Origin: Conexibacter sp. CPCC 206217
GTDB lineage: Bacteria; Actinomycetota; Thermoleophilia; Solirubrobacterales; Solirubrobacteraceae
Direction: 5' to 3'
Length of the DNA: 64,000 nucleotides
NCBI RefSeq assembly: GCF_030646165.1
Contig: NZ_JAUTDO010000004.1
Location: forward strand, 444,156-508,155
Part shown: piece by piece, positions 1-64,000 of the stretch
How the letters are laid out: each line of letters starts with the position of its first letter
How positions within the stretch are numbered: the first letter of the stretch is position 1
Position numbers and translations under genes: made by a program
The notes under the pieces: generated by a model
Seen by the model: only the letters and a program-made list of their open reading frames with translations
The model's database searches: none
Told to the model about the DNA's origin: nothing

Positions 1-393
1 CTGCGCAGTCGTACCGATCCGCTCGATCTCCTGCGTCAGCTGCGTGACCTCGGAGACGATCGCCGCTCTGTCGGTCGTCGCGAGCGTGCCGTTCGCGTGC
101 TGGACCGCCAGCTCGCGGACGCGCTGCAGCATGCTGTGGACCTCAGTCAGCGAACCTTCCGCCGTCTGCACCAGCGAAATGCCGTCCTGCGTGTTGCGCC
201 GGGCCTGATCCAGACCACCGATCTGACCACGCAGCTTCTCCGAGATCGCCAGGCCGGCAGCATCGTCGGCGGCACGGTTGATGCGGAAGCCCGAGGAGAG
301 GCGCTCCATCGACTTCGCGAGCTTCGTGCTGGTGCCCTCGAGGTTCCGGTGCGCGTTGAACGCCTCGACGTTCGTGTTGATGCGAAGGGACAT
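1..393 (-). CDS. fliC: flagellin, N-terminal part (runs off the window)
   Basis: Flagellin is the filament subunit exported through the flagellar type III apparatus. Translating the minus strand from the ATG at 393 gives 131 uninterrupted codons to base 1, so only the N-terminal D0/D1 helical region is present. It begins [18 protein letters not shown] and carries the hallmark [20 protein letters not shown] at about residues 32-51, followed by the [19 protein letters not shown] stretch. The Shine-Dalgarno AAGGAG sits 7 bases before the ATG. A sigma-28 promoter lies at 448-474, and the leader carries two GGA-loop hairpins that look like CsrA sites. The central and C-terminal domains lie outside the window, so isoform and length cannot be judged. 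Identification as flagellin is firm. Confidence 0.97.
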
Positions 394-396
394 GCT

Positions 397-411
397 CGAT
401 CTCCTTGATCG
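397..411 (-). promoter_or_regulatory. CsrA-type hairpin over the flagellin Shine-Dalgarno
   Basis: On the transcript strand CGATC-AAGGA-GATCG forms a 5-bp stem with a pentaloop that contains GGA and most of the Shine-Dalgarno. CsrA dimers are known to bind GGA in such loops and block ribosome entry, as on Bacillus hag mRNA. csrA and fliW are at 41 kb. The regulatory role is inferred from structure only. Confidence 0.6.
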
Positions 412-415
412 TCCC

Positions 416-434
416 GGGCAACTCCATGTCGCCC
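416..434 (-). promoter_or_regulatory. upstream CsrA-type hairpin in flagellin leader
   Basis: GGGCGAC-ATGGA-GTTGCCC forms a 7-bp stem (one G-U pair) with an ATGGA loop. Its GGA is 21 bases upstream of the GGA in the Shine-Dalgarno hairpin, a spacing suited to one CsrA dimer bridging two sites. Confidence 0.55.
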
Positions 435-447
435 TTGCTTGACCTGG

Positions 448-474
448 TCATCGGCGGCTGCCGGCGGGCCTTTA
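448..474 (-). promoter_or_regulatory. sigma-28 promoter of flagellin
   Basis: TAAA-N15-GCCGATGA on the minus strand, a near-perfect FliA/SigD promoter. The leader to the flagellin ATG would be about 48 bases and contains both GGA hairpins. Confidence 0.85.
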
Positions 475-509
475 GGTTTCTTTCTCAGACGATCCGAGTG
501 CTGGCACGT

Positions 510-527
510 GACTGCTCTCGAGCAGTC
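510..527. repeat. perfect inverted repeat upstream of flagellin promoter
   Basis: GACTGCTC-TC-GAGCAGTC is an 8-bp inverted repeat. It lies between the stop of the preceding 71-residue gene (551) and the flagellin -35 box (474). It may be the terminator of the fliO operon, although it lacks a T-run, or an operator for flagellin. The sequence does not decide. Confidence 0.4.
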
Positions 528-550
528 GAGCGCGCGTTCCGGCCCCGGCG

Positions 551-766
551 CTACACCCTCACGTCGACGTGGTCGTGCCCGTCGTCCCCGTGGGTCGGCT
601 CCTGCGGCATGCGGCGCTCGGCGCGTGGTCTCGGACCGCCCTCCTCTTCCTCGCGCTCGCGCCGGCGCTGCTCGCGCTCCTCTGGACTGACGCGCGGCAG
701 CAGTACGGGCGGGACGGGAAAGATGTTCGGGTTTCTCGGGATGATCGGGTTGACCGGCTCGGTCAT
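551..766 (-). CDS. small proline/acid-rich protein at end of fliO operon, unknown
   Basis: The gene encodes 71 residues with no family I recognise. The N-terminal third is proline-rich (NPIIPRNPNIFPVPPVLLPR), the middle is a charged run of Arg and Glu, and the C terminus is His/Asp-rich (GDDGHDHVDVRV). There is no membrane segment. The ATG has a GGAG 8 bases upstream, which supports a real start. It is the last gene before the flagellin promoter and reads in the same direction as the fliO-flhF operon, with 30 bases after the preceding gene. It does not look like FlgM: no C-terminal amphipathic anti-sigma helices are evident. A flagellar role is inferred from position only. Confidence 0.6.
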   Translation of the reverse strand: MTEPVNPIIPRNPNIFPVPPVLLPRVSPEEREQRRREREEEEGGPRPRAERRMPQEPTHGDDGHDHVDVRV

Positions 767-796
767 CGCGGCGGCTCCGGCTGACGGGACACGACG

Positions 797-1219
797 CTAG
801 ACCTCGGCCGGCTGCTCGGGCACGGGCGGCGGAACGGCCGCGCGGCGCGCGGCCTCTTCCTCCTCGCGCTGCTCGCGCACGACCTCCAGCTCCGTGACCA
901 CCAGGTGGCGCCAGATCGCGACAGCCGTCGCCCACACGACGAGGTACGCGACGATGCCGCCGGCGAGCGCGCGCAGCAGCATGTCCTCGACCGGGACCTC
1001 GCCGCGCCACGACACGAACGCGACGAGCGCGAAGCCGGCCAGTCCCGCCCAGCCCTTCGCGCGCTTGACCTGATCGCCCGCTCTCGGATGGTTCGCGACG
1101 CTCGGCAGCGCCGCGCCGCCGCCGCGCTTCTTGCCACGGCCCCTGCCGCCCCTGGCGGCGCCCTTCGCACCGCGGACGGGCGCATTTCGCGGTCGGCCGC
1201 GGCTGTCACTCGCTGCCAT
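797..1219 (-). CDS. small membrane protein after PilZ gene, unknown
   Basis: The product has 140 residues. The N-terminal 55 residues are very basic and Gly-rich (RGAKGAARGGRGRGKKRGGG). Two hydrophobic segments follow (about 63-78 and 86-106), then a charged helical tail with EEEEAARR. The likely topology is a two-pass hairpin with both ends in the cytoplasm. The ATG at 1219 has GGGAGG 9 bases upstream. An alternative GTG at 1240 overlaps the stop of the PilZ gene. No known flagellar family is recognised. Its position downstream of flhF and the PilZ protein, on the same strand and without a gap, suggests co-transcription with the export genes. Confidence 0.6.
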   Translation of the reverse strand: MAASDSRGRPRNAPVRGAKGAARGGRGRGKKRGGGAALPSVANHPRAGDQVKRAKGWAGLAGFALVAFVSWRGEVPVEDMLLRALAGGIVAYLVVWATAVAIWRHLVVTELEVVREQREEEEAARRAAVPPPVPEQPAEV

Positions 1220-1236
1220 CGTTCCTGTCCTCCCGG

Positions 1237-1908
1237 TCACAGCTCGCCGTCGCGCGTCATTCTGCGCGCGATCCGCTCGCGTTCGAAGATGAATGCGACC
1301 AAGCGACGGCGGTCGTCGTCCGACAGCTGCTCGATCGCGATCCCGCGGTGGCCCTCGTCGCTGGCGCGCGCCACGCGCCCGGCCCCCTCGATCGGCGGGT
1401 CGCCCTCCGTGACCTTCACGCGGAAGTGCACGGGCGTGCCGATCGGGAACGTGTCGGGTCCCGACGCGAGGATGCCGTTGCCGCTGACGTTGACCGTCAA
1501 CGTGTCTATCCAGCTGCCCGGCTTGCCGTCCTCGTCGAGCGGGGCGAGCGCCATCGGCCGTACCGCTCCGACGCGCACGAAGTCGCGCCGCTGCACGACC
1601 TCGCAGGCACCGGCCAGCTTCAGCCTGACGACGTCGTAGGCCGCGACCGAGCCATGGCCCTCGATCCGCACCAGCCCGCGCGGACCGGGGAACTCGAGCG
1701 CCATCTGGGCGACGTCGCCGAGTTGCAGCGGGTCGCGCGCGTCGAGCATCAGCACGAGCACGATCTCGCCCTCCGCGATCCGCGTCACGCGGGCGGCGAA
1801 GCGCTCGCGAGCCGGCAGGATCAGGTCGACGTCCTGACGCACCTCGGGCAGGTGCGCGACCAGCGACGGGCCGCTCGATCTGCCTTGGCGCTTGCGCACG
1901 GGCGTCAT
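1237..1908 (-). CDS. PilZ-domain c-di-GMP effector, YcgR-like
   Basis: The protein has 223 residues. An N-terminal YcgR-type beta domain (about 20-100) is followed by a PilZ domain. The two c-di-GMP binding motifs are intact: QRRDFVR at about 106-112 and NVSGNG at 140-145. YcgR-type proteins bind c-di-GMP and slow or bias the motor by contacting MotA or the C-ring. The ATG overlaps the flhF stop in ATGA, so translation is coupled. It sits where many flagellar clusters carry flhG, which is missing here. A motor-brake role is inferred from the family; ligand binding is expected from the motifs. Confidence 0.85.
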   Translation of the reverse strand: MTPVRKRQGRSSGPSLVAHLPEVRQDVDLILPARERFAARVTRIAEGEIVLVLMLDARDPLQLGDVAQMALEFPGPRGLVRIEGHGSVAAYDVVRLKLAGACEVVQRRDFVRVGAVRPMALAPLDEDGKPGSWIDTLTVNVSGNGILASGPDTFPIGTPVHFRVKVTEGDPPIEGAGRVARASDEGHRGIAIEQLSDDDRRRLVAFIFERERIARRMTRDGEL

Positions 1909-4064
1909 GCGAGCATCCGCTCCGCGAGCTGGAGCGGGTCGGCCGGCGCGAACGAGCCGGGCAGCTCCAGGCCGGCGTTGACGTAGCTCAGCGGCAGCCG
2001 CGTCGCGCACGACAGCTCGACGACGGCGCCGATGTGCGCAGTCGAGTCGCCGTGCGTCATCGAGAGGCCGGTCGGTGCCAGCGGCGCGAGCCGCTCGACC
2101 AGCTCGTTCGCGGCGGCGGCGCTGAGCGTCGCCGGCAGCGTCAGCTGGATCTCGTCGAGCTCGAGCTGCGTCAGCTCGGCGGCGAGCCGCTGCACCGCGG
2201 CCTCGTCGCCGGGCGCCACGGCCGGCGTGTCGAGCACGACGACGGCCTCGCTGCGCAGCTCGGCGATCCGGACGGCTGCCTCGGCAGCGCTCGCGACCAC
2301 CTCGACCTTGACGCCGTGCGGCTTCAGCAGCCCGCTCAGCTCGGCGCCGCCGTCCTTCGGTGCGAGCGTCAGACACGCGGCGGGGAACGAGCTGCCGAGC
2401 GCGTACGCGGCGACGAGCCCGGCGCTGCAGCGCGTCTTGCCGCTGCCGCCGGCGCCGACGAACGCGACGGCGCGACCGCCGAGGCGCGGCGGCGGCGCGA
2501 CCGGGATCCGCCGCGCGAGCGTCGCGCGGACGGCGGCCGGGACGTCGGCGCCGGAGGTGAACGGCAGCACGTGCGCGGTCGCCTCGACCAGCAGCTCTCT
2601 CGCCACGGTCGGCGTCAGCCCGCGCGCGGACAGCGTGCCGGACAGCTCGACGGCCTCGGGCGAGGCGACGGCGTGGCGCGGTCTCGTCTGGACGCCGAGG
2701 CGACGGCGGCCGAAGAGGCTGCGACGCGGCGGCGCGGGTGCCGGACGCGGCTCGGGCTGCGGGCCGAGCGCGGGCGCGCCGGTCAGCGCGCCCGCACGCG
2801 GGACCGGCAGCAGCCGCCGCTCGGCGGCCTCGGCGCGCGCGGTCTCGGCGGCGCTCATGTTGGCGGCGATCGCCGCGGCCAGCTGGAGTGCCTGACTCGT
2901 CTGCGGCCCGACGCCGCTGGCGGACGGCTCGGTCACGGCCGCGGCCGCGACGCTGCCGGCCGGCTCGGCTCTGCGGCTCGCGGCGGCGACATCGGACGCC
3001 TTGACAGTTCTGGCGGCGGCCGCATCGGAAGCGCGCGCGGCTCTCGCAGCGGCAGCCTCCGAAGCCTTCGCCGCTCTCGCAGCAGCGGCCTCAGACGCCT
3101 TCGCAGCTCTCGCGGCGGCCGCATCGGAAGCGCGCGCGGCCGCGGAACCCTTCGCGCGGCCGGCTCTCGTGCGCTTCGCCGGCGCGGACGGCGCGGACGC
3201 CGCGGCGGCCGGCGGCAGATCAGGCGCGGGCGCGGGGGCCGGGGCAGGCGCCGGTCTCTGCGGGAACTCGACGGTGTCGCCGGCGAGGCGCTCGGCCGAG
3301 ACCGGCGGGGCGAAGCGTCTGCGCGACGGGTCGACCGGCGGCGCGTAGCGGGCGCCCGGGACCTCGGGGCCCTCCGTCGCGACCCTCTGCACGATCGGCT
3401 CGGCGTCCAGCTCGGCGTGGGCGAGCTGGCGCGCGAAGCTGGCGCTGTGCTCGCGCAGGATCTCCGCGGTCGTGCGCGTGTCGCCGGCTCTGCCGCCGCT
3501 CGCCTGCGCCAGCAGCTCGGCGGCGCTCAGCCGCGGCTTCGGGCGCGAGCCGGGCACGCGCGCCGCCGGCTGCGCCGGCGCAGGCGCCGCAGGCGCCGCT
3601 TCAGAGATGGGTGGTGGCGAGAACTCGGCCGCCTCCTCCGCAGGAGCGTCCGCGACCGCGACCGGCGGCGCGGGCGCGACCGGCGGCAGCAGCGCCTCCG
3701 GCCCGGCCGGCAGCGGCGCCGAGGAGGTCGTCGCGAACGAGGCGCCGGACATCAGCGGAGCGTCGGGCGCGAGCGGCTCCGGGATCGCCGGCCCCTCGTC
3801 GTAGAGGTCGATCCGCATCCGCTGGCCGCCGGGGCGCGCCTGCACCTCGACGAACTGCTGCTGGAAGAAGCCGCCGATGCCGCCGACGAGGCCGTCGCGC
3901 TGGCGCACGATGACGGCGTCGGGGCCGAGCTCGGCGCGGATCTGCGGGAGCACTTCCTCAAGCGATCTGCCGCGATAGGTCCGCAGCGCCGGATCGTCGC
4001 TCACGTGCCCGTTCGTCGTCGGTCGATCGTCAACTTGCGAGCTCGCGGCTGCGGCCGTCGCCAT
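1905..4064 (-). CDS. flhF: FlhF-like protein with degenerate GTPase domain
   Basis: The product has about 719 residues. The N-terminal region has the FlhF start (LRTYRGRSLEEVLPQIRAEL, ELGPDAVIV). A long Ala/Pro-rich linker with five 11-residue repeats follows, then a C-terminal SRP-type G domain. The P-loop GAGGSGKT is at 537-544. The other nucleotide motifs have drifted: DTYR is replaced by APKDGG, DTAGR by DTPAV (about 612) and TKLD by THGD (about 670). The C-terminal signature LPLSYVNAGLELPGSF is recognisable. FlhF normally sets flagellar position and number as a GTP-dependent dimer with FlhG; here GTP hydrolysis is doubtful. The ATG at 4064 is chosen; an ATG at 4100 with GGAG 9 bases upstream, overlapping flhA, is a real alternative. 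Confidence 0.85.
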   Translation of the reverse strand: MATAAAASSQVDDRPTTNGHVSDDPALRTYRGRSLEEVLPQIRAELGPDAVIVRQRDGLVGGIGGFFQQQFVEVQARPGGQRMRIDLYDEGPAIPEPLAPDAPLMSGASFATTSSAPLPAGPEALLPPVAPAPPVAVADAPAEEAAEFSPPPISEAAPAAPAPAQPAARVPGSRPKPRLSAAELLAQASGGRAGDTRTTAEILREHSASFARQLAHAELDAEPIVQRVATEGPEVPGARYAPPVDPSRRRFAPPVSAERLAGDTVEFPQRPAPAPAPAPAPDLPPAAAASAPSAPAKRTRAGRAKGSAAARASDAAAARAAKASEAAAARAAKASEAAAARAARASDAAAARTVKASDVAAASRRAEPAGSVAAAAVTEPSASGVGPQTSQALQLAAAIAANMSAAETARAEAAERRLLPVPRAGALTGAPALGPQPEPRPAPAPPRRSLFGRRRLGVQTRPRHAVASPEAVELSGTLSARGLTPTVARELLVEATAHVLPFTSGADVPAAVRATLARRIPVAPPPRLGGRAVAFVGAGGSGKTRCSAGLVAAYALGSSFPAACLTLAPKDGGAELSGLLKPHGVKVEVVASAAEAAVRIAELRSEAVVVLDTPAVAPGDEAAVQRLAAELTQLELDEIQLTLPATLSAAAANELVERLAPLAPTGLSMTHGDSTAHIGAVVELSCATRLPLSYVNAGLELPGSFAPADPLQLAERMLA
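2990..3150 (-). repeat. 33-bp tandem repeats inside flhF
   Basis: Five in-frame copies of an 11-residue unit, ASxAAAARxxK. The copies at 3013-3041 and 3112-3140 share 29 identical bases, exactly 99 bp apart. An 11-residue period equals three helical turns, so the array should form one continuous Ala-rich helix. Confidence 0.8.
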
Positions 4065-4071
4065 CGAACGT

Positions 4072-6219
4072 TCACGCTGCTTCAGCGGTGCTGAGCTCAT
4101 GCTCGATCACTCCAATCGTCTCCACACTGATGCCGGGTGCGATCTCGTTGTACGAGCAGACCGCGAGATGCGGGATCGCCTGTTCGACGAGGCGCCGCAG
4201 GTGGCGGCGCACGCGCGCCGAGCACAGCAGCACCGGACGGCTGCCGCGCGCGACTGCATGCTCCACCTGTGTTCGAAGCGCGCCCACCAAAGCCTGCGCG
4301 CGCACCGGATCCATCGCCAGGTACTCACCGTCGGACGTCTGCGTGATCGACGCCGCGATCTCCTGCTCGATCGCCGGGTCCAGCGCGATCGCCCGCAGGC
4401 GCTGCTCGGCGTCGACGTGCGGCGCGGTGATCGTGCGGCCGAGCGCCTGGCGCGCGTACTCCGACAGCAGCGCCGGGTCGCGCGTCAGCCGCGCCTTGTC
4501 GCCGATCGCCTCGACGATCGTGCCGAGGTCGCGGATCGAGACGCCCTCCATCAGCAGGTTCTGCAGCACGCGCTGGATCTCGCCGAGCGTGAGCATGTCC
4601 GGCACGACCTCGTTGACGACCGCCTCGTTGGACTCCTTCAGCTGCTCCAGCAGCTGTCTGGTGTCCTGGCGCGTCAGCAGCTCGGCGGCGTGTGCGCGGA
4701 TCATCTCGGTCAGGTGCGTGACGATCACCGACTCGCCGTCGACGACGGTGTAGCCGAGCGCTTCCGCCTCCGCCCGCTGCGAGTCCGAGACCCACGTCGC
4801 GGGCAGGCCGAAGGCCGGCTCGGTCGTCGGCACGCCCTGCAACTGGCCGACCGCGTCGCCCGGATCCATCGCGAGCTGGTGGCCGGCCATTATGCGTCCG
4901 CGCGCGACCTCGGTCCCGCGCACCTTCAGGACGTACTCGTGCGAGTCGAGGCCCAGCTCGTCGTGGATCCGCACGGGCGGGATCACCATGCCGAGGTCGG
5001 TCGCGATCTGGCGCCGGATGACGGACACGCGCGACAGCAGCGTGCCGCCGGAGTGCTGGTCGACGAGCCGCACGAGGCCGAAGCCGATCGCCAGCTCGAG
5101 CGGGTCGATCGGGAGCGCCTCCAGCGCCGCGTCGCGCGGCTGCGCGACCGCACTGCCCTCCGCGTCGGCGAGCGCCTTCGCGTCGGCCGCGTCGCCCGCG
5201 GCGTCGGCGTCGCTTCTGCGCAGCATCCAGCCGATCGCGAAGAAGATGCCGCCGATCACGATGAACGGGACCTTCGGCAGGCCCGGCACGAGCGCGAACG
5301 CGAGGATCGCGCCGCCGGCCACCAGCGGCGCCTTGCGCTGCTTGAGGATCTGGTCGGATATGTCGGCGCCGAGGTCCTTGTCGGAGGCGGCGCGCGTGAC
5401 GAGGATGCCGGTCGCGACCGAGATCAGGAGCGCCGGGATCTGCGCGGCGAGACCGTCGCCGATCGTCAGCAGCGAGAAGTGGTGGATCGCCTCGTTGAAC
5501 GGCATCCCCATCTGCATGATGCCGACGGCGAGCCCGCCGATCAGGTTGATCAGCACGATCACGATCGCGGCCACGGCGTCGCCTCTGACGAACTTCGAGG
5601 CACCGTCCATCGAGCCGTAGAAGTCGGCCTCCTGTGCGATCTCGGTGCGGCGACGGCGCGCCTCGTCGTCGGTGATCAGGCCGGCGTTGAGGTCGGCGTC
5701 GATCGCCATCTGCTTGCCCGGCATCGCGTCGAGCGTGAAGCGGGCGCCGACCTCCGCGACGCGGCCGGCGCCGTTGGTCACGACGACGAACTGGATCACG
5801 ATCAGGATGAAGAAGATCACGAGGCCGACGATCACGTTGCCGCCGACGACGAAGTCGCCGAACGCTCTGACGACGTGGCCGGCGTCGCCGGTCGTGAGGA
5901 TCAGGCGCGTCACCGAGACGTTGATCGCGAGCCGGAACATCGTCGTCAGCAGCAGCAGCGACGGGAACGAGGCGAAGTCGAGCGCTCTTCTGAGGTAGAG
6001 CGTCGAGACGACGATCGCGATGCCGGCCGAGATGTTCAGCGTGATGAAGAAGTCGAGCAGGACCGGCGGCAGCGGGATGATCAGCATCACGACGATCAAC
6101 ACGACGCCGAGGGCGGCCAGCAGGTCCGTCTGACTCGTCACCCTTCTCAGCAGGTTGGAGTTCGCGGCTGCGGCCGTCGCCGACGGGGCGTCGCGCTGGT
6201 TCGAACGTGCTGGGCTCAT
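4072..6219 (-). CDS. flhA: flagellar export apparatus protein FlhA
   Basis: The product has 715 residues, the normal FlhA length. About eight transmembrane segments lie in the first 330 residues, including the FHIPEP-family core around FRLAINVSVTRLILTTGDAG, and the cytoplasmic nonamer-ring domain occupies about 360-700. FlhA forms the ring through which substrates and chaperone complexes dock for export. The N terminus carries an extra 30-residue Ala-rich leader. It shares a 20-base identical DNA segment with the start of flhF. The ATG overlaps the flhB stop in ATGA. It belongs to the fliO-fliP-fliQ-fliR-flhB-flhA-flhF run. Confidence 0.97.
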   Translation of the reverse strand: MSPARSNQRDAPSATAAAANSNLLRRVTSQTDLLAALGVVLIVVMLIIPLPPVLLDFFITLNISAGIAIVVSTLYLRRALDFASFPSLLLLTTMFRLAINVSVTRLILTTGDAGHVVRAFGDFVVGGNVIVGLVIFFILIVIQFVVVTNGAGRVAEVGARFTLDAMPGKQMAIDADLNAGLITDDEARRRRTEIAQEADFYGSMDGASKFVRGDAVAAIVIVLINLIGGLAVGIMQMGMPFNEAIHHFSLLTIGDGLAAQIPALLISVATGILVTRAASDKDLGADISDQILKQRKAPLVAGGAILAFALVPGLPKVPFIVIGGIFFAIGWMLRRSDADAAGDAADAKALADAEGSAVAQPRDAALEALPIDPLELAIGFGLVRLVDQHSGGTLLSRVSVIRRQIATDLGMVIPPVRIHDELGLDSHEYVLKVRGTEVARGRIMAGHQLAMDPGDAVGQLQGVPTTEPAFGLPATWVSDSQRAEAEALGYTVVDGESVIVTHLTEMIRAHAAELLTRQDTRQLLEQLKESNEAVVNEVVPDMLTLGEIQRVLQNLLMEGVSIRDLGTIVEAIGDKARLTRDPALLSEYARQALGRTITAPHVDAEQRLRAIALDPAIEQEIAASITQTSDGEYLAMDPVRAQALVGALRTQVEHAVARGSRPVLLCSARVRRHLRRLVEQAIPHLAVCSYNEIAPGISVETIGVIEHELSTAEAA

Positions 6220-7292
6220 CGGGCGACGGCCTTCCTGCGGGCGGTTCCCGCGACTCTGTAGACGTGCGCCAGCACCTGCGCGACGGCCTGGTAGAGATCC
6301 TCAGGGATCATCTGGCCGACCTCGACGCTGGCGTGCAGCGAGCGTGCGAGCGGTCTGTTCTCGATCACCGGCACGTCGTGCTCGGCGGCGATTCTCTTGA
6401 TCTGCAGGGCGATCAGGTCCTGCCCCTTCGCGACGACCTCGGGGGCGGGCTTGGAGCCGTCGTACTTGAGCGCGACGGCGAAGTGGGTCGGGTTCGTGAC
6501 GATCACGTCCGCCTGCGGGACGGCGGCCATCATGCGAGCACGCGCCTGCTGCATCATGCGGCGGCGCTGCATGCCCTTGACCTCGGCCGGCAGCGACTGC
6601 GATCTGTGCTCGTCCTTGACGTCCTGCAGGGACATTCTCAGCTGTCTCTCGTGCTGCCAGCGCTGGTAGGCGTAGTCGATGAAGCCGATGAACAGGTAGG
6701 CGATCGCGGCGCGCTGCGCAACGGCGAAGACCATGCCCGCCAGCTCGCTGCCGAGCTGCACCGGGCTGGTGCCGACGGTCGCGGCCAGCTCGGTCATCTT
6801 CGGCATCAGCGTCATCGCGACGATCACGCCGACGACGGCGACTTTGAGGATCGACTTGCCGGCCTCGAAGAACATTCTCGGGCCGAAGATGTTTCTCGCG
6901 CCCGACAGCGGGTCGATCCGTCTCGGCTGCGGCTTGAGCGCCTCCGCCGACGGCTTCAGGCCGACCTGGCCGACGTTCGCGACGACCGCCGCCACGACGC
7001 AGACGAGCGCGACCGGCGCGACCGCGTAGACGAGCGTCTGCAGCGTCGACATCATCAGCGTCTCCAGCCCGCGCGCGGTCAGCGCGCTGCCGGGGTCGGC
7101 GATGCGGTCGAACGCGTCGCACATCGACGTCGCCATGCCGTTGACCATCTTCGGCCCCATCAGCGACAGCACGAGCAGGCCGGCGATCATCACGATCGAG
7201 CCGTTGACGTCCATCGAGCGCGCGACCTGGCCTCTGCGCCGCGCGTCCGCGCGGCGTCTGGGTGTCGCTCTCTCTGTTCTGTCGTCAGCCAT
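6216..7292 (-). CDS. flhB: flagellar export switch protein FlhB
   Basis: The product has 358 residues: a basic N terminus (RTERATPRRRADARRRGQ), four membrane helices to about residue 220, then the cytoplasmic autocleavage domain. The cleavage motif NPTH is intact at 267-270. FlhB switches export specificity from rod/hook to filament substrates after the FliK signal. Its C-terminal tail MIPEDLYQAVAQVLAHVYRV matches the small protein encoded at 37757-37942. The ATG lies two codons beyond the fliR stop, so the two are coupled. Confidence 0.96.
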   Translation of the reverse strand: MADDRTERATPRRRADARRRGQVARSMDVNGSIVMIAGLLVLSLMGPKMVNGMATSMCDAFDRIADPGSALTARGLETLMMSTLQTLVYAVAPVALVCVVAAVVANVGQVGLKPSAEALKPQPRRIDPLSGARNIFGPRMFFEAGKSILKVAVVGVIVAMTLMPKMTELAATVGTSPVQLGSELAGMVFAVAQRAAIAYLFIGFIDYAYQRWQHERQLRMSLQDVKDEHRSQSLPAEVKGMQRRRMMQQARARMMAAVPQADVIVTNPTHFAVALKYDGSKPAPEVVAKGQDLIALQIKRIAAEHDVPVIENRPLARSLHASVEVGQMIPEDLYQAVAQVLAHVYRVAGTARRKAVAR

Positions 7293-7295
7293 TCC

Positions 7296-8096
7296 TCACC
7301 CCGCTCGCAGAACCTGGAGCGCCTCGCCGACGCTGAGTTGGAGCTGGTCGGTGATCCAGTTGCCGACGAACGGCAGCGAGGCCGCGACGACGACGAGACC
7401 GACGATCACCTTGACCGGGAAGCCGACCGCGAAGACGTTCAGCTGCGGCACCACGCGCGAGACGACGCCGAAGCCGACGTCGGTCAGCACGCAGGCGATC
7501 AGGACCGGCGCGGCGACCTCGAGCGCGGCCGCGAAGATGTTCGTGAAGACGGCGACGACCGCCTCGCCGATCGAGGCGAAGTCGGGCGACGCCGTCAGCG
7601 GCACGATCTCGAACGTGCGCGAGAGGCCCTGGATCAGCCAGGCGTCGCCGTTGATGACGATGAAGATCGTGACCGCGACGAGGCTGTAGACCTTCGCCAG
7701 CACCGCGGTGTTGTTGCCGGTGATCGGGTCCAGCGAGGCGCCGAACGCGAAGCCGACCATGAAGTCGAGGATCGACCCCGCCATCTCGATCGCCGCGAAC
7801 ATGATCGCGACGGTCAGCGCGAACGCGAGCCCGACGAGCAGCTCCTTGACGAGCAGCGCGATGATCGCCATCAGCTCGGTCGGCAGCGTCTGACCGGCGA
7901 CGGCGAGCGGGTAGAGGCCGAGCGCGAAGGCGAGCGCGACGATCGTTCTGGCGCGCGCGGGGACCGAGCGCGACGAGAACAGCGGGGCGACGATGAAGAG
8001 CGGGCTGATGCGTGCGAGCACGAGGAAGAAGCCGACGACGTTTCTGACGCCGATCGCGGCCAGCAGCTGCTGCGCGCTGTCCTGCGTCGTGTTCAT
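7296..8096 (-). CDS. fliR: flagellar export gate protein FliR
   Basis: The product has 266 residues with six to eight hydrophobic segments, typical of FliR/SpaR. Recognisable stretches include FFLVLARISPLFIVAPLF near the N terminus and MFAAIEMAGSILDFMVGF in the middle. FliR joins FliP and FliQ in the export gate complex inside the MS ring. The ATG at 8096 (MNTTQD) overlaps the fliQ stop in ATGA and is preferred over a longer frame with no membrane character. Confidence 0.95.
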   Translation of the reverse strand: MNTTQDSAQQLLAAIGVRNVVGFFLVLARISPLFIVAPLFSSRSVPARARTIVALAFALGLYPLAVAGQTLPTELMAIIALLVKELLVGLAFALTVAIMFAAIEMAGSILDFMVGFAFGASLDPITGNNTAVLAKVYSLVAVTIFIVINGDAWLIQGLSRTFEIVPLTASPDFASIGEAVVAVFTNIFAAALEVAAPVLIACVLTDVGFGVVSRVVPQLNVFAVGFPVKVIVGLVVVAASLPFVGNWITDQLQLSVGEALQVLRAG

Positions 8097-8368
8097 CCGC
8101 CACCGACGAGCGTCGGGATCGAGCGGTAGAGCTCTTCCGTGTACGACATCAGCTGGCCGAGCATCCACGGGCCCGCGATGATCAGCACGACGGCCGTCGC
8201 GATGATCTTCGGGATGAACGAGAGGCTCTGCTCCTGGATCTGCGTGACGGCCTGGAAGACGGAGACGACGAGACCCACGGCGAGGCCGACGAGCAGCAGC
8301 GGCCCGCCGATCTTGATCGCCAGGTCCAGCGCCTGCGTCGACAGGTTCATGACGGTGTCTTGATCCAT
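8093..8368 (-). CDS. fliQ: flagellar export gate protein FliQ
   Basis: The product has 91 residues with two long hydrophobic segments separated by the polar loop VFQAVTQIQEQSLSFIPK, which is diagnostic for FliQ. It forms the export gate with FliP and FliR. The ATG at 8368 has GAGGG 7 bases upstream. It lies 10 bases after fliP and overlaps fliR. Confidence 0.96.
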   Translation of the reverse strand: MDQDTVMNLSTQALDLAIKIGGPLLLVGLAVGLVVSVFQAVTQIQEQSLSFIPKIIATAVVLIIAGPWMLGQLMSYTEELYRSIPTLVGGG

Positions 8369-8378
8369 CACGCCACCC

Positions 8379-9023
8379 TCAGCCGCTGAAACTTCGGACG
8401 AGCGAGTCGGTGATCAGCGCCCAGCCGTCCACCAACACGAACAACAGGATCTTGAACGGCAACGAGATGAAGACCGGTGGGAGCATGATCATGCCCATGC
8501 TCATCAAGGTCGAGGCGACGATCAGGTCGATCACCAGGAACGGCAGGAAGATCATGAAGCCGATCTGGAAGGCCGTCTTGAGCTCGCTGATGATGAACGC
8601 CGGGATCAGCGTCGTCGTCGGGATGTCTCTATAGGTTCTCGGCTGCTCTCTGGCGCCCGACAGGCGCACCATCAGCGCGAGGTCCTTCGTGCGCGTCTGC
8701 TCGAACATGAACGCGCGCAGCGGGACCTGCGCCCGCTCGACCGCCTGCGCGGTCGAGATTCTGTGGTTCTCCAGCGGATCCCACGCCGTCGTCTTGATCT
8801 CTCTGAACGTCGGCGCCATCACGAACAGCGTCAGGAACAGCGCGATCCCCACCAGCACCTGGTTGGGCGGTGAGGTCGGCGTGCCGATCGCCGTGCGGAT
8901 GAAGCCCAGCACGATCAGGATGCGGGTGAAGCCGGTGAGGCAGAAGAGCGCGGCGGGGATCAGCGTGAACGCGCCGATCAGCAGCAGGACCTGAATCGCC
9001 TGATCGCCGTCGACCGTGTTCAT
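8379..9023 (-). CDS. fliP: flagellar export gate protein FliP
   Basis: The product has 214 residues. It shows the FliP core GFTRILIVLGFIRTAIGT and the C-terminal MMLPP-type segment (MGMIMLPPVFISLPFK) with four membrane helices. It is the main component of the FliP5-FliQ4-FliR1 gate. It lacks the cleavable signal peptide of proteobacterial FliP and starts almost directly at the first membrane helix. The ATG overlaps the fliO stop in ATGA. Confidence 0.96.
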   Translation of the reverse strand: MNTVDGDQAIQVLLLIGAFTLIPAALFCLTGFTRILIVLGFIRTAIGTPTSPPNQVLVGIALFLTLFVMAPTFREIKTTAWDPLENHRISTAQAVERAQVPLRAFMFEQTRTKDLALMVRLSGAREQPRTYRDIPTTTLIPAFIISELKTAFQIGFMIFLPFLVIDLIVASTLMSMGMIMLPPVFISLPFKILLFVLVDGWALITDSLVRSFSG

Positions 9024-9580
9024 CGCCGCACCGTCCACCTGCGCATGTGGCTGACGACCTGACGCGGGTTGCGCAGCTTGACCGCGGGGATCGCTGCGGC
9101 CGCGTCGGCGCCGGTGTCATCGGGAAGGATCAAATCGCCCCATTCGTCGACCAGGCCGGCGTCGCGCGCCTCCTGCTCGCTGTATGTGCGGACCGGCGTC
9201 ACGCCGTGCTCGCCGACGCCGACGAGCACGAGCTCGTTGCCGGCGCGCACGAGCTGCAGCGTGCGGCCCGCGCCGAGCGGCACGGACGCGACCGCCTGCA
9301 GACCGCCGACAGCACGCGGCTGCCGGCTCTGCTTGAGCTGTCTGAGGACCCAGGCGACGCCGTAGATGACGCCGATCACGATCGCCAGGCCGACGATCGT
9401 GCGCACGATCGAGCCGCCGTTGCCGGAGCCCGCGTCGCCCGCAGGGGTCGTCGAGGTGCCGAGCTGCACCGGGGTGCTCTCGACGTCTCTGGTGCCGGCG
9501 GCGAGCGCGGGCGAGCAGAGCAGGAGTATGAGGGCAGCGCAGAGCGCAGCCGCCCGTGGAAGCAGGGAAGCCGTATTCAT
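9020..9580 (-). CDS. fliO: flagellar export accessory protein FliO
   Basis: The product has 186 residues: a signal-anchor at 7-26 (AALCAALILLLCSPALA), an extracytoplasmic linker, one membrane helix around 60-80 (IVGLAIVIGVIYGVAWVLRQL) and a small beta domain with the FliO pattern VPLGAGRTLQLVRAGNELVLVG. FliO helps assemble or stabilise FliP. The ATG at 9580 was chosen over a longer frame because the signal sequence begins there and a sigma-28 promoter lies at 9612-9638, inside the longer frame. It is the first gene of the export operon. Confidence 0.92.
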   Translation of the reverse strand: MNTASLLPRAAALCAALILLLCSPALAAGTRDVESTPVQLGTSTTPAGDAGSGNGGSIVRTIVGLAIVIGVIYGVAWVLRQLKQSRQPRAVGGLQAVASVPLGAGRTLQLVRAGNELVLVGVGEHGVTPVRTYSEQEARDAGLVDEWGDLILPDDTGADAAAAIPAVKLRNPRQVVSHMRRWTVRR

Positions 9581-9611
9581 CGAGGGAGACTCCGAGGGAG
9601 AGTCGTCCCGA

Positions 9612-9638
9612 TGATCGGCGTTTTCGCGCAGAGCTTTA
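9612..9638 (-). promoter_or_regulatory. sigma-28 promoter of the fliO export operon
   Basis: TAAA-N15-GCCGATCA on the minus strand, an almost ideal FliA-type promoter. It places fliO-fliP-fliQ-fliR-flhB-flhA-flhF and the PilZ gene under sigma-28, which is unusual for export genes. The leader to fliO is about 25 bases. Confidence 0.85.
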
Positions 9639-9674
9639 GCGCTGATCTGCAGGCTGCGCGCCAACGCGCCTGAA

Positions 9675-9695
9675 ACGGGCCCGAATCAAGCCCGT
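9675..9695 (-). terminator. second hairpin of tandem terminator after cheY
   Basis: ACGGGC-N9-GCCCGT followed by TTTC on the minus strand, 25 bases beyond the main hairpin. It is a weaker backup between cheY and the fliO promoter. Confidence 0.45.
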
Positions 9696-9719
9696 GCAGC
9701 CCCACTCCGTTAACTGGAA

Positions 9720-9743
9720 AAGCCCCGGCAATTGCCGGGGCTT
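9720..9743 (-). terminator. terminator of the cheW-cheY operon
   Basis: AAGCCCCGGC-AATT-GCCGGGGCTT is a perfect 10-bp stem with a 4-base loop, followed on the minus strand by TTTTCC. It lies 31 bases after the cheY stop and is the clearest intrinsic terminator in the window. Confidence 0.85.
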
Positions 9744-9773
9744 CGACCCAGATCGGATGGTCCGACTGCGCTG

Positions 9774-10133
9774 CTAGTTCAACGCCTTGCCAACCGCATC
9801 GAGCACGCGATCGGCCTGGAACGGCTTCACGACGAAGTCCTTGGCGCCGAGCTTGATCGACTCCAGCACCTTCGCCTCCTGCCCGAGCGCGGAGCACATC
9901 ACGACCTTCGCGCCGGGATCGATCGCCATTATCTCGCGCAGCGCCTCCAGGCCGTCCTTCTCGGGCATGGTGATGTCGAGCGTGATCAGCTCGGGACGCA
10001 GCTCCTGGAAGCGTTGGATCGCCTCCACGCCGTTGCCGGCTTCCCCGACGACCTCATGGCCGCCGTTGGAGAGCGCGTCGGTCAGCATCTTGCGCATGAA
10101 CGCAGCGTCGTCGACGACGAGCACACGTGCCAT
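9774..10133 (-). CDS. cheY: chemotaxis response regulator CheY
   Basis: The product is a 119-residue stand-alone receiver domain. The acidic pocket is D8-D9, the phospho-acceptor is D53 in LITLDITMP, the switch Ser is at 81 and the conserved Lys is K103 in VVKPF. Phosphorylated CheY binds FliM or FliY to change motor rotation. The ATG overlaps the fliY stop (TGATG). It is the last gene of the che operon, in front of a strong terminator. Confidence 0.96.
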   Translation of the reverse strand: MARVLVVDDAAFMRKMLTDALSNGGHEVVGEAGNGVEAIQRFQELRPELITLDITMPEKDGLEALREIMAIDPGAKVVMCSALGQEAKVLESIKLGAKDFVVKPFQADRVLDAVGKALN

Positions 10134-11050
10134 CAGGACACCGTTCCTTCCTGTTCGGGGATTTGCACTTCGGGTTCGGCCTCTCGGCCGGCGACGTCGG
10201 CGAGCCGCAGAGCCCACTCGCCGTCGTCGGTCAGGACGAGCTGGCCGCTTGCGAACCGCAGTCCGTTGACGTACAGATCGACCGGTTCGTCGGCCTTGCG
10301 GTCGAGCTCCAGCACCATGCCCGCTGGCATCTCCGGCGCGTCGCGCAACGGCACGCGCGCGCGGCCCAGCTCGGCCCACACGCGCACGCGGATGTCGCGC
10401 AGCGCCTCGTCGAGCGCAACCTGCTCGTCGAACTCGGCGCCACCGTGGTCGATCGCACCGCCCCCCTGCGAGCCGCCGACCGTCTCGACCCCCATCTCGT
10501 CCAGCGCGCGCGTCATCCGCACGACGAAGGCGTTGGGCACCAGCTGCACGAGGCGGCATGCCTCGTCGCAGACGCGGAACGTCGCGCGCGTGCCGTGCGG
10601 CGCCATCTCGTAGGCCTCGGAGGCTTCCGAGGCGCTGCCGAACAGACGCGTCTCCGGCGGCGCGATCTCGACCTCCTGACCGAGCACGACACCGATCGCC
10701 GCGGCGGCGGCGGCCATCATCTGGTTCGCCGCCTCCGCGACCGCGGACAGCTCCAGCACGGTCAGCTCGCTGGCGTCGTCCTCCGGTGCCGGCATCCCCA
10801 TCATCGAGGCCGCGATCCTGCGCGCGCCCGTCGCCGTCATCAGGAAGATGTTCGCGCCGGTGACGCCGTCGACGTAGGCGACGGAGACCGCCACCGCCGG
10901 CGTCTCGAGCGTCGCGAACGGGCTCGTGTCGGGGTTCAGGACCGACACGTCGCCGCGCTCGACCTCGTCGGGGCAGAGGCTCTCCAGCACCTTCGCGATC
11001 GCCTCCGCGGTGGAGGCGCCGAGGCGCATCAGCGCTTCTCTGGTCGTCAT
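10133..11050 (-). CDS. fliY: C-ring switch phosphatase FliY (CheC-FliN fusion)
   Basis: The product has 305 residues. The N-terminal two thirds are a CheC/FliY-type domain with one E-xx-N phosphatase motif (ELSAVAEAANQM, about 97-108). The last 85 residues are a SpoA/FliN domain (ELGRARVPLRDAPEMPAGMV, DEPVDLYVNG). FliY builds the C-ring and dephosphorylates CheY-P in CheZ-less bacteria. A separate FliN is encoded at 17826, so both versions coexist. The ATG overlaps the fliM stop. The linker between the domains is Gly-rich. Confidence 0.92.
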   Translation of the reverse strand: MTTREALMRLGASTAEAIAKVLESLCPDEVERGDVSVLNPDTSPFATLETPAVAVSVAYVDGVTGANIFLMTATGARRIAASMMGMPAPEDDASELTVLELSAVAEAANQMMAAAAAAIGVVLGQEVEIAPPETRLFGSASEASEAYEMAPHGTRATFRVCDEACRLVQLVPNAFVVRMTRALDEMGVETVGGSQGGGAIDHGGAEFDEQVALDEALRDIRVRVWAELGRARVPLRDAPEMPAGMVLELDRKADEPVDLYVNGLRFASGQLVLTDDGEWALRLADVAGREAEPEVQIPEQEGTVS

Positions 11051-12048
11051 TGCGACAGCTCCTCTCGGGGGAATCCAAGGCCTTCGGCCGCAGGATTCCC
11101 CACGATCTGGACCGCGCGGCGCGAGCCGCTGCGGCCGGGCTGGGCATGGTGGATCGGCACGTCCTCGGCGTAGACGACGACGCCGTCGGCGGCGAGCGAG
11201 CCGAGCTTGACGAGGTCGCCCGGCTTGAAGCCGAGCACGTCGTCGATCGCCAACTCGATCGAGCCGACCTCGGCTCGCATCGTGACGCTGGCGCCCGCCA
11301 GGGCCGCCTCGATCAGCGCCGCCGCGCGCGGGTCGTCAGTGCGCGTGCGCACGTCTCGACCGGCGATCTCGTCGGCGACCGGGTCTATCGACGACCACGG
11401 GATCAGCAGCGCGAGCGTCGATGAGTGGCGGTTGATGCGCGACTCGAGCGTGACCGTCAGCGTCGGCTCCGAGATCGCGGCGATCTGCATGCCCTCGACG
11501 TGCGTGTCGACCTCCTGGGCCACGAACGTCTGGCCCGAGAGGTCCTGCCACTGGATCGACAGCTGCGTCGTGAGCGTCTCGAACAGACGTCTGGAGAGGA
11601 CCCAGTCGATCTCGCTCAGCTTGCGCACGCGCGGCGGTCTCTCCGGCGCGCCGCCGAGCAGGTGCTCGATCGCCATCAGCATGAACGGCAGCTCCGCGGT
11701 CATCAGCATCCGCGTGTCGTGCGGCGCGACGTCGAGCGGCACGCCCAGCGATGCGGGCGGCAGCTGCTGCTGCGCCGCCGACCAGGTCAGCTGCGTGGTG
11801 TTGATGACCTCCAGCTCCAGCGGCACGCGCAACTCGGCCGTGAGGCGCGCCGACGCGGTCTGGCAGAACATGTCGAGCGTGCGCACGATGCGCCGCTCCT
11901 GCTCGCTGGTGAACTTCGTCGGGCGTGCGAAGTCGACGGTTCTGAGCCGTCGCCCGCGTCGTCCGACGGCGCCCTCGTCGGGCAGCTCGCCATGCTTGGC
12001 CGCCTCGACCAGCGCGGCGATCTGCTCGTTCGTAAGGATCTCGCTCAT
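11047..12048 (-). CDS. fliM: flagellar motor switch protein FliM
   Basis: The product has 333 residues. The N-terminal CheY-binding segment (MSEILTNEQIAALVEAAK) departs slightly from the classic LSQDEIDALL form. A CheC-like middle domain follows (about 45-235), then a C-terminal SpoA domain containing DVLGFKPGDLVKL. FliM forms the C-ring and receives CheY-P. It is read between cheD and fliY with overlapping stops and starts. Why a C-ring gene lies in the che operon rather than beside fliG is not clear, but Bacillus-like clusters also mix them. Confidence 0.95.
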   Translation of the reverse strand: MSEILTNEQIAALVEAAKHGELPDEGAVGRRGRRLRTVDFARPTKFTSEQERRIVRTLDMFCQTASARLTAELRVPLELEVINTTQLTWSAAQQQLPPASLGVPLDVAPHDTRMLMTAELPFMLMAIEHLLGGAPERPPRVRKLSEIDWVLSRRLFETLTTQLSIQWQDLSGQTFVAQEVDTHVEGMQIAAISEPTLTVTLESRINRHSSTLALLIPWSSIDPVADEIAGRDVRTRTDDPRAAALIEAALAGASVTMRAEVGSIELAIDDVLGFKPGDLVKLGSLAADGVVVYAEDVPIHHAQPGRSGSRRAVQIVGNPAAEGLGFPREELSQ

Positions 12049-12566
12049 CGGCTGACCGCCTCCGCATTCCATCGTTGGCCCGAGGGGGCGCTCCACAGCT
12101 CCACTTCTCTGCCGCCCGCCTCCTTCACCGTCACCGTCATCGCGCCGACGTGCAGGCGCATCGTGCGGCCGCGCCGGCCGCCCGTCTCCGCCGCGCGCAG
12201 CGGGATCCGCGCCTTCGCCAGCGCGGCCCTCACCGCGACCGCGTTGCGCGCGCCGATGTCGAGCGCGCTGCCGACGCCGACCTCGAACATCTGAGCGCCG
12301 CCGACCATCACGGCCTCCAGCCGCACGCGCCGTGCGCCGAGCTGCTCGCTCGCCGCTATCAGCGCGGGGATCGCCGTGTCGGCGAACTTGCCCTCGGGCG
12401 CGTTCGGGGCCGCCGCCGCGTCCGGCAGCATCACGTGGGCGAGTCCGGCCACGCTTCTCGCGCGGTCCACGACAGCGACGCCGATGCACGAGCCGAGCCC
12501 GATCGTCAGCAGTTCGTCGTCGGCCTCGGAGCTGACTGCCAGCTCGCCCATTCGCACGATCTTCAC
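12045..12566 (-). CDS. cheD: chemoreceptor glutamine deamidase CheD
   Basis: The product has 173 residues. The catalytic Cys is in LGSCIGV (C27) and the His in GLAHVMLP (H44); the lid segment VGGAQMF is also present. CheD deamidates Gln in receptors and binds CheC to regulate CheY-P hydrolysis. The start is GTG, with GGGAG only a few bases upstream. It follows cheC by 16 bases, the usual cheC-cheD pairing. Confidence 0.94.
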   Translation of the reverse strand: MKIVRMGELAVSSEADDELLTIGLGSCIGVAVVDRARSVAGLAHVMLPDAAAAPNAPEGKFADTAIPALIAASEQLGARRVRLEAVMVGGAQMFEVGVGSALDIGARNAVAVRAALAKARIPLRAAETGGRRGRTMRLHVGAMTVTVKEAGGREVELWSAPSGQRWNAEAVSR

Positions 12567-12582
12567 CGCTCCCGTCCGACCA

Positions 12583-13176
12583 TCACGCGTTCCCGACTCC
12601 GAGACGGCCGAGCAGCTCGGCGATCCCTCCGGAGGTCGGCAGCAGCAGGAACGAGAGCTCGCACTCGACGCCGGCGACGGCGAGCCCGGTGTCCAGCACG
12701 AGCGCGCTGTCGGTCTCGCCCACGGTCTCCGCCAGCAGCGTCGCGACGATCGCGCCGAGCATGTCGGTGACGACGTGCGGCGGCCTCGGCTCTATCGCGA
12801 GGCTCGCCATCATCGCAAGCGCGTTGATGTACGAAGTGCCGAGGATGTTGCCGATCTCGCCGATCGCGGAGTCGCCGACCTCGGTGCCGGCCTCGACGCC
12901 GAGCAGGCCGCAGAGCGTCGCGGCGTCCTCGGTCGGGAACAGCAGCAGCACGAGCGCATTGATGTCGCCGAAGATCGGCAGCACGACGGAGCTGACCGTC
13001 TTGTCGGCCGGGCCGACGGCGTCGACGGCGTCGGCGAGCGGCAGGGCCAGCGCACGCGGCACGGACAGCTCGACCTCGCGGCCGAGCATGCTGGCGAGCG
13101 CCGTGGCGGCATTGCCGGAACCGATGTTGGCCAACTCGCGCATCGCGTCGAGCTGGAGATCGGAGTACGTGGTCAC
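12583..13176 (-). CDS. cheC: CheY-P phosphatase CheC
   Basis: The product has 197 residues with two copies of the E-xx-N phosphatase motif: MRELANIGSGNA (E14/N17) and IGEIGNILGTSY (E107/N110). CheC dephosphorylates CheY-P and is activated by CheD. The start is GTG. It lies between cheA and cheD. CheC and FliY together give two CheY-P phosphatases in this operon, and no CheZ is visible. Confidence 0.94.
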   Translation of the reverse strand: MTTYSDLQLDAMRELANIGSGNAATALASMLGREVELSVPRALALPLADAVDAVGPADKTVSSVVLPIFGDINALVLLLFPTEDAATLCGLLGVEAGTEVGDSAIGEIGNILGTSYINALAMMASLAIEPRPPHVVTDMLGAIVATLLAETVGETDSALVLDTGLAVAGVECELSFLLLPTSGGIAELLGRLGVGNA

Positions 13177-13201
13177 GGGGTAGCTCCTTCCTGAGGCGGC
13201 A

Positions 13202-15238
13202 TCAGGCGATGGGGACGGCGCCGGTCTGCGCCGTCAAGGCGTCGCAGTCGACGATCAATGCGATCTCGCCGTTGGAGAGGACGGCGCCGCCGGACACGGC
13301 GGCGCGGTCGCTGACCTCGGGTGGGAGCGGACGGGTGACGAGTTCGCGCTGGCCGACGAGCGTGCCGACGGCAAGCGCGAGACGGCGGTCGCGGCCGCGC
13401 ACGATCACGGCGTGGTCGTGCGCCTCGCCGGACGGGACGATGCGGCCGGCGAGCGCTTCGCCGGCGTCGATCAGGGGCAGCACGCCGTCGCGCAGCACGA
13501 GCATGCGCGAGCCGGCGACGGAGCGGACCGCGTGGTCCTCCAGCCGCAGCGTGCGCTCGACGCGGTCGAGCGGTATCGCGAACGGCATCTCCTCCGCCTC
13601 GACCAGCAGCGCGCTCATGATCGCGAGCGTCAGCGGCAGGCGGATCTGGGCGGTCATGCCCGCGCCGAACTCCGACGCGACGATCACCTCGCCGCCGAGC
13701 TCGCGGATCTTCGCCTGGACGGCGTCCATGCCGACGCCGCGGCCGGAGATGTCGCTGGTCTGCTCGGCGGTCGAGAAGCCGGCCGTGAAGAGCAGCTCGG
13801 CGGCCCGCTGGGAGTCGATCGTGGGGATCGCCTCCTCGCTGATCAGGCCGCGCTCGAACGCCTTCTGCGCGACGTGCTGCGGGTTGACCCCGCGGCCGTC
13901 GTCGCGGACGCTGATGACGACGTTGCCGCCCGCGTGGCGGGCGGAGATCTCCAGCACGCCGGTGCGCGACTTGCCGGCCGCCGCGCGCTCGTCCGGCGGC
14001 TCGAGGCCGTGGTCGAGCGCGTTGCGGACGAGGTGCACGAGCGGGTCGCCGAGCGCGTCGACGACGGTCCGGTCGAGCTCCGTCTCCTGCCCGACGAGCC
14101 GCAGCTCGACCTCTTTGCCGAGCTTGCTGGAGAGGTCGCGCACGAGCCGCGGGAAGCGCAGGAAGACCGCCTCGACCGGGATCATGCGGACCTGCATCAC
14201 CATCGCCTGCAACGCCTGCGAGCTGCGCGCGAGGTCCTGGATCGCCTGCTGCATGCCCGGCACGTCGGCGTCGTTGGCGAGCGTCTCGACGACGGTGCGG
14301 TGGATCACCAGCTCGCCCATGAAGTGCATCAGCTGGTCGAGCCGCTCGGCGTCGACGCGGACGGTCGCGCCGGCGTGGGCGTGGTTGTTGGCGTGGTTGG
14401 TCGCGACCCGCTTGGGCGCGGCGGCGGCCGGCGTGGCGCCGTTGCCGTCGGGGCCGCCGACGAGGATCGGCTCGGCGTCCGCGTGCAGCGCGCCGAGCAG
14501 CTCGCCCGACGGCGGCATCAGGTCCTCGGCGGCGTCGCCGAGGACGGCGTCGTCGACGTCGCTGACGTTGCGCGCGGCGGCCAGGATCACCTCGTCGTCG
14601 CGATCGCTCGCGAGCCAAGCCTCGAGGCGGCTGCCGGCGAACTGCTCGACGCCGTCCTGCGCGGGGATCGAGCCGACGATCTCGCCCAGCTCGGTCATCG
14701 CGGTGAAGAACATGAAGGCGCGCACGGCCGGCATCAGCGCCTCTTCGGACAGGTCCGCGACGACGTGCACGATGCGGCGGCCGTCGGCGAGGTCGCGCGC
14801 GGCGGGCAGGTCGGGCAGGTCGACGCCGCCGATCTTCTCCAGCTCCTGCTCGGGCGTGCGGTCGCGGATCAAGCCCTTCAGCTGCTCGATCAGCGCGGCC
14901 GGGTCGAGCTGCTCGGCACCGTCGGTGGCGATCTCCTCGACGGCCGCCTCGAGTGCGTCGAGGCACTTGAAGAGGACGTCGATCGCCTCGCGCGAGAGGC
15001 CGTCGGCGCGCTGCTTGAGCAGCTCGAAGACGTCCTCCATCTGGTGCGTCAGCGCGGCGATCGCGGCAAAGCCCATCGTCGCGCTCATGCCCTTGAGGGA
15101 GTGTGCGATGCGGAAGATCTCGTCGACCGTCTCGCGGTCGTCCGGGGTCTCCTCGATGCGCACGACGGCGAGATTCAGCTCCTGCAGATGCTCGCGCGAC
15201 TCGGCGAGGAACATCGGCAGATATTCGGAGGTGTCCAT
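13202..15238 (-). CDS. cheA: chemotaxis histidine kinase CheA
   Basis: The product has 678 residues. P1 carries the phospho-acceptor H46 in RIAHSLKGMS. A P2-like region (about 140-270) follows, ending in a His/Asn-rich linker (NHANNHAHAG), then the P3 dimerisation helices (LDQLMHFMGELVIHR). P4 has N-box HLVRNALDHG, G1 DDGRGV and G2 GRGVGMD. P5, the CheW-like domain, forms the C terminus. CheA autophosphorylates under receptor control and passes phosphate to CheY and CheB. The ATG at 15238 begins MDTSEYLPMFLAES, the standard P1 start. All kinase motifs are intact. Confidence 0.97.
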   Translation of the reverse strand: MDTSEYLPMFLAESREHLQELNLAVVRIEETPDDRETVDEIFRIAHSLKGMSATMGFAAIAALTHQMEDVFELLKQRADGLSREAIDVLFKCLDALEAAVEEIATDGAEQLDPAALIEQLKGLIRDRTPEQELEKIGGVDLPDLPAARDLADGRRIVHVVADLSEEALMPAVRAFMFFTAMTELGEIVGSIPAQDGVEQFAGSRLEAWLASDRDDEVILAAARNVSDVDDAVLGDAAEDLMPPSGELLGALHADAEPILVGGPDGNGATPAAAAPKRVATNHANNHAHAGATVRVDAERLDQLMHFMGELVIHRTVVETLANDADVPGMQQAIQDLARSSQALQAMVMQVRMIPVEAVFLRFPRLVRDLSSKLGKEVELRLVGQETELDRTVVDALGDPLVHLVRNALDHGLEPPDERAAAGKSRTGVLEISARHAGGNVVISVRDDGRGVNPQHVAQKAFERGLISEEAIPTIDSQRAAELLFTAGFSTAEQTSDISGRGVGMDAVQAKIRELGGEVIVASEFGAGMTAQIRLPLTLAIMSALLVEAEEMPFAIPLDRVERTLRLEDHAVRSVAGSRMLVLRDGVLPLIDAGEALAGRIVPSGEAHDHAVIVRGRDRRLALAVGTLVGQRELVTRPLPPEVSDRAAVSGGAVLSNGEIALIVDCDALTAQTGAVPIA

Positions 15239-15249
15239 CAGCGGGCGCC

Positions 15250-16074
15250 CTAGCTCTTGCGGTAGGTGAAGGGATGGGTGGAGACGAGCCCCAGCTCGCG
15301 CGGGCGGCTGACGCGCTCGGTCGAGCCGATCACGAAGTAGCCGCCGGGGCGGATCGACGTCACGAGACGCTCGTGCAGCGCGTCGCGGACGTCCTCGGTG
15401 AAGTAGATGACGGTGTTGCGGCAGAGCACGAGGTCGTACGCCTCGCGTCGCGGCTGCACGCGCAGCAGGTCGCCGACCTCGAAGCGCGTCAGCGCGCGCA
15501 GCTCTCTGCTCGCCTGCCACTCGTCGCCGTCGCGGGCGAACCAGCGCTCGAGCACCGTTCTGGAGGCGCTGCGGGCGTCCTCGTCGCTGAAGCGGCCGAG
15601 CTTCGCGCGCTCGACCATGCGGCGGTCGATGTCGGTGCCGACGATCTCGGCGCGCGTTCTCTGGTCGAGCTGCCGGAAGAGCGCCGCGAGCGTGTACGCC
15701 TCCGCGCCGTAGGAGCAGCCGGCGCTCCAGGCTCTGACGCGGCCGGCGCTCGAGCGGGCGATCAGCTCGGGCAGGATCTCGCGCTCCAGCACGGTCCACT
15801 GCTCCGGGTTGCGCCACAGCTGCGAGACGTTGATCGTGACGCGGTCGAGGAACTCCTCCAGCTCGCCTCTGTCTCTGCGCAGCAGGCCGAGGTAGACCGT
15901 CAGGTCGCTCTCGCCGCGGCGCTGCGCGAAGGAGCGGATGCGCCGCTCCATCTGCCCGCGCTTGTACTGCAGCAGGTCGATGCTGGTGAGCGCGCGGATG
16001 CCCTCGCAGAAGCTCGTGTAATCGTCCTTTGCCGTCGCGGCGGCGGACGACGGGCGCGGAGCCGTAGCGGTCAT
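15250..16074 (-). CDS. cheR: chemoreceptor methyltransferase CheR
   Basis: The product has 274 residues: an N-terminal helical domain, then the SAM-binding fold with WSAGCSYGAEAYTLA (motif I) and the catalytic-site stretch DLVLCRNTVIYF. It methylates glutamates of chemoreceptors. The ATG overlaps the cheB stop. It sits between cheB and cheA. No methyl-accepting receptor gene lies in this window. Confidence 0.95.
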   Translation of the reverse strand: MTATAPRPSSAAATAKDDYTSFCEGIRALTSIDLLQYKRGQMERRIRSFAQRRGESDLTVYLGLLRRDRGELEEFLDRVTINVSQLWRNPEQWTVLEREILPELIARSSAGRVRAWSAGCSYGAEAYTLAALFRQLDQRTRAEIVGTDIDRRMVERAKLGRFSDEDARSASRTVLERWFARDGDEWQASRELRALTRFEVGDLLRVQPRREAYDLVLCRNTVIYFTEDVRDALHERLVTSIRPGGYFVIGSTERVSRPRELGLVSTHPFTYRKS

Positions 16075-17198
16075 GCGCCCGCCTCCGCCGCGATCGCGGC
16101 CGGCAGCTCGTGCAGCGGCAGGATCTCGTGTGCGAGGTTCGCCTCGGCGACCGCGCGCGGCATCCCGTAGACGGTGCAGGTCGACTCCGCCTCGACGAGC
16201 ACGCGCCCGCCTCTGCGGCGCACGGCCTGCGCGCCTTCGAGCCCGTCCTTGCCCATTCCCGTCAAGACGACCAGCACGAGTCGTTCTCCGAACGCCTTCG
16301 CGGCGTCGGCGATCGTCAGGTCCGCGCGCGGGCGCAGACCGCCGATCTCCGGTGCGTCGCTGAGCGTGATGATGCGCGACGGCTCGGCCAGGCGCAGGTG
16401 CGCGCCGCCCGGTGCCAGCAGCGCGACCTTCGGGTCCAGCGCCTCGCCGCCCGCAGCCTCACGGACGTTGAGGTTGGAGACGCGGTCCAACCGCGCCGCG
16501 AGCGAGTTGGTGAAGCCGGGCGGCATGTGCTGGACGATCAGCGTGCCGGCGCCCAACGGTGCCGGCAGCGCCGGGATCAGCTCCGCCAGCGCCTTCGGAC
16601 CGCCCGTCGAGCAGGCGATCACGACGACCCGGCGGGTGCCGCTGTGGGCGCGTGCGCGCCGTTCGAGACGGTTGGTGCCGCCGAGGCCGGCGGCGGTCCC
16701 GGGCACGCTCGGACGCGCCGACGGCGCAGCCGGACGGGTCCGTCCCGCGACGCTCGGCGCGGCCGCGGCGGCTCGGCCCGGGCTGCGGCGACGCGATGCG
16801 GCGGCGAGCCGCACCTTGTCGCTCAGCTCGGTCGTGAAGCGGTCGATCCCGTCGCCCACCGCGGGCTTGGCGACGAGGTCGAAGGCGCCCTCTGCGAGGG
16901 CGTCGACGGCCCGCGCACCGTGCGCGGGCGAGAAGGCCGAGACGACGACGACGGGCGTCGCGCGCTCGCCTTGACGGCGCAGCGCTCTCAGCACGCCGAT
17001 GCCGTCGAGGCCCGGCATCGCCAGGTCGAGCGTCATCGCGTCGGGACGCTCGCGCTCACACAGCGCGAGCGCCTCGTCGCCGTCCTTCGCGGCGCCGACG
17101 ACGTCGAAGCCGGCATGCTCCAGCGTCGACGTGACGACGCGGCGCATCAGGCCGGAGTCGTCGGCTACGACGATCCGTGTTGCGGTGGCGCTCGACAT
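16071..17198 (-). CDS. cheB: chemoreceptor methylesterase CheB
   Basis: The product has 375 residues. An N-terminal receiver has acidic residues at 13-14 and phospho-acceptor D58 (TLDLAMPGLDG). A linker leads to the methylesterase domain with the Ser/His/Asp triad in ACSTGGPKAL, VQHMPPGFT and GMGKDGLEG. CheB removes receptor methyl groups in the adaptation loop. The 43-base gap from cheW contains a run of eight cytosines on the coding strand and no obvious Shine-Dalgarno, so its translation may depend on cheW. Confidence 0.95.
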   Translation of the reverse strand: MSSATATRIVVADDSGLMRRVVTSTLEHAGFDVVGAAKDGDEALALCERERPDAMTLDLAMPGLDGIGVLRALRRQGERATPVVVVSAFSPAHGARAVDALAEGAFDLVAKPAVGDGIDRFTTELSDKVRLAAASRRRSPGRAAAAAPSVAGRTRPAAPSARPSVPGTAAGLGGTNRLERRARAHSGTRRVVVIACSTGGPKALAELIPALPAPLGAGTLIVQHMPPGFTNSLAARLDRVSNLNVREAAGGEALDPKVALLAPGGAHLRLAEPSRIITLSDAPEIGGLRPRADLTIADAAKAFGERLVLVVLTGMGKDGLEGAQAVRRRGGRVLVEAESTCTVYGMPRAVAEANLAHEILPLHELPAAIAAEAGA

Positions 17199-17210
17199 CG
17201 GCAGGTGCTC

Positions 17211-17218
17211 GGGGGGGG
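17211..17218. repeat. G8/C8 homopolymer in cheW-cheB gap
   Basis: Eight consecutive G on the plus strand, 13 bases upstream of the cheB ATG. Tracts of this length can slip during replication. It is outside the coding frames, so any effect would be on cheB translation. Confidence 0.7.
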
Positions 17219-17241
17219 TTCGTGGACGCGCAGCCGGGTGG

Positions 17242-17748
17242 CTACGCGGTCACGAGGTCGGCGACGCCGTTGGTGGTGGCGCCGGCGCTGCTGCCAGCCT
17301 CGACGGCGGCAGCTGCCGCGACCGCGGATGCGGAGGCGAAGATGCCGGCGGGGTTCAGCAGGATCACGAGTCGATCGTCGATCTTGGCGATCGCCTCGAT
17401 CGACTCGTTGTCGGCGGCGGGAACGTCCTCGATCTGTCCGGACTCGACCGTCAGGACCTCTTCGACGTCGTCGACGATCACACCGGCCATGTCGGTGGCG
17501 GTCTCGACGATGACGATCTTCGCGCTCTCCTTGCGCTCGGACGCGAATCCGAGCCGTGACGCGAGGTCGTAGACGGGGACGATCTTGCCGCGCAGCGAGA
17601 TCACGCCGCGGACCCAGTCGACATCCGATGCGACCGAGCGAGGCTCGGTGTACCGGATGATCTCGTGGACCTGCGTGATCGGCAGGGCATACTCCTCGTC
17701 GCCAAGGGAGAAGACGACGAGCTGGCGTGTGGTCTGACCTTCGGACAT
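17242..17748 (-). CDS. cheW: chemotaxis adaptor CheW
   Basis: The product has 168 residues. A single CheW domain covers about 10-150, starting with RQLVVFSLGDEEYALPI and containing the ISLRGKIVPVYDL strand pair. CheW links receptors to CheA. It is the first gene of the che operon, behind the sigma-28 promoter at 17782-17808, and begins with ATG. A short Ala-rich C-terminal tail is extra. Confidence 0.95.
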   Translation of the reverse strand: MSEGQTTRQLVVFSLGDEEYALPITQVHEIIRYTEPRSVASDVDWVRGVISLRGKIVPVYDLASRLGFASERKESAKIVIVETATDMAGVIVDDVEEVLTVESGQIEDVPAADNESIEAIAKIDDRLVILLNPAGIFASASAVAAAAAVEAGSSAGATTNGVADLVTA

Positions 17749-17781
17749 GTGACTCTCCGGCGGGTTCGGGGTGCCCTCCGG

Positions 17782-17808
17782 TGATCGGCACCCAGCGGTC
17801 GCTCTTGA
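17782..17808 (-). promoter_or_regulatory. sigma-28 promoter of the che operon
   Basis: TCAA-N15-GCCGATCA on the minus strand, ahead of cheW. The -35 box TCAA lies in the loop of the hairpin at 17794-17820, so the two elements overlap. Confidence 0.8.
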
Positions 17809-17820
17809 GCAGCGACCGCT
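17794..17820 (-). terminator. hairpin after fliN overlapping the che promoter
   Basis: AGCGGTCGCT and AGCGACCGCT form a perfect 10-bp stem with a 7-base loop, 5 bases after the fliN stop. There is no T-run on the downstream side, so it may be a weak or Rho-assisted terminator of the flgB-fliN operon. Confidence 0.55.
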
Positions 17821-17825
17821 GTCCG

Positions 17826-18206
17826 TCAGACCGTTCCGGGCGCTTCGGCGGCAGGCTGCGCGGAGGCGTCCGAAGACGCGTCAGACGGCGCAGCATCGCC
17901 GTTTGCGCCACCGAGCACGTCGGTGATGCGCAGGCCGAACTCCTCGTCGATCACGACGACCTCGCCATGCGCGATGGGGGTCCCGTTGACGAGCAGGTCG
18001 ACCGGTTCTCCGGCCATTCGATTCAGCACGACGATCGACCCGGGCCGCAGCTCGAGCGTCTCGCCGACGGTCATGCGCGTGCGGCCGATCTCGACCGCCA
18101 ACTCGACCGGCACGTCGCTCAGACGGCCGAGGTCGTTGTTGTGCCCGTTACGGCCGTTGACCGCCACGGGGCGGTCGAAGGCAGGCAGTTCCAGCTCGTG
18201 ACTCAT
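17826..18206 (-). CDS. fliN: flagellar motor switch protein FliN
   Basis: The product has 126 residues. The SpoA/FliN domain is central (LSDVPVELAVEIGRTRMTVG, ELRPGSIVVLNRMAGEPVDL, GEVVVIDEEFGLRITDV). A 25-residue Ala/Ser-rich tail follows. FliN forms the lower C-ring and binds the FliH-FliI export complex. It is the last gene of the flgB operon, just after fliL. A second SpoA domain is in FliY. Confidence 0.94.
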   Translation of the reverse strand: MSHELELPAFDRPVAVNGRNGHNNDLGRLSDVPVELAVEIGRTRMTVGETLELRPGSIVVLNRMAGEPVDLLVNGTPIAHGEVVVIDEEFGLRITDVLGGANGDAAPSDASSDASAQPAAEAPGTV

Positions 18207-18215
18207 CGCGGTCTC

Positions 18216-18659
18216 CTACTGGACGGCGACGTCCGTGATCAGGACGTCCTCGGTTCTGACGTCGGTGTTTCTGTTGATCTGCGTGAGGATCTCTCTCTTG
18301 AGTCTTTCGCGACCCTCACTGCTGATCAATTCGTCGCCCTGCGTGTCGGTGACGACGCCGGTGATGATGTCGCGCACGGCCGCTTCCTGCGGCAGCGTGC
18401 CGAAGCCCTCTGGCGGAGTCGAGCCGCCGCCGTGCCCGCCGCCGGCCTCGGTCGACTGACCGTGGTCGAGCACGAGCGCGACGTTCATCTTCGCGTAGCG
18501 GCCGTCCTTCAGGTTCACGAGGAACTCCTTCGGCAGCACGTAGATCGTGCCGTCGATCTTGGCTCTCTTCTCGTGCGGCTTGGGCTTCGCGAACGTGTAC
18601 GCGGCGCCCGCTCCGACGATGAGGGCCGCCAGCACGAGGATCACGACGTTCTTTCTCAT
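18216..18659 (-). CDS. fliL: flagellar basal-body protein FliL
   Basis: The product has 147 residues. One N-terminal membrane helix (VVILVLAALIVGAGAAYTFA) is followed by an extracytoplasmic FliL domain (YVLPKEFLVNLKDGRYAKMNVALVLDH, DIITGVVTDTQGDELIS, INRNTDVRTEDVLITDVAVQ). FliL encloses the stator and supports torque. The ATG overlaps the end of motB by four bases. Confidence 0.93.
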   Translation of the reverse strand: MRKNVVILVLAALIVGAGAAYTFAKPKPHEKRAKIDGTIYVLPKEFLVNLKDGRYAKMNVALVLDHGQSTEAGGGHGGGSTPPEGFGTLPQEAAVRDIITGVVTDTQGDELISSEGRERLKREILTQINRNTDVRTEDVLITDVAVQ

Positions 18660-19525
18660 GGGGTGAGGCCTTCCTCAGGTTCAGACGCTGCGGTCGAAGT
18701 TGGAGGGACGGGGTGCAGTCGTTGCAGCACGACCTCGACGCGGCGGTTGCGAGCGCGTCCGTCGTCGGTCGAGTTGGTGCCGATCGGATGCAGGTCGGCA
18801 TAGCCGGAGGCGCCGAAGCGTCTGTTCGGCACGCCGCGACCTATCAAGTAGCGGACGACCTCTGTCGCGCGCGCGGTCGACAGCTCCCAGTTGGACGCGT
18901 ACCGCGCGGTCGAGATCGGTACGTCGTCGGTGTGGCCCTCGACGAGGATCGGGTGAATTCTGTCGATCGCCAGCAGGTTGCCGACGTGGCCCAGCAGCGG
19001 CATGCCCGCACCCTTGAGGTCGGCCATGCCGGAGTCGAACAGCACTCTGTCGGTCAGCAATCGCACGATCAGGCCGCGTCGTGCGACGACGGCCTCGACC
19101 TGGTTGCCGAGTCCGTGCGCTCTCGCGTACTGCTCGATCTGCTGCTTGATTCTCTGGAACTCGTCGTCCTCGCGGCGCGCTTCGAGCGCGTCGCGCGCGT
19201 TCGCGTCTCTCGGCACGGCGATCTGCGGCGTCGCCGGGACGATGTTCGGGACGACCGACTGCGGCGTCTCTCTGGTCGCGCTGACCCCGGTCTCGACGAT
19301 GCCCTCGCCGCCGCTGATGATCTTGCCCGAGAAGGCGTCGCGCAGCGACGTCTGCAGCTCTCTGAACTTCGACGTGTTGACGGACGAGATCGCGTACAAC
19401 ACGACGAACAGGGCCAGCAGCAGGGTGATCATGTCGGCGTACGTGAGCAGCCAGCGCTCGTCGTCCCCGCCGTGACCACCGGCGTGCTTGCGGTTGCGTC
19501 GGCGTCCGCCGCCGCGGGCTGACAT
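18656..19525 (-). CDS. motB: flagellar stator protein MotB
   Basis: The product has 289 residues. A basic cytoplasmic N terminus leads into one membrane helix with the ion-carrying Asp D31 in LLTYADMITLLLALFVVLYA. A linker of about 100 residues with a helical plug follows, then an OmpA-type peptidoglycan-binding domain (ILVEGHTDDVPI, NWELSTARATEVVRYL, GYADLHPIGTN). With MotA it forms the stator that anchors to the wall. The ATG at 19525 follows motA by three bases. Confidence 0.95.
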   Translation of the reverse strand: MSARGGGRRRNRKHAGGHGGDDERWLLTYADMITLLLALFVVLYAISSVNTSKFRELQTSLRDAFSGKIISGGEGIVETGVSATRETPQSVVPNIVPATPQIAVPRDANARDALEARREDDEFQRIKQQIEQYARAHGLGNQVEAVVARRGLIVRLLTDRVLFDSGMADLKGAGMPLLGHVGNLLAIDRIHPILVEGHTDDVPISTARYASNWELSTARATEVVRYLIGRGVPNRRFGASGYADLHPIGTNSTDDGRARNRRVEVVLQRLHPVPPTSTAASEPEEGLTP

Positions 19526-19527
19526 CG

Positions 19528-20325
19528 CTACGCCGCCTCTCGCAGCGGCGTGACGTTCTCGTCGTCGGCCTCTCTGCGCTCGGCGGGCGGCACGTACGAG
19601 ATCAGCTTGTCCGCGACGACGCGGGGGTTGTCGCCGGCCTGCACGGCGAGGATGCCGTCGAGCGTCAGCGTGCGCAGCTCGACCTCCTCCTCCGAGAGCG
19701 CCTTGAGGCGCACCGCGACGGGCAGGAAGACGAGGTTGGCGGTGCCGACGCCGAGCAGCGTCGCGATGAAGGCGGTCGAGATCGCGGGGCCCAGGGAGGA
19801 CGGGTCGGCGAGGTTCTGGAGCACGTGGACGAGCCCCATCACGGTGCCGATGATGCCCATCGTCGGGGCGTATCCGCCGGCCTTCTCGAACGGCGCGGCG
19901 CCGGCTCTGTGGCGGGCCTCCATGCCGTCGATCTCGGCCTCGAGGATCTCGCGCACGAGGTCCGGGTCGGTGCCGTCCACGACGAGCTGCAGACCTTTCC
20001 TCGTGAACTCGTCGTCGATGTCGCCGAGCTGCGCGTCGAGCGCGAGGAGACCCTCGCGGCGCGCCTGCTCGGCGATCCCCACGAGCAGGTCCACGCGCTC
20101 GCGCAGATCCGGCTGTCTGGGGCTGAACGTGATCTGGTACAGCTTGGGGATCTTGCTCATCGGCCCCCAGCCGACGCTCGCCATCGTCGCACCGTAGGTG
20201 CCGACGAGCACGATCAGCAGGGCGGGGATGTTGATCAGGGTGGCCGGTGAGGTCCCCTCCATGATCCCGCCGATGGCGAGGCCCGCGAGGCCGACGCCGA
20301 TTCCGAGTGCAGTAGCTGCCTTCAT
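19528..20325 (-). CDS. motA: flagellar stator protein MotA
   Basis: The product has 265 residues with four membrane helices: two near the N terminus (about 5-50) and two around 150-200 flanking the FEKAGGYAPTMGIIGTVMGL segment. The cytoplasmic loop contains the torque-generating charged region. MotA and MotB form the ion channel. The start ATG overlaps the flbD stop in ATGA and also lies only 9 bases from a sigma-28 -10 box, so transcripts from that promoter would be nearly leaderless. Confidence 0.95.
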   Translation of the reverse strand: MKAATALGIGVGLAGLAIGGIMEGTSPATLINIPALLIVLVGTYGATMASVGWGPMSKIPKLYQITFSPRQPDLRERVDLLVGIAEQARREGLLALDAQLGDIDDEFTRKGLQLVVDGTDPDLVREILEAEIDGMEARHRAGAAPFEKAGGYAPTMGIIGTVMGLVHVLQNLADPSSLGPAISTAFIATLLGVGTANLVFLPVAVRLKALSEEEVELRTLTLDGILAVQAGDNPRVVADKLISYVPPAERREADDENVTPLREAA

Positions 20326-20666
20326 CGCTCTGGGTGATCGGCGGTGGGCGGAGAATCTTCAGTCGGCGCATTGCCGTCGACGGCGGTCAGCGGCGGGCGG
20401 TCGCCGATCCGCGAGGAGACGACGCGCGCCATCGCGGAACGGCCCGAGGGGGCCTCGTCGCGTCGGCGGCTGAGCGCGTCTCTCAGGATGTCGGTGCGCC
20501 ACGTGCGCACTTCCTCGGCCACGCGCACGGGTGACTCGGCGACGACGAATCTCGTGCCGGTCGTGAGCGTGACGACGGTGTCGGGCGTCGCCTCGACGGT
20601 GAGGATCAAGTCTGGGTTGAGGTGAAACTCTTCGGCGTTGTGGCCGAGACGATGCAGGACGATCAC
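20322..20666 (-). CDS. flbD: FlbD-family flagellar protein
   Basis: The product has 114 residues. The N-terminal 70 match the FlbD family: VIVLHRLGHNAEEFHLNPDL, then EATPDTVVTLTTGTRFVV and AEEVRTWR. The C-terminal 40 residues are an unmatched extension. The function of FlbD proteins is not established; they sit between flgE and motA in many Gram-positive flagellar operons, as here. GTG at 20666 is chosen because GAGGAG lies 8 bases upstream and the family start fits; upstream codons in frame are not conserved. The C-terminal codons overlap the motA promoter. Confidence 0.85.
   Translation of the reverse strand: MIVLHRLGHNAEEFHLNPDLILTVEATPDTVVTLTTGTRFVVAESPVRVAEEVRTWRTDILRDALSRRRDEAPSGRSAMARVVSSRIGDRPPLTAVDGNAPTEDSPPTADHPER
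20335..20361 (-). promoter_or_regulatory. sigma-28 promoter inside flbD, ahead of motA
   Basis: TGAA-N15-GCCGATCA on the minus strand. It lies within the last codons of flbD, and the predicted start point is only about 3 bases before the motA ATG. It would allow stator genes to be expressed apart from the long flgB operon. Confidence 0.65.
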
Positions 20667-20705
20667 GGTGCGGGCTCCTCCATGGATGTGGACCGGCATG
20701 GCAGG

Positions 20706-20739
20706 GCTCGTGCGGCGGTCCCTCGTCCGCCGCACGAGC
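20706..20739 (-). terminator. strong intra-operon hairpin between flgE and flbD
   Basis: GCTCGTGCGGCGG and CCGCCGCACGAGC form a perfect 13-bp stem around an 8-base loop, in the 92-base gap between the flgE stop and the flbD start. There is no T-run. It may partly terminate or stabilise the upstream mRNA. Confidence 0.55.
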
Positions 20740-20758
20740 ACACTGCCGGCTGCTGCTA

Positions 20759-21643
20759 TCAGCGCTTCAGGTTCACCAAGTCCTGCAGCATCTCGTCAGC
20801 TGTCGAGATGACGCGGGAATTGGCCTGGAAGCCGCGCTGCGCAGTGATCATGGTCGTGAACTGAGTGGCCAGGTCGACGTTGCTCATCTCGAGCATGCCG
20901 CCGATCGTCTGGCCGTTGCCGTTCACGCCCGCGGTGTCGACGACCGCCCCGCCCGAGGAGGCGGACTCGACCCACAGGGAGCCGCCCTCGCGCTGGAGGC
21001 CGGCCTCGTTGGCGAAACGGCCCATCGCGAGGTAGCCGGCGGTGACGCGCTGGCCTCTCGTCGGCGAGGCCGGATCGCGGTCCACGTAGGTGACGCCGCC
21101 GTCGCGGCCGACAGCGACGTCGGTCGAGCCGGGCGGGATCGTGATGTAGGAGTCGGTCGCGTTCGGCGCGTAGGTGAAGCCGCCTCTGCCGTCGGCCGTC
21201 GCGGTCGCGCCGCGGCCGATCACGTAGTGACCGTCGGACGTGATCAGGTTGCCGTCCGCGTTGGTCGTGAAGTTGCCGGCGCGCGTCCAGCGGAAGTCGG
21301 TCGTCGGGACCGCCGGCGGCGTGCTGCTCGCGACGCGGAACCAGCCGCCGCCCTGGATGAAGACGTCCAGCGGCGAGCCCGAGGTCATCGGCGCGCCCGA
21401 CTGCATCAGGTTGTCGACGGAGCCGAGCTGGACGCCGAGGCCGATCTGCAGGGCGTTGGAGCCGCCCGTGCCCTGGCCGGCGCCGGCCGCGCCGCGCTGC
21501 AGCTGCGAGAGCGAGTCCTGGAACGTCGTGCGGGCGGACTTGTAGCCGACCGTGTTGACGTTCGAGAGGTCGTTCGCGGTCACGTCGAGCATCGTCTGGT
21601 TGACCTTCAGTCCGCTGATCGCGGAGAACATGCCACGCATCAT
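20759..21643 (-). CDS. flgE: flagellar hook protein FlgE (short form)
   Basis: The product has 294 residues. The N-terminal rod/hook motif is MFSAISGLKVNQTMLDVTAND with LSNVNTVGYKSARTTFQDSL. The C-terminal D0 helix ends DLATQFTTMITAQRGFQANS then a TADEMLQDLVNLKR tail. It is shorter than enteric FlgE (about 400 residues), so the outer hook domain is reduced to roughly one small domain. Its place after flgD and fliK supports hook rather than rod identity. The start is ATG at 21643, with AAAGGAA 11 bases upstream; a second ATG follows directly. Confidence 0.9.
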   Translation of the reverse strand: MMRGMFSAISGLKVNQTMLDVTANDLSNVNTVGYKSARTTFQDSLSQLQRGAAGAGQGTGGSNALQIGLGVQLGSVDNLMQSGAPMTSGSPLDVFIQGGGWFRVASSTPPAVPTTDFRWTRAGNFTTNADGNLITSDGHYVIGRGATATADGRGGFTYAPNATDSYITIPPGSTDVAVGRDGGVTYVDRDPASPTRGQRVTAGYLAMGRFANEAGLQREGGSLWVESASSGGAVVDTAGVNGNGQTIGGMLEMSNVDLATQFTTMITAQRGFQANSRVISTADEMLQDLVNLKR

Positions 21644-21710
21644 GAGGGCATCAATTCCTTTCGCGGCTTCCTCGAAGAGGTCCGGCCGCAGTGGTTTCGC
21701 GCCGGTCGCG

Positions 21711-22118
21711 TCATGCGATGACGGCGCTGTCGATGTTGGTGAACACGTGCTCGCGCATGTGCTCGGGGTCGACCGCCGTGATGACGGTCCGGTTTCTGAC
21801 TGACACGACGAAGGCGGTCCCGTCGACGAACACGACGGACTCGCGCGAGCCCTTGCCGGCCGCTCGCTGCACGCCGTCGGACAGCCGCGCGAGCGTCTGC
21901 TCGCCCAGCTCGATCCCACGCCGCTCCAGCCGCTGCAGCGCATGGCGCGAGAACTCCACGCCCTGCGGCTGCGAACTGGTGCGCAGGACGTCCTTGAAGG
22001 ACGGACCCTGCACCGCCGGCTCGCCGCGGCGGCTGTCGGGCCCGCCCACCCGCGCAGGCTGCGCGACCGGGGCGACGCCGGGCGGGACCAGCGCGGCGTT
22101 GTGAACGTTGAGGCTCAC
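21711..22118 (-). CDS. flagellar operon protein, TIGR02530 type
   Basis: The product has 135 residues. The N-terminal 45 are low-complexity; the C-terminal part carries the family core FSRHALQRLERRGIEL, then ARLSDGVQRAAGKGSRESVV and VVSVRNRTVITAVD. Proteins of this family occur between flgD and flgE in Gram-positive flagellar operons, and their role is unknown. GTG at 22118 overlaps the flgD stop in GTGA. Position and core motif make the call reasonably secure. Confidence 0.82.
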   Translation of the reverse strand: MSLNVHNAALVPPGVAPVAQPARVGGPDSRRGEPAVQGPSFKDVLRTSSQPQGVEFSRHALQRLERRGIELGEQTLARLSDGVQRAAGKGSRESVVFVDGTAFVVSVRNRTVITAVDPEHMREHVFTNIDSAVIA

Positions 22119-22666
22119 ACTCTCGCCGTCGGGTCGGTGTCGCCGTCGTCAGAGCCGTCGCCCGTCGGATCGGTCGGAGCGGTCGGATCGCCACCGTCCT
22201 CGGCCGGCGGCGGCACGTCCGGCGCCCCTTCAGGGCCCCACACGTTCGTCACCGAGACGGGCATGATCGGGTCTCTCACGCCGGTCAGCGTCAGCTTCGG
22301 ACCGGCGTTCGTGAACGTCACGCTCTCGACTCTGCCGTTGAACGTTCTGAGCGTTCTGCCGTCGGCGTCGAGCCCGAGGTACGTGATCTCTCTGCCGATC
22401 AGCCCGATCGCGTTCTGGTCGTACTCGTTGGAGGCCGACGCGGACATCGTCTGCCCGAGGTTCGTGATCTGCTCGAGGATCGAGAACTGGGTCATCTGAC
22501 CCATGTACTCGGCGCTGTCGGTCGGATTGAGCGGATCCTGATTCTGCATCTGGCCGACGAGCAGCTTCAGGAAGTCGTCCTTGCCGAGGATCGACGGATC
22601 CTTCGGCGTGCTCGTGTCCATCACGGAGGGAGCGCTGTTCGCGCTGCCGGTGGGGTTGACTGGCAT
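22115..22666 (-). CDS. flgD: hook-cap scaffold FlgD
   Basis: The product has 183 residues. It has the N-terminal export/cap motif LGKDDFLKLLVGQMQNQDPL and MTQFSILEQI typical of FlgD, followed by a reduced beta domain (IGREITYLGLDADGRTLRTF). The C-terminal tail is Asp/Pro/Gly-rich. FlgD caps the growing hook. The ATG at 22666 has GGAGGAG 8 bases upstream. It lies between fliK and the TIGR02530 gene. Confidence 0.94.
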   Translation of the reverse strand: MPVNPTGSANSAPSVMDTSTPKDPSILGKDDFLKLLVGQMQNQDPLNPTDSAEYMGQMTQFSILEQITNLGQTMSASASNEYDQNAIGLIGREITYLGLDADGRTLRTFNGRVESVTFTNAGPKLTLTGVRDPIMPVSVTNVWGPEGAPDVPPPAEDGGDPTAPTDPTGDGSDDGDTDPTARV

Positions 22667-22684
22667 CGTTGATCTCCTCCCAGC

Positions 22685-24202
22685 TCAGGCGAGCACGTCG
22701 ACGAGCGCGCCGTTGGGAAGTTGGAGCGACCGGCCGGCCGCGGGGGCGTCGGTCGCAACGGTCAGGATCTCGTCGGCGGGGCCGGCCGTGTCGCGGCGGC
22801 CACGGCGGGCGTCCGCGTCGGCGGCGCCGTCGAAGCCGCGCTGCGCGGCAGTCTGGGCGGCCTGGTCGTCGGACGCGCCGATGTCGAGCTGCAGCAGCGT
22901 CAGGCCCTGCTGCTCGAGCTCGCGGCGCAGGTCGCCGGCCGACTGCTGCAGCACCTGCACGGCACCGGCGCTGTCGGCGATCACGCGCGCGACAAGGCCG
23001 TCGACGGTGTGCCGCAGATGGATCTCGATGCCGCCCAGCTCAGCCGGGCTGAGGCTGATGCGCGCGTGCGTGACACCGCGCTCGGCACCGGCGCGCATCG
23101 CGAGCCGGACCGTCTCGACCGCGTGGTCGAGCGTGACGCGGGTGGTCGTCGCCGTCGCGGCGGCCGCGTTCGCGGCGGTCGCGCTGTGCGCCGGTCCGAG
23201 CTGGCCCGACAGCGGCAGCGCGGCGGCGCCGTTCGGCGCGGGGGCGGCGGGCGCCGCCTGCGCAGGCGTGCTCGATGCGCTCGAGCCGGCGGTCGGCGTG
23301 GCCGTCGTCGGTGCGGCGGGGGCGGCCGCGGCAGCGCTGTTGGCAGCGCGGTCGGCGGCGGAGACGGTCGGCGCGACGGGCGCGGTCGCCGGCTTGCGCG
23401 GCTCGCTGCCGCTCGTGCCGGAGTCCGTGCCGTCGCTCGCGCCGCCACCGGTGCCGGGCGCGGTCGCGTCCGGCGTCGCCGCCTGCAGCGGGTCGCCGGC
23501 GGGATCGGTCGCCGTGGTCGTCGCGGGCGCGCCCGCCTGCGGCGGCGTGACCGTCGCGTCGTCGGCGGTCGTCGCCGCGACGGCGGTCGCGGCCAACGGG
23601 GCCGCCGGCGTGCCGGGCTGCTCGCCCGTGCCGGTCGTCGGCAGCGCGGGCGTGGCGACCGGCGCGGCCGCCGGCGTCGCGGCGATCGCGGCCGTCGCGC
23701 TCGTGCCGGTCGCCGTCGCAGCGGTCGCCGGCCCAGCGGCCGGCGGCGCGGTCGCCGCGGCTGCGGCGAGCGAGATCTCCGCCGGCACGGGCACCGCCGT
23801 CGCGACCGCCGCGGCCGTCGTCGTCGCGGGCGGCTGCTGCGCAGGCGCCTCAGCCGCGGCGGCGTTGACCGTCGGCGCGGTCGGCGTCGACGTCGCGCCG
23901 CTCAGGATCGAGTTGAGCGCGGCCGCCAGCGCGGTCGGATCCGCCGCGTCCGCAGCGGGCTTGACGGCGTCGCCGTCGACCGGCTGCGACGCGTCGTCGG
24001 CGGGAGCCGAGCCCCTGCCGTCCACGCGCTTGTCCTGCTGCTGCTTCTTCGAGAGGCCTTCCGCAGTGGCGGTCCGGGCCTGCTGGTCGAGCACCGACGC
24101 GAACGGGTCGCCGTCGGGCGGTGCGGATCGGCCGCCGGGTCTCGGCGGCCCCGCAGTCGCCGGCGGCGCTGGCGCCACCGGCAGCGGAGTGAGGATGCTC
24201 AT
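22685..24202 (-). CDS. fliK: hook-length control protein FliK
   Basis: The product has 505 residues. The first 350 are low-complexity Ala/Pro/Thr, as expected of an extended molecular ruler. The C-terminal Flg_hook domain (about 360-470) contains SLSPAELGGIEIHLRHTVDG and RRELEQQGLTLLQLDI. FliK is secreted during hook growth and triggers the FlhB switch. It lies between the SLT gene and flgD. A second, shorter FliK-like gene is at 37935. Confidence 0.92.
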   Translation of the reverse strand: MSILTPLPVAPAPPATAGPPRPGGRSAPPDGDPFASVLDQQARTATAEGLSKKQQQDKRVDGRGSAPADDASQPVDGDAVKPAADAADPTALAAALNSILSGATSTPTAPTVNAAAAEAPAQQPPATTTAAAVATAVPVPAEISLAAAAATAPPAAGPATAATATGTSATAAIAATPAAAPVATPALPTTGTGEQPGTPAAPLAATAVAATTADDATVTPPQAGAPATTTATDPAGDPLQAATPDATAPGTGGGASDGTDSGTSGSEPRKPATAPVAPTVSAADRAANSAAAAAPAAPTTATPTAGSSASSTPAQAAPAAPAPNGAAALPLSGQLGPAHSATAANAAAATATTTRVTLDHAVETVRLAMRAGAERGVTHARISLSPAELGGIEIHLRHTVDGLVARVIADSAGAVQVLQQSAGDLRRELEQQGLTLLQLDIGASDDQAAQTAAQRGFDGAADADARRGRRDTAGPADEILTVATDAPAAGRSLQLPNGALVDVLA

Positions 24203-24990
24203 GTGATCGTTCCCGATCCAGTCGTTGGGATTGCCGAGGTGAAGAGCGGTGCGGTCGCGCCGCCGGGCGCGGTGACCTGCGCCAGCGTCGGCGGGACGGT
24301 CGCGGCCGGCGCAAGCGCCGCGGCCGGTGCGACGCGGTACTCGTCCGCGTACACCTGCACCTTCTGCACGTACGCCTGCGTCTCGGCGTACGGCGGGACG
24401 CCGTTGTATCTCTGCACGGCGCCTGGACCGGCGTTGTAGGCCGCGAGCGCCTTCGTGACGTCGCCGCCGAAGGCGTCGAGCTGCTGGCGCAGATACTTCG
24501 CGCCGCCCTCGATCGACTGCGCGGGGTCGAGCCGGTCGGTCACGCCGAGGGTGCTGGCGGTGCCCGGCATCAGCTGCGTGAGGCCGGCGGCGCCGGCCGA
24601 GCTGCCGGCGCCCGGGTCGAAGTCGGACTCGGCGCGGATCAGGCCCTTCAGCAGCGCGGGATCGAGCCCGTGGCGCTGCGCGGCCTCGACGATCAGGCCG
24701 TCGAACGCGCTCGGCGTGCCGCCGAGCGTCGTCGGCACGGCACCGGCCGTGGTCGGCGCGGCGACGGGCAGGCTGCCGAACGGCGGCGGCGCGGCGGCGC
24801 TCGGCGCGGTCGTGCCGGCGGCACCGGCGAGCGCGGCCGGGAAGGTGGCCCCGCCGTTGGAGGTCGTGGGAGCGGCCGGCTGCGCGCCGTTGGCCTGCGC
24901 GACCAGCTGCTGCAGCTCGGCGATGCGAGCGATCGCGGCCTGCGCCCCGCTTCCGGGTGCGACCGGCGGCTCGACGGCGGCGACGCTCAC
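24199..24990 (-). CDS. SLT-type lytic transglycosylase in flagellar operon
   Basis: The product has 263 residues. The Ala-rich N-terminal half contains the linker LQQLVAQANGAQP. The C-terminal SLT domain has the catalytic Glu in LLKGLIRAESDFDP, the GAAGLTQLMPGTA motif and ALAAYNAGPGAV. It cleaves peptidoglycan glycan strands, here probably to let the rod pass. GTG at 24990 overlaps the fliJ stop in GTGA, which fixes the start; a longer frame runs antiparallel to nothing conserved. There is no clear signal peptide, so flagellar export is possible. It may replace the hydrolase half missing from the FlgJ gene at 44511. Confidence 0.85.
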   Translation of the reverse strand: MSVAAVEPPVAPGSGAQAAIARIAELQQLVAQANGAQPAAPTTSNGGATFPAALAGAAGTTAPSAAAPPPFGSLPVAAPTTAGAVPTTLGGTPSAFDGLIVEAAQRHGLDPALLKGLIRAESDFDPGAGSSAGAAGLTQLMPGTASTLGVTDRLDPAQSIEGGAKYLRQQLDAFGGDVTKALAAYNAGPGAVQRYNGVPPYAETQAYVQKVQVYADEYRVAPAAALAPAATVPPTLAQVTAPGGATAPLFTSAIPTTGSGTIT

Positions 24991-25436
24991 GCGGCTCTCC
25001 GGCGGTGCAGCGTCATCGCGATCTCGTCCATCTCGGCGCCTTCGAAGCGCTTCAGCGCGAGCGCGTGGTCGGCGCGGCGTCTCTCCTTCAGGCGCTCCAG
25101 CGCCTGACGGTCGCGCGCGGCCTCGACGAGCGAGGCACGGCGGCGCGCAACCTCGGCGTCGCTCTGCATCAGCTCCTGCTGACCCTGCATGCGGTTGCGC
25201 TCGACGCGCTCGAGGTACTGCTGGCGCGCGATCATGTCGAGCGCGCTGGCGGGCCCGCCGGCGGCGAGGTCGCGCTGGCGCGCGCGCGCGAGGTCGAGCT
25301 CGGCGCCGGTCTCGCGCAGACGCTCTTCGCAGCCTTGCCGGTGCGTCAACGCACCGGCCAGCTCCTGCTTGGCGAGATCCTCGCCACGCTCGCGCAGAGC
25401 GCGCACGCGTTCGAGACGGAAGGTGAACTGGTTCAC
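24987..25436 (-). CDS. fliJ: flagellar export chaperone FliJ
   Basis: The product has 149 residues, almost entirely charged coiled coil, with the FliJ start FTFRLERVRALRERGEDLAK. FliJ is the central stalk of the export ATPase and escorts chaperones. GTG at 25436 gives the usual FliJ N terminus and length. Another GTG at 25493 would add 19 residues and also lacks a good Shine-Dalgarno, so the start is uncertain. It follows fliI after about 110 bases, the longest gap between fliG and fliK. Confidence 0.85.
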   Translation of the reverse strand: MNQFTFRLERVRALRERGEDLAKQELAGALTHRQGCEERLRETGAELDLARARQRDLAAGGPASALDMIARQQYLERVERNRMQGQQELMQSDAEVARRRASLVEAARDRQALERLKERRRADHALALKRFEGAEMDEIAMTLHRRRAA

Positions 25437-25545
25437 GACCCGGTAGTCGGCCCCCGCGGCCCAACCTTCACCCGTTGGACGGATGTTGGACACGGTGGGC
25501 GCGATCGCCCAGCACGGTCACGCGCAAGCGCGCGAGCGCGCGCTG

Positions 25546-27018
25546 CTAGAGGCTCAGCGGGCCCGGTATCGCCGGGTCGCCGCCGTCGGGCGCGCCCGCG
25601 ACGGCGGGGATCGGGTCGGCCGCGAACTGCGGGTCGGAGCCGACGCCGGTGTGCTCGCCGATCTGCGCGGCGATGTCGAGCAGCTGCTGGTCGGCCTGCG
25701 CCGCCGAGGTCGCGTCGTCGACGCGCTGGCGCAGGAAGCGGTCGATCTGCGGGCGCAGCGCGACGGCCGCGTCGACGGTCGGATCGGTGCCGGTCTGGTA
25801 GGCGCCGATCGCGATCAGGTCCTCCTTCTCCTTGTACGCCGCCATCAGGTGGCGGACCGCCTGGCCGGCGGCGCGCACCTGCGGCGAGACGACCTCGCCG
25901 ACGAGCCGCGAGACCGACTGCAGCACGTCGATCGCGGGATAGTGCGACGCGTGCGCGAGCTCGCGCGTGAGGACGATGTGACCGTCGAGGATCGAGCGGA
26001 CCGCGTCGGCGATCGGCTCGTTCATGTCGTCGCCGTCGACGAGGACGGTGTAGAGGCCGGTGATCGAGCCGGCCTGCGCGGTGCCGGAGCGCTCCAGCAG
26101 GCGCGGCAACTGCGCGAAGACGCTCGGCGTGTAGCCGCGCGTGGCGGGCGGCTCGCCGATCGCCAGGCCGACCTCGCGCTGAGCCATCGCGAAACGCGTG
26201 ACGGAGTCCATCATCAGCATCACGTCCTTGCCCTGATCGCGGAAGTGCTCGGCGATCGCGGTGGCGGTGAACGCGGCCTTGATGCGGACGAGAGCGGGCT
26301 GGTCGGAGGTCGCCACGACCACGACCGAGTGGGCGATCGCGTCGCCGAGGTCGCGCTCGATGAACTCCTTCACCTCGCGGCCGCGCTCGCCGACGAGCGC
26401 GATCACGTTGACGTCGGCGGTCGTCGAGCGGGCGATCATGCCCAGCAGCGAGGACTTGCCGACGCCGGAGCCGGCGAAGATGCCGAGGCGCTGGCCGCGA
26501 CCGCACGGCACGAGCGCGTCGAGCGCGCGCACGCCGAGGTCGACGCGCGTGTCGATGCGGGGGCGCTCGAGCGGATCGGGCGGGGAGGCGTTGGCGGAGC
26601 GCGGCTTGCCGGCGGTCGCGCGCGGCATCCCGTCGATCGGTCTGCCGAGCCCGTCGATCACGCGACCGAGCAGGTCGTCACCGACGCGGATGCGAAACGG
26701 CGTGCCGGTCGCTCGCGTGGTCGTCGCGGGGCCGATCCCGTGCATCTCGCCGAGCGGCATCAGCAACGTCCGCTGACCGCGGAAGCCGACCACCTCGGCC
26801 GGCACCGGCGGGTGGCCGCGGTCGCCGTTGACCATGCAGATCTCGCCGACCTCCGCCTGCAGGCCGGTCGCCTCGACGACCAGGCCGATCAGGTCGCTGA
26901 CGCGGCCGTGACGGCGCGACAGGTCGCTCGCGCGCAGGACGTTGCCGATGTACGCGAGCGTCTCGCCGACGTCCTCGCACACGACGGCCGCCTCGGGAGT
27001 CTGATCCTCAGGGCTCAT
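25546..27018 (-). CDS. fliI: flagellar export ATPase FliI
   Basis: The product has 490 residues, about 50 longer than usual at the two ends. Walker A GSGVGKSS, the GERGREVKEFIERDLGD loop and Walker B VMLMMDSVTRFAMAQRE are intact, followed by the catalytic/arginine region GYTPSVFAQLPRLLERSG. FliI hexamers energise substrate unfolding at the export gate. The ATG has TAGGAG 5 bases upstream. It follows fliH by eight bases. Confidence 0.97.
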   Translation of the reverse strand: MSPEDQTPEAAVVCEDVGETLAYIGNVLRASDLSRRHGRVSDLIGLVVEATGLQAEVGEICMVNGDRGHPPVPAEVVGFRGQRTLLMPLGEMHGIGPATTTRATGTPFRIRVGDDLLGRVIDGLGRPIDGMPRATAGKPRSANASPPDPLERPRIDTRVDLGVRALDALVPCGRGQRLGIFAGSGVGKSSLLGMIARSTTADVNVIALVGERGREVKEFIERDLGDAIAHSVVVVATSDQPALVRIKAAFTATAIAEHFRDQGKDVMLMMDSVTRFAMAQREVGLAIGEPPATRGYTPSVFAQLPRLLERSGTAQAGSITGLYTVLVDGDDMNEPIADAVRSILDGHIVLTRELAHASHYPAIDVLQSVSRLVGEVVSPQVRAAGQAVRHLMAAYKEKEDLIAIGAYQTGTDPTVDAAVALRPQIDRFLRQRVDDATSAAQADQQLLDIAAQIGEHTGVGSDPQFAADPIPAVAGAPDGGDPAIPGPLSL

Positions 27019-27026
27019 CGCGGCTC

Positions 27027-27659
27027 CTACTCGCCGAGTTCCAGTTCGACCAGCTCGCGCGCGCGCACGAGCGCGGTGTTGACCTGCGAGTCGATCTGCC
27101 CCTCCTCGGTGCGCACGATCGCGCCGCCGGGCGCGATCCGCCGCTCGGCCTGGACCTCGCAGTGCTCGATCCCGCCGAGCGTCGTGATGAACGACTCGCT
27201 CGCGCTGCGGACCGTCTCGAGGTCGGCCGGATTGACGAGGATCGTCACGCGACGGCGCTCGGAGAGGCGGCGCAGCGCGCCGCGCACGACGTCGACGACC
27301 CGCTCCGACTCGACCGCGAGCGCGCCCGCGACGATCTTCTCCGACAGCTGCAGTGCAAGCTCGATCGCGTCGCGCTCGACCATCGCCGCAGTCTCCTCAC
27401 GGACCCGCTCGACGCCCGCGATCGCCTGCTGCAGCGCATCGAGCGCGGCCTGCAGCGGCGGTTGGGCGGCGGCCTGCGCCGCCGCCTGCCCGTCTGCGTA
27501 GCCCTCCGCGCGCGCGGTCTCGCGGATCTGCTGCGCCTCGGCACGCGCCTCGGCGATCGGATCCTCGAGCTCGCGCAGCGTGATCGCTCTCGGCGGCTCC
27601 AGCTGGCGGAACGCGTACGGCGAGACGTCGGCTGCGCCGGCTGCGGCCGCGTCAGACAA
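27027..27659 (-). CDS. fliH: flagellar export regulator FliH
   Basis: The product has 210 residues: an N-terminal Ala-rich segment, a coiled coil (AEARAEAQQIRETARAEGYA) and a C-terminal domain with SERRRVTILVNPADLETV and RRIAPGGAIVRTEEGQIDSQ, which is typical of FliH/YscL. It binds FliI and FliN. The start appears to be TTG at 27659, inside the end of fliG; no ATG fits the N terminus better. Confidence 0.9.
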   Translation of the reverse strand: MSDAAAAGAADVSPYAFRQLEPPRAITLRELEDPIAEARAEAQQIRETARAEGYADGQAAAQAAAQPPLQAALDALQQAIAGVERVREETAAMVERDAIELALQLSEKIVAGALAVESERVVDVVRGALRRLSERRRVTILVNPADLETVRSASESFITTLGGIEHCEVQAERRIAPGGAIVRTEEGQIDSQVNTALVRARELVELELGE

Positions 27660-28734
27660 TGGTGTCGCTCCCGCCGCGTCCGATCACGAGCGCGCCGGCG
27701 TCCTCGAGCCGTCGCACGATCGCGACGATGCGACCCTGCGCCTCTTCGACGACGCGCTTGCGCTGCGGCGGCTGGAAGTCCATCTCCTCGCGCAGCAACG
27801 TCGCGCCGCGCTCGGACATGTTGCCGAGGATCCGCTCCTTGACCTCGTCGTCGACGCCGCGCAGCGCCAGCGCCAGATCTCTCTGGTCGGCCTCGCGCAG
27901 CACCAGCTGGATCGAGCGGTCGTCGAGCTTGGCGATGTCCTCGAACACGAACAGCAGCCGGCGGACCTCCTCGCCCAGCTCGGCGTCGCGCTCGGTCAGC
28001 GTGTCGAGCACGTTGCGCTCGGTCGGGCGGTCCGTGTAGTTGAGGATCTCCGCGAGCGACTTGACGCCGCCCTGCGAGGAGTACTCCTGCTGCACGACGG
28101 AGGCGAGCTTCTGCCGCATCACGCCCTCGATCTCCTTGACGACGTCCGGCGGCGTCTCGCTCATGCGGGCGATCCGCAGCGCGATGTCGGCCTGCTCGTC
28201 CTCCGGCAGATGCGCGAGCACCTGCGCGGCGAGCGTCGTGTGGAGGTTGGCGATCACGAGCGCGATCGTCTGCGGCGCCTCGGCGCGCAGGAACGTGACG
28301 ATGTGCTCCGGCGGCGTGCGGCGCAGGAACTCGAACGGCCGCATCTCGATCACCGTCGAGAGGCGCCCGATGATCTCGGCCGCGCGCTCAGGGCCAAGTG
28401 CGCGCTCGAGCACGTCGCGGGCGTAGTCGACGCCGCCGGCGGCGAGCGAGTCGTACGCCTGGACGGTCGCGACCAGCTCGTCGAAGACCGACTCGACCGA
28501 CTCGTGGTCGACCTGCGTCAGCTTCGCCATCTCCAGCGAGAGCGTCTCTATCTCTTCCTCGCGCAGATGTCTGAAGATCTCCGCGGCTCTCTCGGGGCCG
28601 AGCGCGACGAGCAGGACGGCGGCCTTGTGACGGCCTCTGAGCCGCACGGCGGTTCTCTGCGGCAGGCGCCGCGGCGCCGGCATCACGGCCGCGTTGGTCG
28701 CCTCTTCGGTCGCGGCCGGGAGTGGAATCGCCAT
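27652..28734 (-). CDS. fliG: flagellar motor switch protein FliG
   Basis: The product has 360 residues. The first 35 are an extension. Three FliG domains follow, with KAAVLLVALGPERAAEIFRH (N), EAPQTIALVIANLHTTLAAQ (middle; the common EHPQT motif here reads EAPQT) and a C-terminal torque helix with DDRSIQLVLREADQRDLALA. FliG links the MS ring to the C-ring and contacts MotA. The ATG is separated from fliF by six bases. Confidence 0.96.
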   Translation of the reverse strand: MAIPLPAATEEATNAAVMPAPRRLPQRTAVRLRGRHKAAVLLVALGPERAAEIFRHLREEEIETLSLEMAKLTQVDHESVESVFDELVATVQAYDSLAAGGVDYARDVLERALGPERAAEIIGRLSTVIEMRPFEFLRRTPPEHIVTFLRAEAPQTIALVIANLHTTLAAQVLAHLPEDEQADIALRIARMSETPPDVVKEIEGVMRQKLASVVQQEYSSQGGVKSLAEILNYTDRPTERNVLDTLTERDAELGEEVRRLLFVFEDIAKLDDRSIQLVLREADQRDLALALRGVDDEVKERILGNMSERGATLLREEMDFQPPQRKRVVEEAQGRIVAIVRRLEDAGALVIGRGGSDTIV

Positions 28735-28740
28735 GACGAC

Positions 28741-30264
28741 CTAGTCCTCCTGCATCCACGCGCGGACGTGCTGCGCCACGCGTTCGGGGTTGCGGTCGAT
28801 CAGCTCTTCGACCTGCAGTCGCGCCGGGTTCTCGGGCGATCTGAGCGGCAGCACTCTCGTCGGCGTGAGCTCCTCGGGGCGCTCCAGCTCGGCCAGCGAG
28901 CGCGGCGACTCGATCTCGTTCAGCCACGTCGGCTGCTGGCCCAGCGCCTCGTTCTCGCGCTTGCGCAGCTGACGCGCGACGAGCGCGAGGAAGATCAGGA
29001 CGGCCATGCCGAGCAACGCATATCTGGCGTAGTCCCAGATCTTGTCGGTCGGGTTCGCGGCCTCCGGTCTCGGCGGCGAGGCGAAGTCGACCTGCCCGAG
29101 CGTGAGCGCGTCGCCGCGATCGGTGTCGATCCCGGCCGCCGACAGCACGGCGTCTCTGATCTGCGGCAGCATCGCGGCGGGGATCGAGGAGTCGATCAGC
29201 ACCGCGACCTGCTGTCTGTTGATCGCGCCGGGCGCGATTCTCGTGCGCGTGACGGTCTTGTTGACCGCGAAGTTCTGGTCCTCGGTCTCACGTCTGTAGT
29301 CCGAGTCTCCGGTGCCCTGCTGGGCGTACGCCGGCGGGTTGTTGCCGCCCGTGCCGGCGATGCCGCCGGCTCTGGCGCCTCTGCCGACGAGCGACTCGAC
29401 CTCGGTTCTTCTCGTCGTCGGGACGCCGTCTCTGCCGTACACGAGTCTGTCCTGCGTCGACTCGTTCGCGTCGAGGTCGGCCTTGACCTGGACCTCGGCC
29501 ATGCCGGGCCCGAGCGTGCGGTTCAGCATCGAGGTCAGCTCGGCGGCGGTCGCCTGGTCGTAGCGCGCCTCGGCCGCCTGCTTGGCCAACAGGCTGGAGC
29601 CGCCCGCGCCGCCGCTGGTGGCGGTCGGCCACATCATCGTGCCGCTGCTGTCGGAGATCGTGACCTTGTCGGCCTTCAGGCCCGGGACGCTGTTGGTGAC
29701 CAGCTGCGCGATCCCGCGCACCTGGCCCTCGTCGAGCCCGGCGGTGCCGGACGACAGCAGCACGGCGGCGGTCGCGGGACTGGTGTTCTCCGCGAACAGC
29801 TGCGCCTCTCTGTCGGGCAGCACGAGCTGGACCTGCGCGTCGGAGACGCCGTCGACCTGCTCGATCGTCTGCGCGATCTCGCCTTCGAGCGCGCGCTGGT
29901 AGTTGACCTGCTGCTGGAAGTTGGAGGTGCCGAGCTTCTGGTCGTCGAGGATCTTGTAGCCGTCCTGCGTGCTGGCCGGGACACCGGCGCCGGCGAGCGC
30001 GATCCGCGCCTGCGCCGTCTGGTCCTTCTGCACGGCGAGCGCGGTGCCGTTGTTCTGCAGCTCGTATCTGATGCCTCTCTCGTCGAGCGCGGCGGTCACC
30101 TCGCCCGTCTGCTTCGGTTCCATGCCGGTCAGCATGGTCGTGTAGCTGGGCGCCGTCGCGATCTTGAAGAGCACGAACAGCACCACCACGATCGCGAGCG
30201 CGCCCGCGGCCAGGACGATCTTGCCGCGGGTGGAGAGGTTGGCGAGCAGGGCGCGTGTGGGCAT
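28741..30264 (-). CDS. fliF: MS-ring protein FliF
   Basis: The product has 507 residues. A membrane helix at 18-37 (VLAAGALAIVVVLFVLFKIA) is followed by ring-building motifs 1-3, with QVNYQRALEGEIAQTIEQVD and the YscJ/FliF core VQLVLPDREAQLF. A second membrane helix lies at about 415-435 and a C-terminal FliG-binding segment ends it (RNPERVAQHVRAWMQED). FliF is the base on which the flagellum assembles. Arg is often encoded by AGA in this gene despite the GC content. Confidence 0.96.
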   Translation of the reverse strand: MPTRALLANLSTRGKIVLAAGALAIVVVLFVLFKIATAPSYTTMLTGMEPKQTGEVTAALDERGIRYELQNNGTALAVQKDQTAQARIALAGAGVPASTQDGYKILDDQKLGTSNFQQQVNYQRALEGEIAQTIEQVDGVSDAQVQLVLPDREAQLFAENTSPATAAVLLSSGTAGLDEGQVRGIAQLVTNSVPGLKADKVTISDSSGTMMWPTATSGGAGGSSLLAKQAAEARYDQATAAELTSMLNRTLGPGMAEVQVKADLDANESTQDRLVYGRDGVPTTRRTEVESLVGRGARAGGIAGTGGNNPPAYAQQGTGDSDYRRETEDQNFAVNKTVTRTRIAPGAINRQQVAVLIDSSIPAAMLPQIRDAVLSAAGIDTDRGDALTLGQVDFASPPRPEAANPTDKIWDYARYALLGMAVLIFLALVARQLRKRENEALGQQPTWLNEIESPRSLAELERPEELTPTRVLPLRSPENPARLQVEELIDRNPERVAQHVRAWMQED

Positions 30265-30267
30265 GGA

Positions 30268-30624
30268 TCAGATCTGGGTGCGGAAGATCTCGGAGAGCGC
30301 CTCGGCGCCTCTCGTGCGGATCTGGCCGGCGAACTGCATCGCGAGCTGCGCCTTCTCGACCGCCACGACGGCGGAGACAGGGTCGGTCGCGGTGCCGTTC
30401 GCGAGCGCGGTGCCAGCGTCGGCCGCGCCGTTCTGCAGCTCGGAGAGCTTGCTGATCTGGTCGCTCAGCATGCTGCCGAAGCTGTCGCCGCCGGCAGGGG
30501 CGACGCCGTCGACCGCCGGGGTCTGCAGCTCCGCCTGCGGAAGGTCGGGAACGCCTTGGATCAGCCATTCGCCACCGGCGCCACCGGCGCCGACAGCCAT
30601 CGAGGGGTCGACCGCCGCGATCAT
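30268..30624 (-). CDS. fliE: MS-ring/rod adaptor FliE
   Basis: The product has 118 residues. The N-terminal 45 are variable. The C terminus carries the FliE core: SFGSMLSDQISKLSELQNGA and PVSAVVAVEKAQLAMQFA. FliE joins the MS ring to the proximal rod. The ATG overlaps the flgC stop. The order flgB-flgC-fliE-fliF is the standard one. Confidence 0.92.
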   Translation of the reverse strand: MIAAVDPSMAVGAGGAGGEWLIQGVPDLPQAELQTPAVDGVAPAGGDSFGSMLSDQISKLSELQNGAADAGTALANGTATDPVSAVVAVEKAQLAMQFAGQIRTRGAEALSEIFRTQI

Positions 30625-31070
30625 CGCAGCAGCTCGAGCGTCTTGGTGAACATCTGCTTGGCGGACTGCATCGAAGTCACATTCGCCTCGTAGGAGCGGG
30701 AGGAGCTGATCAGGTCGACCATCTCCGTGACAGGGTTGACGTTCGGCATCGCGACGTAGCCCTGCGCGTTCGCGTCCGGATGGCTGGGGTCGTAGACGAG
30801 CCGCTGCGAGCTGGTGTCCTCGACGATCCCCGCGACCTCGACCCCGTTGGGCGGGTCGGTCGGGCGGACGCCGCCGATCGCGCCCGTGAGGACGGATCCG
30901 AACGAGCTGCCGCTGGACGGTTGGAGGACGACCTCCTTGCGCTGGTACGGACCGCCGTCGGCCGTGCGCGTCGTCTGCGCGTTGGCGAGGTTCTCGGCGG
31001 TGACGTCCATCCGCAGGCGCTCGGCCGTGAGGCCGCTACCGGCGATGTCGATCGCGTCGAAGATGCCCAT
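30621..31070 (-). CDS. flgC: proximal rod protein FlgC
   Basis: The product has 149 residues. The N-terminal motif GIFDAIDIAGSGLTAERLRM with ENLANAQTT and the C-terminal YVAMPNVNPVTEMVDLISSS plus YEANVTSMQSAKQMF are both diagnostic of FlgC. It forms the proximal rod with FlgB. The ATG directly overlaps the last base of flgB's stop. Confidence 0.96.
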   Translation of the reverse strand: MGIFDAIDIAGSGLTAERLRMDVTAENLANAQTTRTADGGPYQRKEVVLQPSSGSSFGSVLTGAIGGVRPTDPPNGVEVAGIVEDTSSQRLVYDPSHPDANAQGYVAMPNVNPVTEMVDLISSSRSYEANVTSMQSAKQMFTKTLELLR

Positions 31071-31423
31071 CAGCGGACACCCATCGCGGTCTGCATGATC
31101 TGGTTGCGCGCGCCCATCACCTGGACGAGCGCCTGGTACTCGAGCGTGTTCTTGGCGAGCGCCGCCGACTCCTGGTCGGCGTCCATGCCGGAGCCGTCCG
31201 CGCGCACCGTGCGGGACGGGTCGGTCTTGGCCTGGAAGTCGATCGCGGAGGGATCGCTGCCGGCCGCCTGCGCGCTCTGCAGCGCCGCGTGGAAGTCGAG
31301 GTCCTGACGTTGGTAACCCGGCGTGTTGATGTTCGCCAGGTTGTTCGTCAGCAGCTCCTGACGCATCGAGGCACCGCGCAGGGCGGTCTCGAGCGAGATC
31401 TGGGTGCTGTCGAAGAGGCTCAT
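31070..31423 (-). CDS. flgB: proximal rod protein FlgB
   Basis: The product has 117 residues. It has the FlgB N terminus (LETALRGASMRQELLTNNLA, NINTPGYQRQDLDF) and the C-terminal KNTLEYQALVQVMGARN. It is the first rod protein and the first gene of an 18-gene operon that ends at fliN. It is preceded by a sigma-28 promoter at 31500-31526. Confidence 0.96.
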   Translation of the reverse strand: MSLFDSTQISLETALRGASMRQELLTNNLANINTPGYQRQDLDFHAALQSAQAAGSDPSAIDFQAKTDPSRTVRADGSGMDADQESAALAKNTLEYQALVQVMGARNQIMQTAMGVR

Positions 31424-31499
31424 CGAGTCGAGGGTCCTTTCAAGCCGTCCATGAGATCGGGACCGGTGAGTGGTTCCCTCTCACGGTCATCACGCGAGA

Positions 31500-31526
31500 A
31501 GATCGGCTGCCCGCGGAGGTTCTTGA
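31500..31526 (-). promoter_or_regulatory. sigma-28 promoter of the flgB operon
   Basis: TCAA-N15-GCCGATCT on the minus strand, about 70 bases upstream of flgB. It would place rod, MS-ring, C-ring, export ATPase, hook and stator genes under FliA. Confidence 0.75.
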
Positions 31527-31547
31527 GCAATGCGTCCGTGCTCGCTG

Positions 31548-31880
31548 CTAACCGGCCGCGTCGAGCGCGCCCCGCAGCGGCGAGGAGTCGCCGTAGCCGC
31601 GCGCGGTGCGGCGGCCCTGCTCGACCTGCCCGAGCGAGCGGCGCACCTCGGCGGCGCGCGTCGCCAGCTCCGTGGTGGTGCGTTCCTGCAGCGCCATCGC
31701 GCGCGCCAGCGCGGGCGCGGCTGACGCCGGCGCCTGCGTCGGCAACGACGCGACGATGCGATCGCGCTCGGTCAGCAGGCCGTCGAGCTCGTCGAGCGTC
31801 GGCAGCTCCGGGCGCACGACGAGCGCGAGCTCCTCTTCGGCGAGCGCGACGAGGCGCTCGTACGGCTCGGTCACGCTCAC
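31548..31880 (-). CDS. FliT-like flagellar chaperone candidate
   Basis: The product has 110 residues, all helical, with heptad-like spacing (YERLVALAEEELALVV, DELDGLLTERDRIVASL, RAAEVRRSLGQVEQGRR). Length, helix content and position directly after fliS match FliT-type chaperones for the cap protein FliD, but no residue motif proves it. GTG at 31880 overlaps the fliS stop in GTGA. It ends about 20 bases before the flgB promoter. Confidence 0.65.
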   Translation of the reverse strand: MSVTEPYERLVALAEEELALVVRPELPTLDELDGLLTERDRIVASLPTQAPASAAPALARAMALQERTTTELATRAAEVRRSLGQVEQGRRTARGYGDSSPLRGALDAAG

Positions 31881-32269
31881 AGCTGCGCCTGCTGCGGCGC
31901 GGAGGCGATCTGGTCCCAGGCTTCGCGCAGCCCGCCCAGCAGCTCGCTGACCTGGTCGAGCTTGTCGGCGTCCTGTCTGATGCGGCCTTCGGCCAGCAGC
32001 CGCTGGCAGAAGAGATAGATCGACTCGAGCTGCTGGGAGATCTCCCCCTGGCTCATGTCAAGCGTCGCGAGCAGGTGATCGATGATCGCCTCGGCGCGGC
32101 GCAGGCGGTCGTGCGAGGTCTGCACGTCGCCGGTGCGCATCGTCACTGCGGCCTGGTAGAGAAAGCGTCTTGCGCCGTCGTACAGCATGACGACGAGACG
32201 CTCCGGTGGCGCGGTCAGAACCGCGCTCTCACGATAGGCCTGCGGCGATGCCGCGAGATGAGTGCTCAT
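31877..32269 (-). CDS. fliS: flagellin export chaperone FliS
   Basis: The product has 130 residues: a four-helix FliS fold with YRESAVLTAPPERLVVMLYD and GARRFLYQAAVTMR, then ISQQLESIYLFCQRLLAEG. FliS binds the disordered C terminus of flagellin and can also contact FliW in CsrA control. The ATG at 32269 (MSTHLAASPQAYRE) is set by the family start and a GGAAGG close upstream; the longer frame would cross the promoter at 32310. Confidence 0.93.
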   Translation of the reverse strand: MSTHLAASPQAYRESAVLTAPPERLVVMLYDGARRFLYQAAVTMRTGDVQTSHDRLRRAEAIIDHLLATLDMSQGEISQQLESIYLFCQRLLAEGRIRQDADKLDQVSELLGGLREAWDQIASAPQQAQL

Positions 32270-32309
32270 TGGCCTTCCGGGGAATCGAGGGATACAACCG
32301 TCATTCGGG

Positions 32310-32336
32310 TGATCGGACGCGGCGGCGAGAGATTGA
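32310..32336 (-). promoter_or_regulatory. sigma-28 promoter of fliS
   Basis: TCAA-N15-TCCGATCA on the minus strand, between the fliD stop and fliS. The boxes are the same as those of the flgG promoter at 45643. Confidence 0.7.
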
Positions 32337-32367
32337 GTCCCGCCGCCGCGTGCGGACCGTGTCAGCG

Positions 32368-33780
32368 CTAGTTGTTGTTGAGCCCGGCCAGCTGGCCGGT
32401 CAGCCACTGGCTCTGCGTCTGGCTCTTGGACATCGCGACCTCGAGCGCCGCGAACTGCGCCTCCAGCGCTCTCTGCTTGACCGACAGCCGCTGGTCCATC
32501 TGCGACATCTGCGATCTGAGCGCGGTGATCTCGCTGTCGCCGCCGGTGATGCGGCTGGCAAGGATGCCGTCGGTGCCGGCGGTCGTGTTCACGATCGACT
32601 CGAAGCTGCGCGCCCAGCCGCCGACGTTGTCGACGCCGGAGAGCAGGTTGCGGACCGCGTTGGGATCGTCGGTCAGCGCCTTCGTGAATCTGTCGACGTC
32701 GAGCGTCAGCTTGCCTGCGAGCGTGTCCTTCGACGTCGTCGCGGTCACCGCGCCGGTCGAGATGCCGAGCGCCGAGAGGCTGTCGAAGCCGGCCGGCGCG
32801 CCACTGACCGGCGAGTAGATCGCCTGGCGCATCGTCGACAGGAGGCTGTTCAGCTGCGTGTCGGCGAACAGGGTGCCGGCCTGCAGCTGGGCGGACGTGC
32901 GCGGATCCGCGACGCCGTTCTTGATGTCCTCCTGCGTGCGCGGGTCCGGCACCGACTTCTCGTCGAGCTTCGAGCGGATCGCGTCGACCGTCGCGTTGTA
33001 CGTGTCAACGAACGCCTGCACCTTTCTCTGGATCGCGTCCGTGTCCGCGCCCGGGGCGCCGACCGAGATCGTGATCGGCCCGCTCGTCGTCGTGACGCCT
33101 CTGAGCGTCAGCGTGACCCCGGCGACCGCGTCTCTGAGCACGTTCGTCGACGATCTGCTGGCGACGCCGTCGACCGTGTAGAGCGCGTCTCTGCCGTCGC
33201 GCGCTCTCGTGACGTCCTCCGTCAACGCAGGATCGGCCGTCACGTTGATGAAGCTGCCGCCCGTCGCGCCGGTCGCGCGCGTCGACAGCACGATTCTGTC
33301 GTCGGCCGTCGCGGCGGCGTAGACCGTCGCGTCTCTGTCCGTGTTGATCGCCGTCGCCAGCTCCTGCGCCGACATGCCGGCTCTGACCGCGGTCGCGTGA
33401 CCGTCGATCGTGATCGAGCCGTCGGCCGCGGGCGCCGTGTAGGCGTAGCTGCGCTGCGCGGCGTTGGCGAGCTGGGTGACCTCGAGCTGATATCCGCCGA
33501 CGCCCGCGCCGGAGGTGCTCGACGCGGACACCTTCGTCGGGTCGCTCGACTCGATTCTCTGCGTCTGCGAGAAGAGCGTGACGGAGCGCAGGTCAGCGGC
33601 CGCGGTCTGCAGCGTTCTGAGCTGCGTCTGGATGCCCTTCAGCAGCGTCTGCTTGGTCTGGAGCAGCGTCTGCTTGGTGTCGAGCAGGTTGCGCGGACCG
33701 CGCTCGAGCGCCATCAGCTGCGCGATGATCGAGGTCGTGTCGAGGCCCGAAGCGAGGCCCCCGATGCTCATGGTCGACAT
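32368..33780 (-). CDS. fliD: filament cap protein FliD
   Basis: The product has 470 residues. The N-terminal D0 motif is SIGGLASGLDTTSIIAQLMA, followed by a long coiled segment (LLQTKQTLLKGIQTQLRTLQ). A hypervariable middle and a C-terminal helix with LSVKQRALEAQFAALEVAMS complete it. FliD caps the filament tip and promotes flagellin folding. The ATG overlaps the flaG stop (TGATG). Many Arg codons are AGA. It ends 31 bases before the fliS promoter. Confidence 0.95.
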   Translation of the reverse strand: MSTMSIGGLASGLDTTSIIAQLMALERGPRNLLDTKQTLLQTKQTLLKGIQTQLRTLQTAAADLRSVTLFSQTQRIESSDPTKVSASSTSGAGVGGYQLEVTQLANAAQRSYAYTAPAADGSITIDGHATAVRAGMSAQELATAINTDRDATVYAAATADDRIVLSTRATGATGGSFINVTADPALTEDVTRARDGRDALYTVDGVASRSSTNVLRDAVAGVTLTLRGVTTTSGPITISVGAPGADTDAIQRKVQAFVDTYNATVDAIRSKLDEKSVPDPRTQEDIKNGVADPRTSAQLQAGTLFADTQLNSLLSTMRQAIYSPVSGAPAGFDSLSALGISTGAVTATTSKDTLAGKLTLDVDRFTKALTDDPNAVRNLLSGVDNVGGWARSFESIVNTTAGTDGILASRITGGDSEITALRSQMSQMDQRLSVKQRALEAQFAALEVAMSKSQTQSQWLTGQLAGLNNN

Positions 33781-34115
33781 CAGTCGAGTTCTCCTCCGGT
33801 GACAACGTCGAGCAGTCTGCTCGGCGGGATTGAGCGCAGCAGGTTGCCGTCGAGATCACGGACCTCGATCGTCATGCGGCCGGTGTCGGCGTTCTTGGCG
33901 AAGTGCAGTTCACGGCCCTGCGCGCGCAGGGCCTGATAGGCCCGCGACGCGGCTTGCATCGCGTCGATGACCTCCGGCGGGGGACTCGCCGGGATCTTCC
34001 CGCTGGGCCAGACGTCGCGCTCCGGCGCTGCCGGGCGGGCGCGGCGCTGCACCGACGCGGGGTCGATTGCGGCGCTGTAGCTGCTCGGTGCGACTGGCGC
34101 GACGTTCAAGCTCAT
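33780..34115 (-). CDS. flaG: FlaG family protein
   Basis: The product has 111 residues. A variable N-terminal half is followed by the FlaG core LHFAKNADTGRMTIEVRDLD and NLLRSIPPSRLLDVV. FlaG proteins influence filament length and usually precede fliD, as here. The ATG has GGAGG 6 bases upstream; the longer frame upstream is unconserved. A candidate sigma-28 promoter is at 34170-34196. Confidence 0.9.
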   Translation of the reverse strand: MSLNVAPVAPSSYSAAIDPASVQRRARPAAPERDVWPSGKIPASPPPEVIDAMQAASRAYQALRAQGRELHFAKNADTGRMTIEVRDLDGNLLRSIPPSRLLDVVTGGELD

Positions 34116-34169
34116 GGGAGTCCTCCACGCGTCCACCCGCCGGTGGGCGCCGTTTGGGGTCACCCACCG

Positions 34170-34196
34170 TCGTCGGCCCTCAGAAGTCGAACTTGA
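34170..34196 (-). promoter_or_regulatory. sigma-28-like promoter of flaG-fliD
   Basis: TCAA-N15-GCCGACGA on the minus strand. The -10 departs from the others at two positions, so the call is weaker. The spacing is the same 15 bases and the leader would be about 50 bases. Confidence 0.55.
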
Positions 34197-34234
34197 GATC
34201 GGCTCGACAGGCATATGAGCGCCGTTCTGGAGCG

Positions 34235-36658
34235 TCAGGCGGCGGCTGGCTCCAAGCGCTCCAGCAGCCGTGACGCGCGGGCGTCGAGCGGATCGAGCGC
34301 ATGCGCCTCGCGTGCGAAGTCGAGCGCCTCCTCGACCATCCCCTGCTCGCCCGCGCACTGCGCCAGCCCGACGAGCGCGCGCACGTCGCCGGGGTCGACC
34401 GCGCAGACGGCGATCCACTCCTCGGCGGCGGAGGCGAGGAAGCCGCGCCGCAGGTACATGCCGGCGCGCAGCTCGCGCTGCTCGCGCGGGCTGATCGGGC
34501 AGCGGTCCAGCAGCGGCACGAGCGTGCCGAAGGCGTCGACCGCCTCGACGCGCAACAGCGCCTCCAGCGTGACGGCCAGCAGCGGCACGGCGGCGAGCGG
34601 CAGCACGGAGTGCTCGGCCTCGCCGCGCGCGGCGGCCAGCCACGCAGCGAACAGCGCGCGGTCGCTCGCCGGCAGCAGCGGCCGCGCCACCGCGGCGTCG
34701 TCGACGAGCACGCGCTCGTCGCGCGCGAGCACGGCGGCAGCACCGTCGAGGTCGCCGCCGGCAAGCCGCGCGAACAGCTCGCTGCGGCGTGCGGCGACGG
34801 CATGCGGATCGTCGCTGCCGAGCTCGGCGGCGACGCCGGCTGCGTCCTCCCAGCGCGACTGCGACAGCAGCGACTCGGCCAGCGCGACGCGCGCGTTGCT
34901 GCTGGCGGGCGCCTGCTCCAGCAGGCTGCGGTACTGCCGCTCCGCGGCGACGGTCTCGCCGCGCTCGTAGAGCGCGGTCCCGAGCATGAAGCGGACGGTC
35001 GGCGTCAGCTTCGCGACGCGCGCCTCGATCCGCTCGACGACCTCGCCGGGATCGGTGCCGTCCGCCAGCAGCGCGGCAGCGAACGGGTGCACGAGGCCGA
35101 AGAAGCCGGGATGGTCGGCGAGGCAGCCGTCGAGCAGCTCGACCGCGCCGCCGGCGTCGCCGCGCGCCATCCGCAGCTGCGCCAGCTCGATCGTCGGCAG
35201 GTACGTGCCCATCCCGACGGTCGCCGTGTAGCGACCCGGCGCGTCGCCCAGCTCGAGGCAGCGCTCGAAGTAGGCGATCGCGTCCTCGATGCGGTCGAGC
35301 GCCTGCGCGGCGGCGGCCTGCTCATAGACGAGGTCGGTGAAGCCGGGGAAGCGCACGAGCGACGTCTCGGCCAGCTCGATCGCCTTCTCGTGGCGTCCGC
35401 ACAGCCGCAGCGCGCGCACGTGGCGGCTCGTGAACGCCGGCAGGTAGCCGGCGTCCGGCGTGTCCTGCTCGGCCGCGAGCAGCGCCGCGGCCTGCTCGAA
35501 CTCGGCGAGGGCGGCCTCGGCGTCGCCGAGCGCGCCGTACTCCGAGCCGAGGTTGAAGTGCATGAAGGCGGACGTGTCGCCGTCCTCCCGCTGGCGCTTG
35601 AGCAGCTCGATGTTGCGGCGCGACTTCTCCTTCGCGTCGCGCACGGCGCCGAGGTAGCCGAAGTGCTCGATCCGCACCGGGACCGTGCTGAAGCGCTCCG
35701 GCGCGCGCACCGGCAGCGCGTCGAGGATCTGCTCGTGCAGGCGACCGGCGTAGCGGTACTGCGGCCGCGCACGGAACAGTCTCAGCGCGCTGTGGGTCGT
35801 CGCGGTGCCGTCGTCGAGGTCACCGGTGTAGTTGATCTCGGAGATGTAGAAGGCTTCGCGCCAGGTCTGGCCGAGCAGGCTGCGCAGCTGCACGACGTCG
35901 TCGGGCACGAGCATCTCGTCGGCGTCGAGCACGAACACCCAGTCGCTCGTGGCGGCGTCGAGCGAGGCGTTGCGGGCCTCGGAGAACGAGCCGGTCCACG
36001 GCCGCTCGATCACGCGCGCACCGAACGACTCGGCGATCTCGATCGTGCGGTCGCTGGAGCCGGTGTCGACGATCACGATCTCGTCGACGGCGGGGGCGGC
36101 GGCCGCCAGGCAGCGTGGCAGCATCTCCTCCTCGTCCTTGACGATCATGCAGAGCGTGACGGTCTTGCCCACGGCCGGCTGCGCGCGTTTGGCGACACGC
36201 AGCGCGCGGGGGACCAGCTCGCCGCGCACGACGGCCGGCATCTGGCCGGTCTGCTCGCGCCGGGGGCGCACGTCGGCGAGGTTGGTCGCGACGTTGGGCA
36301 GCTCGGGGTCCAGCCGCGCCGCCGCCTCCAGCAGCGCCTGGCCGGCGCGGAACGCGGCCAGCTCCGCCAGCAGCACGCCGGCCTGGTTGAGCAGCACCGG
36401 CTCGCGCGGCTCCTGCTCCAGCACGACGAGTGTCTCGTGCGCGGCGGCGATGCGGATCGCGACGGCGTCCTTCGCCGACGCCGTCGCGGCCGCGGCGAAG
36501 GCCGCCTTCACCAGCTCGCAGCGTGCGGCGTAGCGGGCGTTGACGTCTTCGAGCTCGGCCGTCTGAGCGAACAGCGCGCGGTAGCCGGCGACGTCGCCGC
36601 GTTGCAGCAACGCCGGCGCCGTGGGCGCCGAGGATGAGCCGATGATGCGCAGTGCCAT
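34235..36658 (-). CDS. GT2 glycosyltransferase with TPR repeats, candidate flagellin glycosyltransferase
   Basis: The product has 807 residues. An N-terminal helical TPR-like part covers about 15-160. The GT2 catalytic domain covers about 168-300, with TVTLCMIVKDEEEMLPRCL, EIVIVDTGSSDRTIEIAESF, the RNASLDAATSDWVFVLDADE stretch including the metal-binding DAD, and the Tyr/His segment YRYAGRLHEQIL. TPR repeats continue from about 350 to the end (AFMHFNLGSEYGALGDAEAA). No membrane helix is seen, so it acts in the cytoplasm. It lies alone between fliA and flaG-fliD behind a sigma-28 promoter, which suggests that its acceptor is flagellin or another late flagellar protein. The ATG has GGAGG 8 bases upstream. 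The GT2 and TPR calls are secure; the substrate is inferred. Confidence 0.85.
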   Translation of the reverse strand: MALRIIGSSSAPTAPALLQRGDVAGYRALFAQTAELEDVNARYAARCELVKAAFAAAATASAKDAVAIRIAAAHETLVVLEQEPREPVLLNQAGVLLAELAAFRAGQALLEAAARLDPELPNVATNLADVRPRREQTGQMPAVVRGELVPRALRVAKRAQPAVGKTVTLCMIVKDEEEMLPRCLAAAAPAVDEIVIVDTGSSDRTIEIAESFGARVIERPWTGSFSEARNASLDAATSDWVFVLDADEMLVPDDVVQLRSLLGQTWREAFYISEINYTGDLDDGTATTHSALRLFRARPQYRYAGRLHEQILDALPVRAPERFSTVPVRIEHFGYLGAVRDAKEKSRRNIELLKRQREDGDTSAFMHFNLGSEYGALGDAEAALAEFEQAAALLAAEQDTPDAGYLPAFTSRHVRALRLCGRHEKAIELAETSLVRFPGFTDLVYEQAAAAQALDRIEDAIAYFERCLELGDAPGRYTATVGMGTYLPTIELAQLRMARGDAGGAVELLDGCLADHPGFFGLVHPFAAALLADGTDPGEVVERIEARVAKLTPTVRFMLGTALYERGETVAAERQYRSLLEQAPASSNARVALAESLLSQSRWEDAAGVAAELGSDDPHAVAARRSELFARLAGGDLDGAAAVLARDERVLVDDAAVARPLLPASDRALFAAWLAAARGEAEHSVLPLAAVPLLAVTLEALLRVEAVDAFGTLVPLLDRCPISPREQRELRAGMYLRRGFLASAAEEWIAVCAVDPGDVRALVGLAQCAGEQGMVEEALDFAREAHALDPLDARASRLLERLEPAAA

Positions 36659-36703
36659 GCGAGCTGCCTCCGAGGGATGACGACGAGGGAACGGACGCCC
36701 TCG

Positions 36704-36730
36704 TGATCGGCAGCGGCGCCCCAGACCTGA
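36704..36730 (-). promoter_or_regulatory. sigma-28-like promoter of the glycosyltransferase
   Basis: TCAG-N15-GCCGATCA on the minus strand, with a perfect -10 and one mismatch in the -35. The leader is about 40 bases. Confidence 0.65.
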
Positions 36731-36960
36731 ACGCGGCGGTGCGCCGGCTGACGCGAAGTCCCAGCAAACCCACGGTTTTTGCGCGTGCCGGTAGATGGCT
36801 CGGCGAAACGCGCTTATGACACCTCACACGTTCATCTGGACGGATGTTGGGGGTTTAGTACCCCAATCGGGCTATCCAGCTCGTGAGGTGGTCTTCCGAT
36901 ACCAGCGGCGCACCCCCAAACCGCAGGCAGTCCCTCGAACCCCCAGGAAGGCATCGGAGC
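36731..36960. other. divergent control region between glycosyltransferase and fliA
   Basis: A 230-base gap, clearly richer in A/T than its surroundings. It holds TTGGGG-N8-CCCCAA around 36847-36866, with a further CCCCCAAA at 36912 and AACCCCC at 36938, which may be operator-like repeats upstream of fliA. A bulged inverted repeat GCAAACC-CAC-GGTTTTTGC lies near 36765-36783. I find no convincing sigma-28 box on the plus strand. What turns on fliA is therefore not shown. Confidence 0.45.
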
Positions 36961-37773
36961 ATGAAGCTCGATACGAGGCGCCACACACGCATCTCCGCAG
37001 AGGATGCATTGACGTTGTGGCGGCAGTACAAGGAGAGCGGCGACCGCGCCGTTCGCGACCGTCTTGTCCTGACGTTCGCACCGATGGTGAAGTACATCGT
37101 CTACAAGAAGGTCCGCGAGATCCCCGCGCGTTGCGAGGTCGAGGACTTCATCTCCTGCGGGCTCGAGGCCCTGATCCACTCGATCGAGCGCTACGACCCG
37201 GAGAAGGGCGCGACGCTGGAGCAGTTCGCCTGGACGCGGATCCACGGCGCCGTGCTCGACGAGCTGCGCCGCCAGGACTGGGCGCCGCGTTCGCTGCGCC
37301 GCTGGGAGCGCGACATCAACCAGGCCAGGGAACACTTCATCGGCGTTCACGGTCGGCGGCCCTCACGCGAGGAGCTGGCCGGTGCGCTCGGGTCGACCGT
37401 CAGCGAGCTGCGCGCTCGCGAAGACGAGATCGTCGCCTCGGACGTGACCTCGCTCAACACGCTCGTGCTGAGCGACGACGAGACCGCGATCGAGCGCATA
37501 GACACGCTCGTCAGCGAGGATCGCTTCGCCGACCCCGAGCACCACACGGCCCGCGACCAGGCGAAGATGCGCTTCCGCGCCGCCTTCGAGCGGCTGCCGC
37601 GCCGCGAGCGCGAGGTCGCCGTGCTGCTCTACGTCAAGAACCTCACGCTGCGCGAGATCGGCGGGATCCTCGGCGTCTCCGAGAGCCGCGTCTGCCAGAT
37701 CCACGGACAGCTGAAGCGGATGCTGAAGGAAGAGCTGTCTGCGGACAGCGTTCTCTTCAGCGAGGTCGCGTAG
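36961..37773 (+). CDS. fliA: flagellar sigma factor FliA (sigma-28)
   Basis: The product has 270 residues. Region 2 contains APMVKYIVYKKVREIP and YDPEKGATLEQFAWTRIHGA followed by VLDELRRQDWAPRS, which is the FliA/WhiG class signature. Region 3 carries RPSREELAGALG. Region 4 ends with LTLREIGGILGVSESRVCQI. It directs RNA polymerase to the TAAA-N15-GCCGAT promoters found throughout the cluster. The ATG at 36961 has AGGAAGG upstream; an in-frame ATG at 36883 has no conserved sequence. It is transcribed divergently from the glycosyltransferase, and its 3' end overlaps the convergent small gene at 37757. Confidence 0.95.
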   Translation: MKLDTRRHTRISAEDALTLWRQYKESGDRAVRDRLVLTFAPMVKYIVYKKVREIPARCEVEDFISCGLEALIHSIERYDPEKGATLEQFAWTRIHGAVLDELRRQDWAPRSLRRWERDINQAREHFIGVHGRRPSREELAGALGSTVSELRAREDEIVASDVTSLNTLVLSDDETAIERIDTLVSEDRFADPEHHTARDQAKMRFRAAFERLPRREREVAVLLYVKNLTLREIGGILGVSESRVCQIHGQLKRMLKEELSADSVLFSEVA

Positions 37774-37942
37774 GCCCGGCAGGGACCGTCGTACCGCGGC
37801 TCGCCACCTCACGGTCGAGCCGCCCCACCCAGTCGAGTGTCTCGGCGACCGCGTGCCACAGCGGTTCGGGGAGGTCGCCGAGCGCCAACTGGGACAGTGC
37901 CGCAGCGAGCGCCGCGTCGTCGTGCGAGCGATCCTCAGGCAT
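37757..37942 (-). CDS. FlhX-like mini-protein: FlhB C-terminal tail only
   Basis: The product has 61 residues. After a short acidic start it reads LAAALSQLALGDLPEP then LWHAVAETLDWVGRLDREV, which aligns with the end of FlhB in this window (MIPEDLYQAVAQVLAHVYRV). The autocleavage motif NPTH and the strand before it are absent. Stand-alone FlhB C-terminal homologues (FlhX, Bacillus YlqH) are known but are usually about 90 residues and keep more of the domain. The ATG lies within the end of the preceding FliK-like gene (overlap of 8 bases), so the pair is translationally coupled. The 3' end overlaps the end of fliA on the other strand. Confidence 0.75.
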   Translation of the reverse strand: MPEDRSHDDAALAAALSQLALGDLPEPLWHAVAETLDWVGRLDREVASRGTTVPAGPTRPR

Positions 37943-38543
37943 AGACGTCGAGCGGGTCGTGCCGCGGGACGAGCGTGATCTCGGCCGGACGACCGAGCTG
38001 CGTCTGCAGCGTCGCGTGCAACTGCTCGGTGCGCTGCTCCCCCTGCTCCAGCACGTCCGCCGGCAGCGCGATCCGCACGCGCGACGCGATCGCGTCGACC
38101 GACACGTGCAGCTCGACCGCACCCAGTTGCGGCAGCTCGTAGCGCAGCGTCAGCGATCCGCCCTCCTCGCCGTCGCGCTCGCCGTCGCTGCCGCCGCCGT
38201 CGCGCTCAAGCACCGCCAGCCGGCGCCCCCCGGGCAGGTTCACCTCCGCCGGCGCGGGCGGCGGCAGCTGCTGGAAGGCGCTTGCCGACAGCTCGCGCGG
38301 CTGCGCGATCTGCAGCAGCAGCCGCTCGTTGGTCGCCTCCTGCACGATCAGCCGCAGGCGGTCGCCGGGTCTGACGTCGCTCGGCAGCTCCGCCGTCAGG
38401 ATCGCGCCGGCGAGGTTGATGATCCCGACGTTCTGCTGGCCGCGCTCCAGCACGCGCGCCGCCAGCGAACGGCCGGGCGTCAGCGACAGGTCGGGCGCGG
38501 AGGCGCGCAGCAGCACGAGATCGACGGACAGCGACTGCGGCAT
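37935..38543 (-). CDS. short second FliK-like protein (YlqG-like)
   Basis: The product has 202 residues. The N-terminal half has the FliK/YlqG beta pattern GRSLAARVLERGQQNVGIIN, GAILTAELPSDVRPGDRLRL and ANERLLLQI-type strands. The second half resembles a Flg_hook domain: LRYELPQLGAVELHVSVDAI and RTEQLHATLQTQLGRPAEI. It is much shorter than the ruler FliK at 22685 and lacks the low-complexity spacer. Together with the FlhB-tail gene it copies the FliK/FlhB partnership in miniature. The ATG at 38543 faces the plus-strand flgF promoter. The family call rests on pattern only. Confidence 0.7.
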   Translation of the reverse strand: MPQSLSVDLVLLRASAPDLSLTPGRSLAARVLERGQQNVGIINLAGAILTAELPSDVRPGDRLRLIVQEATNERLLLQIAQPRELSASAFQQLPPPAPAEVNLPGGRRLAVLERDGGGSDGERDGEEGGSLTLRYELPQLGAVELHVSVDAIASRVRIALPADVLEQGEQRTEQLHATLQTQLGRPAEITLVPRHDPLDVYA

Positions 38544-38575
38544 TCGACGCGCAGCGTAGCCGCTGGGGCGGCGAC

Positions 38576-38602
38576 TAAAGATCCCGCTCCCAGCTCCGAC
38601 TA
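38576..38602 (+). promoter_or_regulatory. sigma-28 promoter of plus-strand flgF gene
   Basis: TAAA-N15-TCCGACTA. The -10 ends 10 bases before the ATG, so the transcript would have about 4 leader bases and no Shine-Dalgarno. This is the only sigma-28 promoter on the plus strand. Confidence 0.65.
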
Positions 38603-38612
38603 CACGGGCTAC

Positions 38613-39311
38613 ATGGAACGTGGCCTCTACATCGCGGCGTCCGGCATGGTTGCCGAGCAGATGCGCCAGGACGCGATCGCAAACGACCTCGCGAACTCCT
38701 CGACGCCCGGTTACAAGGCCGACCGCGTCACGCAGTCGAGCTTCGGCGACCTGCTGCTGAGCAACACCTCGACCGGCCAGGTCGTCGGGCCGCTCGGCAC
38801 CGGCGTCTACGCCGACGAGATGACGACCGACCTGTCGCCGCAGGCGACGCGCGTGACCGACGAACCGCTCGACCTGGCGATCGCCGGCGAGGGCTACTTC
38901 GGCGTGCAGACGCCGCAGGGCGTCAGATACACGCGCAACGGGCAGTTCACCGCCTCGCCCCAGGGCCTGCTCGTCGACCAGCTCGGCAACCCCGTCGTCG
39001 GCAGAGGCGGCGGCCAGGTCCAGATCGCCGCCAACGGCCAGGTCGACGCGGCGACGGTCGGCGTCTTCAGACTGACCGGCGCGACGAAGCAAGGCGACAA
39101 CTACTTCGCCGGCGCGGTCGCCGGCCAGGCCGCAGGCGCGGTCCAGACCGGTGCGCTGGAAGGCTCCGGCATCGACCCCGCCCGCACGATGGTCGACATG
39201 ATCGCCTCCTTCCGCGCCTACGAGGCCGGCCAGAAGGTCATCCAGACGATCGACGACACGCTGCGCCGCACCGGCACCCAGGTCGCCAACGCGACCGGCG
39301 GCGCCTCCTAG
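38613..39311 (+). CDS. flgF: flagellar rod protein, FlgF/FlgG family
   Basis: The product has 232 residues. The N-terminal rod motif is GLYIAASGMVAEQMRQDAIA, NDLANSSTPGYKADR. The middle has the flagellin-like basal-body pattern LDLAIAGEGYFGVQTPQGVR with YTRNGQFTASPQGLLV. The C terminus has EGSGIDPARTMVDMIASFRA and YEAGQKVIQTIDDTL. It is probably FlgF, because a clear FlgG is at 44813 and FlgE at 20759. The gene is isolated from other rod genes on the opposite strand, with its own promoter and a terminator after it. Confidence 0.85.
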   Translation: MERGLYIAASGMVAEQMRQDAIANDLANSSTPGYKADRVTQSSFGDLLLSNTSTGQVVGPLGTGVYADEMTTDLSPQATRVTDEPLDLAIAGEGYFGVQTPQGVRYTRNGQFTASPQGLLVDQLGNPVVGRGGGQVQIAANGQVDAATVGVFRLTGATKQGDNYFAGAVAGQAAGAVQTGALEGSGIDPARTMVDMIASFRAYEAGQKVIQTIDDTLRRTGTQVANATGGAS

Positions 39312-39327
39312 CGACACGCTCGACCGC

Positions 39328-39349
39328 GCGCCGCGCAACCGCGCGGCGC
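39328..39349. terminator. bidirectional hairpin between flgF and kinase
   Basis: GCGCCGCGC-AACC-GCGCGGCGC, a perfect 9-bp stem with a 4-base loop, between two converging genes. There is no T-run on either side. Confidence 0.6.
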
Positions 39350-39363
39350 CGCGCCGTCTCAGC

Positions 39364-40878
39364 TCATCGCCACAGCGCGATCTCGCTGATCTCGACGTGG
39401 TCGCCGCCGGGCGGCAGTCTCGTGATCCACAGCAGCACGTGGCGGCTGCGCTCGCCGCCGCTCTCGAGCGTGATCTCCTGGCGGCTGCCGACGCTCGGCA
39501 CCGTCGCGACTCTTCTCCAGGCCGGGTCGTCGATGCCCGCGGGCACGTCGCCGGGCGTGATGTAGACGTCGGCCGAGAACCCCTTGGTCGGCGTCCGCAC
39601 GACCATTCTGCGCAGCACGGCGCCCGGCGAGACGTCGACCGTGAGACCGACGCCGGGCTTCGCCAGCACGCCGCCGTCGTATCTCTCGGTGCTCCAGAAC
39701 GTGGTCGGGTTCTTGTCGACGGCTGCGGTCGTCTCGTCGGCGTGCTCTCTGGAGTCGCCGTTGGGGTCGTAGTCGTCGGCGGCCGTCTGGCTGAGGCCGA
39801 TCGGCACCAGCTGCTCGACCTGGCCACCTCTGTCGGCGGTGCCGCTCGGCTCGCCGGTCGTGCCGGTGCCGGCCTCCTTGCCGTTCAGCACGACGATCAC
39901 CACCACCAGCGCCGCGACGACGGCCACCAGCGCCATCAACGCCAGCACCTGCGGTCTGCGCACGCGCAGCGGGACGCGCTTGCGCGCGCGCCGCGGCAGC
40001 GTCCGGATCACGGTCGTCGCCTCGCCCGTCGCGCTGCCGGCGCGCGCGGTCTCCAGCGCCAGCACGTCCTCCAGGTCGGCGATCAGCTCCTCGTCGCTGC
40101 GGTAGCGCTCCCTCAGCTCCTTCGCCGTCGCGCGGTCGATCACGGCCGCCAGCGAGGCGGACACCTCCGGCCGCAGCGCCTGCACGTCCGGCAGCTCCTC
40201 GCGCACGTGCTTCATCGCGACCGCGACCTGGTTCTCGCCTCTGAAGGGGACGCTGCCGGTCAGCATCTCGAACAGCACGATGCCGAGCGAGTAGAGGTCC
40301 GACTGGCCCGAGACGGGATGGCCGAGCGCCTGCTCGGGCGAGACGTAGTCGGTCGTGCCGAGCACGCGGCCGTCCTGCGTCAGGCCGTCCTCGTCGAGCG
40401 TGCGCGCGATCCCGAAGTCGGTGACCTTCGCGCTGCCCTCCTCGTCGATCAGGACGTTCTGCGGCTTCACGTCGCGGTGGACGATGTGGCGCGCGTGCGC
40501 GGCGCCGAGCGCGCGCGCGATCTCGATCGCGTACGCGACCGCCTCGCTGATCGGCAGCCCGCCGAGCCGCCGGATCCGTTCCTTCAACGTCTCGCCCTCG
40601 ACGTACTCGAAGACGATGTAGGGCCGGCCGGCGTCCTCGCCGGCGTCGATCACGCCGACGATATGGGGATGCGACAGCTGCGCGACCGCGCGCGCCTCGC
40701 GGCGGAAGCGCTCGAGCTGATCCGAGTCCGACGCGATCTCGCGATTCATCAGCTTGATCGCGACCTGCCGCTCGAGCGTCTCGTCGAGCGCGCGGTAGAC
40801 GGTCGACATGCCGCCGGTCCCGATCCGGGCCTCGAGGCGGTAGCGGTCGTTCAACAGAGTGCCGAGCAGCGTGCTCAC
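39364..40878 (-). CDS. membrane Ser/Thr kinase with C-terminal discoidin-like domain
   Basis: The product has 504 residues. The kinase domain (about 12-275) has G-loop IGTGGMSTVY, VAIKLM Lys, IVHRDVKPQN, DFGIA and SPEQALGH. A basic linker is followed by one membrane helix near 310-335 (LMALVAVVAALVVVIVVLNG). The external domain of about 140 residues has the beta-sandwich pattern DYDPNGDSREHADETTAAVD, TTFWSTERYDG and HVLLWITRLPPGGDHVEISE, resembling a galactose-binding or F5/8 type C fold. No PASTA repeats are present. The start is GTG. It lies 92 bases after csrA, so a link to the flagellar operon is possible but unproven. Confidence 0.85.
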   Translation of the reverse strand: MSTLLGTLLNDRYRLEARIGTGGMSTVYRALDETLERQVAIKLMNREIASDSDQLERFRREARAVAQLSHPHIVGVIDAGEDAGRPYIVFEYVEGETLKERIRRLGGLPISEAVAYAIEIARALGAAHARHIVHRDVKPQNVLIDEEGSAKVTDFGIARTLDEDGLTQDGRVLGTTDYVSPEQALGHPVSGQSDLYSLGIVLFEMLTGSVPFRGENQVAVAMKHVREELPDVQALRPEVSASLAAVIDRATAKELRERYRSDEELIADLEDVLALETARAGSATGEATTVIRTLPRRARKRVPLRVRRPQVLALMALVAVVAALVVVIVVLNGKEAGTGTTGEPSGTADRGGQVEQLVPIGLSQTAADDYDPNGDSREHADETTAAVDKNPTTFWSTERYDGGVLAKPGVGLTVDVSPGAVLRRMVVRTPTKGFSADVYITPGDVPAGIDDPAWRRVATVPSVGSRQEITLESGGERSRHVLLWITRLPPGGDHVEISEIALWR

Positions 40879-40950
40879 TGCCCCAACATTACGACGCGCG
40901 GGCGCTGAGTCCGGCTCTGAGACGGAGATTGCGTCGGCAAAGGTACGACG

Positions 40951-40966
40951 GCCGGCTCGCTCCGGC
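40951..40966 (-). terminator. possible terminator after csrA
   Basis: GCCGG-N6-CCGGC just after the csrA stop, a 5-bp stem without a T-run. The evidence is weak. Confidence 0.3.
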
Positions 40967-40970
40967 GCGC

Positions 40971-41195
40971 CTACGCTCTCTCCGGGCGCTTGCGCAGCGG
41001 TGGGATCTCGCCCGCGTTGGCGGCGGCCTCGTTCTCCTGCTTGACCGCTGCCCAGATCTCCTCGCGGTAGATCGGCAGCGACTTCGGTGCATCGATGCCG
41101 AGACGGACAGTCTGGCCGCTGACCTCCATCACCATGAGCGTTATGTCGTCGCCGAGGACGATCTTCTCGCCCGGCCTGCGGGTGATGATCAGCAC
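40971..41195 (-). CDS. csrA: carbon storage regulator CsrA
   Basis: The product has 74 residues. It has the CsrA start LIITRRPGEKIVLGDDITLM, the RNA-binding strand VRLGIDAPKSLPIYREEI and a C-terminal helix with a short basic tail. The key Arg in the VRLGIDAP/REEI region is present. CsrA binds GGA hairpins over ribosome sites, here probably on flagellin mRNA, and is antagonised by FliW. GTG at 41195 has AAGGAGG 6 bases upstream. The fliW-csrA pair follows flgL, as in Bacillus. Confidence 0.96.
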   Translation of the reverse strand: MLIITRRPGEKIVLGDDITLMVMEVSGQTVRLGIDAPKSLPIYREEIWAAVKQENEAAANAGEIPPLRKRPERA

Positions 41196-41241
41196 GACGT
41201 TCCTCCTTGGAAGCGGATGGCCGACCGAGGCCCGTGGGGCG

Positions 41242-41703
41242 TCAGGCGGCCTGGCCCGATGCGTCGTCCGCCGCCTCCGCGAGCTGCTCGAAGAGCGGGG
41301 CTCGCAGCCGGGCCTCGGCCGCCTGGTTGATGACCTGGTGGCCGCGGCCCTCGGAGATGACGATCGGTGCGCGCAGGTTCGCCGTGAAGCCTTCGAGCTG
41401 GTCGCTTGCCCGAACGGTGACATAGATGTCGGTCGCGGTGAGTTGCGGCAGGCCGAGCCGCTCGCGCTCCTCCTCCGCCAGCTCGACCTCGAAGCCGCCG
41501 AAGAAGCGACGCGGATCGGTCACGGGCAGCGCGAGCGCCGGGTCGTCGACCGAGTGCAGCCAGAGGAAGTCCGCGTCCGCGTCGCGCGCGACGAGCGCGA
41601 AGCGGCGGCTCTCGAAGCCGATCATGCCGTGGGGAAACTCGACCACGCTGTCCGGGTCGACCTCGATCTGGCCGAACCGCGTGCTGTCGATCGTGAGTGA
41701 CAA
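41242..41703 (-). CDS. fliW: flagellar assembly factor FliW
   Basis: The product has 153 residues. The FliW pattern includes FGQIEVDPDSVVEFPHGMIG, FESRRFALV, FLWLHSVDDPALALPVTDPR and LRAPIVISEGRGHQVI. FliW binds CsrA allosterically and flagellin competitively, so flagellin export feeds back on its translation. The start is TTG at 41703, with AGGAGGA 8 bases upstream. The C-terminal tail is Ala-rich. Confidence 0.95.
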   Translation of the reverse strand: MSLTIDSTRFGQIEVDPDSVVEFPHGMIGFESRRFALVARDADADFLWLHSVDDPALALPVTDPRRFFGGFEVELAEEERERLGLPQLTATDIYVTVRASDQLEGFTANLRAPIVISEGRGHQVINQAAEARLRAPLFEQLAEAADDASGQAA

Positions 41704-41725
41704 GGGGTCTCTCCTCCTCGCTTCG

Positions 41726-42631
41726 CTATCGCAGGAAGTCCATCAGGGAGTTCTGGACCACGGCCGAGCCGGCCTTGAGCGCCATGTTGTAGGCGGCCTG
41801 CTGCGTCGTGTAGTCGATCAGCGTCTTGACGGTGTCGGCGTCCTCGACCTGCGAGCGCAGCTCGATCGAGTTCTCCTCCAGCGCCGCCAGGCGGCCCGAC
41901 GCGACCTCCAGCCGGTTCGTGCGCGCGCCGACGTCGGCGCGGATCTGGTTGAGCGCGTCGAAGTTTCTGTCCAGCCGCACGATGTCGGTGCCGCGCAGTC
42001 TGTCGCCGTCGCCGCTGCGCATGTCGTCGGCGATGTCGCGCAGCGTGTTCAGCAGCAGGTCGTCTCTGGCGGCCTGCCCGTTGCCGAGCAGCGGCGAGAC
42101 GCCGACGTTGATGTCGAGTTCGACGCCCGGCCCGATCTCGCGCTGGATCGTGTCGGCGTTGCCGTTGTAGGTGTCGGCGCCGTTGAGCGTGTACGGCGTT
42201 CTGTCGGTCGCGGTGCCGGAGAAGATGAAGCGGCCGGCGTACTGGACGTTCGACTCCTGCTTGACCGTCTCGATCAGCTGGTCGATCTCCGCCGCGGCGG
42301 CCTCGCGCGCTCTCGGACCGGCCGAGTCCGAGCCGCTCTGGATCAGCAGCTCGCGCACGCGCTGGACCGCGTCGCCGATCTTCGACAGCGACGCGTCGGC
42401 CGCGTTGAGCCAGGCGGTGCCGTCGTCGACGTTGCGCTGGTACTGCTGCAGGCCCGCGACCTCGCCGCCGAGCGCGAGCGCGCGGCTGGTGCCGTACGGG
42501 TTGTCCGACGGGCGCGTGATCTCCTTGCCCGACGACATCTTGCGCTGGATCGCCGACAGCGTGTTCATGTCGCCGTTGAGGTCCCGGATCGTGTGCCGGG
42601 CCGTCATCTGAGAAGTGATGCGCATCGCCAT
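41726..42631 (-). CDS. flgL: hook-filament junction protein FlgL
   Basis: The product has 301 residues. The N-terminal flagellin-like motif is MRITSQMTARHTIRDLNGDM and SAIQRKMSSGKEITRPSDNP. The C terminus ends TLIDYTTQQAAYNMALKAGS then VVQNSLMDFL. It forms the outer junction ring below the filament. The ATG at 42631 has GTGGGG 8 bases upstream; ATG at 42625 (MRIT) is an alternative. It follows flgK by two bases. Confidence 0.94.
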   Translation of the reverse strand: MAMRITSQMTARHTIRDLNGDMNTLSAIQRKMSSGKEITRPSDNPYGTSRALALGGEVAGLQQYQRNVDDGTAWLNAADASLSKIGDAVQRVRELLIQSGSDSAGPRAREAAAAEIDQLIETVKQESNVQYAGRFIFSGTATDRTPYTLNGADTYNGNADTIQREIGPGVELDINVGVSPLLGNGQAARDDLLLNTLRDIADDMRSGDGDRLRGTDIVRLDRNFDALNQIRADVGARTNRLEVASGRLAALEENSIELRSQVEDADTVKTLIDYTTQQAAYNMALKAGSAVVQNSLMDFLR

Positions 42632-42633
42632 GG

Positions 42634-43962
42634 CTACAGCCCCACCCGTCCGGTTCGGTTGATCAGTGTGTCGAGCATGTCGTCGAGCGTCGTCATCGTG
42701 CGCGCCGACGCCTGATAGCCGCGCTGGAAGCGGATCATGTTCGTCATCTCCTCGTCGGGCGAGACGCCCTGGACGCTCTGGCGGCGATCCTCGATCGCGT
42801 CGACGAGCGCCTGCTGGACCGCCTCCGTGGAGCGGATCGCCTTCACGTCGCTGCCGACCTGCGCGACGAGCGCGCCGTACGTTCTGTCGACGCTGCCGCC
42901 GCGCAGCTGCGCGATCGCGTTGGCGACATCGTTTCTGCCTCTGTCGGTCGTGCTGCCGGTGACGAGCGTCGCGGCCGTCGCGATGACGGCGAGTCTGTCG
43001 GAGGTCACGCCGGCCGGGTCGAAGAAGTCGACGCCGGTCGAGGCCGAGTGCAGCGCGTTGACGCTCGTGACGAGGTCTCTCGCGATCGCGTCGAGTCTGT
43101 CGCGATAGGTCAGCGCGGGACCGGTCGGGTCGCCGAGCTCCTGCAGCGCGCCGAGCTTGCCGCCCGGGTTGGTCAACGTCTGCGGCCAGGTGTAGCCGCC
43201 GGCCGCCGTCTTGTCGATCAGCGTGACGCCGCCGAAGTCGACTCTGACCGTGCCCATGCCGGTGTCGGTGACCGACACCTGCGCCAGCTCGGACAGCCTG
43301 TCGATCAGGAAGTCGCGCCGGTCGAGCAGGTCGTTGGGCGACTGGCCGACCGCGACCGCCTGCGAGATCACGTCGTTGAGCTGCGCCAGCTCTCTCGCCC
43401 ACACGTCGACGTCGCCGTCGGGGCCGGTGATCGCGTTGTACTCGTTCGTCGCCTGCGTCGCGACGGTCGTCAGCTGCGAATGGACCGACTGGAAGGCGCC
43501 CGCGAGCGTGCTCGCCATTCTCACGACGGCCGTGCGCGCGGCGTCGGACTCCGGCGCGTTGGCGAGATCCGACCATGCGCTCCAGAATCTGCCGAGCAGC
43601 GCGTTGATGCCGTCGCTGGTCGGCTCCGCGAAGCCCAGCTCGGCCTGCTCAAGCGACGCCGACTGCGTCGCGGCGTCGCCCAGCTCCATGTTCTTGGCAC
43701 GGAACTGGATGTCGAGGAAGCTGTCGCGGATGCGGCGGATCTGCGCCACGTCGACGCCCGTGCCCAGCTGCGCGCCGGCACCGGTGGTCGCGGAGTTGGC
43801 CGGCAGCACGAGCGCGTCCATCGCCGCCATCACCGCCTCCTGGCGGGAGTAGCCGACGGTGTTCGCGTTGGCCAGGTTGTGGCCGGTGGTGTTCATGGCC
43901 TGCTGATGGGCGATCAGCCCGCGCAGCGATGTCTGCAGGCCCATGAATGAGGAGATCGGCAT
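42634..43962 (-). CDS. flgK: hook-filament junction protein FlgK
   Basis: The product has 442 residues. The N-terminal motif is SFMGLQTSLRGLIAHQQAMN with TTGHNLANANTVGYSRQEAV. The C-terminal motif is SPDEEMTNMIRFQRGYQASA, then RTMTTLDDMLDTLIN. FlgK is the inner junction protein attached to the hook. It is slightly shorter than enteric FlgK (547), with a reduced middle. It lies between flgN and flgL. Confidence 0.95.
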   Translation of the reverse strand: MPISSFMGLQTSLRGLIAHQQAMNTTGHNLANANTVGYSRQEAVMAAMDALVLPANSATTGAGAQLGTGVDVAQIRRIRDSFLDIQFRAKNMELGDAATQSASLEQAELGFAEPTSDGINALLGRFWSAWSDLANAPESDAARTAVVRMASTLAGAFQSVHSQLTTVATQATNEYNAITGPDGDVDVWARELAQLNDVISQAVAVGQSPNDLLDRRDFLIDRLSELAQVSVTDTGMGTVRVDFGGVTLIDKTAAGGYTWPQTLTNPGGKLGALQELGDPTGPALTYRDRLDAIARDLVTSVNALHSASTGVDFFDPAGVTSDRLAVIATAATLVTGSTTDRGRNDVANAIAQLRGGSVDRTYGALVAQVGSDVKAIRSTEAVQQALVDAIEDRRQSVQGVSPDEEMTNMIRFQRGYQASARTMTTLDDMLDTLINRTGRVGL

Positions 43963-43974
43963 TGGTCTGGGCCT

Positions 43975-44514
43975 CTAGGCGTGGAGGTCGAGGGCGTGTT
44001 GACCCGGCAGCGGTGCCACCGGCATGGAGTTGAGCGTCCCGCCCGGCTCGTAGCCGAGCGAGGAGACGGGTTCGACGATGTTCAGCAGATGGTCCAGGAA
44101 CGCCAGCTCCTGTCGCATCAGCGACTGGTTGAGCGTGTGCTGGCGCGTCAGCTCGGTCAGCAGTCGCTGCAGCTCGGCGCTGCGCGTCTGCGCCTGCTGC
44201 GCCAGGTGCGGCGGCATCAGCAGCGTCATCCGCGTGACGGTCACCTCGCCGGGCGACAGCCCGAGCGCGGCGGCGGCGCGGTTGAGCAGGCGAGTGCGCT
44301 CGTCCTCGACGCGCGCGCGGCGCTGGAACTCGGCCTGGAAGGCGCTGACCTCGCGCACGACGGCGTCGACGTCGCGCAGGTTGATCGCGTCGTGCTGCGC
44401 CATCACGATCTCGAGCAGGCGCGCGGCGGACGCGATCTGCGCGTCGAGGTGCGCGAGCACGTCGTTGGACAGCAGCGGGTCGGCGTAGTCCGGCTTCATC
44501 GCGTAGGCGCTCAT
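43975..44514 (-). CDS. flgN: FlgN-type export chaperone
   Basis: The product has 179 residues, mostly helical. The FlgN pattern shows in LDAQIASAARLLEIVMAQHD, AINLRDVDAVVREV and SLMRQELAFLDHLLNIV. FlgN escorts FlgK and FlgL to the export gate, and it lies directly before flgK. The ATG overlaps the flgJ stop. In Bacillus-type clusters flgM precedes this gene; here it does not. Confidence 0.82.
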   Translation of the reverse strand: MSAYAMKPDYADPLLSNDVLAHLDAQIASAARLLEIVMAQHDAINLRDVDAVVREVSAFQAEFQRRARVEDERTRLLNRAAAALGLSPGEVTVTRMTLLMPPHLAQQAQTRSAELQRLLTELTRQHTLNQSLMRQELAFLDHLLNIVEPVSSLGYEPGGTLNSMPVAPLPGQHALDLHA

Positions 44515-44810
44515 GCGGCGGCCTCCGGAGCTCTCGGGGTCTGCGCGGGCGCCATCGCGTCCGTCAGCTGGCGTGCGAGTCCGAGCCCGCCGGCGTCCAT
44601 CACGCCGTCGGCCATCGCCTGCGGCATCAGGTTCGCGTACGGCGAGTCGCCGCCCATCGCGCTTCTGGCGGAGCTGGCGAGCGACTCGGTCAGCTGCTGG
44701 ACGAGCATCTGCTCGAAGCCGAGCGCCGCGGTGTAGGCGTCCTTGCGCGCCTGCGGCGCCTGGCGGATGTCCGCCGGCAGCAGCGCGCTGTCGATCGGTG
44801 GAAGGCTCAT
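44511..44810 (-). CDS. flgJ: FlgJ N-terminal rod-binding domain protein
   Basis: The product has 99 residues. The rod-binding core is present: YTAALGFEQMLVQQLTESLA, GGDSPYANLMPQAMADGVMD and GGLGLARQLTDAM. The muramidase half found in enteric FlgJ is absent; a separate SLT enzyme is encoded at 24199. The protein likely acts as a rod cap or scaffold. The ATG follows flgG after two bases. Confidence 0.88.
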   Translation of the reverse strand: MSLPPIDSALLPADIRQAPQARKDAYTAALGFEQMLVQQLTESLASSARSAMGGDSPYANLMPQAMADGVMDAGGLGLARQLTDAMAPAQTPRAPEAAA

Positions 44811-44812
44811 CG

Positions 44813-45550
44813 TCAGCGCTTCACCTGGTTGGCGACCTCGAGCATCTGATCCTGCATCGCGATCGCTCTGGAGGCCATCTGGTAACCGCGCTGCGCGGTC
44901 ATCATGTCGACCATCGCGTCGGACATGCTCACGTTGGAGCCCTCGAGGCGGCCCTGCAGCAGCGCGGTGTCGTTGCCGGCGGCGCGCGCCGGCCCGCTCT
45001 CGGGCGTGACGGCGAAGCGGTTGTCGCCGAGCGGCTGCAGGCCGTCCTGCGAGGTGACGTTGACGAGCTGGATGTTGCCGATCGCCTGGCCGCCGACGCG
45101 CACGGCGCCGTCGCGGGCGATCGAGATTCTGTCGATCGGGGTGTTCTGCGGGACCTGCAGGCCCGGCACCAGCAGCGCGCCGTCGCTGGTCGTGAAGCGG
45201 CCGCGGTCGTCCAGCCGCAGGCTGCCGTCCCGCGTCAGCGCGAGTCTGCCGTCCGGCGTGCGAACCTGCAGGAAGCCGCTGCCGGCGATCGCGACGTCGA
45301 GCGGCTGGTCGGTGTTCTGCAGCGTTCCCTGCGCCTGCGAGCGACCGATGAACGACGCCGCGGCGCCCGCTCCGGCGTCGACCGTCGCGCCGGCCTGGTT
45401 GCCCTGCGAGTTGTAGAGCAGGTCGCGGAACCCGACGCGCACGTGCTTGTAGCCGACCGTGTTGACGTTCGCCAGGTCGTTGGAGACGCCGTCGATCTGC
45501 TGCTGCTGCGCTGCCATGCCGGCGGCCGCCGAATAGAGGCCTTGGAGCAT
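44813..45550 (-). CDS. flgG: distal rod protein FlgG
   Basis: The product has 245 residues. The N-terminal motif is LQGLYSAAAGMAAQQQQIDG and VSNDLANVNTVGYKHVRVGF. The middle has DVAIAGSGFLQVRTPDGRLA. The C terminus has LEGSNVSMSDAMVDMMTAQR and GYQMASRAIAMQDQMLEVAN. It is the distal rod subunit and the first gene of the flgG-csrA operon, behind a sigma-28 promoter. Confidence 0.93.
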   Translation of the reverse strand: MLQGLYSAAAGMAAQQQQIDGVSNDLANVNTVGYKHVRVGFRDLLYNSQGNQAGATVDAGAGAAASFIGRSQAQGTLQNTDQPLDVAIAGSGFLQVRTPDGRLALTRDGSLRLDDRGRFTTSDGALLVPGLQVPQNTPIDRISIARDGAVRVGGQAIGNIQLVNVTSQDGLQPLGDNRFAVTPESGPARAAGNDTALLQGRLEGSNVSMSDAMVDMMTAQRGYQMASRAIAMQDQMLEVANQVKR

Positions 45551-45642
45551 CCGTGTCCCTCGAGCGTTGGGGTCCGTTATCGGGTGTGGAGCCCAGCCTC
45601 CGCAGGTGCGGTCCAGCTCGACGGCTCCTCGTTCGACCCTGG

Positions 45643-45669
45643 TGATCGGACGCGGGCGCGATGACTTGA
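45643..45669 (-). promoter_or_regulatory. sigma-28 promoter of the flgG-csrA operon
   Basis: TCAA-N15-TCCGATCA on the minus strand, about 90 bases ahead of flgG. It would co-express rod, junction and flagellin-translation control genes. Confidence 0.72.
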
Positions 45670-45674
45670 GAGCG

Positions 45675-45719
45675 GCCGTCCAGTCCGTCTGGCCGGCCCG
45701 CCGGGACGGCTCGGACGGC
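45675..45719 (-). terminator. possible terminator of the division-kinase operon
   Basis: GCCGTCC and GGACGGC arms (7 bp) enclose a second CCGTC/GACGG stem, directly after the PASTA kinase stop and before the flgG promoter. There is no T-run. Confidence 0.4.
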
Positions 45720-47692
45720 TACTGGCTGCCGTCGGTGCCGTCGCTCGGCGCGCCGCCGCCCGCGCCGGTGTCGCCGCCGGCGGGCGGGCTGTCGCCGCCC
45801 GGGGTCGTCGTCGTACCGTCGTCGGGCGGAGTGACCGGCTCGACGTACCTGCCGACGAAGATCCGCACCGGCGCGCCCCTGGCGGCGGTGGCGCCCTGGT
45901 CGGGTCGCTGCGACAGCACGATCCCGTCCTGCGCCTGGTCCTCGACGGGCTGCAACGAGACGCGCGGCGTCAGGCCGGCGCCGCTCAGCGTCGCCTCCGC
46001 GTCGGCGCGCGCCTGCCCGACGACGTCGGGGATCGAGATCGGCGGCGCTCTCGCGACGACGAGCGCGATCGTGCTGCCGGGGTCGGCGTCGGTGCCGCCC
46101 TCCGGGCTCTGCGAGATCACGTCGCCGGGGTCGACCTCGGTCGACTCCTGCTCGGTCACGCTCGTTCTGAAGCCGTCGGCGGCGAGCGTGCTCTCGGCGT
46201 CGGTGCGCGTGAAGCCGCGCACGTCGGGGATCGAGACCTGCTGCGGGCCGGTCGAGACGTAGAGCGTGACGCCGCCGCCTCTCTCGACGTTGCGCCCGGC
46301 CGCCGGCGAGCTTCTGATCACGTTGCCCTCCGGCACCGTGTCGTCCGCCTGTCTGATCGTGTCGCCGACGTTGAGGCCGGCGTTCTGCAGCTTCGCGGTC
46401 GCCTTCGCGAGCGGAAGCCCGTCGACCGCCGGCACGTCGACCGTGCCGGGACCGCCGGAGACCTCCAGTCTCACGAGCGAGTGCTCGTCGACTCTTCTCC
46501 CCTGCGCCGGGCTCTGCGCGACGACCTCGTTGACGGGCTTCGCCGAGCGCACGGTCTCGATGTCCCACTCGAGACCGGCCGCGTCCAGCCGTCTCTGCGC
46601 GGCCGACATCTGCTGACCGACGACGCCCGGCACGGTCACCTGCTTGGTCTGCGTCAGCAGCACGATCGCGACCGCGACGCCCGCGATCGCCAGCAGGCCC
46701 AGCACCCACGCCCACCACGGCGGGCGGCGGCGTCTGGGCTCGTCGAGGTCGTACGCCTGCTCTCCGGTCGGCGGTCCGGCGGCGCCGGCGTCCGTCGCCA
46801 GCCCCGCCGCGTAGGCGCCGGCGGCGAACGAGGCGGTCCGCTGCCCGCGCGACTCGCCGCCGAGGATCGTGTCCCTCGCCTCCTCCAGCGCATGGATGAA
46901 GGCGTCGGCGTCGGCCGGGCGCCGGGCGGGCTCCTTCTCCAGCGCCCACAGCACGATCGCGTCCAGCTCCGGCGGGACGGCCGGGTCGAACGCGCTCGGA
47001 GACGGCGCCGGCTCGGAGACGTGCTTGAGCGCGATCGAGACGGCCGAGTCGGCGTCGAACGGGACGTGCCCGGTCAGCAGCTCGAACAGCACGACGCCGA
47101 TCGAGTAGAGGTCCGATTGAGGAGACACCGCGTGCCCCTGCGCCTGCTCCGGCGAGAGGTACTGCGCGGTGCCCATGATCGAGCCGGTCTCGGTCATGTC
47201 GGAGGCGCCGGCGCGCGCGATCCCGAAGTCGGTGACCTTCGCGCGGTCCTCGTCGTCGATCAGCACGTTCTGCGGCTTCAGGTCGCGGTGGATGATCCCG
47301 CGCCTGTGCGCGAAGCGGGCGGCCTTCAGCACCTGCACCGTCAGGTCGATCGCGCGGATCGGATCGATCGGCGAGTCCTGCTGGATCACCTGCTTGAGCG
47401 TGCGACCCGGCAGGTACTCCATCGCGATGTAGTAGGTGCCGTCCCATCTGCCGCGGTCGTAGATGCCGACGACGTTGGGGTGCTGCAGGCTCGCGGCGCT
47501 GGAGGCCTCGCGGCGGAAGCGCTCGACGAACTCGGTGTCGGAGGCGAAGCGCGGGTACAGCAGCTTCAGCGCGACCTTGCGCCCGAGTGACTGGTCCTGC
47601 GCGCAGAAGACCTCCGCCATCCCGCCCGCGCCGATGCGCGAGAGCACCTTGTAGCGCGAGTCGATGATCGTGTCGGGCGCGATCTCGGTCAT
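45719..47692 (-). CDS. pknB: PASTA-domain Ser/Thr kinase PknB
   Basis: The product has 657 residues. The kinase domain (about 13-280) has the G-loop IGAGGMAEVF, VALKLL Lys, IIHRDLKPQN, DFGIARA and SPEQAQGHAV. A linker and one membrane helix (about 345-365, WVLGLLAIAGVAVAIVLL) are followed by four PASTA repeats starting VTVPGVVGQ, VDVPAVDG, VSIPDVRG and ISIPDVVGQ. The tail is Pro/Gly/Asp-rich. PknB senses wall fragments or lipid II and controls growth and division. The ATG overlaps the pbpA stop in ATGA. It ends the operon next to the flagellar genes. Confidence 0.96.
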   Translation of the reverse strand: MTEIAPDTIIDSRYKVLSRIGAGGMAEVFCAQDQSLGRKVALKLLYPRFASDTEFVERFRREASSAASLQHPNVVGIYDRGRWDGTYYIAMEYLPGRTLKQVIQQDSPIDPIRAIDLTVQVLKAARFAHRRGIIHRDLKPQNVLIDDEDRAKVTDFGIARAGASDMTETGSIMGTAQYLSPEQAQGHAVSPQSDLYSIGVVLFELLTGHVPFDADSAVSIALKHVSEPAPSPSAFDPAVPPELDAIVLWALEKEPARRPADADAFIHALEEARDTILGGESRGQRTASFAAGAYAAGLATDAGAAGPPTGEQAYDLDEPRRRRPPWWAWVLGLLAIAGVAVAIVLLTQTKQVTVPGVVGQQMSAAQRRLDAAGLEWDIETVRSAKPVNEVVAQSPAQGRRVDEHSLVRLEVSGGPGTVDVPAVDGLPLAKATAKLQNAGLNVGDTIRQADDTVPEGNVIRSSPAAGRNVERGGGVTLYVSTGPQQVSIPDVRGFTRTDAESTLAADGFRTSVTEQESTEVDPGDVISQSPEGGTDADPGSTIALVVARAPPISIPDVVGQARADAEATLSGAGLTPRVSLQPVEDQAQDGIVLSQRPDQGATAARGAPVRIFVGRYVEPVTPPDDGTTTTPGGDSPPAGGDTGAGGGAPSDGTDGSQ

Positions 47693-49140
47693 CTGCTCAG
47701 CAGTGTCTCCAGCACGTCGCGGGCGATCGGGGCGGCGATCGTCCCGCCGAAGCCGCCGACGCTGCGCTCGACGGTGACGGCGATCGCGATCTGCGGATCG
47801 TCCTGCGGCGCAAACGCGATGAACCACGGCTGCGCGATGTCCTGCGCGACGTCGATCTCGGCGGTGCCGGTCTTGCCGGCGACGTCGATGCCGGGCAGCT
47901 GGACCGCCGTGCCGGTGCCCTCCTCGACCACGTCGCCCATCATCTGCGTCAGCTCGGACGCCGTCTGCGACGAGATCGGCTGGCTGTACTGCTTCGGCTC
48001 GATCGTCTTGACGGTGCGCCCGTCGGGGTCGACGACCTTGTCGGTCAGGTGCGGCTCCATCAGCGCGCCGCCGTTGGCGACCGCCGCGGCGACCATCGCC
48101 ATCTGCAGCGGCGTCACGAGCAGCTTGTCCTGCCCGATCGCCATCCGCCCGACGTCGACGCGCGGGCTCACGACCGGCAGCAGCCTGCCGTCGTAGCGCT
48201 CGCCGCTGGCGACCTTCTGCTCGTCGGGGTAGTCCAGCGGCGGCAGGCTGTAGAAACCGAATCTGCGCATGTACTCGCCCATCGTCCGCTTGCCCAGCTC
48301 CTCGCCCATCTGCGCGAACGCCGTGTTGACCGAGTACGTCAGCGACTCCGTCAGTGTCGGGTCCGAGAAGTCCTGGTCGCCGTCGTTTCTGAGCGACCGG
48401 CCGGAGACGACCCGGCCCGATCTGCCGTCGAAGGTCGAGTCGGGCGTGAACTTGCCCGAGTCCATCGCCGCGGCGGCGGTCACGACCTTGAAGGTCGAGC
48501 CGGGCGGGTAGAGGCCCTGCGTGACGCGGTCGACCAGCGGGGCGTTCGCGTCGTCGAGGTTCAGCTGTCTCAGCGCCGCCGGGTCTCTGACGACGTTGGG
48601 GTCGTAGCCGGGCGAGCTGACGAGCGTCTTGACGGCGCCGGTGCGCGGATCCAACGCGACGACGGCGCCCTTCTGGCCGGCGAGCGCGTCGGTCGCGACC
48701 TGCTGCGCCTGCGGGTCGAGCGTCGTCACGACCGTGTTGCCGGCGCGGCGCTTGCCCTGCAACTGGTCGACGATCGAGTTCAGCTCGCTGCTGGTGCCCG
48801 ACAGCTCGTCGTTGCGCGAGCGCTCCAGCCCCGACAGCTGGCCCTGCAGCAGGTTCGCGTAGCCGACCGGATGGCCGAACAGGGTGTCGGTCGGGTAGTC
48901 GCGCTCGTAGATCGATCTGCCGTTTCTGCCGCGCACTCTGACGCTGCGCGCCAGCACCTTGCCGTCGGCGGCCTTGATCGCACCGCGCTTGACCTGCAGC
49001 GCCGCGAACAGCGGTCGCTTGTCGAGCGTGTTCGCGCGCAGCTCGTCGGCGTCGAAGACCGACCAGCGCGACGTCCACCCGACCAGCAATGCGAACAGCA
49101 CCACGATCGCGAGGAAGAGACGGACGATCGGCGCGCTCAT
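47689..49140 (-). CDS. pbpA: class B penicillin-binding protein PbpA
   Basis: The product has 483 residues. An N-terminal membrane anchor (7-24) is followed by a dimerisation domain (about 45-150) and the transpeptidase domain. The active-site motifs are GSTFK (Ser215), SVN (270-272) and KTGTAE near 425. It crosslinks peptidoglycan with the adjacent FtsW/RodA glycosyltransferase. The ATG overlaps the ftsW/rodA stop. The order matches the mycobacterial rodA-pbpA-pknA-pknB operon, but with one kinase after pbpA. Confidence 0.95.
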   Translation of the reverse strand: MSAPIVRLFLAIVVLFALLVGWTSRWSVFDADELRANTLDKRPLFAALQVKRGAIKAADGKVLARSVRVRGRNGRSIYERDYPTDTLFGHPVGYANLLQGQLSGLERSRNDELSGTSSELNSIVDQLQGKRRAGNTVVTTLDPQAQQVATDALAGQKGAVVALDPRTGAVKTLVSSPGYDPNVVRDPAALRQLNLDDANAPLVDRVTQGLYPPGSTFKVVTAAAAMDSGKFTPDSTFDGRSGRVVSGRSLRNDGDQDFSDPTLTESLTYSVNTAFAQMGEELGKRTMGEYMRRFGFYSLPPLDYPDEQKVASGERYDGRLLPVVSPRVDVGRMAIGQDKLLVTPLQMAMVAAAVANGGALMEPHLTDKVVDPDGRTVKTIEPKQYSQPISSQTASELTQMMGDVVEEGTGTAVQLPGIDVAGKTGTAEIDVAQDIAQPWFIAFAPQDDPQIAIAVTVERSVGGFGGTIAAPIARDVLETLLSR

Positions 49141-50444
49141 GCCGGTCGCCGCGCCTTGTCGGAGACGAGCAGCAGCAGCGCCAGCAGGACGAAGTTGGCG
49201 AGGATCGAGGAGCCGCCGTAGGAGATGAACGGCAGCGTCACGCCCGTCAGCGGGATCACGTTCGTGACGCCGCCGACGATCACGAACACCTGCAAGGCGA
49301 AGACCGACGAGAGGCCGACGGCCAGCAGCGTCGAGAACGAGTCTCTCGCCAGCATCGCCGTCTTGAAGCCGCGCTGCACGAACAGCAGGTAGGTGACGAG
49401 CACGCCGACCGCGCCGAGCAGCCCGACCTCGTTGACGATCAGCGCGTAGATCAGGTCGGTCTGCGCCGCCGGCAGGATCGAGGCGCCGAACGGTGTCTCC
49501 AGCATCGCCCCGCCGAAGCCGCGCCCGAGCAGCCCGCCGTCGGCCTGCGCGAACAGCGAGTTGGCGATCTGGTAGCCCTCGTTCGGGTAGCGCGCGGCGT
49601 CGAACGGATCGGTCCAGACGTGGACGCGGTCGACGACGTGCGGCACGTGCGTGCCGAGGTACCAGGCGCCGAGGCCGAACAGCAGCAGCCCGATCAGCAC
49701 GAACGAGAAGCGGTTGGTGGCGACGTAGACGAGCGCCAGGAAGGCGCCGAAGAACATCAGCGACGAGCCGAGGTCGCGGATCACGATCAGCAGCAGCATC
49801 GCCATGCCCCAGATCACCAGCAGCGGGCCGAAGTGCTTCAGCGGCGGCAGCGTCACGCCGAGCACGCGCCGCGCGCCGACGACCAGCACCTGGCGCGTGT
49901 CGCGCAGGTAGCTGGCAAGGAAGATCACGATCCCGAGCTTCGCGAACTCGGTCGGCTGGAAGACGAAGACGCCGGGGATGCGCACGCCGAGGTAGGCGCC
50001 GTTGACCTGCGCGCCGATCCCCGGCAGGCGCGGCAGGACCAGCAGCGCGAGGCTCGCGAACGCGATCACGTAGCGGTACTGCTCGAGCTTGCGGTAGTCG
50101 CGCAGGAAGACGACCGTCGCCGCGAACAGGATCAGCCCGACGACGAACCACTGCGCCTGCTGGCGCGCGAGCGTGTCGTCGATGCGGTAGATCATCACCA
50201 GCCCGAAGCAGGCCAGCACGGCGACGAGCGGGAACAGGTACGGATCGGCGTACGGCAGCGCGATCCGCAGGAAGATGTGCGCGACGAGGCAGAGGCCGAG
50301 AAAGATCGCCCCGTACGTCAGCGACAGGTCCGACAGCTCGTTCTGCGACAGCGCGCCGCGCTCGATGAAGACGGCGGCGAACCCCGCGGTCACGAGCAGC
50401 GACGCGGGAATCAGCCCGAGCAGCTCGCGATTACGCGCGCTCAT
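49137..50444 (-). CDS. rodA: SEDS peptidoglycan polymerase FtsW/RodA
   Basis: The product has 435 residues with about 10-12 membrane helices. The SEDS features are FVFQPTEFAKLGIVIFLASY, LGSSLMFFGAFLALVYVATN, NEVGLLGAVGVLVTYLLFVQ and GVTLPFISYGGSSILANFVL. It polymerises glycan strands in partnership with PbpA. The ATG at 50444 has GGGAG 6 bases upstream and avoids the hairpin region that a longer frame would include. Assignment to RodA rather than FtsW rests on the pbpA neighbour. Confidence 0.92.
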   Translation of the reverse strand: MSARNRELLGLIPASLLVTAGFAAVFIERGALSQNELSDLSLTYGAIFLGLCLVAHIFLRIALPYADPYLFPLVAVLACFGLVMIYRIDDTLARQQAQWFVVGLILFAATVVFLRDYRKLEQYRYVIAFASLALLVLPRLPGIGAQVNGAYLGVRIPGVFVFQPTEFAKLGIVIFLASYLRDTRQVLVVGARRVLGVTLPPLKHFGPLLVIWGMAMLLLIVIRDLGSSLMFFGAFLALVYVATNRFSFVLIGLLLFGLGAWYLGTHVPHVVDRVHVWTDPFDAARYPNEGYQIANSLFAQADGGLLGRGFGGAMLETPFGASILPAAQTDLIYALIVNEVGLLGAVGVLVTYLLFVQRGFKTAMLARDSFSTLLAVGLSSVFALQVFVIVGGVTNVIPLTGVTLPFISYGGSSILANFVLLALLLLVSDKARRPA

Positions 50445-50462
50445 CGCCGGCTCCCATGCACC

Positions 50463-50492
50463 GGAAGGGCGAGCCCCAGGGCGAGTCCTTCC
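50463..50492 (-). other. hairpin A between pstP and rodA
   Basis: GGAAGG and CCTTCC arms with an inner GCCC/GGGC pairing. It lies about 18 bases before the rodA start, so it could influence ribosome access. Confidence 0.45.
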
Positions 50493-50494
50493 AA

Positions 50495-50526
50495 TGGAAA
50501 GCAAGCCCTCTGGGCGCAGCTTTCCA
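50495..50526 (-). other. hairpin B after pstP
   Basis: TGGAAAGC and GCTTTCCA form a perfect 8-bp stem enclosing GCCC-TCT-GGGC. It starts 5 bases after the pstP stop and may be a partial terminator or mRNA-end stabiliser. Confidence 0.5.
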
Positions 50527-50531
50527 CGCGC

Positions 50532-51806
50532 TCATGGAGACAGTCTTCCCTGCTCCAACTGGGCGACGAGATCGCGCGCGTCGCTCTGCGAGCGCAGCGT
50601 GTGGTCGAGCAGCTCCTTGCGCCGCTCCGGCGGCACCGCGGCCGCCGGCACGCCCGAGATCGAGTACTGCGAGTACAGCTTCAGCCCCGCCGGCAGGTCG
50701 AACGGCAGGCCCTTGTAGACCGTCACCATGCCGCGGTCGTTGGTCCCGACGAAGAAGACCGCGCGCGTCGCGAACATCCCGGCGACGCCGAGGATGATCA
50801 GCACGACGAGGACCGAGACGGTCGCGGCGAAGATCTTCACGCGCCGCGGCAGCGGCGCGTTCTCGCGCTCGGCGCGGCGCTTGCGCGCGGCGACGACCGA
50901 GTCCAGCTCGACCGGCTGTCCGGGCGCGCCGGCGCGCGGATGCGAGATCGGCTGCTGCGCCGTGCGCGGCTCGGCGGCCGCGACCGCTCCGCGCACGTCG
51001 GCCGCGCTCAGCTCGCCGCCGGCCTGCGTCGGCTGCTCCAGCGGGGCGGTCGCGGGTGCGCCGCCGCCCGCGGGAGCGGTCGCCGCGCCGGTGACCTCCT
51101 CGAGGCGGAACAGCACGACGGTGATGTTGTCGCGGCCGCCCGCGGCGTTGGCCGCGTCGACCAGCTCACGGCCGGCCGCCTCCAGGCCCTCGGCGCCTCT
51201 GAGGATCCCGGCGATCAGCTGCTCGGAGATCATCGACGTGAGCCCGTCGCTGCACAGCAGCAGGATGTCGTCCGCCTGCGCGCGGTAGGTGCGCGTGTCG
51301 ACCTCGACGTCGGGCTCGGGCCCGAGCGCGCGCGTGATGATCGAGCGCTGCGGATGCTCCGCGGCCTCCTCCTCGGTCAGCTTGCCGCGCCGCACCAGCT
51401 CGTCGACGAGCGAGTGGTCGCGCGTCAGGCGCGTCAGCTCGCCCTCGCGCCAGAGGTAGGCGCGGCTGTCGCCGACGTGCGCGACCGACAGCTCCTCGCC
51501 GTCGAGGTAGGCGGCGGTCAGCGTCGTGCCCATCCCGGCGCGGTCGCGGTCCTCCTGCGACAGCTTGTGGATCCGCGCGTTCGCCTCCAGCACGCGCGTG
51601 GCGAGCCGCTCCTCGGTCGTGCCGCCCTCCGGCAGCCCGGGCGCGAACGTGTCCGCGGCCAGCTTCGAGGCGACCTCGCCGGCCTGCGCGCCGCCCATCC
51701 CGTCGGCGACGACGAACAGCGGCGAGCGCGCGAAGAAGTTGTCCTCGTTCGCGCGACGCGCGAGGCCGGTGTCGGACTTCTCGAAGTGCTCGGCGACGCG
51801 CAGCAT
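50532..51806 (-). CDS. pstP: PP2C-type Ser/Thr phosphatase PstP
   Basis: The product has 424 residues. The PP2C domain (about 3-240) has RRANEDNFF, VVADGMGGAQAGE, AHVGDSRAYL, LTRDHS, LLLCSDGLTSMIS and GRDNITVVL, which cover the metal-binding Asp residues. A linker of about 80 residues, a membrane helix near 340-362 and a C-terminal external part of about 60 residues follow. It reverses the action of PknB-type kinases. It lies between fhaB and rodA, as in mycobacteria. Confidence 0.94.
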   Translation of the reverse strand: MLRVAEHFEKSDTGLARRANEDNFFARSPLFVVADGMGGAQAGEVASKLAADTFAPGLPEGGTTEERLATRVLEANARIHKLSQEDRDRAGMGTTLTAAYLDGEELSVAHVGDSRAYLWREGELTRLTRDHSLVDELVRRGKLTEEEAAEHPQRSIITRALGPEPDVEVDTRTYRAQADDILLLCSDGLTSMISEQLIAGILRGAEGLEAAGRELVDAANAAGGRDNITVVLFRLEEVTGAATAPAGGGAPATAPLEQPTQAGGELSAADVRGAVAAAEPRTAQQPISHPRAGAPGQPVELDSVVAARKRRAERENAPLPRRVKIFAATVSVLVVLIILGVAGMFATRAVFFVGTNDRGMVTVYKGLPFDLPAGLKLYSQYSISGVPAAAVPPERRKELLDHTLRSQSDARDLVAQLEQGRLSP

Positions 51807-51824
51807 CAGATCGGGCGGCCCATC

Positions 51825-52337
51825 TCAGTCTTGAAGGTAGGAGAACTCACTGTCACCGATCCGGATGCGGTCGCCGTGATGCAGCGGTTGGATCCCGCGC
51901 AACGGCTCCTCGTTGAGGAACGTTCCGTTCGTCGAGCCCAGATCCTCCAGCACGAGCACGCTGCCCTGCCGTTCGATCCGCGCGTGCTGGCTTGACGCGA
52001 ACGGATCCTCGAGCCTGATCTCGACGTTGCCGCGGCCGAGCGTCGCACCGCCCGTCAGATCGTAGGCGATTCCGGTCGTGTGCCCCGGCGCGTGCTCCAC
52101 GACCAGCCGCGGCTCGCCGTCGCCGACATGGTCGCCGAGCATGTCGTCGGAGGCGCTGTGCATCGCCGTCGCGTCGGCCGGCGGCGCCCCCGCGTGGTCG
52201 TCGACGGCGACCGCGTCGGCCGCCGGCTGGGCGCGCCGCAGGTCCTTCAGCGAGCTGCGCACGACCCACAGCAGGAACAGGTACAGCACGACGAGGAAGC
52301 CGAGCTTGAGGGCAACGGAGATCGGTTCGAGCGTCAT
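51825..52337 (-). CDS. fhaB: FHA-domain protein FhaB (FipA-type)
   Basis: The product has 170 residues. An N-terminal membrane helix (9-27, ALKLGFLVVLYLFLLWVVRS) is followed by a variable linker and a C-terminal FHA domain with TLGRGNVEIRLEDPFASSQH and LGSTNGTFLNEEPL. It binds phosphothreonine on kinase partners at the membrane. The ATG follows the fhaA stop by four bases, with GGAG inside the fhaA end. Confidence 0.93.
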   Translation of the reverse strand: MTLEPISVALKLGFLVVLYLFLLWVVRSSLKDLRRAQPAADAVAVDDHAGAPPADATAMHSASDDMLGDHVGDGEPRLVVEHAPGHTTGIAYDLTGGATLGRGNVEIRLEDPFASSQHARIERQGSVLVLEDLGSTNGTFLNEEPLRGIQPLHHGDRIRIGDSEFSYLQD

Positions 52338-52341
52338 CGCG

Positions 52342-53100
52342 TCACTCCAGCTCGAACGTCAGCTGCGTCTGGCCGATCTCGATCCGGTCGCCGCCGCGCA
52401 GCAGCTGTGCCTGCTCGATCCGCGCGCCGTTGACCGTCACGCCGTTGGTCGAGCCGAGGTCGGCGATCATCCAGCCGTCGCCGCGCGGGCGCACCTCGGC
52501 GTGTCTGCGCGAGACGTTGCCGTCGGCCAGCACGATGTCGCAGTCGCGGCTGCGTCCGAGCGTCGCGCCGGCGGCGCCGACGACCATCCGCTTCCCGTCG
52601 GTCACCAGCAGGGCGGTCCGCGCCCGCTCGCGCGCACGCTCCTCCAGCGGCTCCTGCAGCCGCTCGGCGGCGCTGTAGATCATCGTGTGGCCCGATTCGC
52701 CCTGCGACGGCTCCGCGGCCGGCTCGTGCGCCGGCTGCACCAGCCGCGCCTGGATCCCGAACTCGCCCAGCCGCAGCCGCTCGTCGGTGTTGAACTCGAT
52801 CACGGGCCGCGACATCAGCGCGAATCTCTCGCGCCGCGCGTGCTCCAGCAGGTACGCCGCGAACTCGTCGACGAGCTGGCCCTCCAGGTCGCGGAATCTG
52901 TCGCGGTCGGCCGGCGACAGATAGACCGCGTACTCGTTCGGCACGTACACCCGCGAGACCGACAGCGACTGGTGCTCCTCCATCTCCCTCGCCAGCTTGC
53001 GCGCGATCTCGACCGGGCGCACCTCGGAGCGGAAGGCACGACTGAACGTGCCCTCGACGAGGGATGCGATCTTGCTTTCGAGGCTGCGGAAGACGCTCAT
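52342..53100 (-). CDS. fhaA: FHA-domain protein FhaA (DUF3662 type)
   Basis: The product has 252 residues. The N-terminal DUF3662 domain (about 1-120) is GTFSRAFRSEVRPVEIARKL with VPNEYAVYLSPADRDRF. The C-terminal FHA domain has TLGRSRDCDIVLADGNVSRR and LGSTNGVTVNG. FhaA binds phosphorylated MviN in mycobacteria and controls wall synthesis. The ATG at 53100 gives the family start MSVFRSLESKI. Confidence 0.94.
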   Translation of the reverse strand: MSVFRSLESKIASLVEGTFSRAFRSEVRPVEIARKLAREMEEHQSLSVSRVYVPNEYAVYLSPADRDRFRDLEGQLVDEFAAYLLEHARRERFALMSRPVIEFNTDERLRLGEFGIQARLVQPAHEPAAEPSQGESGHTMIYSAAERLQEPLEERARERARTALLVTDGKRMVVGAAGATLGRSRDCDIVLADGNVSRRHAEVRPRGDGWMIADLGSTNGVTVNGARIEQAQLLRGGDRIEIGQTQLTFELE

Positions 53101-53126
53101 ACGGTGCGCCAGGGCGCGTTTCCATG

Positions 53127-55160
53127 CTACGGGAGAGGCCGGGGGGCGGCTGCCGGCCCATCCACCGGCCGTTCGAAGTCGTCCGCGCAGCGGCGGCGCG
53201 CTTGCACCTGGCGCACCGCCCGCGCCGCGACCGCCACCAGCACCGCGACGGCGGCGCCGAGCGCCGCACCGCGCGGATCCGGGCTCGGGACGGTGCCCTT
53301 CATGCTCGCTCCGATCGCGCCCGCGCCGGCTGCCAGCGCGGCCGCCCAGACGATCCCCGCGACGAGGTCGACGGCGGCGTGGCGCCCCCGCACCAGCCAC
53401 GGCAGCACCGCCGCGCCGGCCGCCCACAGCAGCGCCGTCGCGAGCGCGCCGGACTGGAGCAGCGGCCGCAGCCCGTGCTCGAAGGCGCCGCTGAGCGAGT
53501 CGTCCCAGCGCGGCAGCGGCTGCGTCCCTCTCGCGCGGCCGTAGAAGAGCGTCGTGCGCGCGAGCGGCTCCGCCAGCGCCAGCAGCCAGAAGCCGAGCGC
53601 CCCGAGCGCGGCGCGGCGCCACACGGTGCGCGCCTGCCCCGCGATCGCCGGATACGCGCCGGACAGCATCGCCGCGCCCAGCAGGGGCGCCGCGAACGGG
53701 ACCGACCAGCCGCGGCCCTTGCCGCCGAACGGCAGCAGCAGCGGGATCGCGACGACGCCGCAGGCGCCGATCAGCGCGATCCCCGGCACGCCGCCGGGCC
53801 CGGCCAGCCACGTCAGCAGCAGGAACGCGCTCGCGAGCCAGCCGATCCGCGGCAGCAGCCCGATCGCGAGCGCCGCGACCAGCCCCGCCAGCAGCGGATT
53901 CGGGACCGCGACCCCGCGCGCGAGCGGCGCCAGCCCGACCGCCAGCGCGACGACGACCCCGCCCGCGACCCCCGGCAGCACATGGCCGCGCACGAACGGC
54001 GACGGCCGCCGGACCGGATCGGCCTGCGGCGCGAGCGGATCGAACGGCGCGGCGCCGTGCCTGTGCCAGCGGCCCGAGACGACGGGGTCCGCACGCCTGT
54101 CGTGCACGGTCCAGACGCCGGGCGCGGCGCCCAGCTCGGCCGCGACCTCCGCCAGCTCCTGCTCGCGCGAGCGGCGGCGCCAGCCGCGGCGGCCGCGCTC
54201 GGCGACCTGCGTGACGGCGGTCGCGAAGCGCTCGACGTGCGGCGCCTCGACGGTGCCGGGCTCGTCGCCCAGCTGCGGCAGCGCCGCCGTCAGCGCACGG
54301 TGCAGGTGCGCGACGGTCCCGCGCTCCCTCGGCCGCGGCAGCAGCGCACGGTCGATCGCCTCGCACAGCTCGGGCGGCAGGTCGTTGCGCTGGCGCGCCA
54401 GCGACGGCAGCGTCGCGCCGAGCCGGCGCGCGGTCGCCACGGCCGTGCCGGCGCGCACCGGGTTGACGCCGGAGAGCGCCTCGTACAGCACGAGCGCGGC
54501 CGCGTAGAGGTCGGCCGGCGCGCCGGCCTCTCTCCCCTCGGCCTGCTCCGGCGCCATGTAGGCGAGCGTGCCGACGACGTCGCCGGTGCGCGTCAGCGCC
54601 TCGCCGCCCTCGCCCTCGACGATCCGCGCGACGCCGAAATCGGTCAGCTTGCAATAGAACCCGCTCCCCACCCCACCGCCCGCATACGTCGCGTCCGGGA
54701 TCAGCACGTTGGACGGCTTCACGTCGCGGTGCACGACGCCTTGCGCGTGCGCATGCGCCAGCGCTTGACACAGCGAGATGCCGATCAGCGCGACGTCGCG
54801 GTCCGACAGCGCGCCCGCGCGCAGCAGGTCGGCGAGCGTCCCGCCGCGCACCAGCTCGGTCACGAGGTAGGTGACGCCGTCCTCGGAGCCGGCCTCGTAG
54901 AGCGTCACGATCGCCGGATGCGCGAGCCGCGCAGCGGCGCGCGCCTCCTGCTCGGCGCGGCCAGAGGCGTGGTCGAGCGCGATCGCCTTGACGGCGACGT
55001 CGCGCGCAAGGCGCTCGTCGTGCGCCAGCCAGACGACGCCGAATGCGCCCGCGCCGAGCTGATGCAGCAACCTGTAGCGGTCGAGCACGAGTTGCTGGGC
55101 GCCGTGTCCGGGCAGGCGCGCGGTGGGTGCGTCGGTCCCGCTCACTCTCCGGTCTTCCAC
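53127..55160 (-). CDS. polytopic Ser/Thr protein kinase
   Basis: The product has 677 residues. The kinase domain (about 28-290) has G-loop LGAGAFGVVW, VAVKAIAL Lys, VVHRDVKPSN, DFGVARI and APEQAEGR. The C-terminal half (about 385-660) is not PASTA; it is strongly hydrophobic with about eight membrane helices (for example GVVVALAVGLAPLARGVAV and LLGAAMLSGAYPAIAGQA). A multi-pass sensor or transporter-like domain fused to a kinase is implied. It occupies the upstream end of the division operon, where many actinobacteria have no kinase. The start (GTG at 55160) is uncertain; a second GTG is five codons on. Confidence 0.85.
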   Translation of the reverse strand: MEDRRVSGTDAPTARLPGHGAQQLVLDRYRLLHQLGAGAFGVVWLAHDERLARDVAVKAIALDHASGRAEQEARAAARLAHPAIVTLYEAGSEDGVTYLVTELVRGGTLADLLRAGALSDRDVALIGISLCQALAHAHAQGVVHRDVKPSNVLIPDATYAGGGVGSGFYCKLTDFGVARIVEGEGGEALTRTGDVVGTLAYMAPEQAEGREAGAPADLYAAALVLYEALSGVNPVRAGTAVATARRLGATLPSLARQRNDLPPELCEAIDRALLPRPRERGTVAHLHRALTAALPQLGDEPGTVEAPHVERFATAVTQVAERGRRGWRRRSREQELAEVAAELGAAPGVWTVHDRRADPVVSGRWHRHGAAPFDPLAPQADPVRRPSPFVRGHVLPGVAGGVVVALAVGLAPLARGVAVPNPLLAGLVAALAIGLLPRIGWLASAFLLLTWLAGPGGVPGIALIGACGVVAIPLLLPFGGKGRGWSVPFAAPLLGAAMLSGAYPAIAGQARTVWRRAALGALGFWLLALAEPLARTTLFYGRARGTQPLPRWDDSLSGAFEHGLRPLLQSGALATALLWAAGAAVLPWLVRGRHAAVDLVAGIVWAAALAAGAGAIGASMKGTVPSPDPRGAALGAAVAVLVAVAARAVRQVQARRRCADDFERPVDGPAAAPRPLP

Positions 55161-55275
55161 GTCTTGCAGGCACTCCCTCCCGCATGTCGAACCCCGTGCG
55201 GGGGCAGGACTGCCCAGAGTCCGGCCGAATGGCTGGTCATACTGATCGTTCCGGGTTTGTTAAGGAGCATGATTT
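55161..55275. promoter_or_regulatory. divergent promoter region, kinase operon and plus-strand pair
   Basis: The 115-base gap serves genes on both strands. It holds small inverted repeats CCCCG-TG-CGGGG and GGACT-N5-AGTCC. CATACT at about 55234 on the plus strand could be a -10 box. No sigma-28 box is visible, so these genes appear to be outside the flagellar regulon. Confidence 0.4.
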
Positions 55276-56406
55276 TTGTCGTTCTTCGACGAGGCTGACG
55301 AGCCGCGTACAACGCCACGGACCCGCCGTGCTCCGTCCGGAGGCGGCGGCAGCCGACCACCGGCCGACGACCAGACGCTGCTGGTCCGTCGACTCGTTGC
55401 CTTCGGCGCGGTCATCGTCGTGCTCGTTCTGCTGGTCGTCCTCGTCCGGGGATGCGTCGGCAACCGCAAGGAACAGGCCCTCAAGGATTACAACCGCGAC
55501 GTCAGCACGTTGATGCAAGCGTCCAGAAGCAGAGTCAGCGGGCCGTTGTTCGCGGCTCTGGAAGGCGCCGCCTCCCAGAGAGGTGAGCAGGTCACGGAGG
55601 CGATCGCGCAGCTGCGCGTCGTCGCGGAGAGAGAGTACGACCAGGCGAAGGCGCTCGACGCGCCAGATCAGGTCGCCGACGCGCAGCACAACCTCGAGCT
55701 GCTGCTGTCGCTGCGCGAGGACGGCGTGAGAGTGATCGCCGACAGAATCCAGCAGGCGATCGGCACCTCGGCCGCCGCCGGCACCGCGCTCGACTCCGTC
55801 GCCGCGCAGATGCAGGCCTTCAACGCCTCCGACGTCGTCTACTCGCAGCGCGTCGCGCCGTTCATCAAACGCGCGCTGGAGGACGCCGGGATCCCTGCGA
55901 CCTACAGTGGCGAGACCGGCGAGCAGGTGCTGGCGTACTCGGACTTCCTGCCCAACATCGGCTGGATGGATCCTGCCAACGTCGCCAGAGCGCTCGGCGC
56001 GACCAGCACCAGCGCGGCCGACAGAAGCACGCCGGCGCCCGGCCTGCACGGCCACCAGCTCGACTCCGTCAGCGTCGGCGGCACGACGCTCGACCCGAGC
56101 TCGCCGGCGACGCTGCCGGCCGACCCGCCGCCGACGTTCGACGTCGCCTTCACCAACGGCGGCGAGCACGACGAGCAGAACGTCAGAGTCGTCGTCGAGA
56201 TCTCCGGCGGCGGTGCGAGCACGCCGATCACGGCCTCGACCGTCGTCCCCTCGACGGCCGCCGGCGAGTCGGCGACCGCGAGCGTCGCGTTCAACAGACC
56301 GCCGCCGACCGGCGGCACCGCCGAGATCAGAGTCACGATCGAACCCGTCCCGGGCGAGGAAGGGCTCGACAACAACACGCAGACGTACTCCGCGCTGTTC
56401 GAGTGA
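55276..56406 (+). CDS. single-pass membrane protein, unknown, CARDB-like C terminus
   Basis: The product has 376 residues. The first 35 are disordered and basic. A membrane helix at about 40-60 (VAFGAVIVVLVLLVVLVRG) is followed by an extracellular helical region (about 62-210) with coiled segments. The last 110 residues are a beta domain (DVAFTNGGEHDEQNVRVVVE, ATASVAFNRPPPTGGTAEIR) similar to CARDB/Ig-like adhesion modules. TTG at 55276 has AAGGAG 8 bases upstream. AGA is the most used Arg codon here, unlike most neighbours. It pairs with the DUF4446 gene downstream. The function is unknown. Confidence 0.8.
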   Translation: MSFFDEADEPRTTPRTRRAPSGGGGSRPPADDQTLLVRRLVAFGAVIVVLVLLVVLVRGCVGNRKEQALKDYNRDVSTLMQASRSRVSGPLFAALEGAASQRGEQVTEAIAQLRVVAEREYDQAKALDAPDQVADAQHNLELLLSLREDGVRVIADRIQQAIGTSAAAGTALDSVAAQMQAFNASDVVYSQRVAPFIKRALEDAGIPATYSGETGEQVLAYSDFLPNIGWMDPANVARALGATSTSAADRSTPAPGLHGHQLDSVSVGGTTLDPSSPATLPADPPPTFDVAFTNGGEHDEQNVRVVVEISGGGASTPITASTVVPSTAAGESATASVAFNRPPPTGGTAEIRVTIEPVPGEEGLDNNTQTYSALFE

Positions 56407-56416
56407 GGCACCGCGG

Positions 56417-56932
56417 ATGGACGAGCTGACCAGCACGGCGGGGATCGTGGCGCTCGCCGGCTGCGCGCTCGCGCTGGTCGCGCTCGTCGTCGCGATCGTG
56501 CTGGCCGTGACGCTGCGGCGCGTGCGGCGCGACCAGCGCGTGCTGCTGGGCGAGGAGGGCACGACGACCGACCTCGTCGAGCACGCGGCCGCACTGGAGC
56601 TGGAATACCGCGCGCTGCACGCGTTCGTCGAGGACGCGGCGGCGCGCCTGCACAGCCGCATGGACGTCGCCGAGCAGCGGCTCGACGGCGCGATCTCCTA
56701 CAGCGCGCTCGTGCGCTACGACGCCTACGGCGAGATGACCGGCCACCAGTCGACCTCGATCGCGTTGCTGGACGCGCGCAGAGACGGCGTCGTGCTGTCG
56801 TCGATCATGCACCGCGACGCCGCGCGGCTGTACGCGAAGCAGGTTCGCCGCGGCGTCGGCGAGCTGCAGCTGTCGCCCGAGGAGGCGGAGGCGGTGCGGC
56901 TCGCGCTGGAGTCTCCGGGCGAGCACGACTGA
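56417..56932 (+). CDS. DUF4446 membrane protein
   Basis: The product has 171 residues. An N-terminal membrane helix (8-33, ALAGCALALVALVVAIVLAV) is followed by a helical segment and the DUF4446 domain (YSALVRYDAYGEMTGHQSTS, IALLDARRDGVVLSSI). The family is common in Gram-positives, often near chromosome-partition genes, and its function is unknown. It follows the previous gene by 10 bases. Confidence 0.85.
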   Translation: MDELTSTAGIVALAGCALALVALVVAIVLAVTLRRVRRDQRVLLGEEGTTTDLVEHAAALELEYRALHAFVEDAAARLHSRMDVAEQRLDGAISYSALVRYDAYGEMTGHQSTSIALLDARRDGVVLSSIMHRDAARLYAKQVRRGVGELQLSPEEAEAVRLALESPGEHD

Positions 56933-56935
56933 GCG

Positions 56936-56968
56936 CGCGGGCGCACGCCCCGGCCCCGCGCGCCCGCG
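56936..56968 (+). terminator. possible terminator after DUF4446 gene
   Basis: CGCGGGCGC and GCGCCCGCG form a 9-bp stem with a 15-base loop, starting 4 bases after the stop. There is no T-run. Confidence 0.4.
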
Positions 56969-56984
56969 ACCACCGCCGACCGTC

Positions 56985-56990
56985 TACGCT
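56985..56990 (+). promoter_or_regulatory. candidate -10 box giving a leaderless pheA transcript
   Basis: TACGCT ends 6 bases before the pheA ATG, the spacing of actinobacterial leaderless promoters. No Shine-Dalgarno is present. Seen by eye only. Confidence 0.4.
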
Positions 56991-56996
56991 CGGCCC

Positions 56997-57839
56997 ATGC
57001 GCGTCGGATATCTCGGTCCCGAGGGGACCAACACGCACGAGGCGCTGCTCGGCGCGATCGCCGGCGAGCAGCACGAGCAGATTGCGCTGCCGACGATCCA
57101 CGACAGCGTCGTAGCGGTCCAGGACGGCGAGGTCGACCGCGCGCTGGTGCCGATCGAGAACGCGATCGAGGGCTCCGTCAACGCGACGCTCGACGCGCTC
57201 GCGATCGACGCCGACCAGGTCACGATCATCGGCGAGGTGCTGCACCCGATCCACACGAACCTGATCGCGCGCGGCCCGCTGGAGCTGAGCGCGATCGACG
57301 TCGTCGTCTCGCACCCGCAGGCCAACGGCCAGTGCGCGCAGTTCCTGCGCACGCGGCTGCCGCAGGCGCGCGTGGTTGCGGTCAGCTCGACCGCCGACGC
57401 CGTCCGCGCGGTCGCCGAGGGCGAGCTGGGCCCGCACGCCGCAGCGCTCGGCAGCCGGATCGCCGCGCAGCAGTACGGCTGCGAGATCCTCTGCGCCGGC
57501 GTCGACGACGTCAGCGGCAACGAGACGCGCTTCGTGTGGCTGGCGCCGCTCGGCACCCCGGTCGGCGAGCACGGCCCGTGGAAGACGGCGATCGTCTTCT
57601 GGGGCGTCGGTGCGGAGGCGCCGGGCTGGCTCGTGCGCTGTCTCTCCGAGCTGGCCTTCCGCGGCGTCAACCTGACGCGGATCGAGTCGCGGCCGCGCAA
57701 GCAGGGACTCGGCCGCTACATGTTCTTCCTCGACCTCGAGGGCCGCGACGACGAGCAGCCGGTCGCGGAGGCGCTGGCCGCCCTGCGCGGCCACGTCGAG
57801 CACCTGCGCGTGCTCGGCTCGTTCCCCGTCGCCGCCTGA
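56997..57839 (+). CDS. pheA: prephenate dehydratase PheA
   Basis: The product has 280 residues. The catalytic domain has GYLGPEGTNTHEAL, VPIENAIEGSVNATLDAL and the NETRF motif needed for catalysis. The C-terminal ACT domain has RIESRPRKQGLGRYMFFLDL for phenylalanine feedback. It converts prephenate to phenylpyruvate. It is monofunctional, without a chorismate mutase domain. It is flanked by an HNH gene and a DUF4446 gene, with no amino-acid operon around it. Confidence 0.95.
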   Translation: MRVGYLGPEGTNTHEALLGAIAGEQHEQIALPTIHDSVVAVQDGEVDRALVPIENAIEGSVNATLDALAIDADQVTIIGEVLHPIHTNLIARGPLELSAIDVVVSHPQANGQCAQFLRTRLPQARVVAVSSTADAVRAVAEGELGPHAAALGSRIAAQQYGCEILCAGVDDVSGNETRFVWLAPLGTPVGEHGPWKTAIVFWGVGAEAPGWLVRCLSELAFRGVNLTRIESRPRKQGLGRYMFFLDLEGRDDEQPVAEALAALRGHVEHLRVLGSFPVAA

Positions 57840-57896
57840 GCGCAACCCCTGTTCACAAGTCGTCGAGGCGCGGTCGCTACACTGCGTGCTGCGGTT

Positions 57897-58466
57897 ATGG
57901 CCACCTTGGTACCACCAGCGCAATCGGAGTCCGCGTCGCCTCTGGAGCACCAGCGACGCGGGCGTGATGGTGGCCGGGTGCTCGTATTGAACGCGACCTT
58001 CGAACCGATCAACGTCTGCACGGTTCGTCGCGCGGTCGTGTTGCTGCTGAAGGAGAAGGCGGAGATCCTCGAGCACGGGGACTACCACCTGCACTCCGGC
58101 AGCTCGACGGTGAGGAGGCCGATGGTGATCCGCCTCGTCTCCTACGTGCGCGTCCCGCGCGACACGCACCGTCGCAAGATCACGCGTAGGGCAGTCTTCG
58201 CCCGCGACGACTGGACCTGCCAGTACTGCGGCTCGCGCGGCAACCTGACGGTCGACCACGTGATCCCCCGCTCCAAGGGCGGCGGCTCGACATGGGACAA
58301 CATCGTCGCCTCGTGCGCCCCGTGCAACCGCCGCAAGGGCGACTCGATGCCCAACCAGGCCGGCATGATCCCGAAGATGAAGCCCAAGACCCCGGGCCCG
58401 AACGTCTTCATCCAGGTCGCGAGCCCGACGATCCCGCGGGCCTGGCAGCGGTACCTGGCGATCTAG
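57897..58466 (+). CDS. HNH endonuclease-family protein
   Basis: The product has 189 residues. The N-terminal segment VLVLNATFEPINVCTVRRAV is typical of a chromosomally conserved bacterial HNH family. The HNH core is CQYCG, then VDHVIPRSKGGGSTWDNI and CAPCNRRKG, with two CxxC zinc pairs. It may act in DNA repair or processing; the cellular role is not established. TACACT 13 bases before the ATG could be its -10, giving a very short leader. It is not inside an intron or intein, so homing is unlikely. Confidence 0.9.
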   Translation: MATLVPPAQSESASPLEHQRRGRDGGRVLVLNATFEPINVCTVRRAVVLLLKEKAEILEHGDYHLHSGSSTVRRPMVIRLVSYVRVPRDTHRRKITRRAVFARDDWTCQYCGSRGNLTVDHVIPRSKGGGSTWDNIVASCAPCNRRKGDSMPNQAGMIPKMKPKTPGPNVFIQVASPTIPRAWQRYLAI

Positions 58467-58481
58467 TGGCGTGACGCCACT
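58465..58481. terminator. hairpin 1 after HNH gene
   Basis: AGTGGCGT-G-ACGCCACT begins inside the HNH stop codon. It is the first of three consecutive perfect inverted repeats. Confidence 0.4.
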
Positions 58482-58486
58482 GGTCC

Positions 58487-58506
58487 GGAACGGCTGGCGC
58501 CGTTCC
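58487..58506. terminator. hairpin 2 after HNH gene
   Basis: GGAACGGC-TGGC-GCCGTTCC, an 8-bp stem with a 4-base loop, followed on the plus strand by AACTGCCCC. Confidence 0.4.
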
Positions 58507-58546
58507 AACTGCCCCGCGAGCCACGTCGCATCCGGCCGTGGAAACA

Positions 58547-58578
58547 CGAAGGGCGCTGTCGACAAACAGCGCCCTTCG
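58547..58578. terminator. hairpin 3, main terminator between HNH and gyrA
   Basis: CGAAGGGCGCTGT and ACAGCGCCCTTCG form a perfect 13-bp stem with a 6-base loop. It is symmetric, so it could end transcripts from both strands. Confidence 0.65.
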
Positions 58579-58817
58579 CTTGATGCTTTGGCTGAACAAG
58601 GCTTCAACCGGCTTGGATGTGTCAGGGCCAGTGGGACCAGCTCTGGCACCGGAAGAAGCGGTGTCACGGTGTTGACTCCGCTAAGCGGGGTCAGCCATCC
58701 GACCTAGCGGCCGGACACCTCCAGGGTCCCGCAAAAACTGTCAGACAACTTCGGACCACCTCCTTTCTCTGGTCTCACCAGAGTAGCGGAACGGCCCGAC
58801 GGTCTGAAGGGTTTTGC
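58579..58817. other. 240-base gap downstream of gyrA with structured elements
   Basis: The gap holds a 9-bp hairpin (58673-58693, TGACTCCGC-TAA-GCGGGGTCA), the 14-codon frame described separately, and CTCTGGT-CTC-ACCAGAG at 58767-58783 next to a maximal Shine-Dalgarno. No larger gene is seen. It may be a small RNA or leader-like unit. Confidence 0.4.
58704..58748 (-). CDS. 14-codon frame with maximal Shine-Dalgarno, unknown
   Basis: TTG start, product MSDSFCGTLEVSGR, then TAG. The sequence AGAAAGGAGGTG (58757-58768) is complementary over 12 bases to the usual actinobacterial 16S tail and ends 8 bases before the TTG. It is followed by a hairpin at 58673-58693. The frame is too short to prove by sequence alone, but the ribosome site is far stronger than those of neighbouring genes. 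It may be a leader peptide with no gene behind it, or a small protein. Confidence 0.35.
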   Translation of the reverse strand: MSDSFCGTLEVSGR

Positions 58818-61451
<2,634 letters not shown>

Positions 61452-61456
61452 CTAGG

Positions 61457-64000
<2,544 letters not shown>

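Follow-up and report, generated by a model that had tools for sequence, protein, structure and literature searches.

The 61-residue protein encoded beside a short fliK-like gene in the window (the whole 64,000-nucleotide stretch of DNA that we analysed) is a reduced FlhX, the homolog of the FlhB tail that exists as a separate protein; orthology, gene order, profile and fold support this identification. Whether this reduced FlhX now assists the FliK-like protein as its accessory partner, in a lineage from which the pair is disappearing, we consider about evenly balanced; its identity comes from the comparisons below, while its binding and role are what we infer from them.

Organization of the locus

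The features discussed here are compiled in Table 1. The fliK-like gene and the short flhX share eight bases, ATGCCTGA, which hold both the start of the short flhX and the stop of the fliK-like gene, an overlap that likely couples the translation of the former to that of the latter. The fliA gene is convergent to the short flhX and overlaps its last 17 bases, while the flgF-like gene is divergent from the fliK-like gene, whose start is 69 bases away. The overlap, the lengths of both proteins, the coordinates and the residues quoted in an earlier sequence-only reading of this DNA proved exact, and the full FlhB and the 505-residue FliK that it mentioned are indeed present.

Between the divergent genes lies a sigma-28-type promoter-like element. 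It recurs at 23 of 29 loci, where the spacer is mostly 14 bases long and the distance to the downstream flgF nearly fixed; fliA is two genes distant from it. A search of the 64-kb window against Rfam returned no RNA families.

Table 1. Features of the window that are referred to in the text, with positions counted from its first nucleotide.
Feature	Positions	Strand	Basis
Full FlhB, 358 aa, with NPTH	6216-7292	-	Pfam PF01312; TIGR00328, 362 bits; NPTH visible in alignment
Main FliK, 505 aa	22685-24202	-	Pfam Flg_hook, 1.3e-15; found in all seven genomes of the genus
fliA (sigma factor, FliA/WhiG type)	36883-37773	+	NCBIfam TIGR02479, 205.9 bits
Short flhX, 61 aa (61 codons), MPEDRSHDDAALAAALSQLALGDLPEPLWHAVAETLDWVGRL...	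37757-37942	-	Translation; alignment with full FlhX and FlhB; signature of purifying selection
Predicted helical hairpin, short FlhX residues 9-49 (helices 9-18 and 26-49)	37796-37918	-	AlphaFold2 model
8-base start/stop overlap	37935-37942	-	Sequence; equal -8 overlap in several full-length relatives
fliK-like gene (FliK-like protein), 202 aa (202 codons)	37935-38543	-	Translation; orthologs across the class; Flg_hook in orthologs
C-terminal switch-domain (T3S4-like) fold, FliK-like residues about 109-202	37938-38219	-	Model compared with solved structures
Sigma-28-type promoter-like element, T(C/A)AAG-N14-nCCGA	38576-38599	+	
flgF-like rod gene	38613-39311	+	NCBIfam TIGR03506 / TIGR02490
PknB-type Ser/Thr kinase gene, just past flgF in the flagellar region	39364-40878	-	

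The short protein is a reduced FlhX

According to the alignment, the short FlhX retains helices alpha3 and alpha4 of the FlhB tail and nothing else of the tail domain. Searched alone, it reached no Pfam family, and its match to the FlhB-related family TIGR00789 was weak (E 0.23), although it kept the register of the profile (positions 45-83 of 84), scoring 11.7 bits against a curated cut-off of 117.35 bits and leaving part of the domain uncovered. Pairwise BLASTP against FlhB gave an E value of 9e-4, and a profile that includes the short FlhX matched the FlhB of the window at 5e-16. The identity is settled because, besides this last match, the orthologs agree with the family profiles: 19 of the 21 FlhX alignment rows match TIGR00789, and 23 of the 27 aligned FliK-like orthologs match Flg_hook (best 5.4e-11). 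The profile similarity that the sequence-only reading expected of both small proteins was thus absent from Pfam searches with either one alone and present among their orthologs. Its statement that the small protein keeps only the last helix pair of FlhB is borne out by the alignment, the profile match and a modelled hairpin (AlphaFold2, mean pLDDT 78, and 94 for residues 31-40). A Foldseek search with this model found nothing useful, which is unsurprising for a hairpin.

As in FlhX proteins of the TIGR00789 type, there is no membrane part and no NPTH autocleavage site, the gene directly follows a fliK-like gene, with the position and overlap of its full-length relatives, and the alpha3-alpha4 hairpin is conserved; the short form differs from them in that the beta-alpha-beta half with which the domain begins (equivalent to about 274-313 in Salmonella FlhB) is missing, and in that it falls below the family cut-off. 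The missing NPTH, correctly pointed out before, is not distinctive, since the full FlhX proteins here likewise start downstream of the cleavage site.

A first scan of genome contigs with the single protein found no relative, and neither small protein found a convincing match among the sequences of solved structures. A second location for the missing half of the domain was rejected after a profile search of the genome, which returned only FlhB, the short form and otherwise matches with E > 0.01. An upstream extension of the short frame was also rejected: the 121-residue frame with a GTG start results only from reading the fliK-like gene in another frame, and it is missing in one of the two other genomes with the short form (G387).

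The FliK-like partner

The ortholog profiles and the modelled fold identify the 202-residue protein as a short FliK-like switch-domain protein, in agreement with the family proposed for it from sequence. It matched no Pfam family by itself, Flg_hook included; within the class, FliK-like matches (E <= 0.001) were obtained in 52 of 399 genomes. The AlphaFold2 model (mean pLDDT 83) shows a beta domain at the N-terminus; among solved structures, its C-terminal domain is most similar to the switch domain of PscP (5cuk; Foldseek probability 1.00, Z 7.8 over 78 residues), with the C-terminal domain of FliK (2rrl) at Z 5.1. The protein shares this fold with the FliK/PscP (T3S4) switch proteins, but it is short, has the N-terminal beta domain in place of a long ruler, and coexists with a separate 505-residue FliK, which is the likelier hook-length ruler of the two. 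Similarity to this main FliK was weak in a pairwise comparison (E 0.03; hhalign probability 6%), so there is no sign of a recent fliK duplication.

The pair in the order and beyond

Across the order, this fliK-like gene has a full flhX, encoding about 83-115 residues, directly behind it, and the pair often stands between fliA and flgF. At the loci sampled outside the genus, which were those with readable downstream sequence and a good FliK-like profile match, the two genes usually share 4 to 14 bases, the full flhX starting before the fliK-like gene ends. A row reading of our survey of 232 genomes of the order gave 45 genomes with a full FlhX, all outside the genus of the window, and three with the short form, all within this genus, where no full FlhX was found; these counts leave aside partial matches (a second one in G326, and those in G445, G407 and G454; two start at a contig end). 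The pair itself is therefore not new but a standard item of the order, and the truncation alone is special to the genus. With 58-61 residues against 83-115, the FlhX of this reduced FliK/FlhB-tail pair is smaller than those known, as the sequence-only reading had proposed.

Several genomes of the order (genera g14 and g9, and single genomes of other genera) have FlhB without FlhX, and FlhX appears to have been lost repeatedly. At one locus (L024; 77-370, minus strand), the middle of FlhX (GRGAPARAGAAAAPAPGGPVRDD) looks scrambled relative to its relatives, perhaps through a compensated frameshift or a sequence error. A contig titled as a Bifidobacterium breve MAG (L135, CAMCUD010000038.1) carries flgF together with FliK-like and FlhX genes, all of the type seen in the Solirubrobacterales, and is probably mislabelled. 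The pair is wider than the Actinobacteria, since FlhX lies at the end of a large fliK-like frame at four loci titled Betaproteobacteria, Burkholderiales and Rhodanobacteraceae (L077, L081, L109 and L137).

Known FlhX homologs include HP1575 of Helicobacter and the FlhB-related small protein YlqH of B. subtilis; the study on HP1575 reportedly calls it a ‘spare part’ for the FlhB tail in its title. Among actinobacterial classes, FlhX is recorded as missing from the later, non-FlgFG ones, in contrast to the basal classes (PMC10746217). An flhX-fliK pair is named in Nitratiruptor, and it resembles the present one in that the two genes adjoin; the paper names the pair and says nothing further of it (PMC9321776). 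The papers that we consulted contain no account of a half-size form.

A probable ancestral deletion and the loss of the pair

Among the seven genomes of the genus, the pair is intact in three, and FlhX is short in all of them, with 61 residues in the window genome, 59 in G387 and 58 in G198. In the alignment, the start MP(E/D), also found in several full-length relatives, and the last two helices are retained, and about 40 residues between them (ALxY...AP.VVA.G.G..A..I..A...GVPVR) are gone. Because the breakpoints are identical in the three genomes, the simplest reading is a single internal in-frame deletion in their common ancestor, and the constraint would then have acted after the deletion. 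The three genomes differ by 18-26% in FlhB; in a tree of FliA plus FlhB, some nodes of which are weakly supported, they group with G111, while G340 with G399 and G230 stand outside.

The pair is absent from G111, G340 and G399. In G340 and G399, flgF directly follows fliA, and in G111 another gene does. In G230 (L056), the region downstream of fliA holds a fliK-like gene that is broken, with both a stop and a deletion, and the latter appears to have fused the fliK-like remnant to an FlhX-like tail. The lineage is thus, as far as these gene contents tell, losing the pair. All seven genomes have the main FliK, and all but the incomplete G399 have FlhB, so keeping these two does not require the pair.

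Selection on the short gene

G+C at third codon positions amounts to 80-88% in the short flhX and about 95% in its partner, high enough for simple counts to miss constraint; uncorrected Nei-Gojobori dN/dS values were discarded as uninformative and codon models (GY94 with position-specific base frequencies) were used instead. Separate fits to the short flhX gave an omega of 0.36 for codons 4-48 and of 0.28 for codons 14-44 (2dlnL of 8.0 and 8.6, respectively, against omega=1). A joint fit, in which FliA, the fliK-like gene, the end of FlhB and the overlap-free codons 9-43 of the short flhX have common branch lengths and equal synonymous rates are assumed, gave an omega of 0.195 for the short flhX and rejected omega=1 (2dlnL 58), with three sequences on a star tree. 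The fliK-like gene (0.215) was indistinguishable from it, and the equivalent FlhB segment reached 0.07, so the constraint on the short flhX is the weaker one. Judged by its codons, the short gene is under purifying selection and has a protein-coding signature, which argues for the translation of this small frame.

Loss of half the docking pocket

The FliK switch domain acts on the FlhB tail, whose docking pocket for early substrates in Salmonella consists of A286, P287, A341 and L344; the FliK-bypassing changes described earlier fall within residues 274-323 (PMC13344023). In Aquifex FlhB, helix alpha4 packs against the beta-sheet (PMC3708937). With positions numbered after Salmonella FlhB by alignment, the short FlhX shares alpha3-alpha4 with the cleaved C-terminal domain of FlhB, including positions 341 and 344, the former being V in G198; it differs from FlhB in having no membrane domain, autocleavage site, beta-sheet or A286/P287, the whole beta-alpha-beta half (roughly 274-313) being gone. 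All 48 full sequences, which are mutually related and hence not 48 independent cases, have A, V or S at position 345, and the three short ones have D or E there; position 348 is mostly aromatic, and G, D or V in the short forms. From the helical spacing, positions 341, 344, 345 and 348 would lie on one face. With the beta-sheet gone, alpha4 of the short FlhX must be exposed or find another partner.

Proposed role of the reduced FlhX and rival explanations

The reading of the short FlhX as an accessory partner starts from the fliK-like/flhX pair of the order, whose flhX lost the beta-alpha-beta half in an ancestor of part of the genus and was left with its original start and the hairpin. To judge from overlap and codon constraint, the product would still be translated and coupled to the fliK-like gene; having lost half the pocket and altered the rest, it would no longer stand in for the FlhB tail or dock substrates. 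The FliK-like protein is its likeliest partner given the coupling and the matching constraint, and we infer that the short FlhX may bind the switch domain of this partner, stabilising or restraining it. The pair would then tune the export switch from rod and hook to filament while being a dispensable addition to the main FliK and FlhB. We counted for this role the gene order and overlap of the relatives, the confinement of the three short forms to the genus against 45 genomes with full FlhX outside it, the identical breakpoints, the omega values, the partner's fold, the pocket loss and the known action of the FliK switch domain on the FlhB tail, and against it the absence of the pair from three of the seven genus members, its breakage in one, a constraint below that of FlhB, and the small basis of three sequences for the selection test; whatever the pair does is dispensable, given these absences and the broken copy. 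The bolder proposal of a new switch accessory, in which a hairpin derived from an FlhB-tail paralog acts as a cytoplasmic partner of a second FliK-like protein and regulates the export switch with neither docking pocket nor autocleavage, is tentative and, in our opinion, rather unlikely.

The gene could instead be a fading relic with no function of its own, slow to vanish from a genus that is losing the whole pair. The broken pair of G230 and the absences in G111, G340 and G399 fit this explanation, as do the other flagellated genera of the order that have FlhB without FlhX and a constraint weaker than that on the full FlhX of other genera; but omega=1 is rejected after the deletion, and start, overlap and core have been retained in three species whose FlhB proteins have diverged considerably, which makes a relic doubtful. 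The sequence-only reading had considered a decoy, and the hairpin is clearly similar enough to the end of FlhB to imagine it mimicking alpha3-alpha4 and titrating FliK or early substrates. This is disfavoured and we regard it as improbable, because A286 and P287 are missing, position 345 is acidic, the usual aromatic residue at 348 is missing, and alpha4 normally packs on a sheet that the short form does not have (PMC3708937); half a pocket with an acidic residue beside the remainder likewise makes it unlikely that the protein could replace the FlhB tail. The other suggestion of that reading, modulation of the hook-filament switch, is possible, and both functional ideas have less in their favour than its identification of the pair. 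Spurious frames are common in G+C-rich genomes, and the short frame has no Pfam match and lies antisense to fliA over its last 17 bases, yet an untranslated chance ORF is barely credible for a positional ortholog of full FlhX with a conserved start overlap and core and with purifying selection outside the overlaps.

The accessory reading, like its rivals, concerns a natural deletion series among related bacteria that keep FlhB, from a full FlhX through half an FlhX and a broken pair to none. Where selection has been kept and the pocket lost, two possible roles of FlhX, as a substitute FlhB tail and as a partner of the FliK-like protein, become separable, and the short FlhX opens the function of this little-studied pair to testing.
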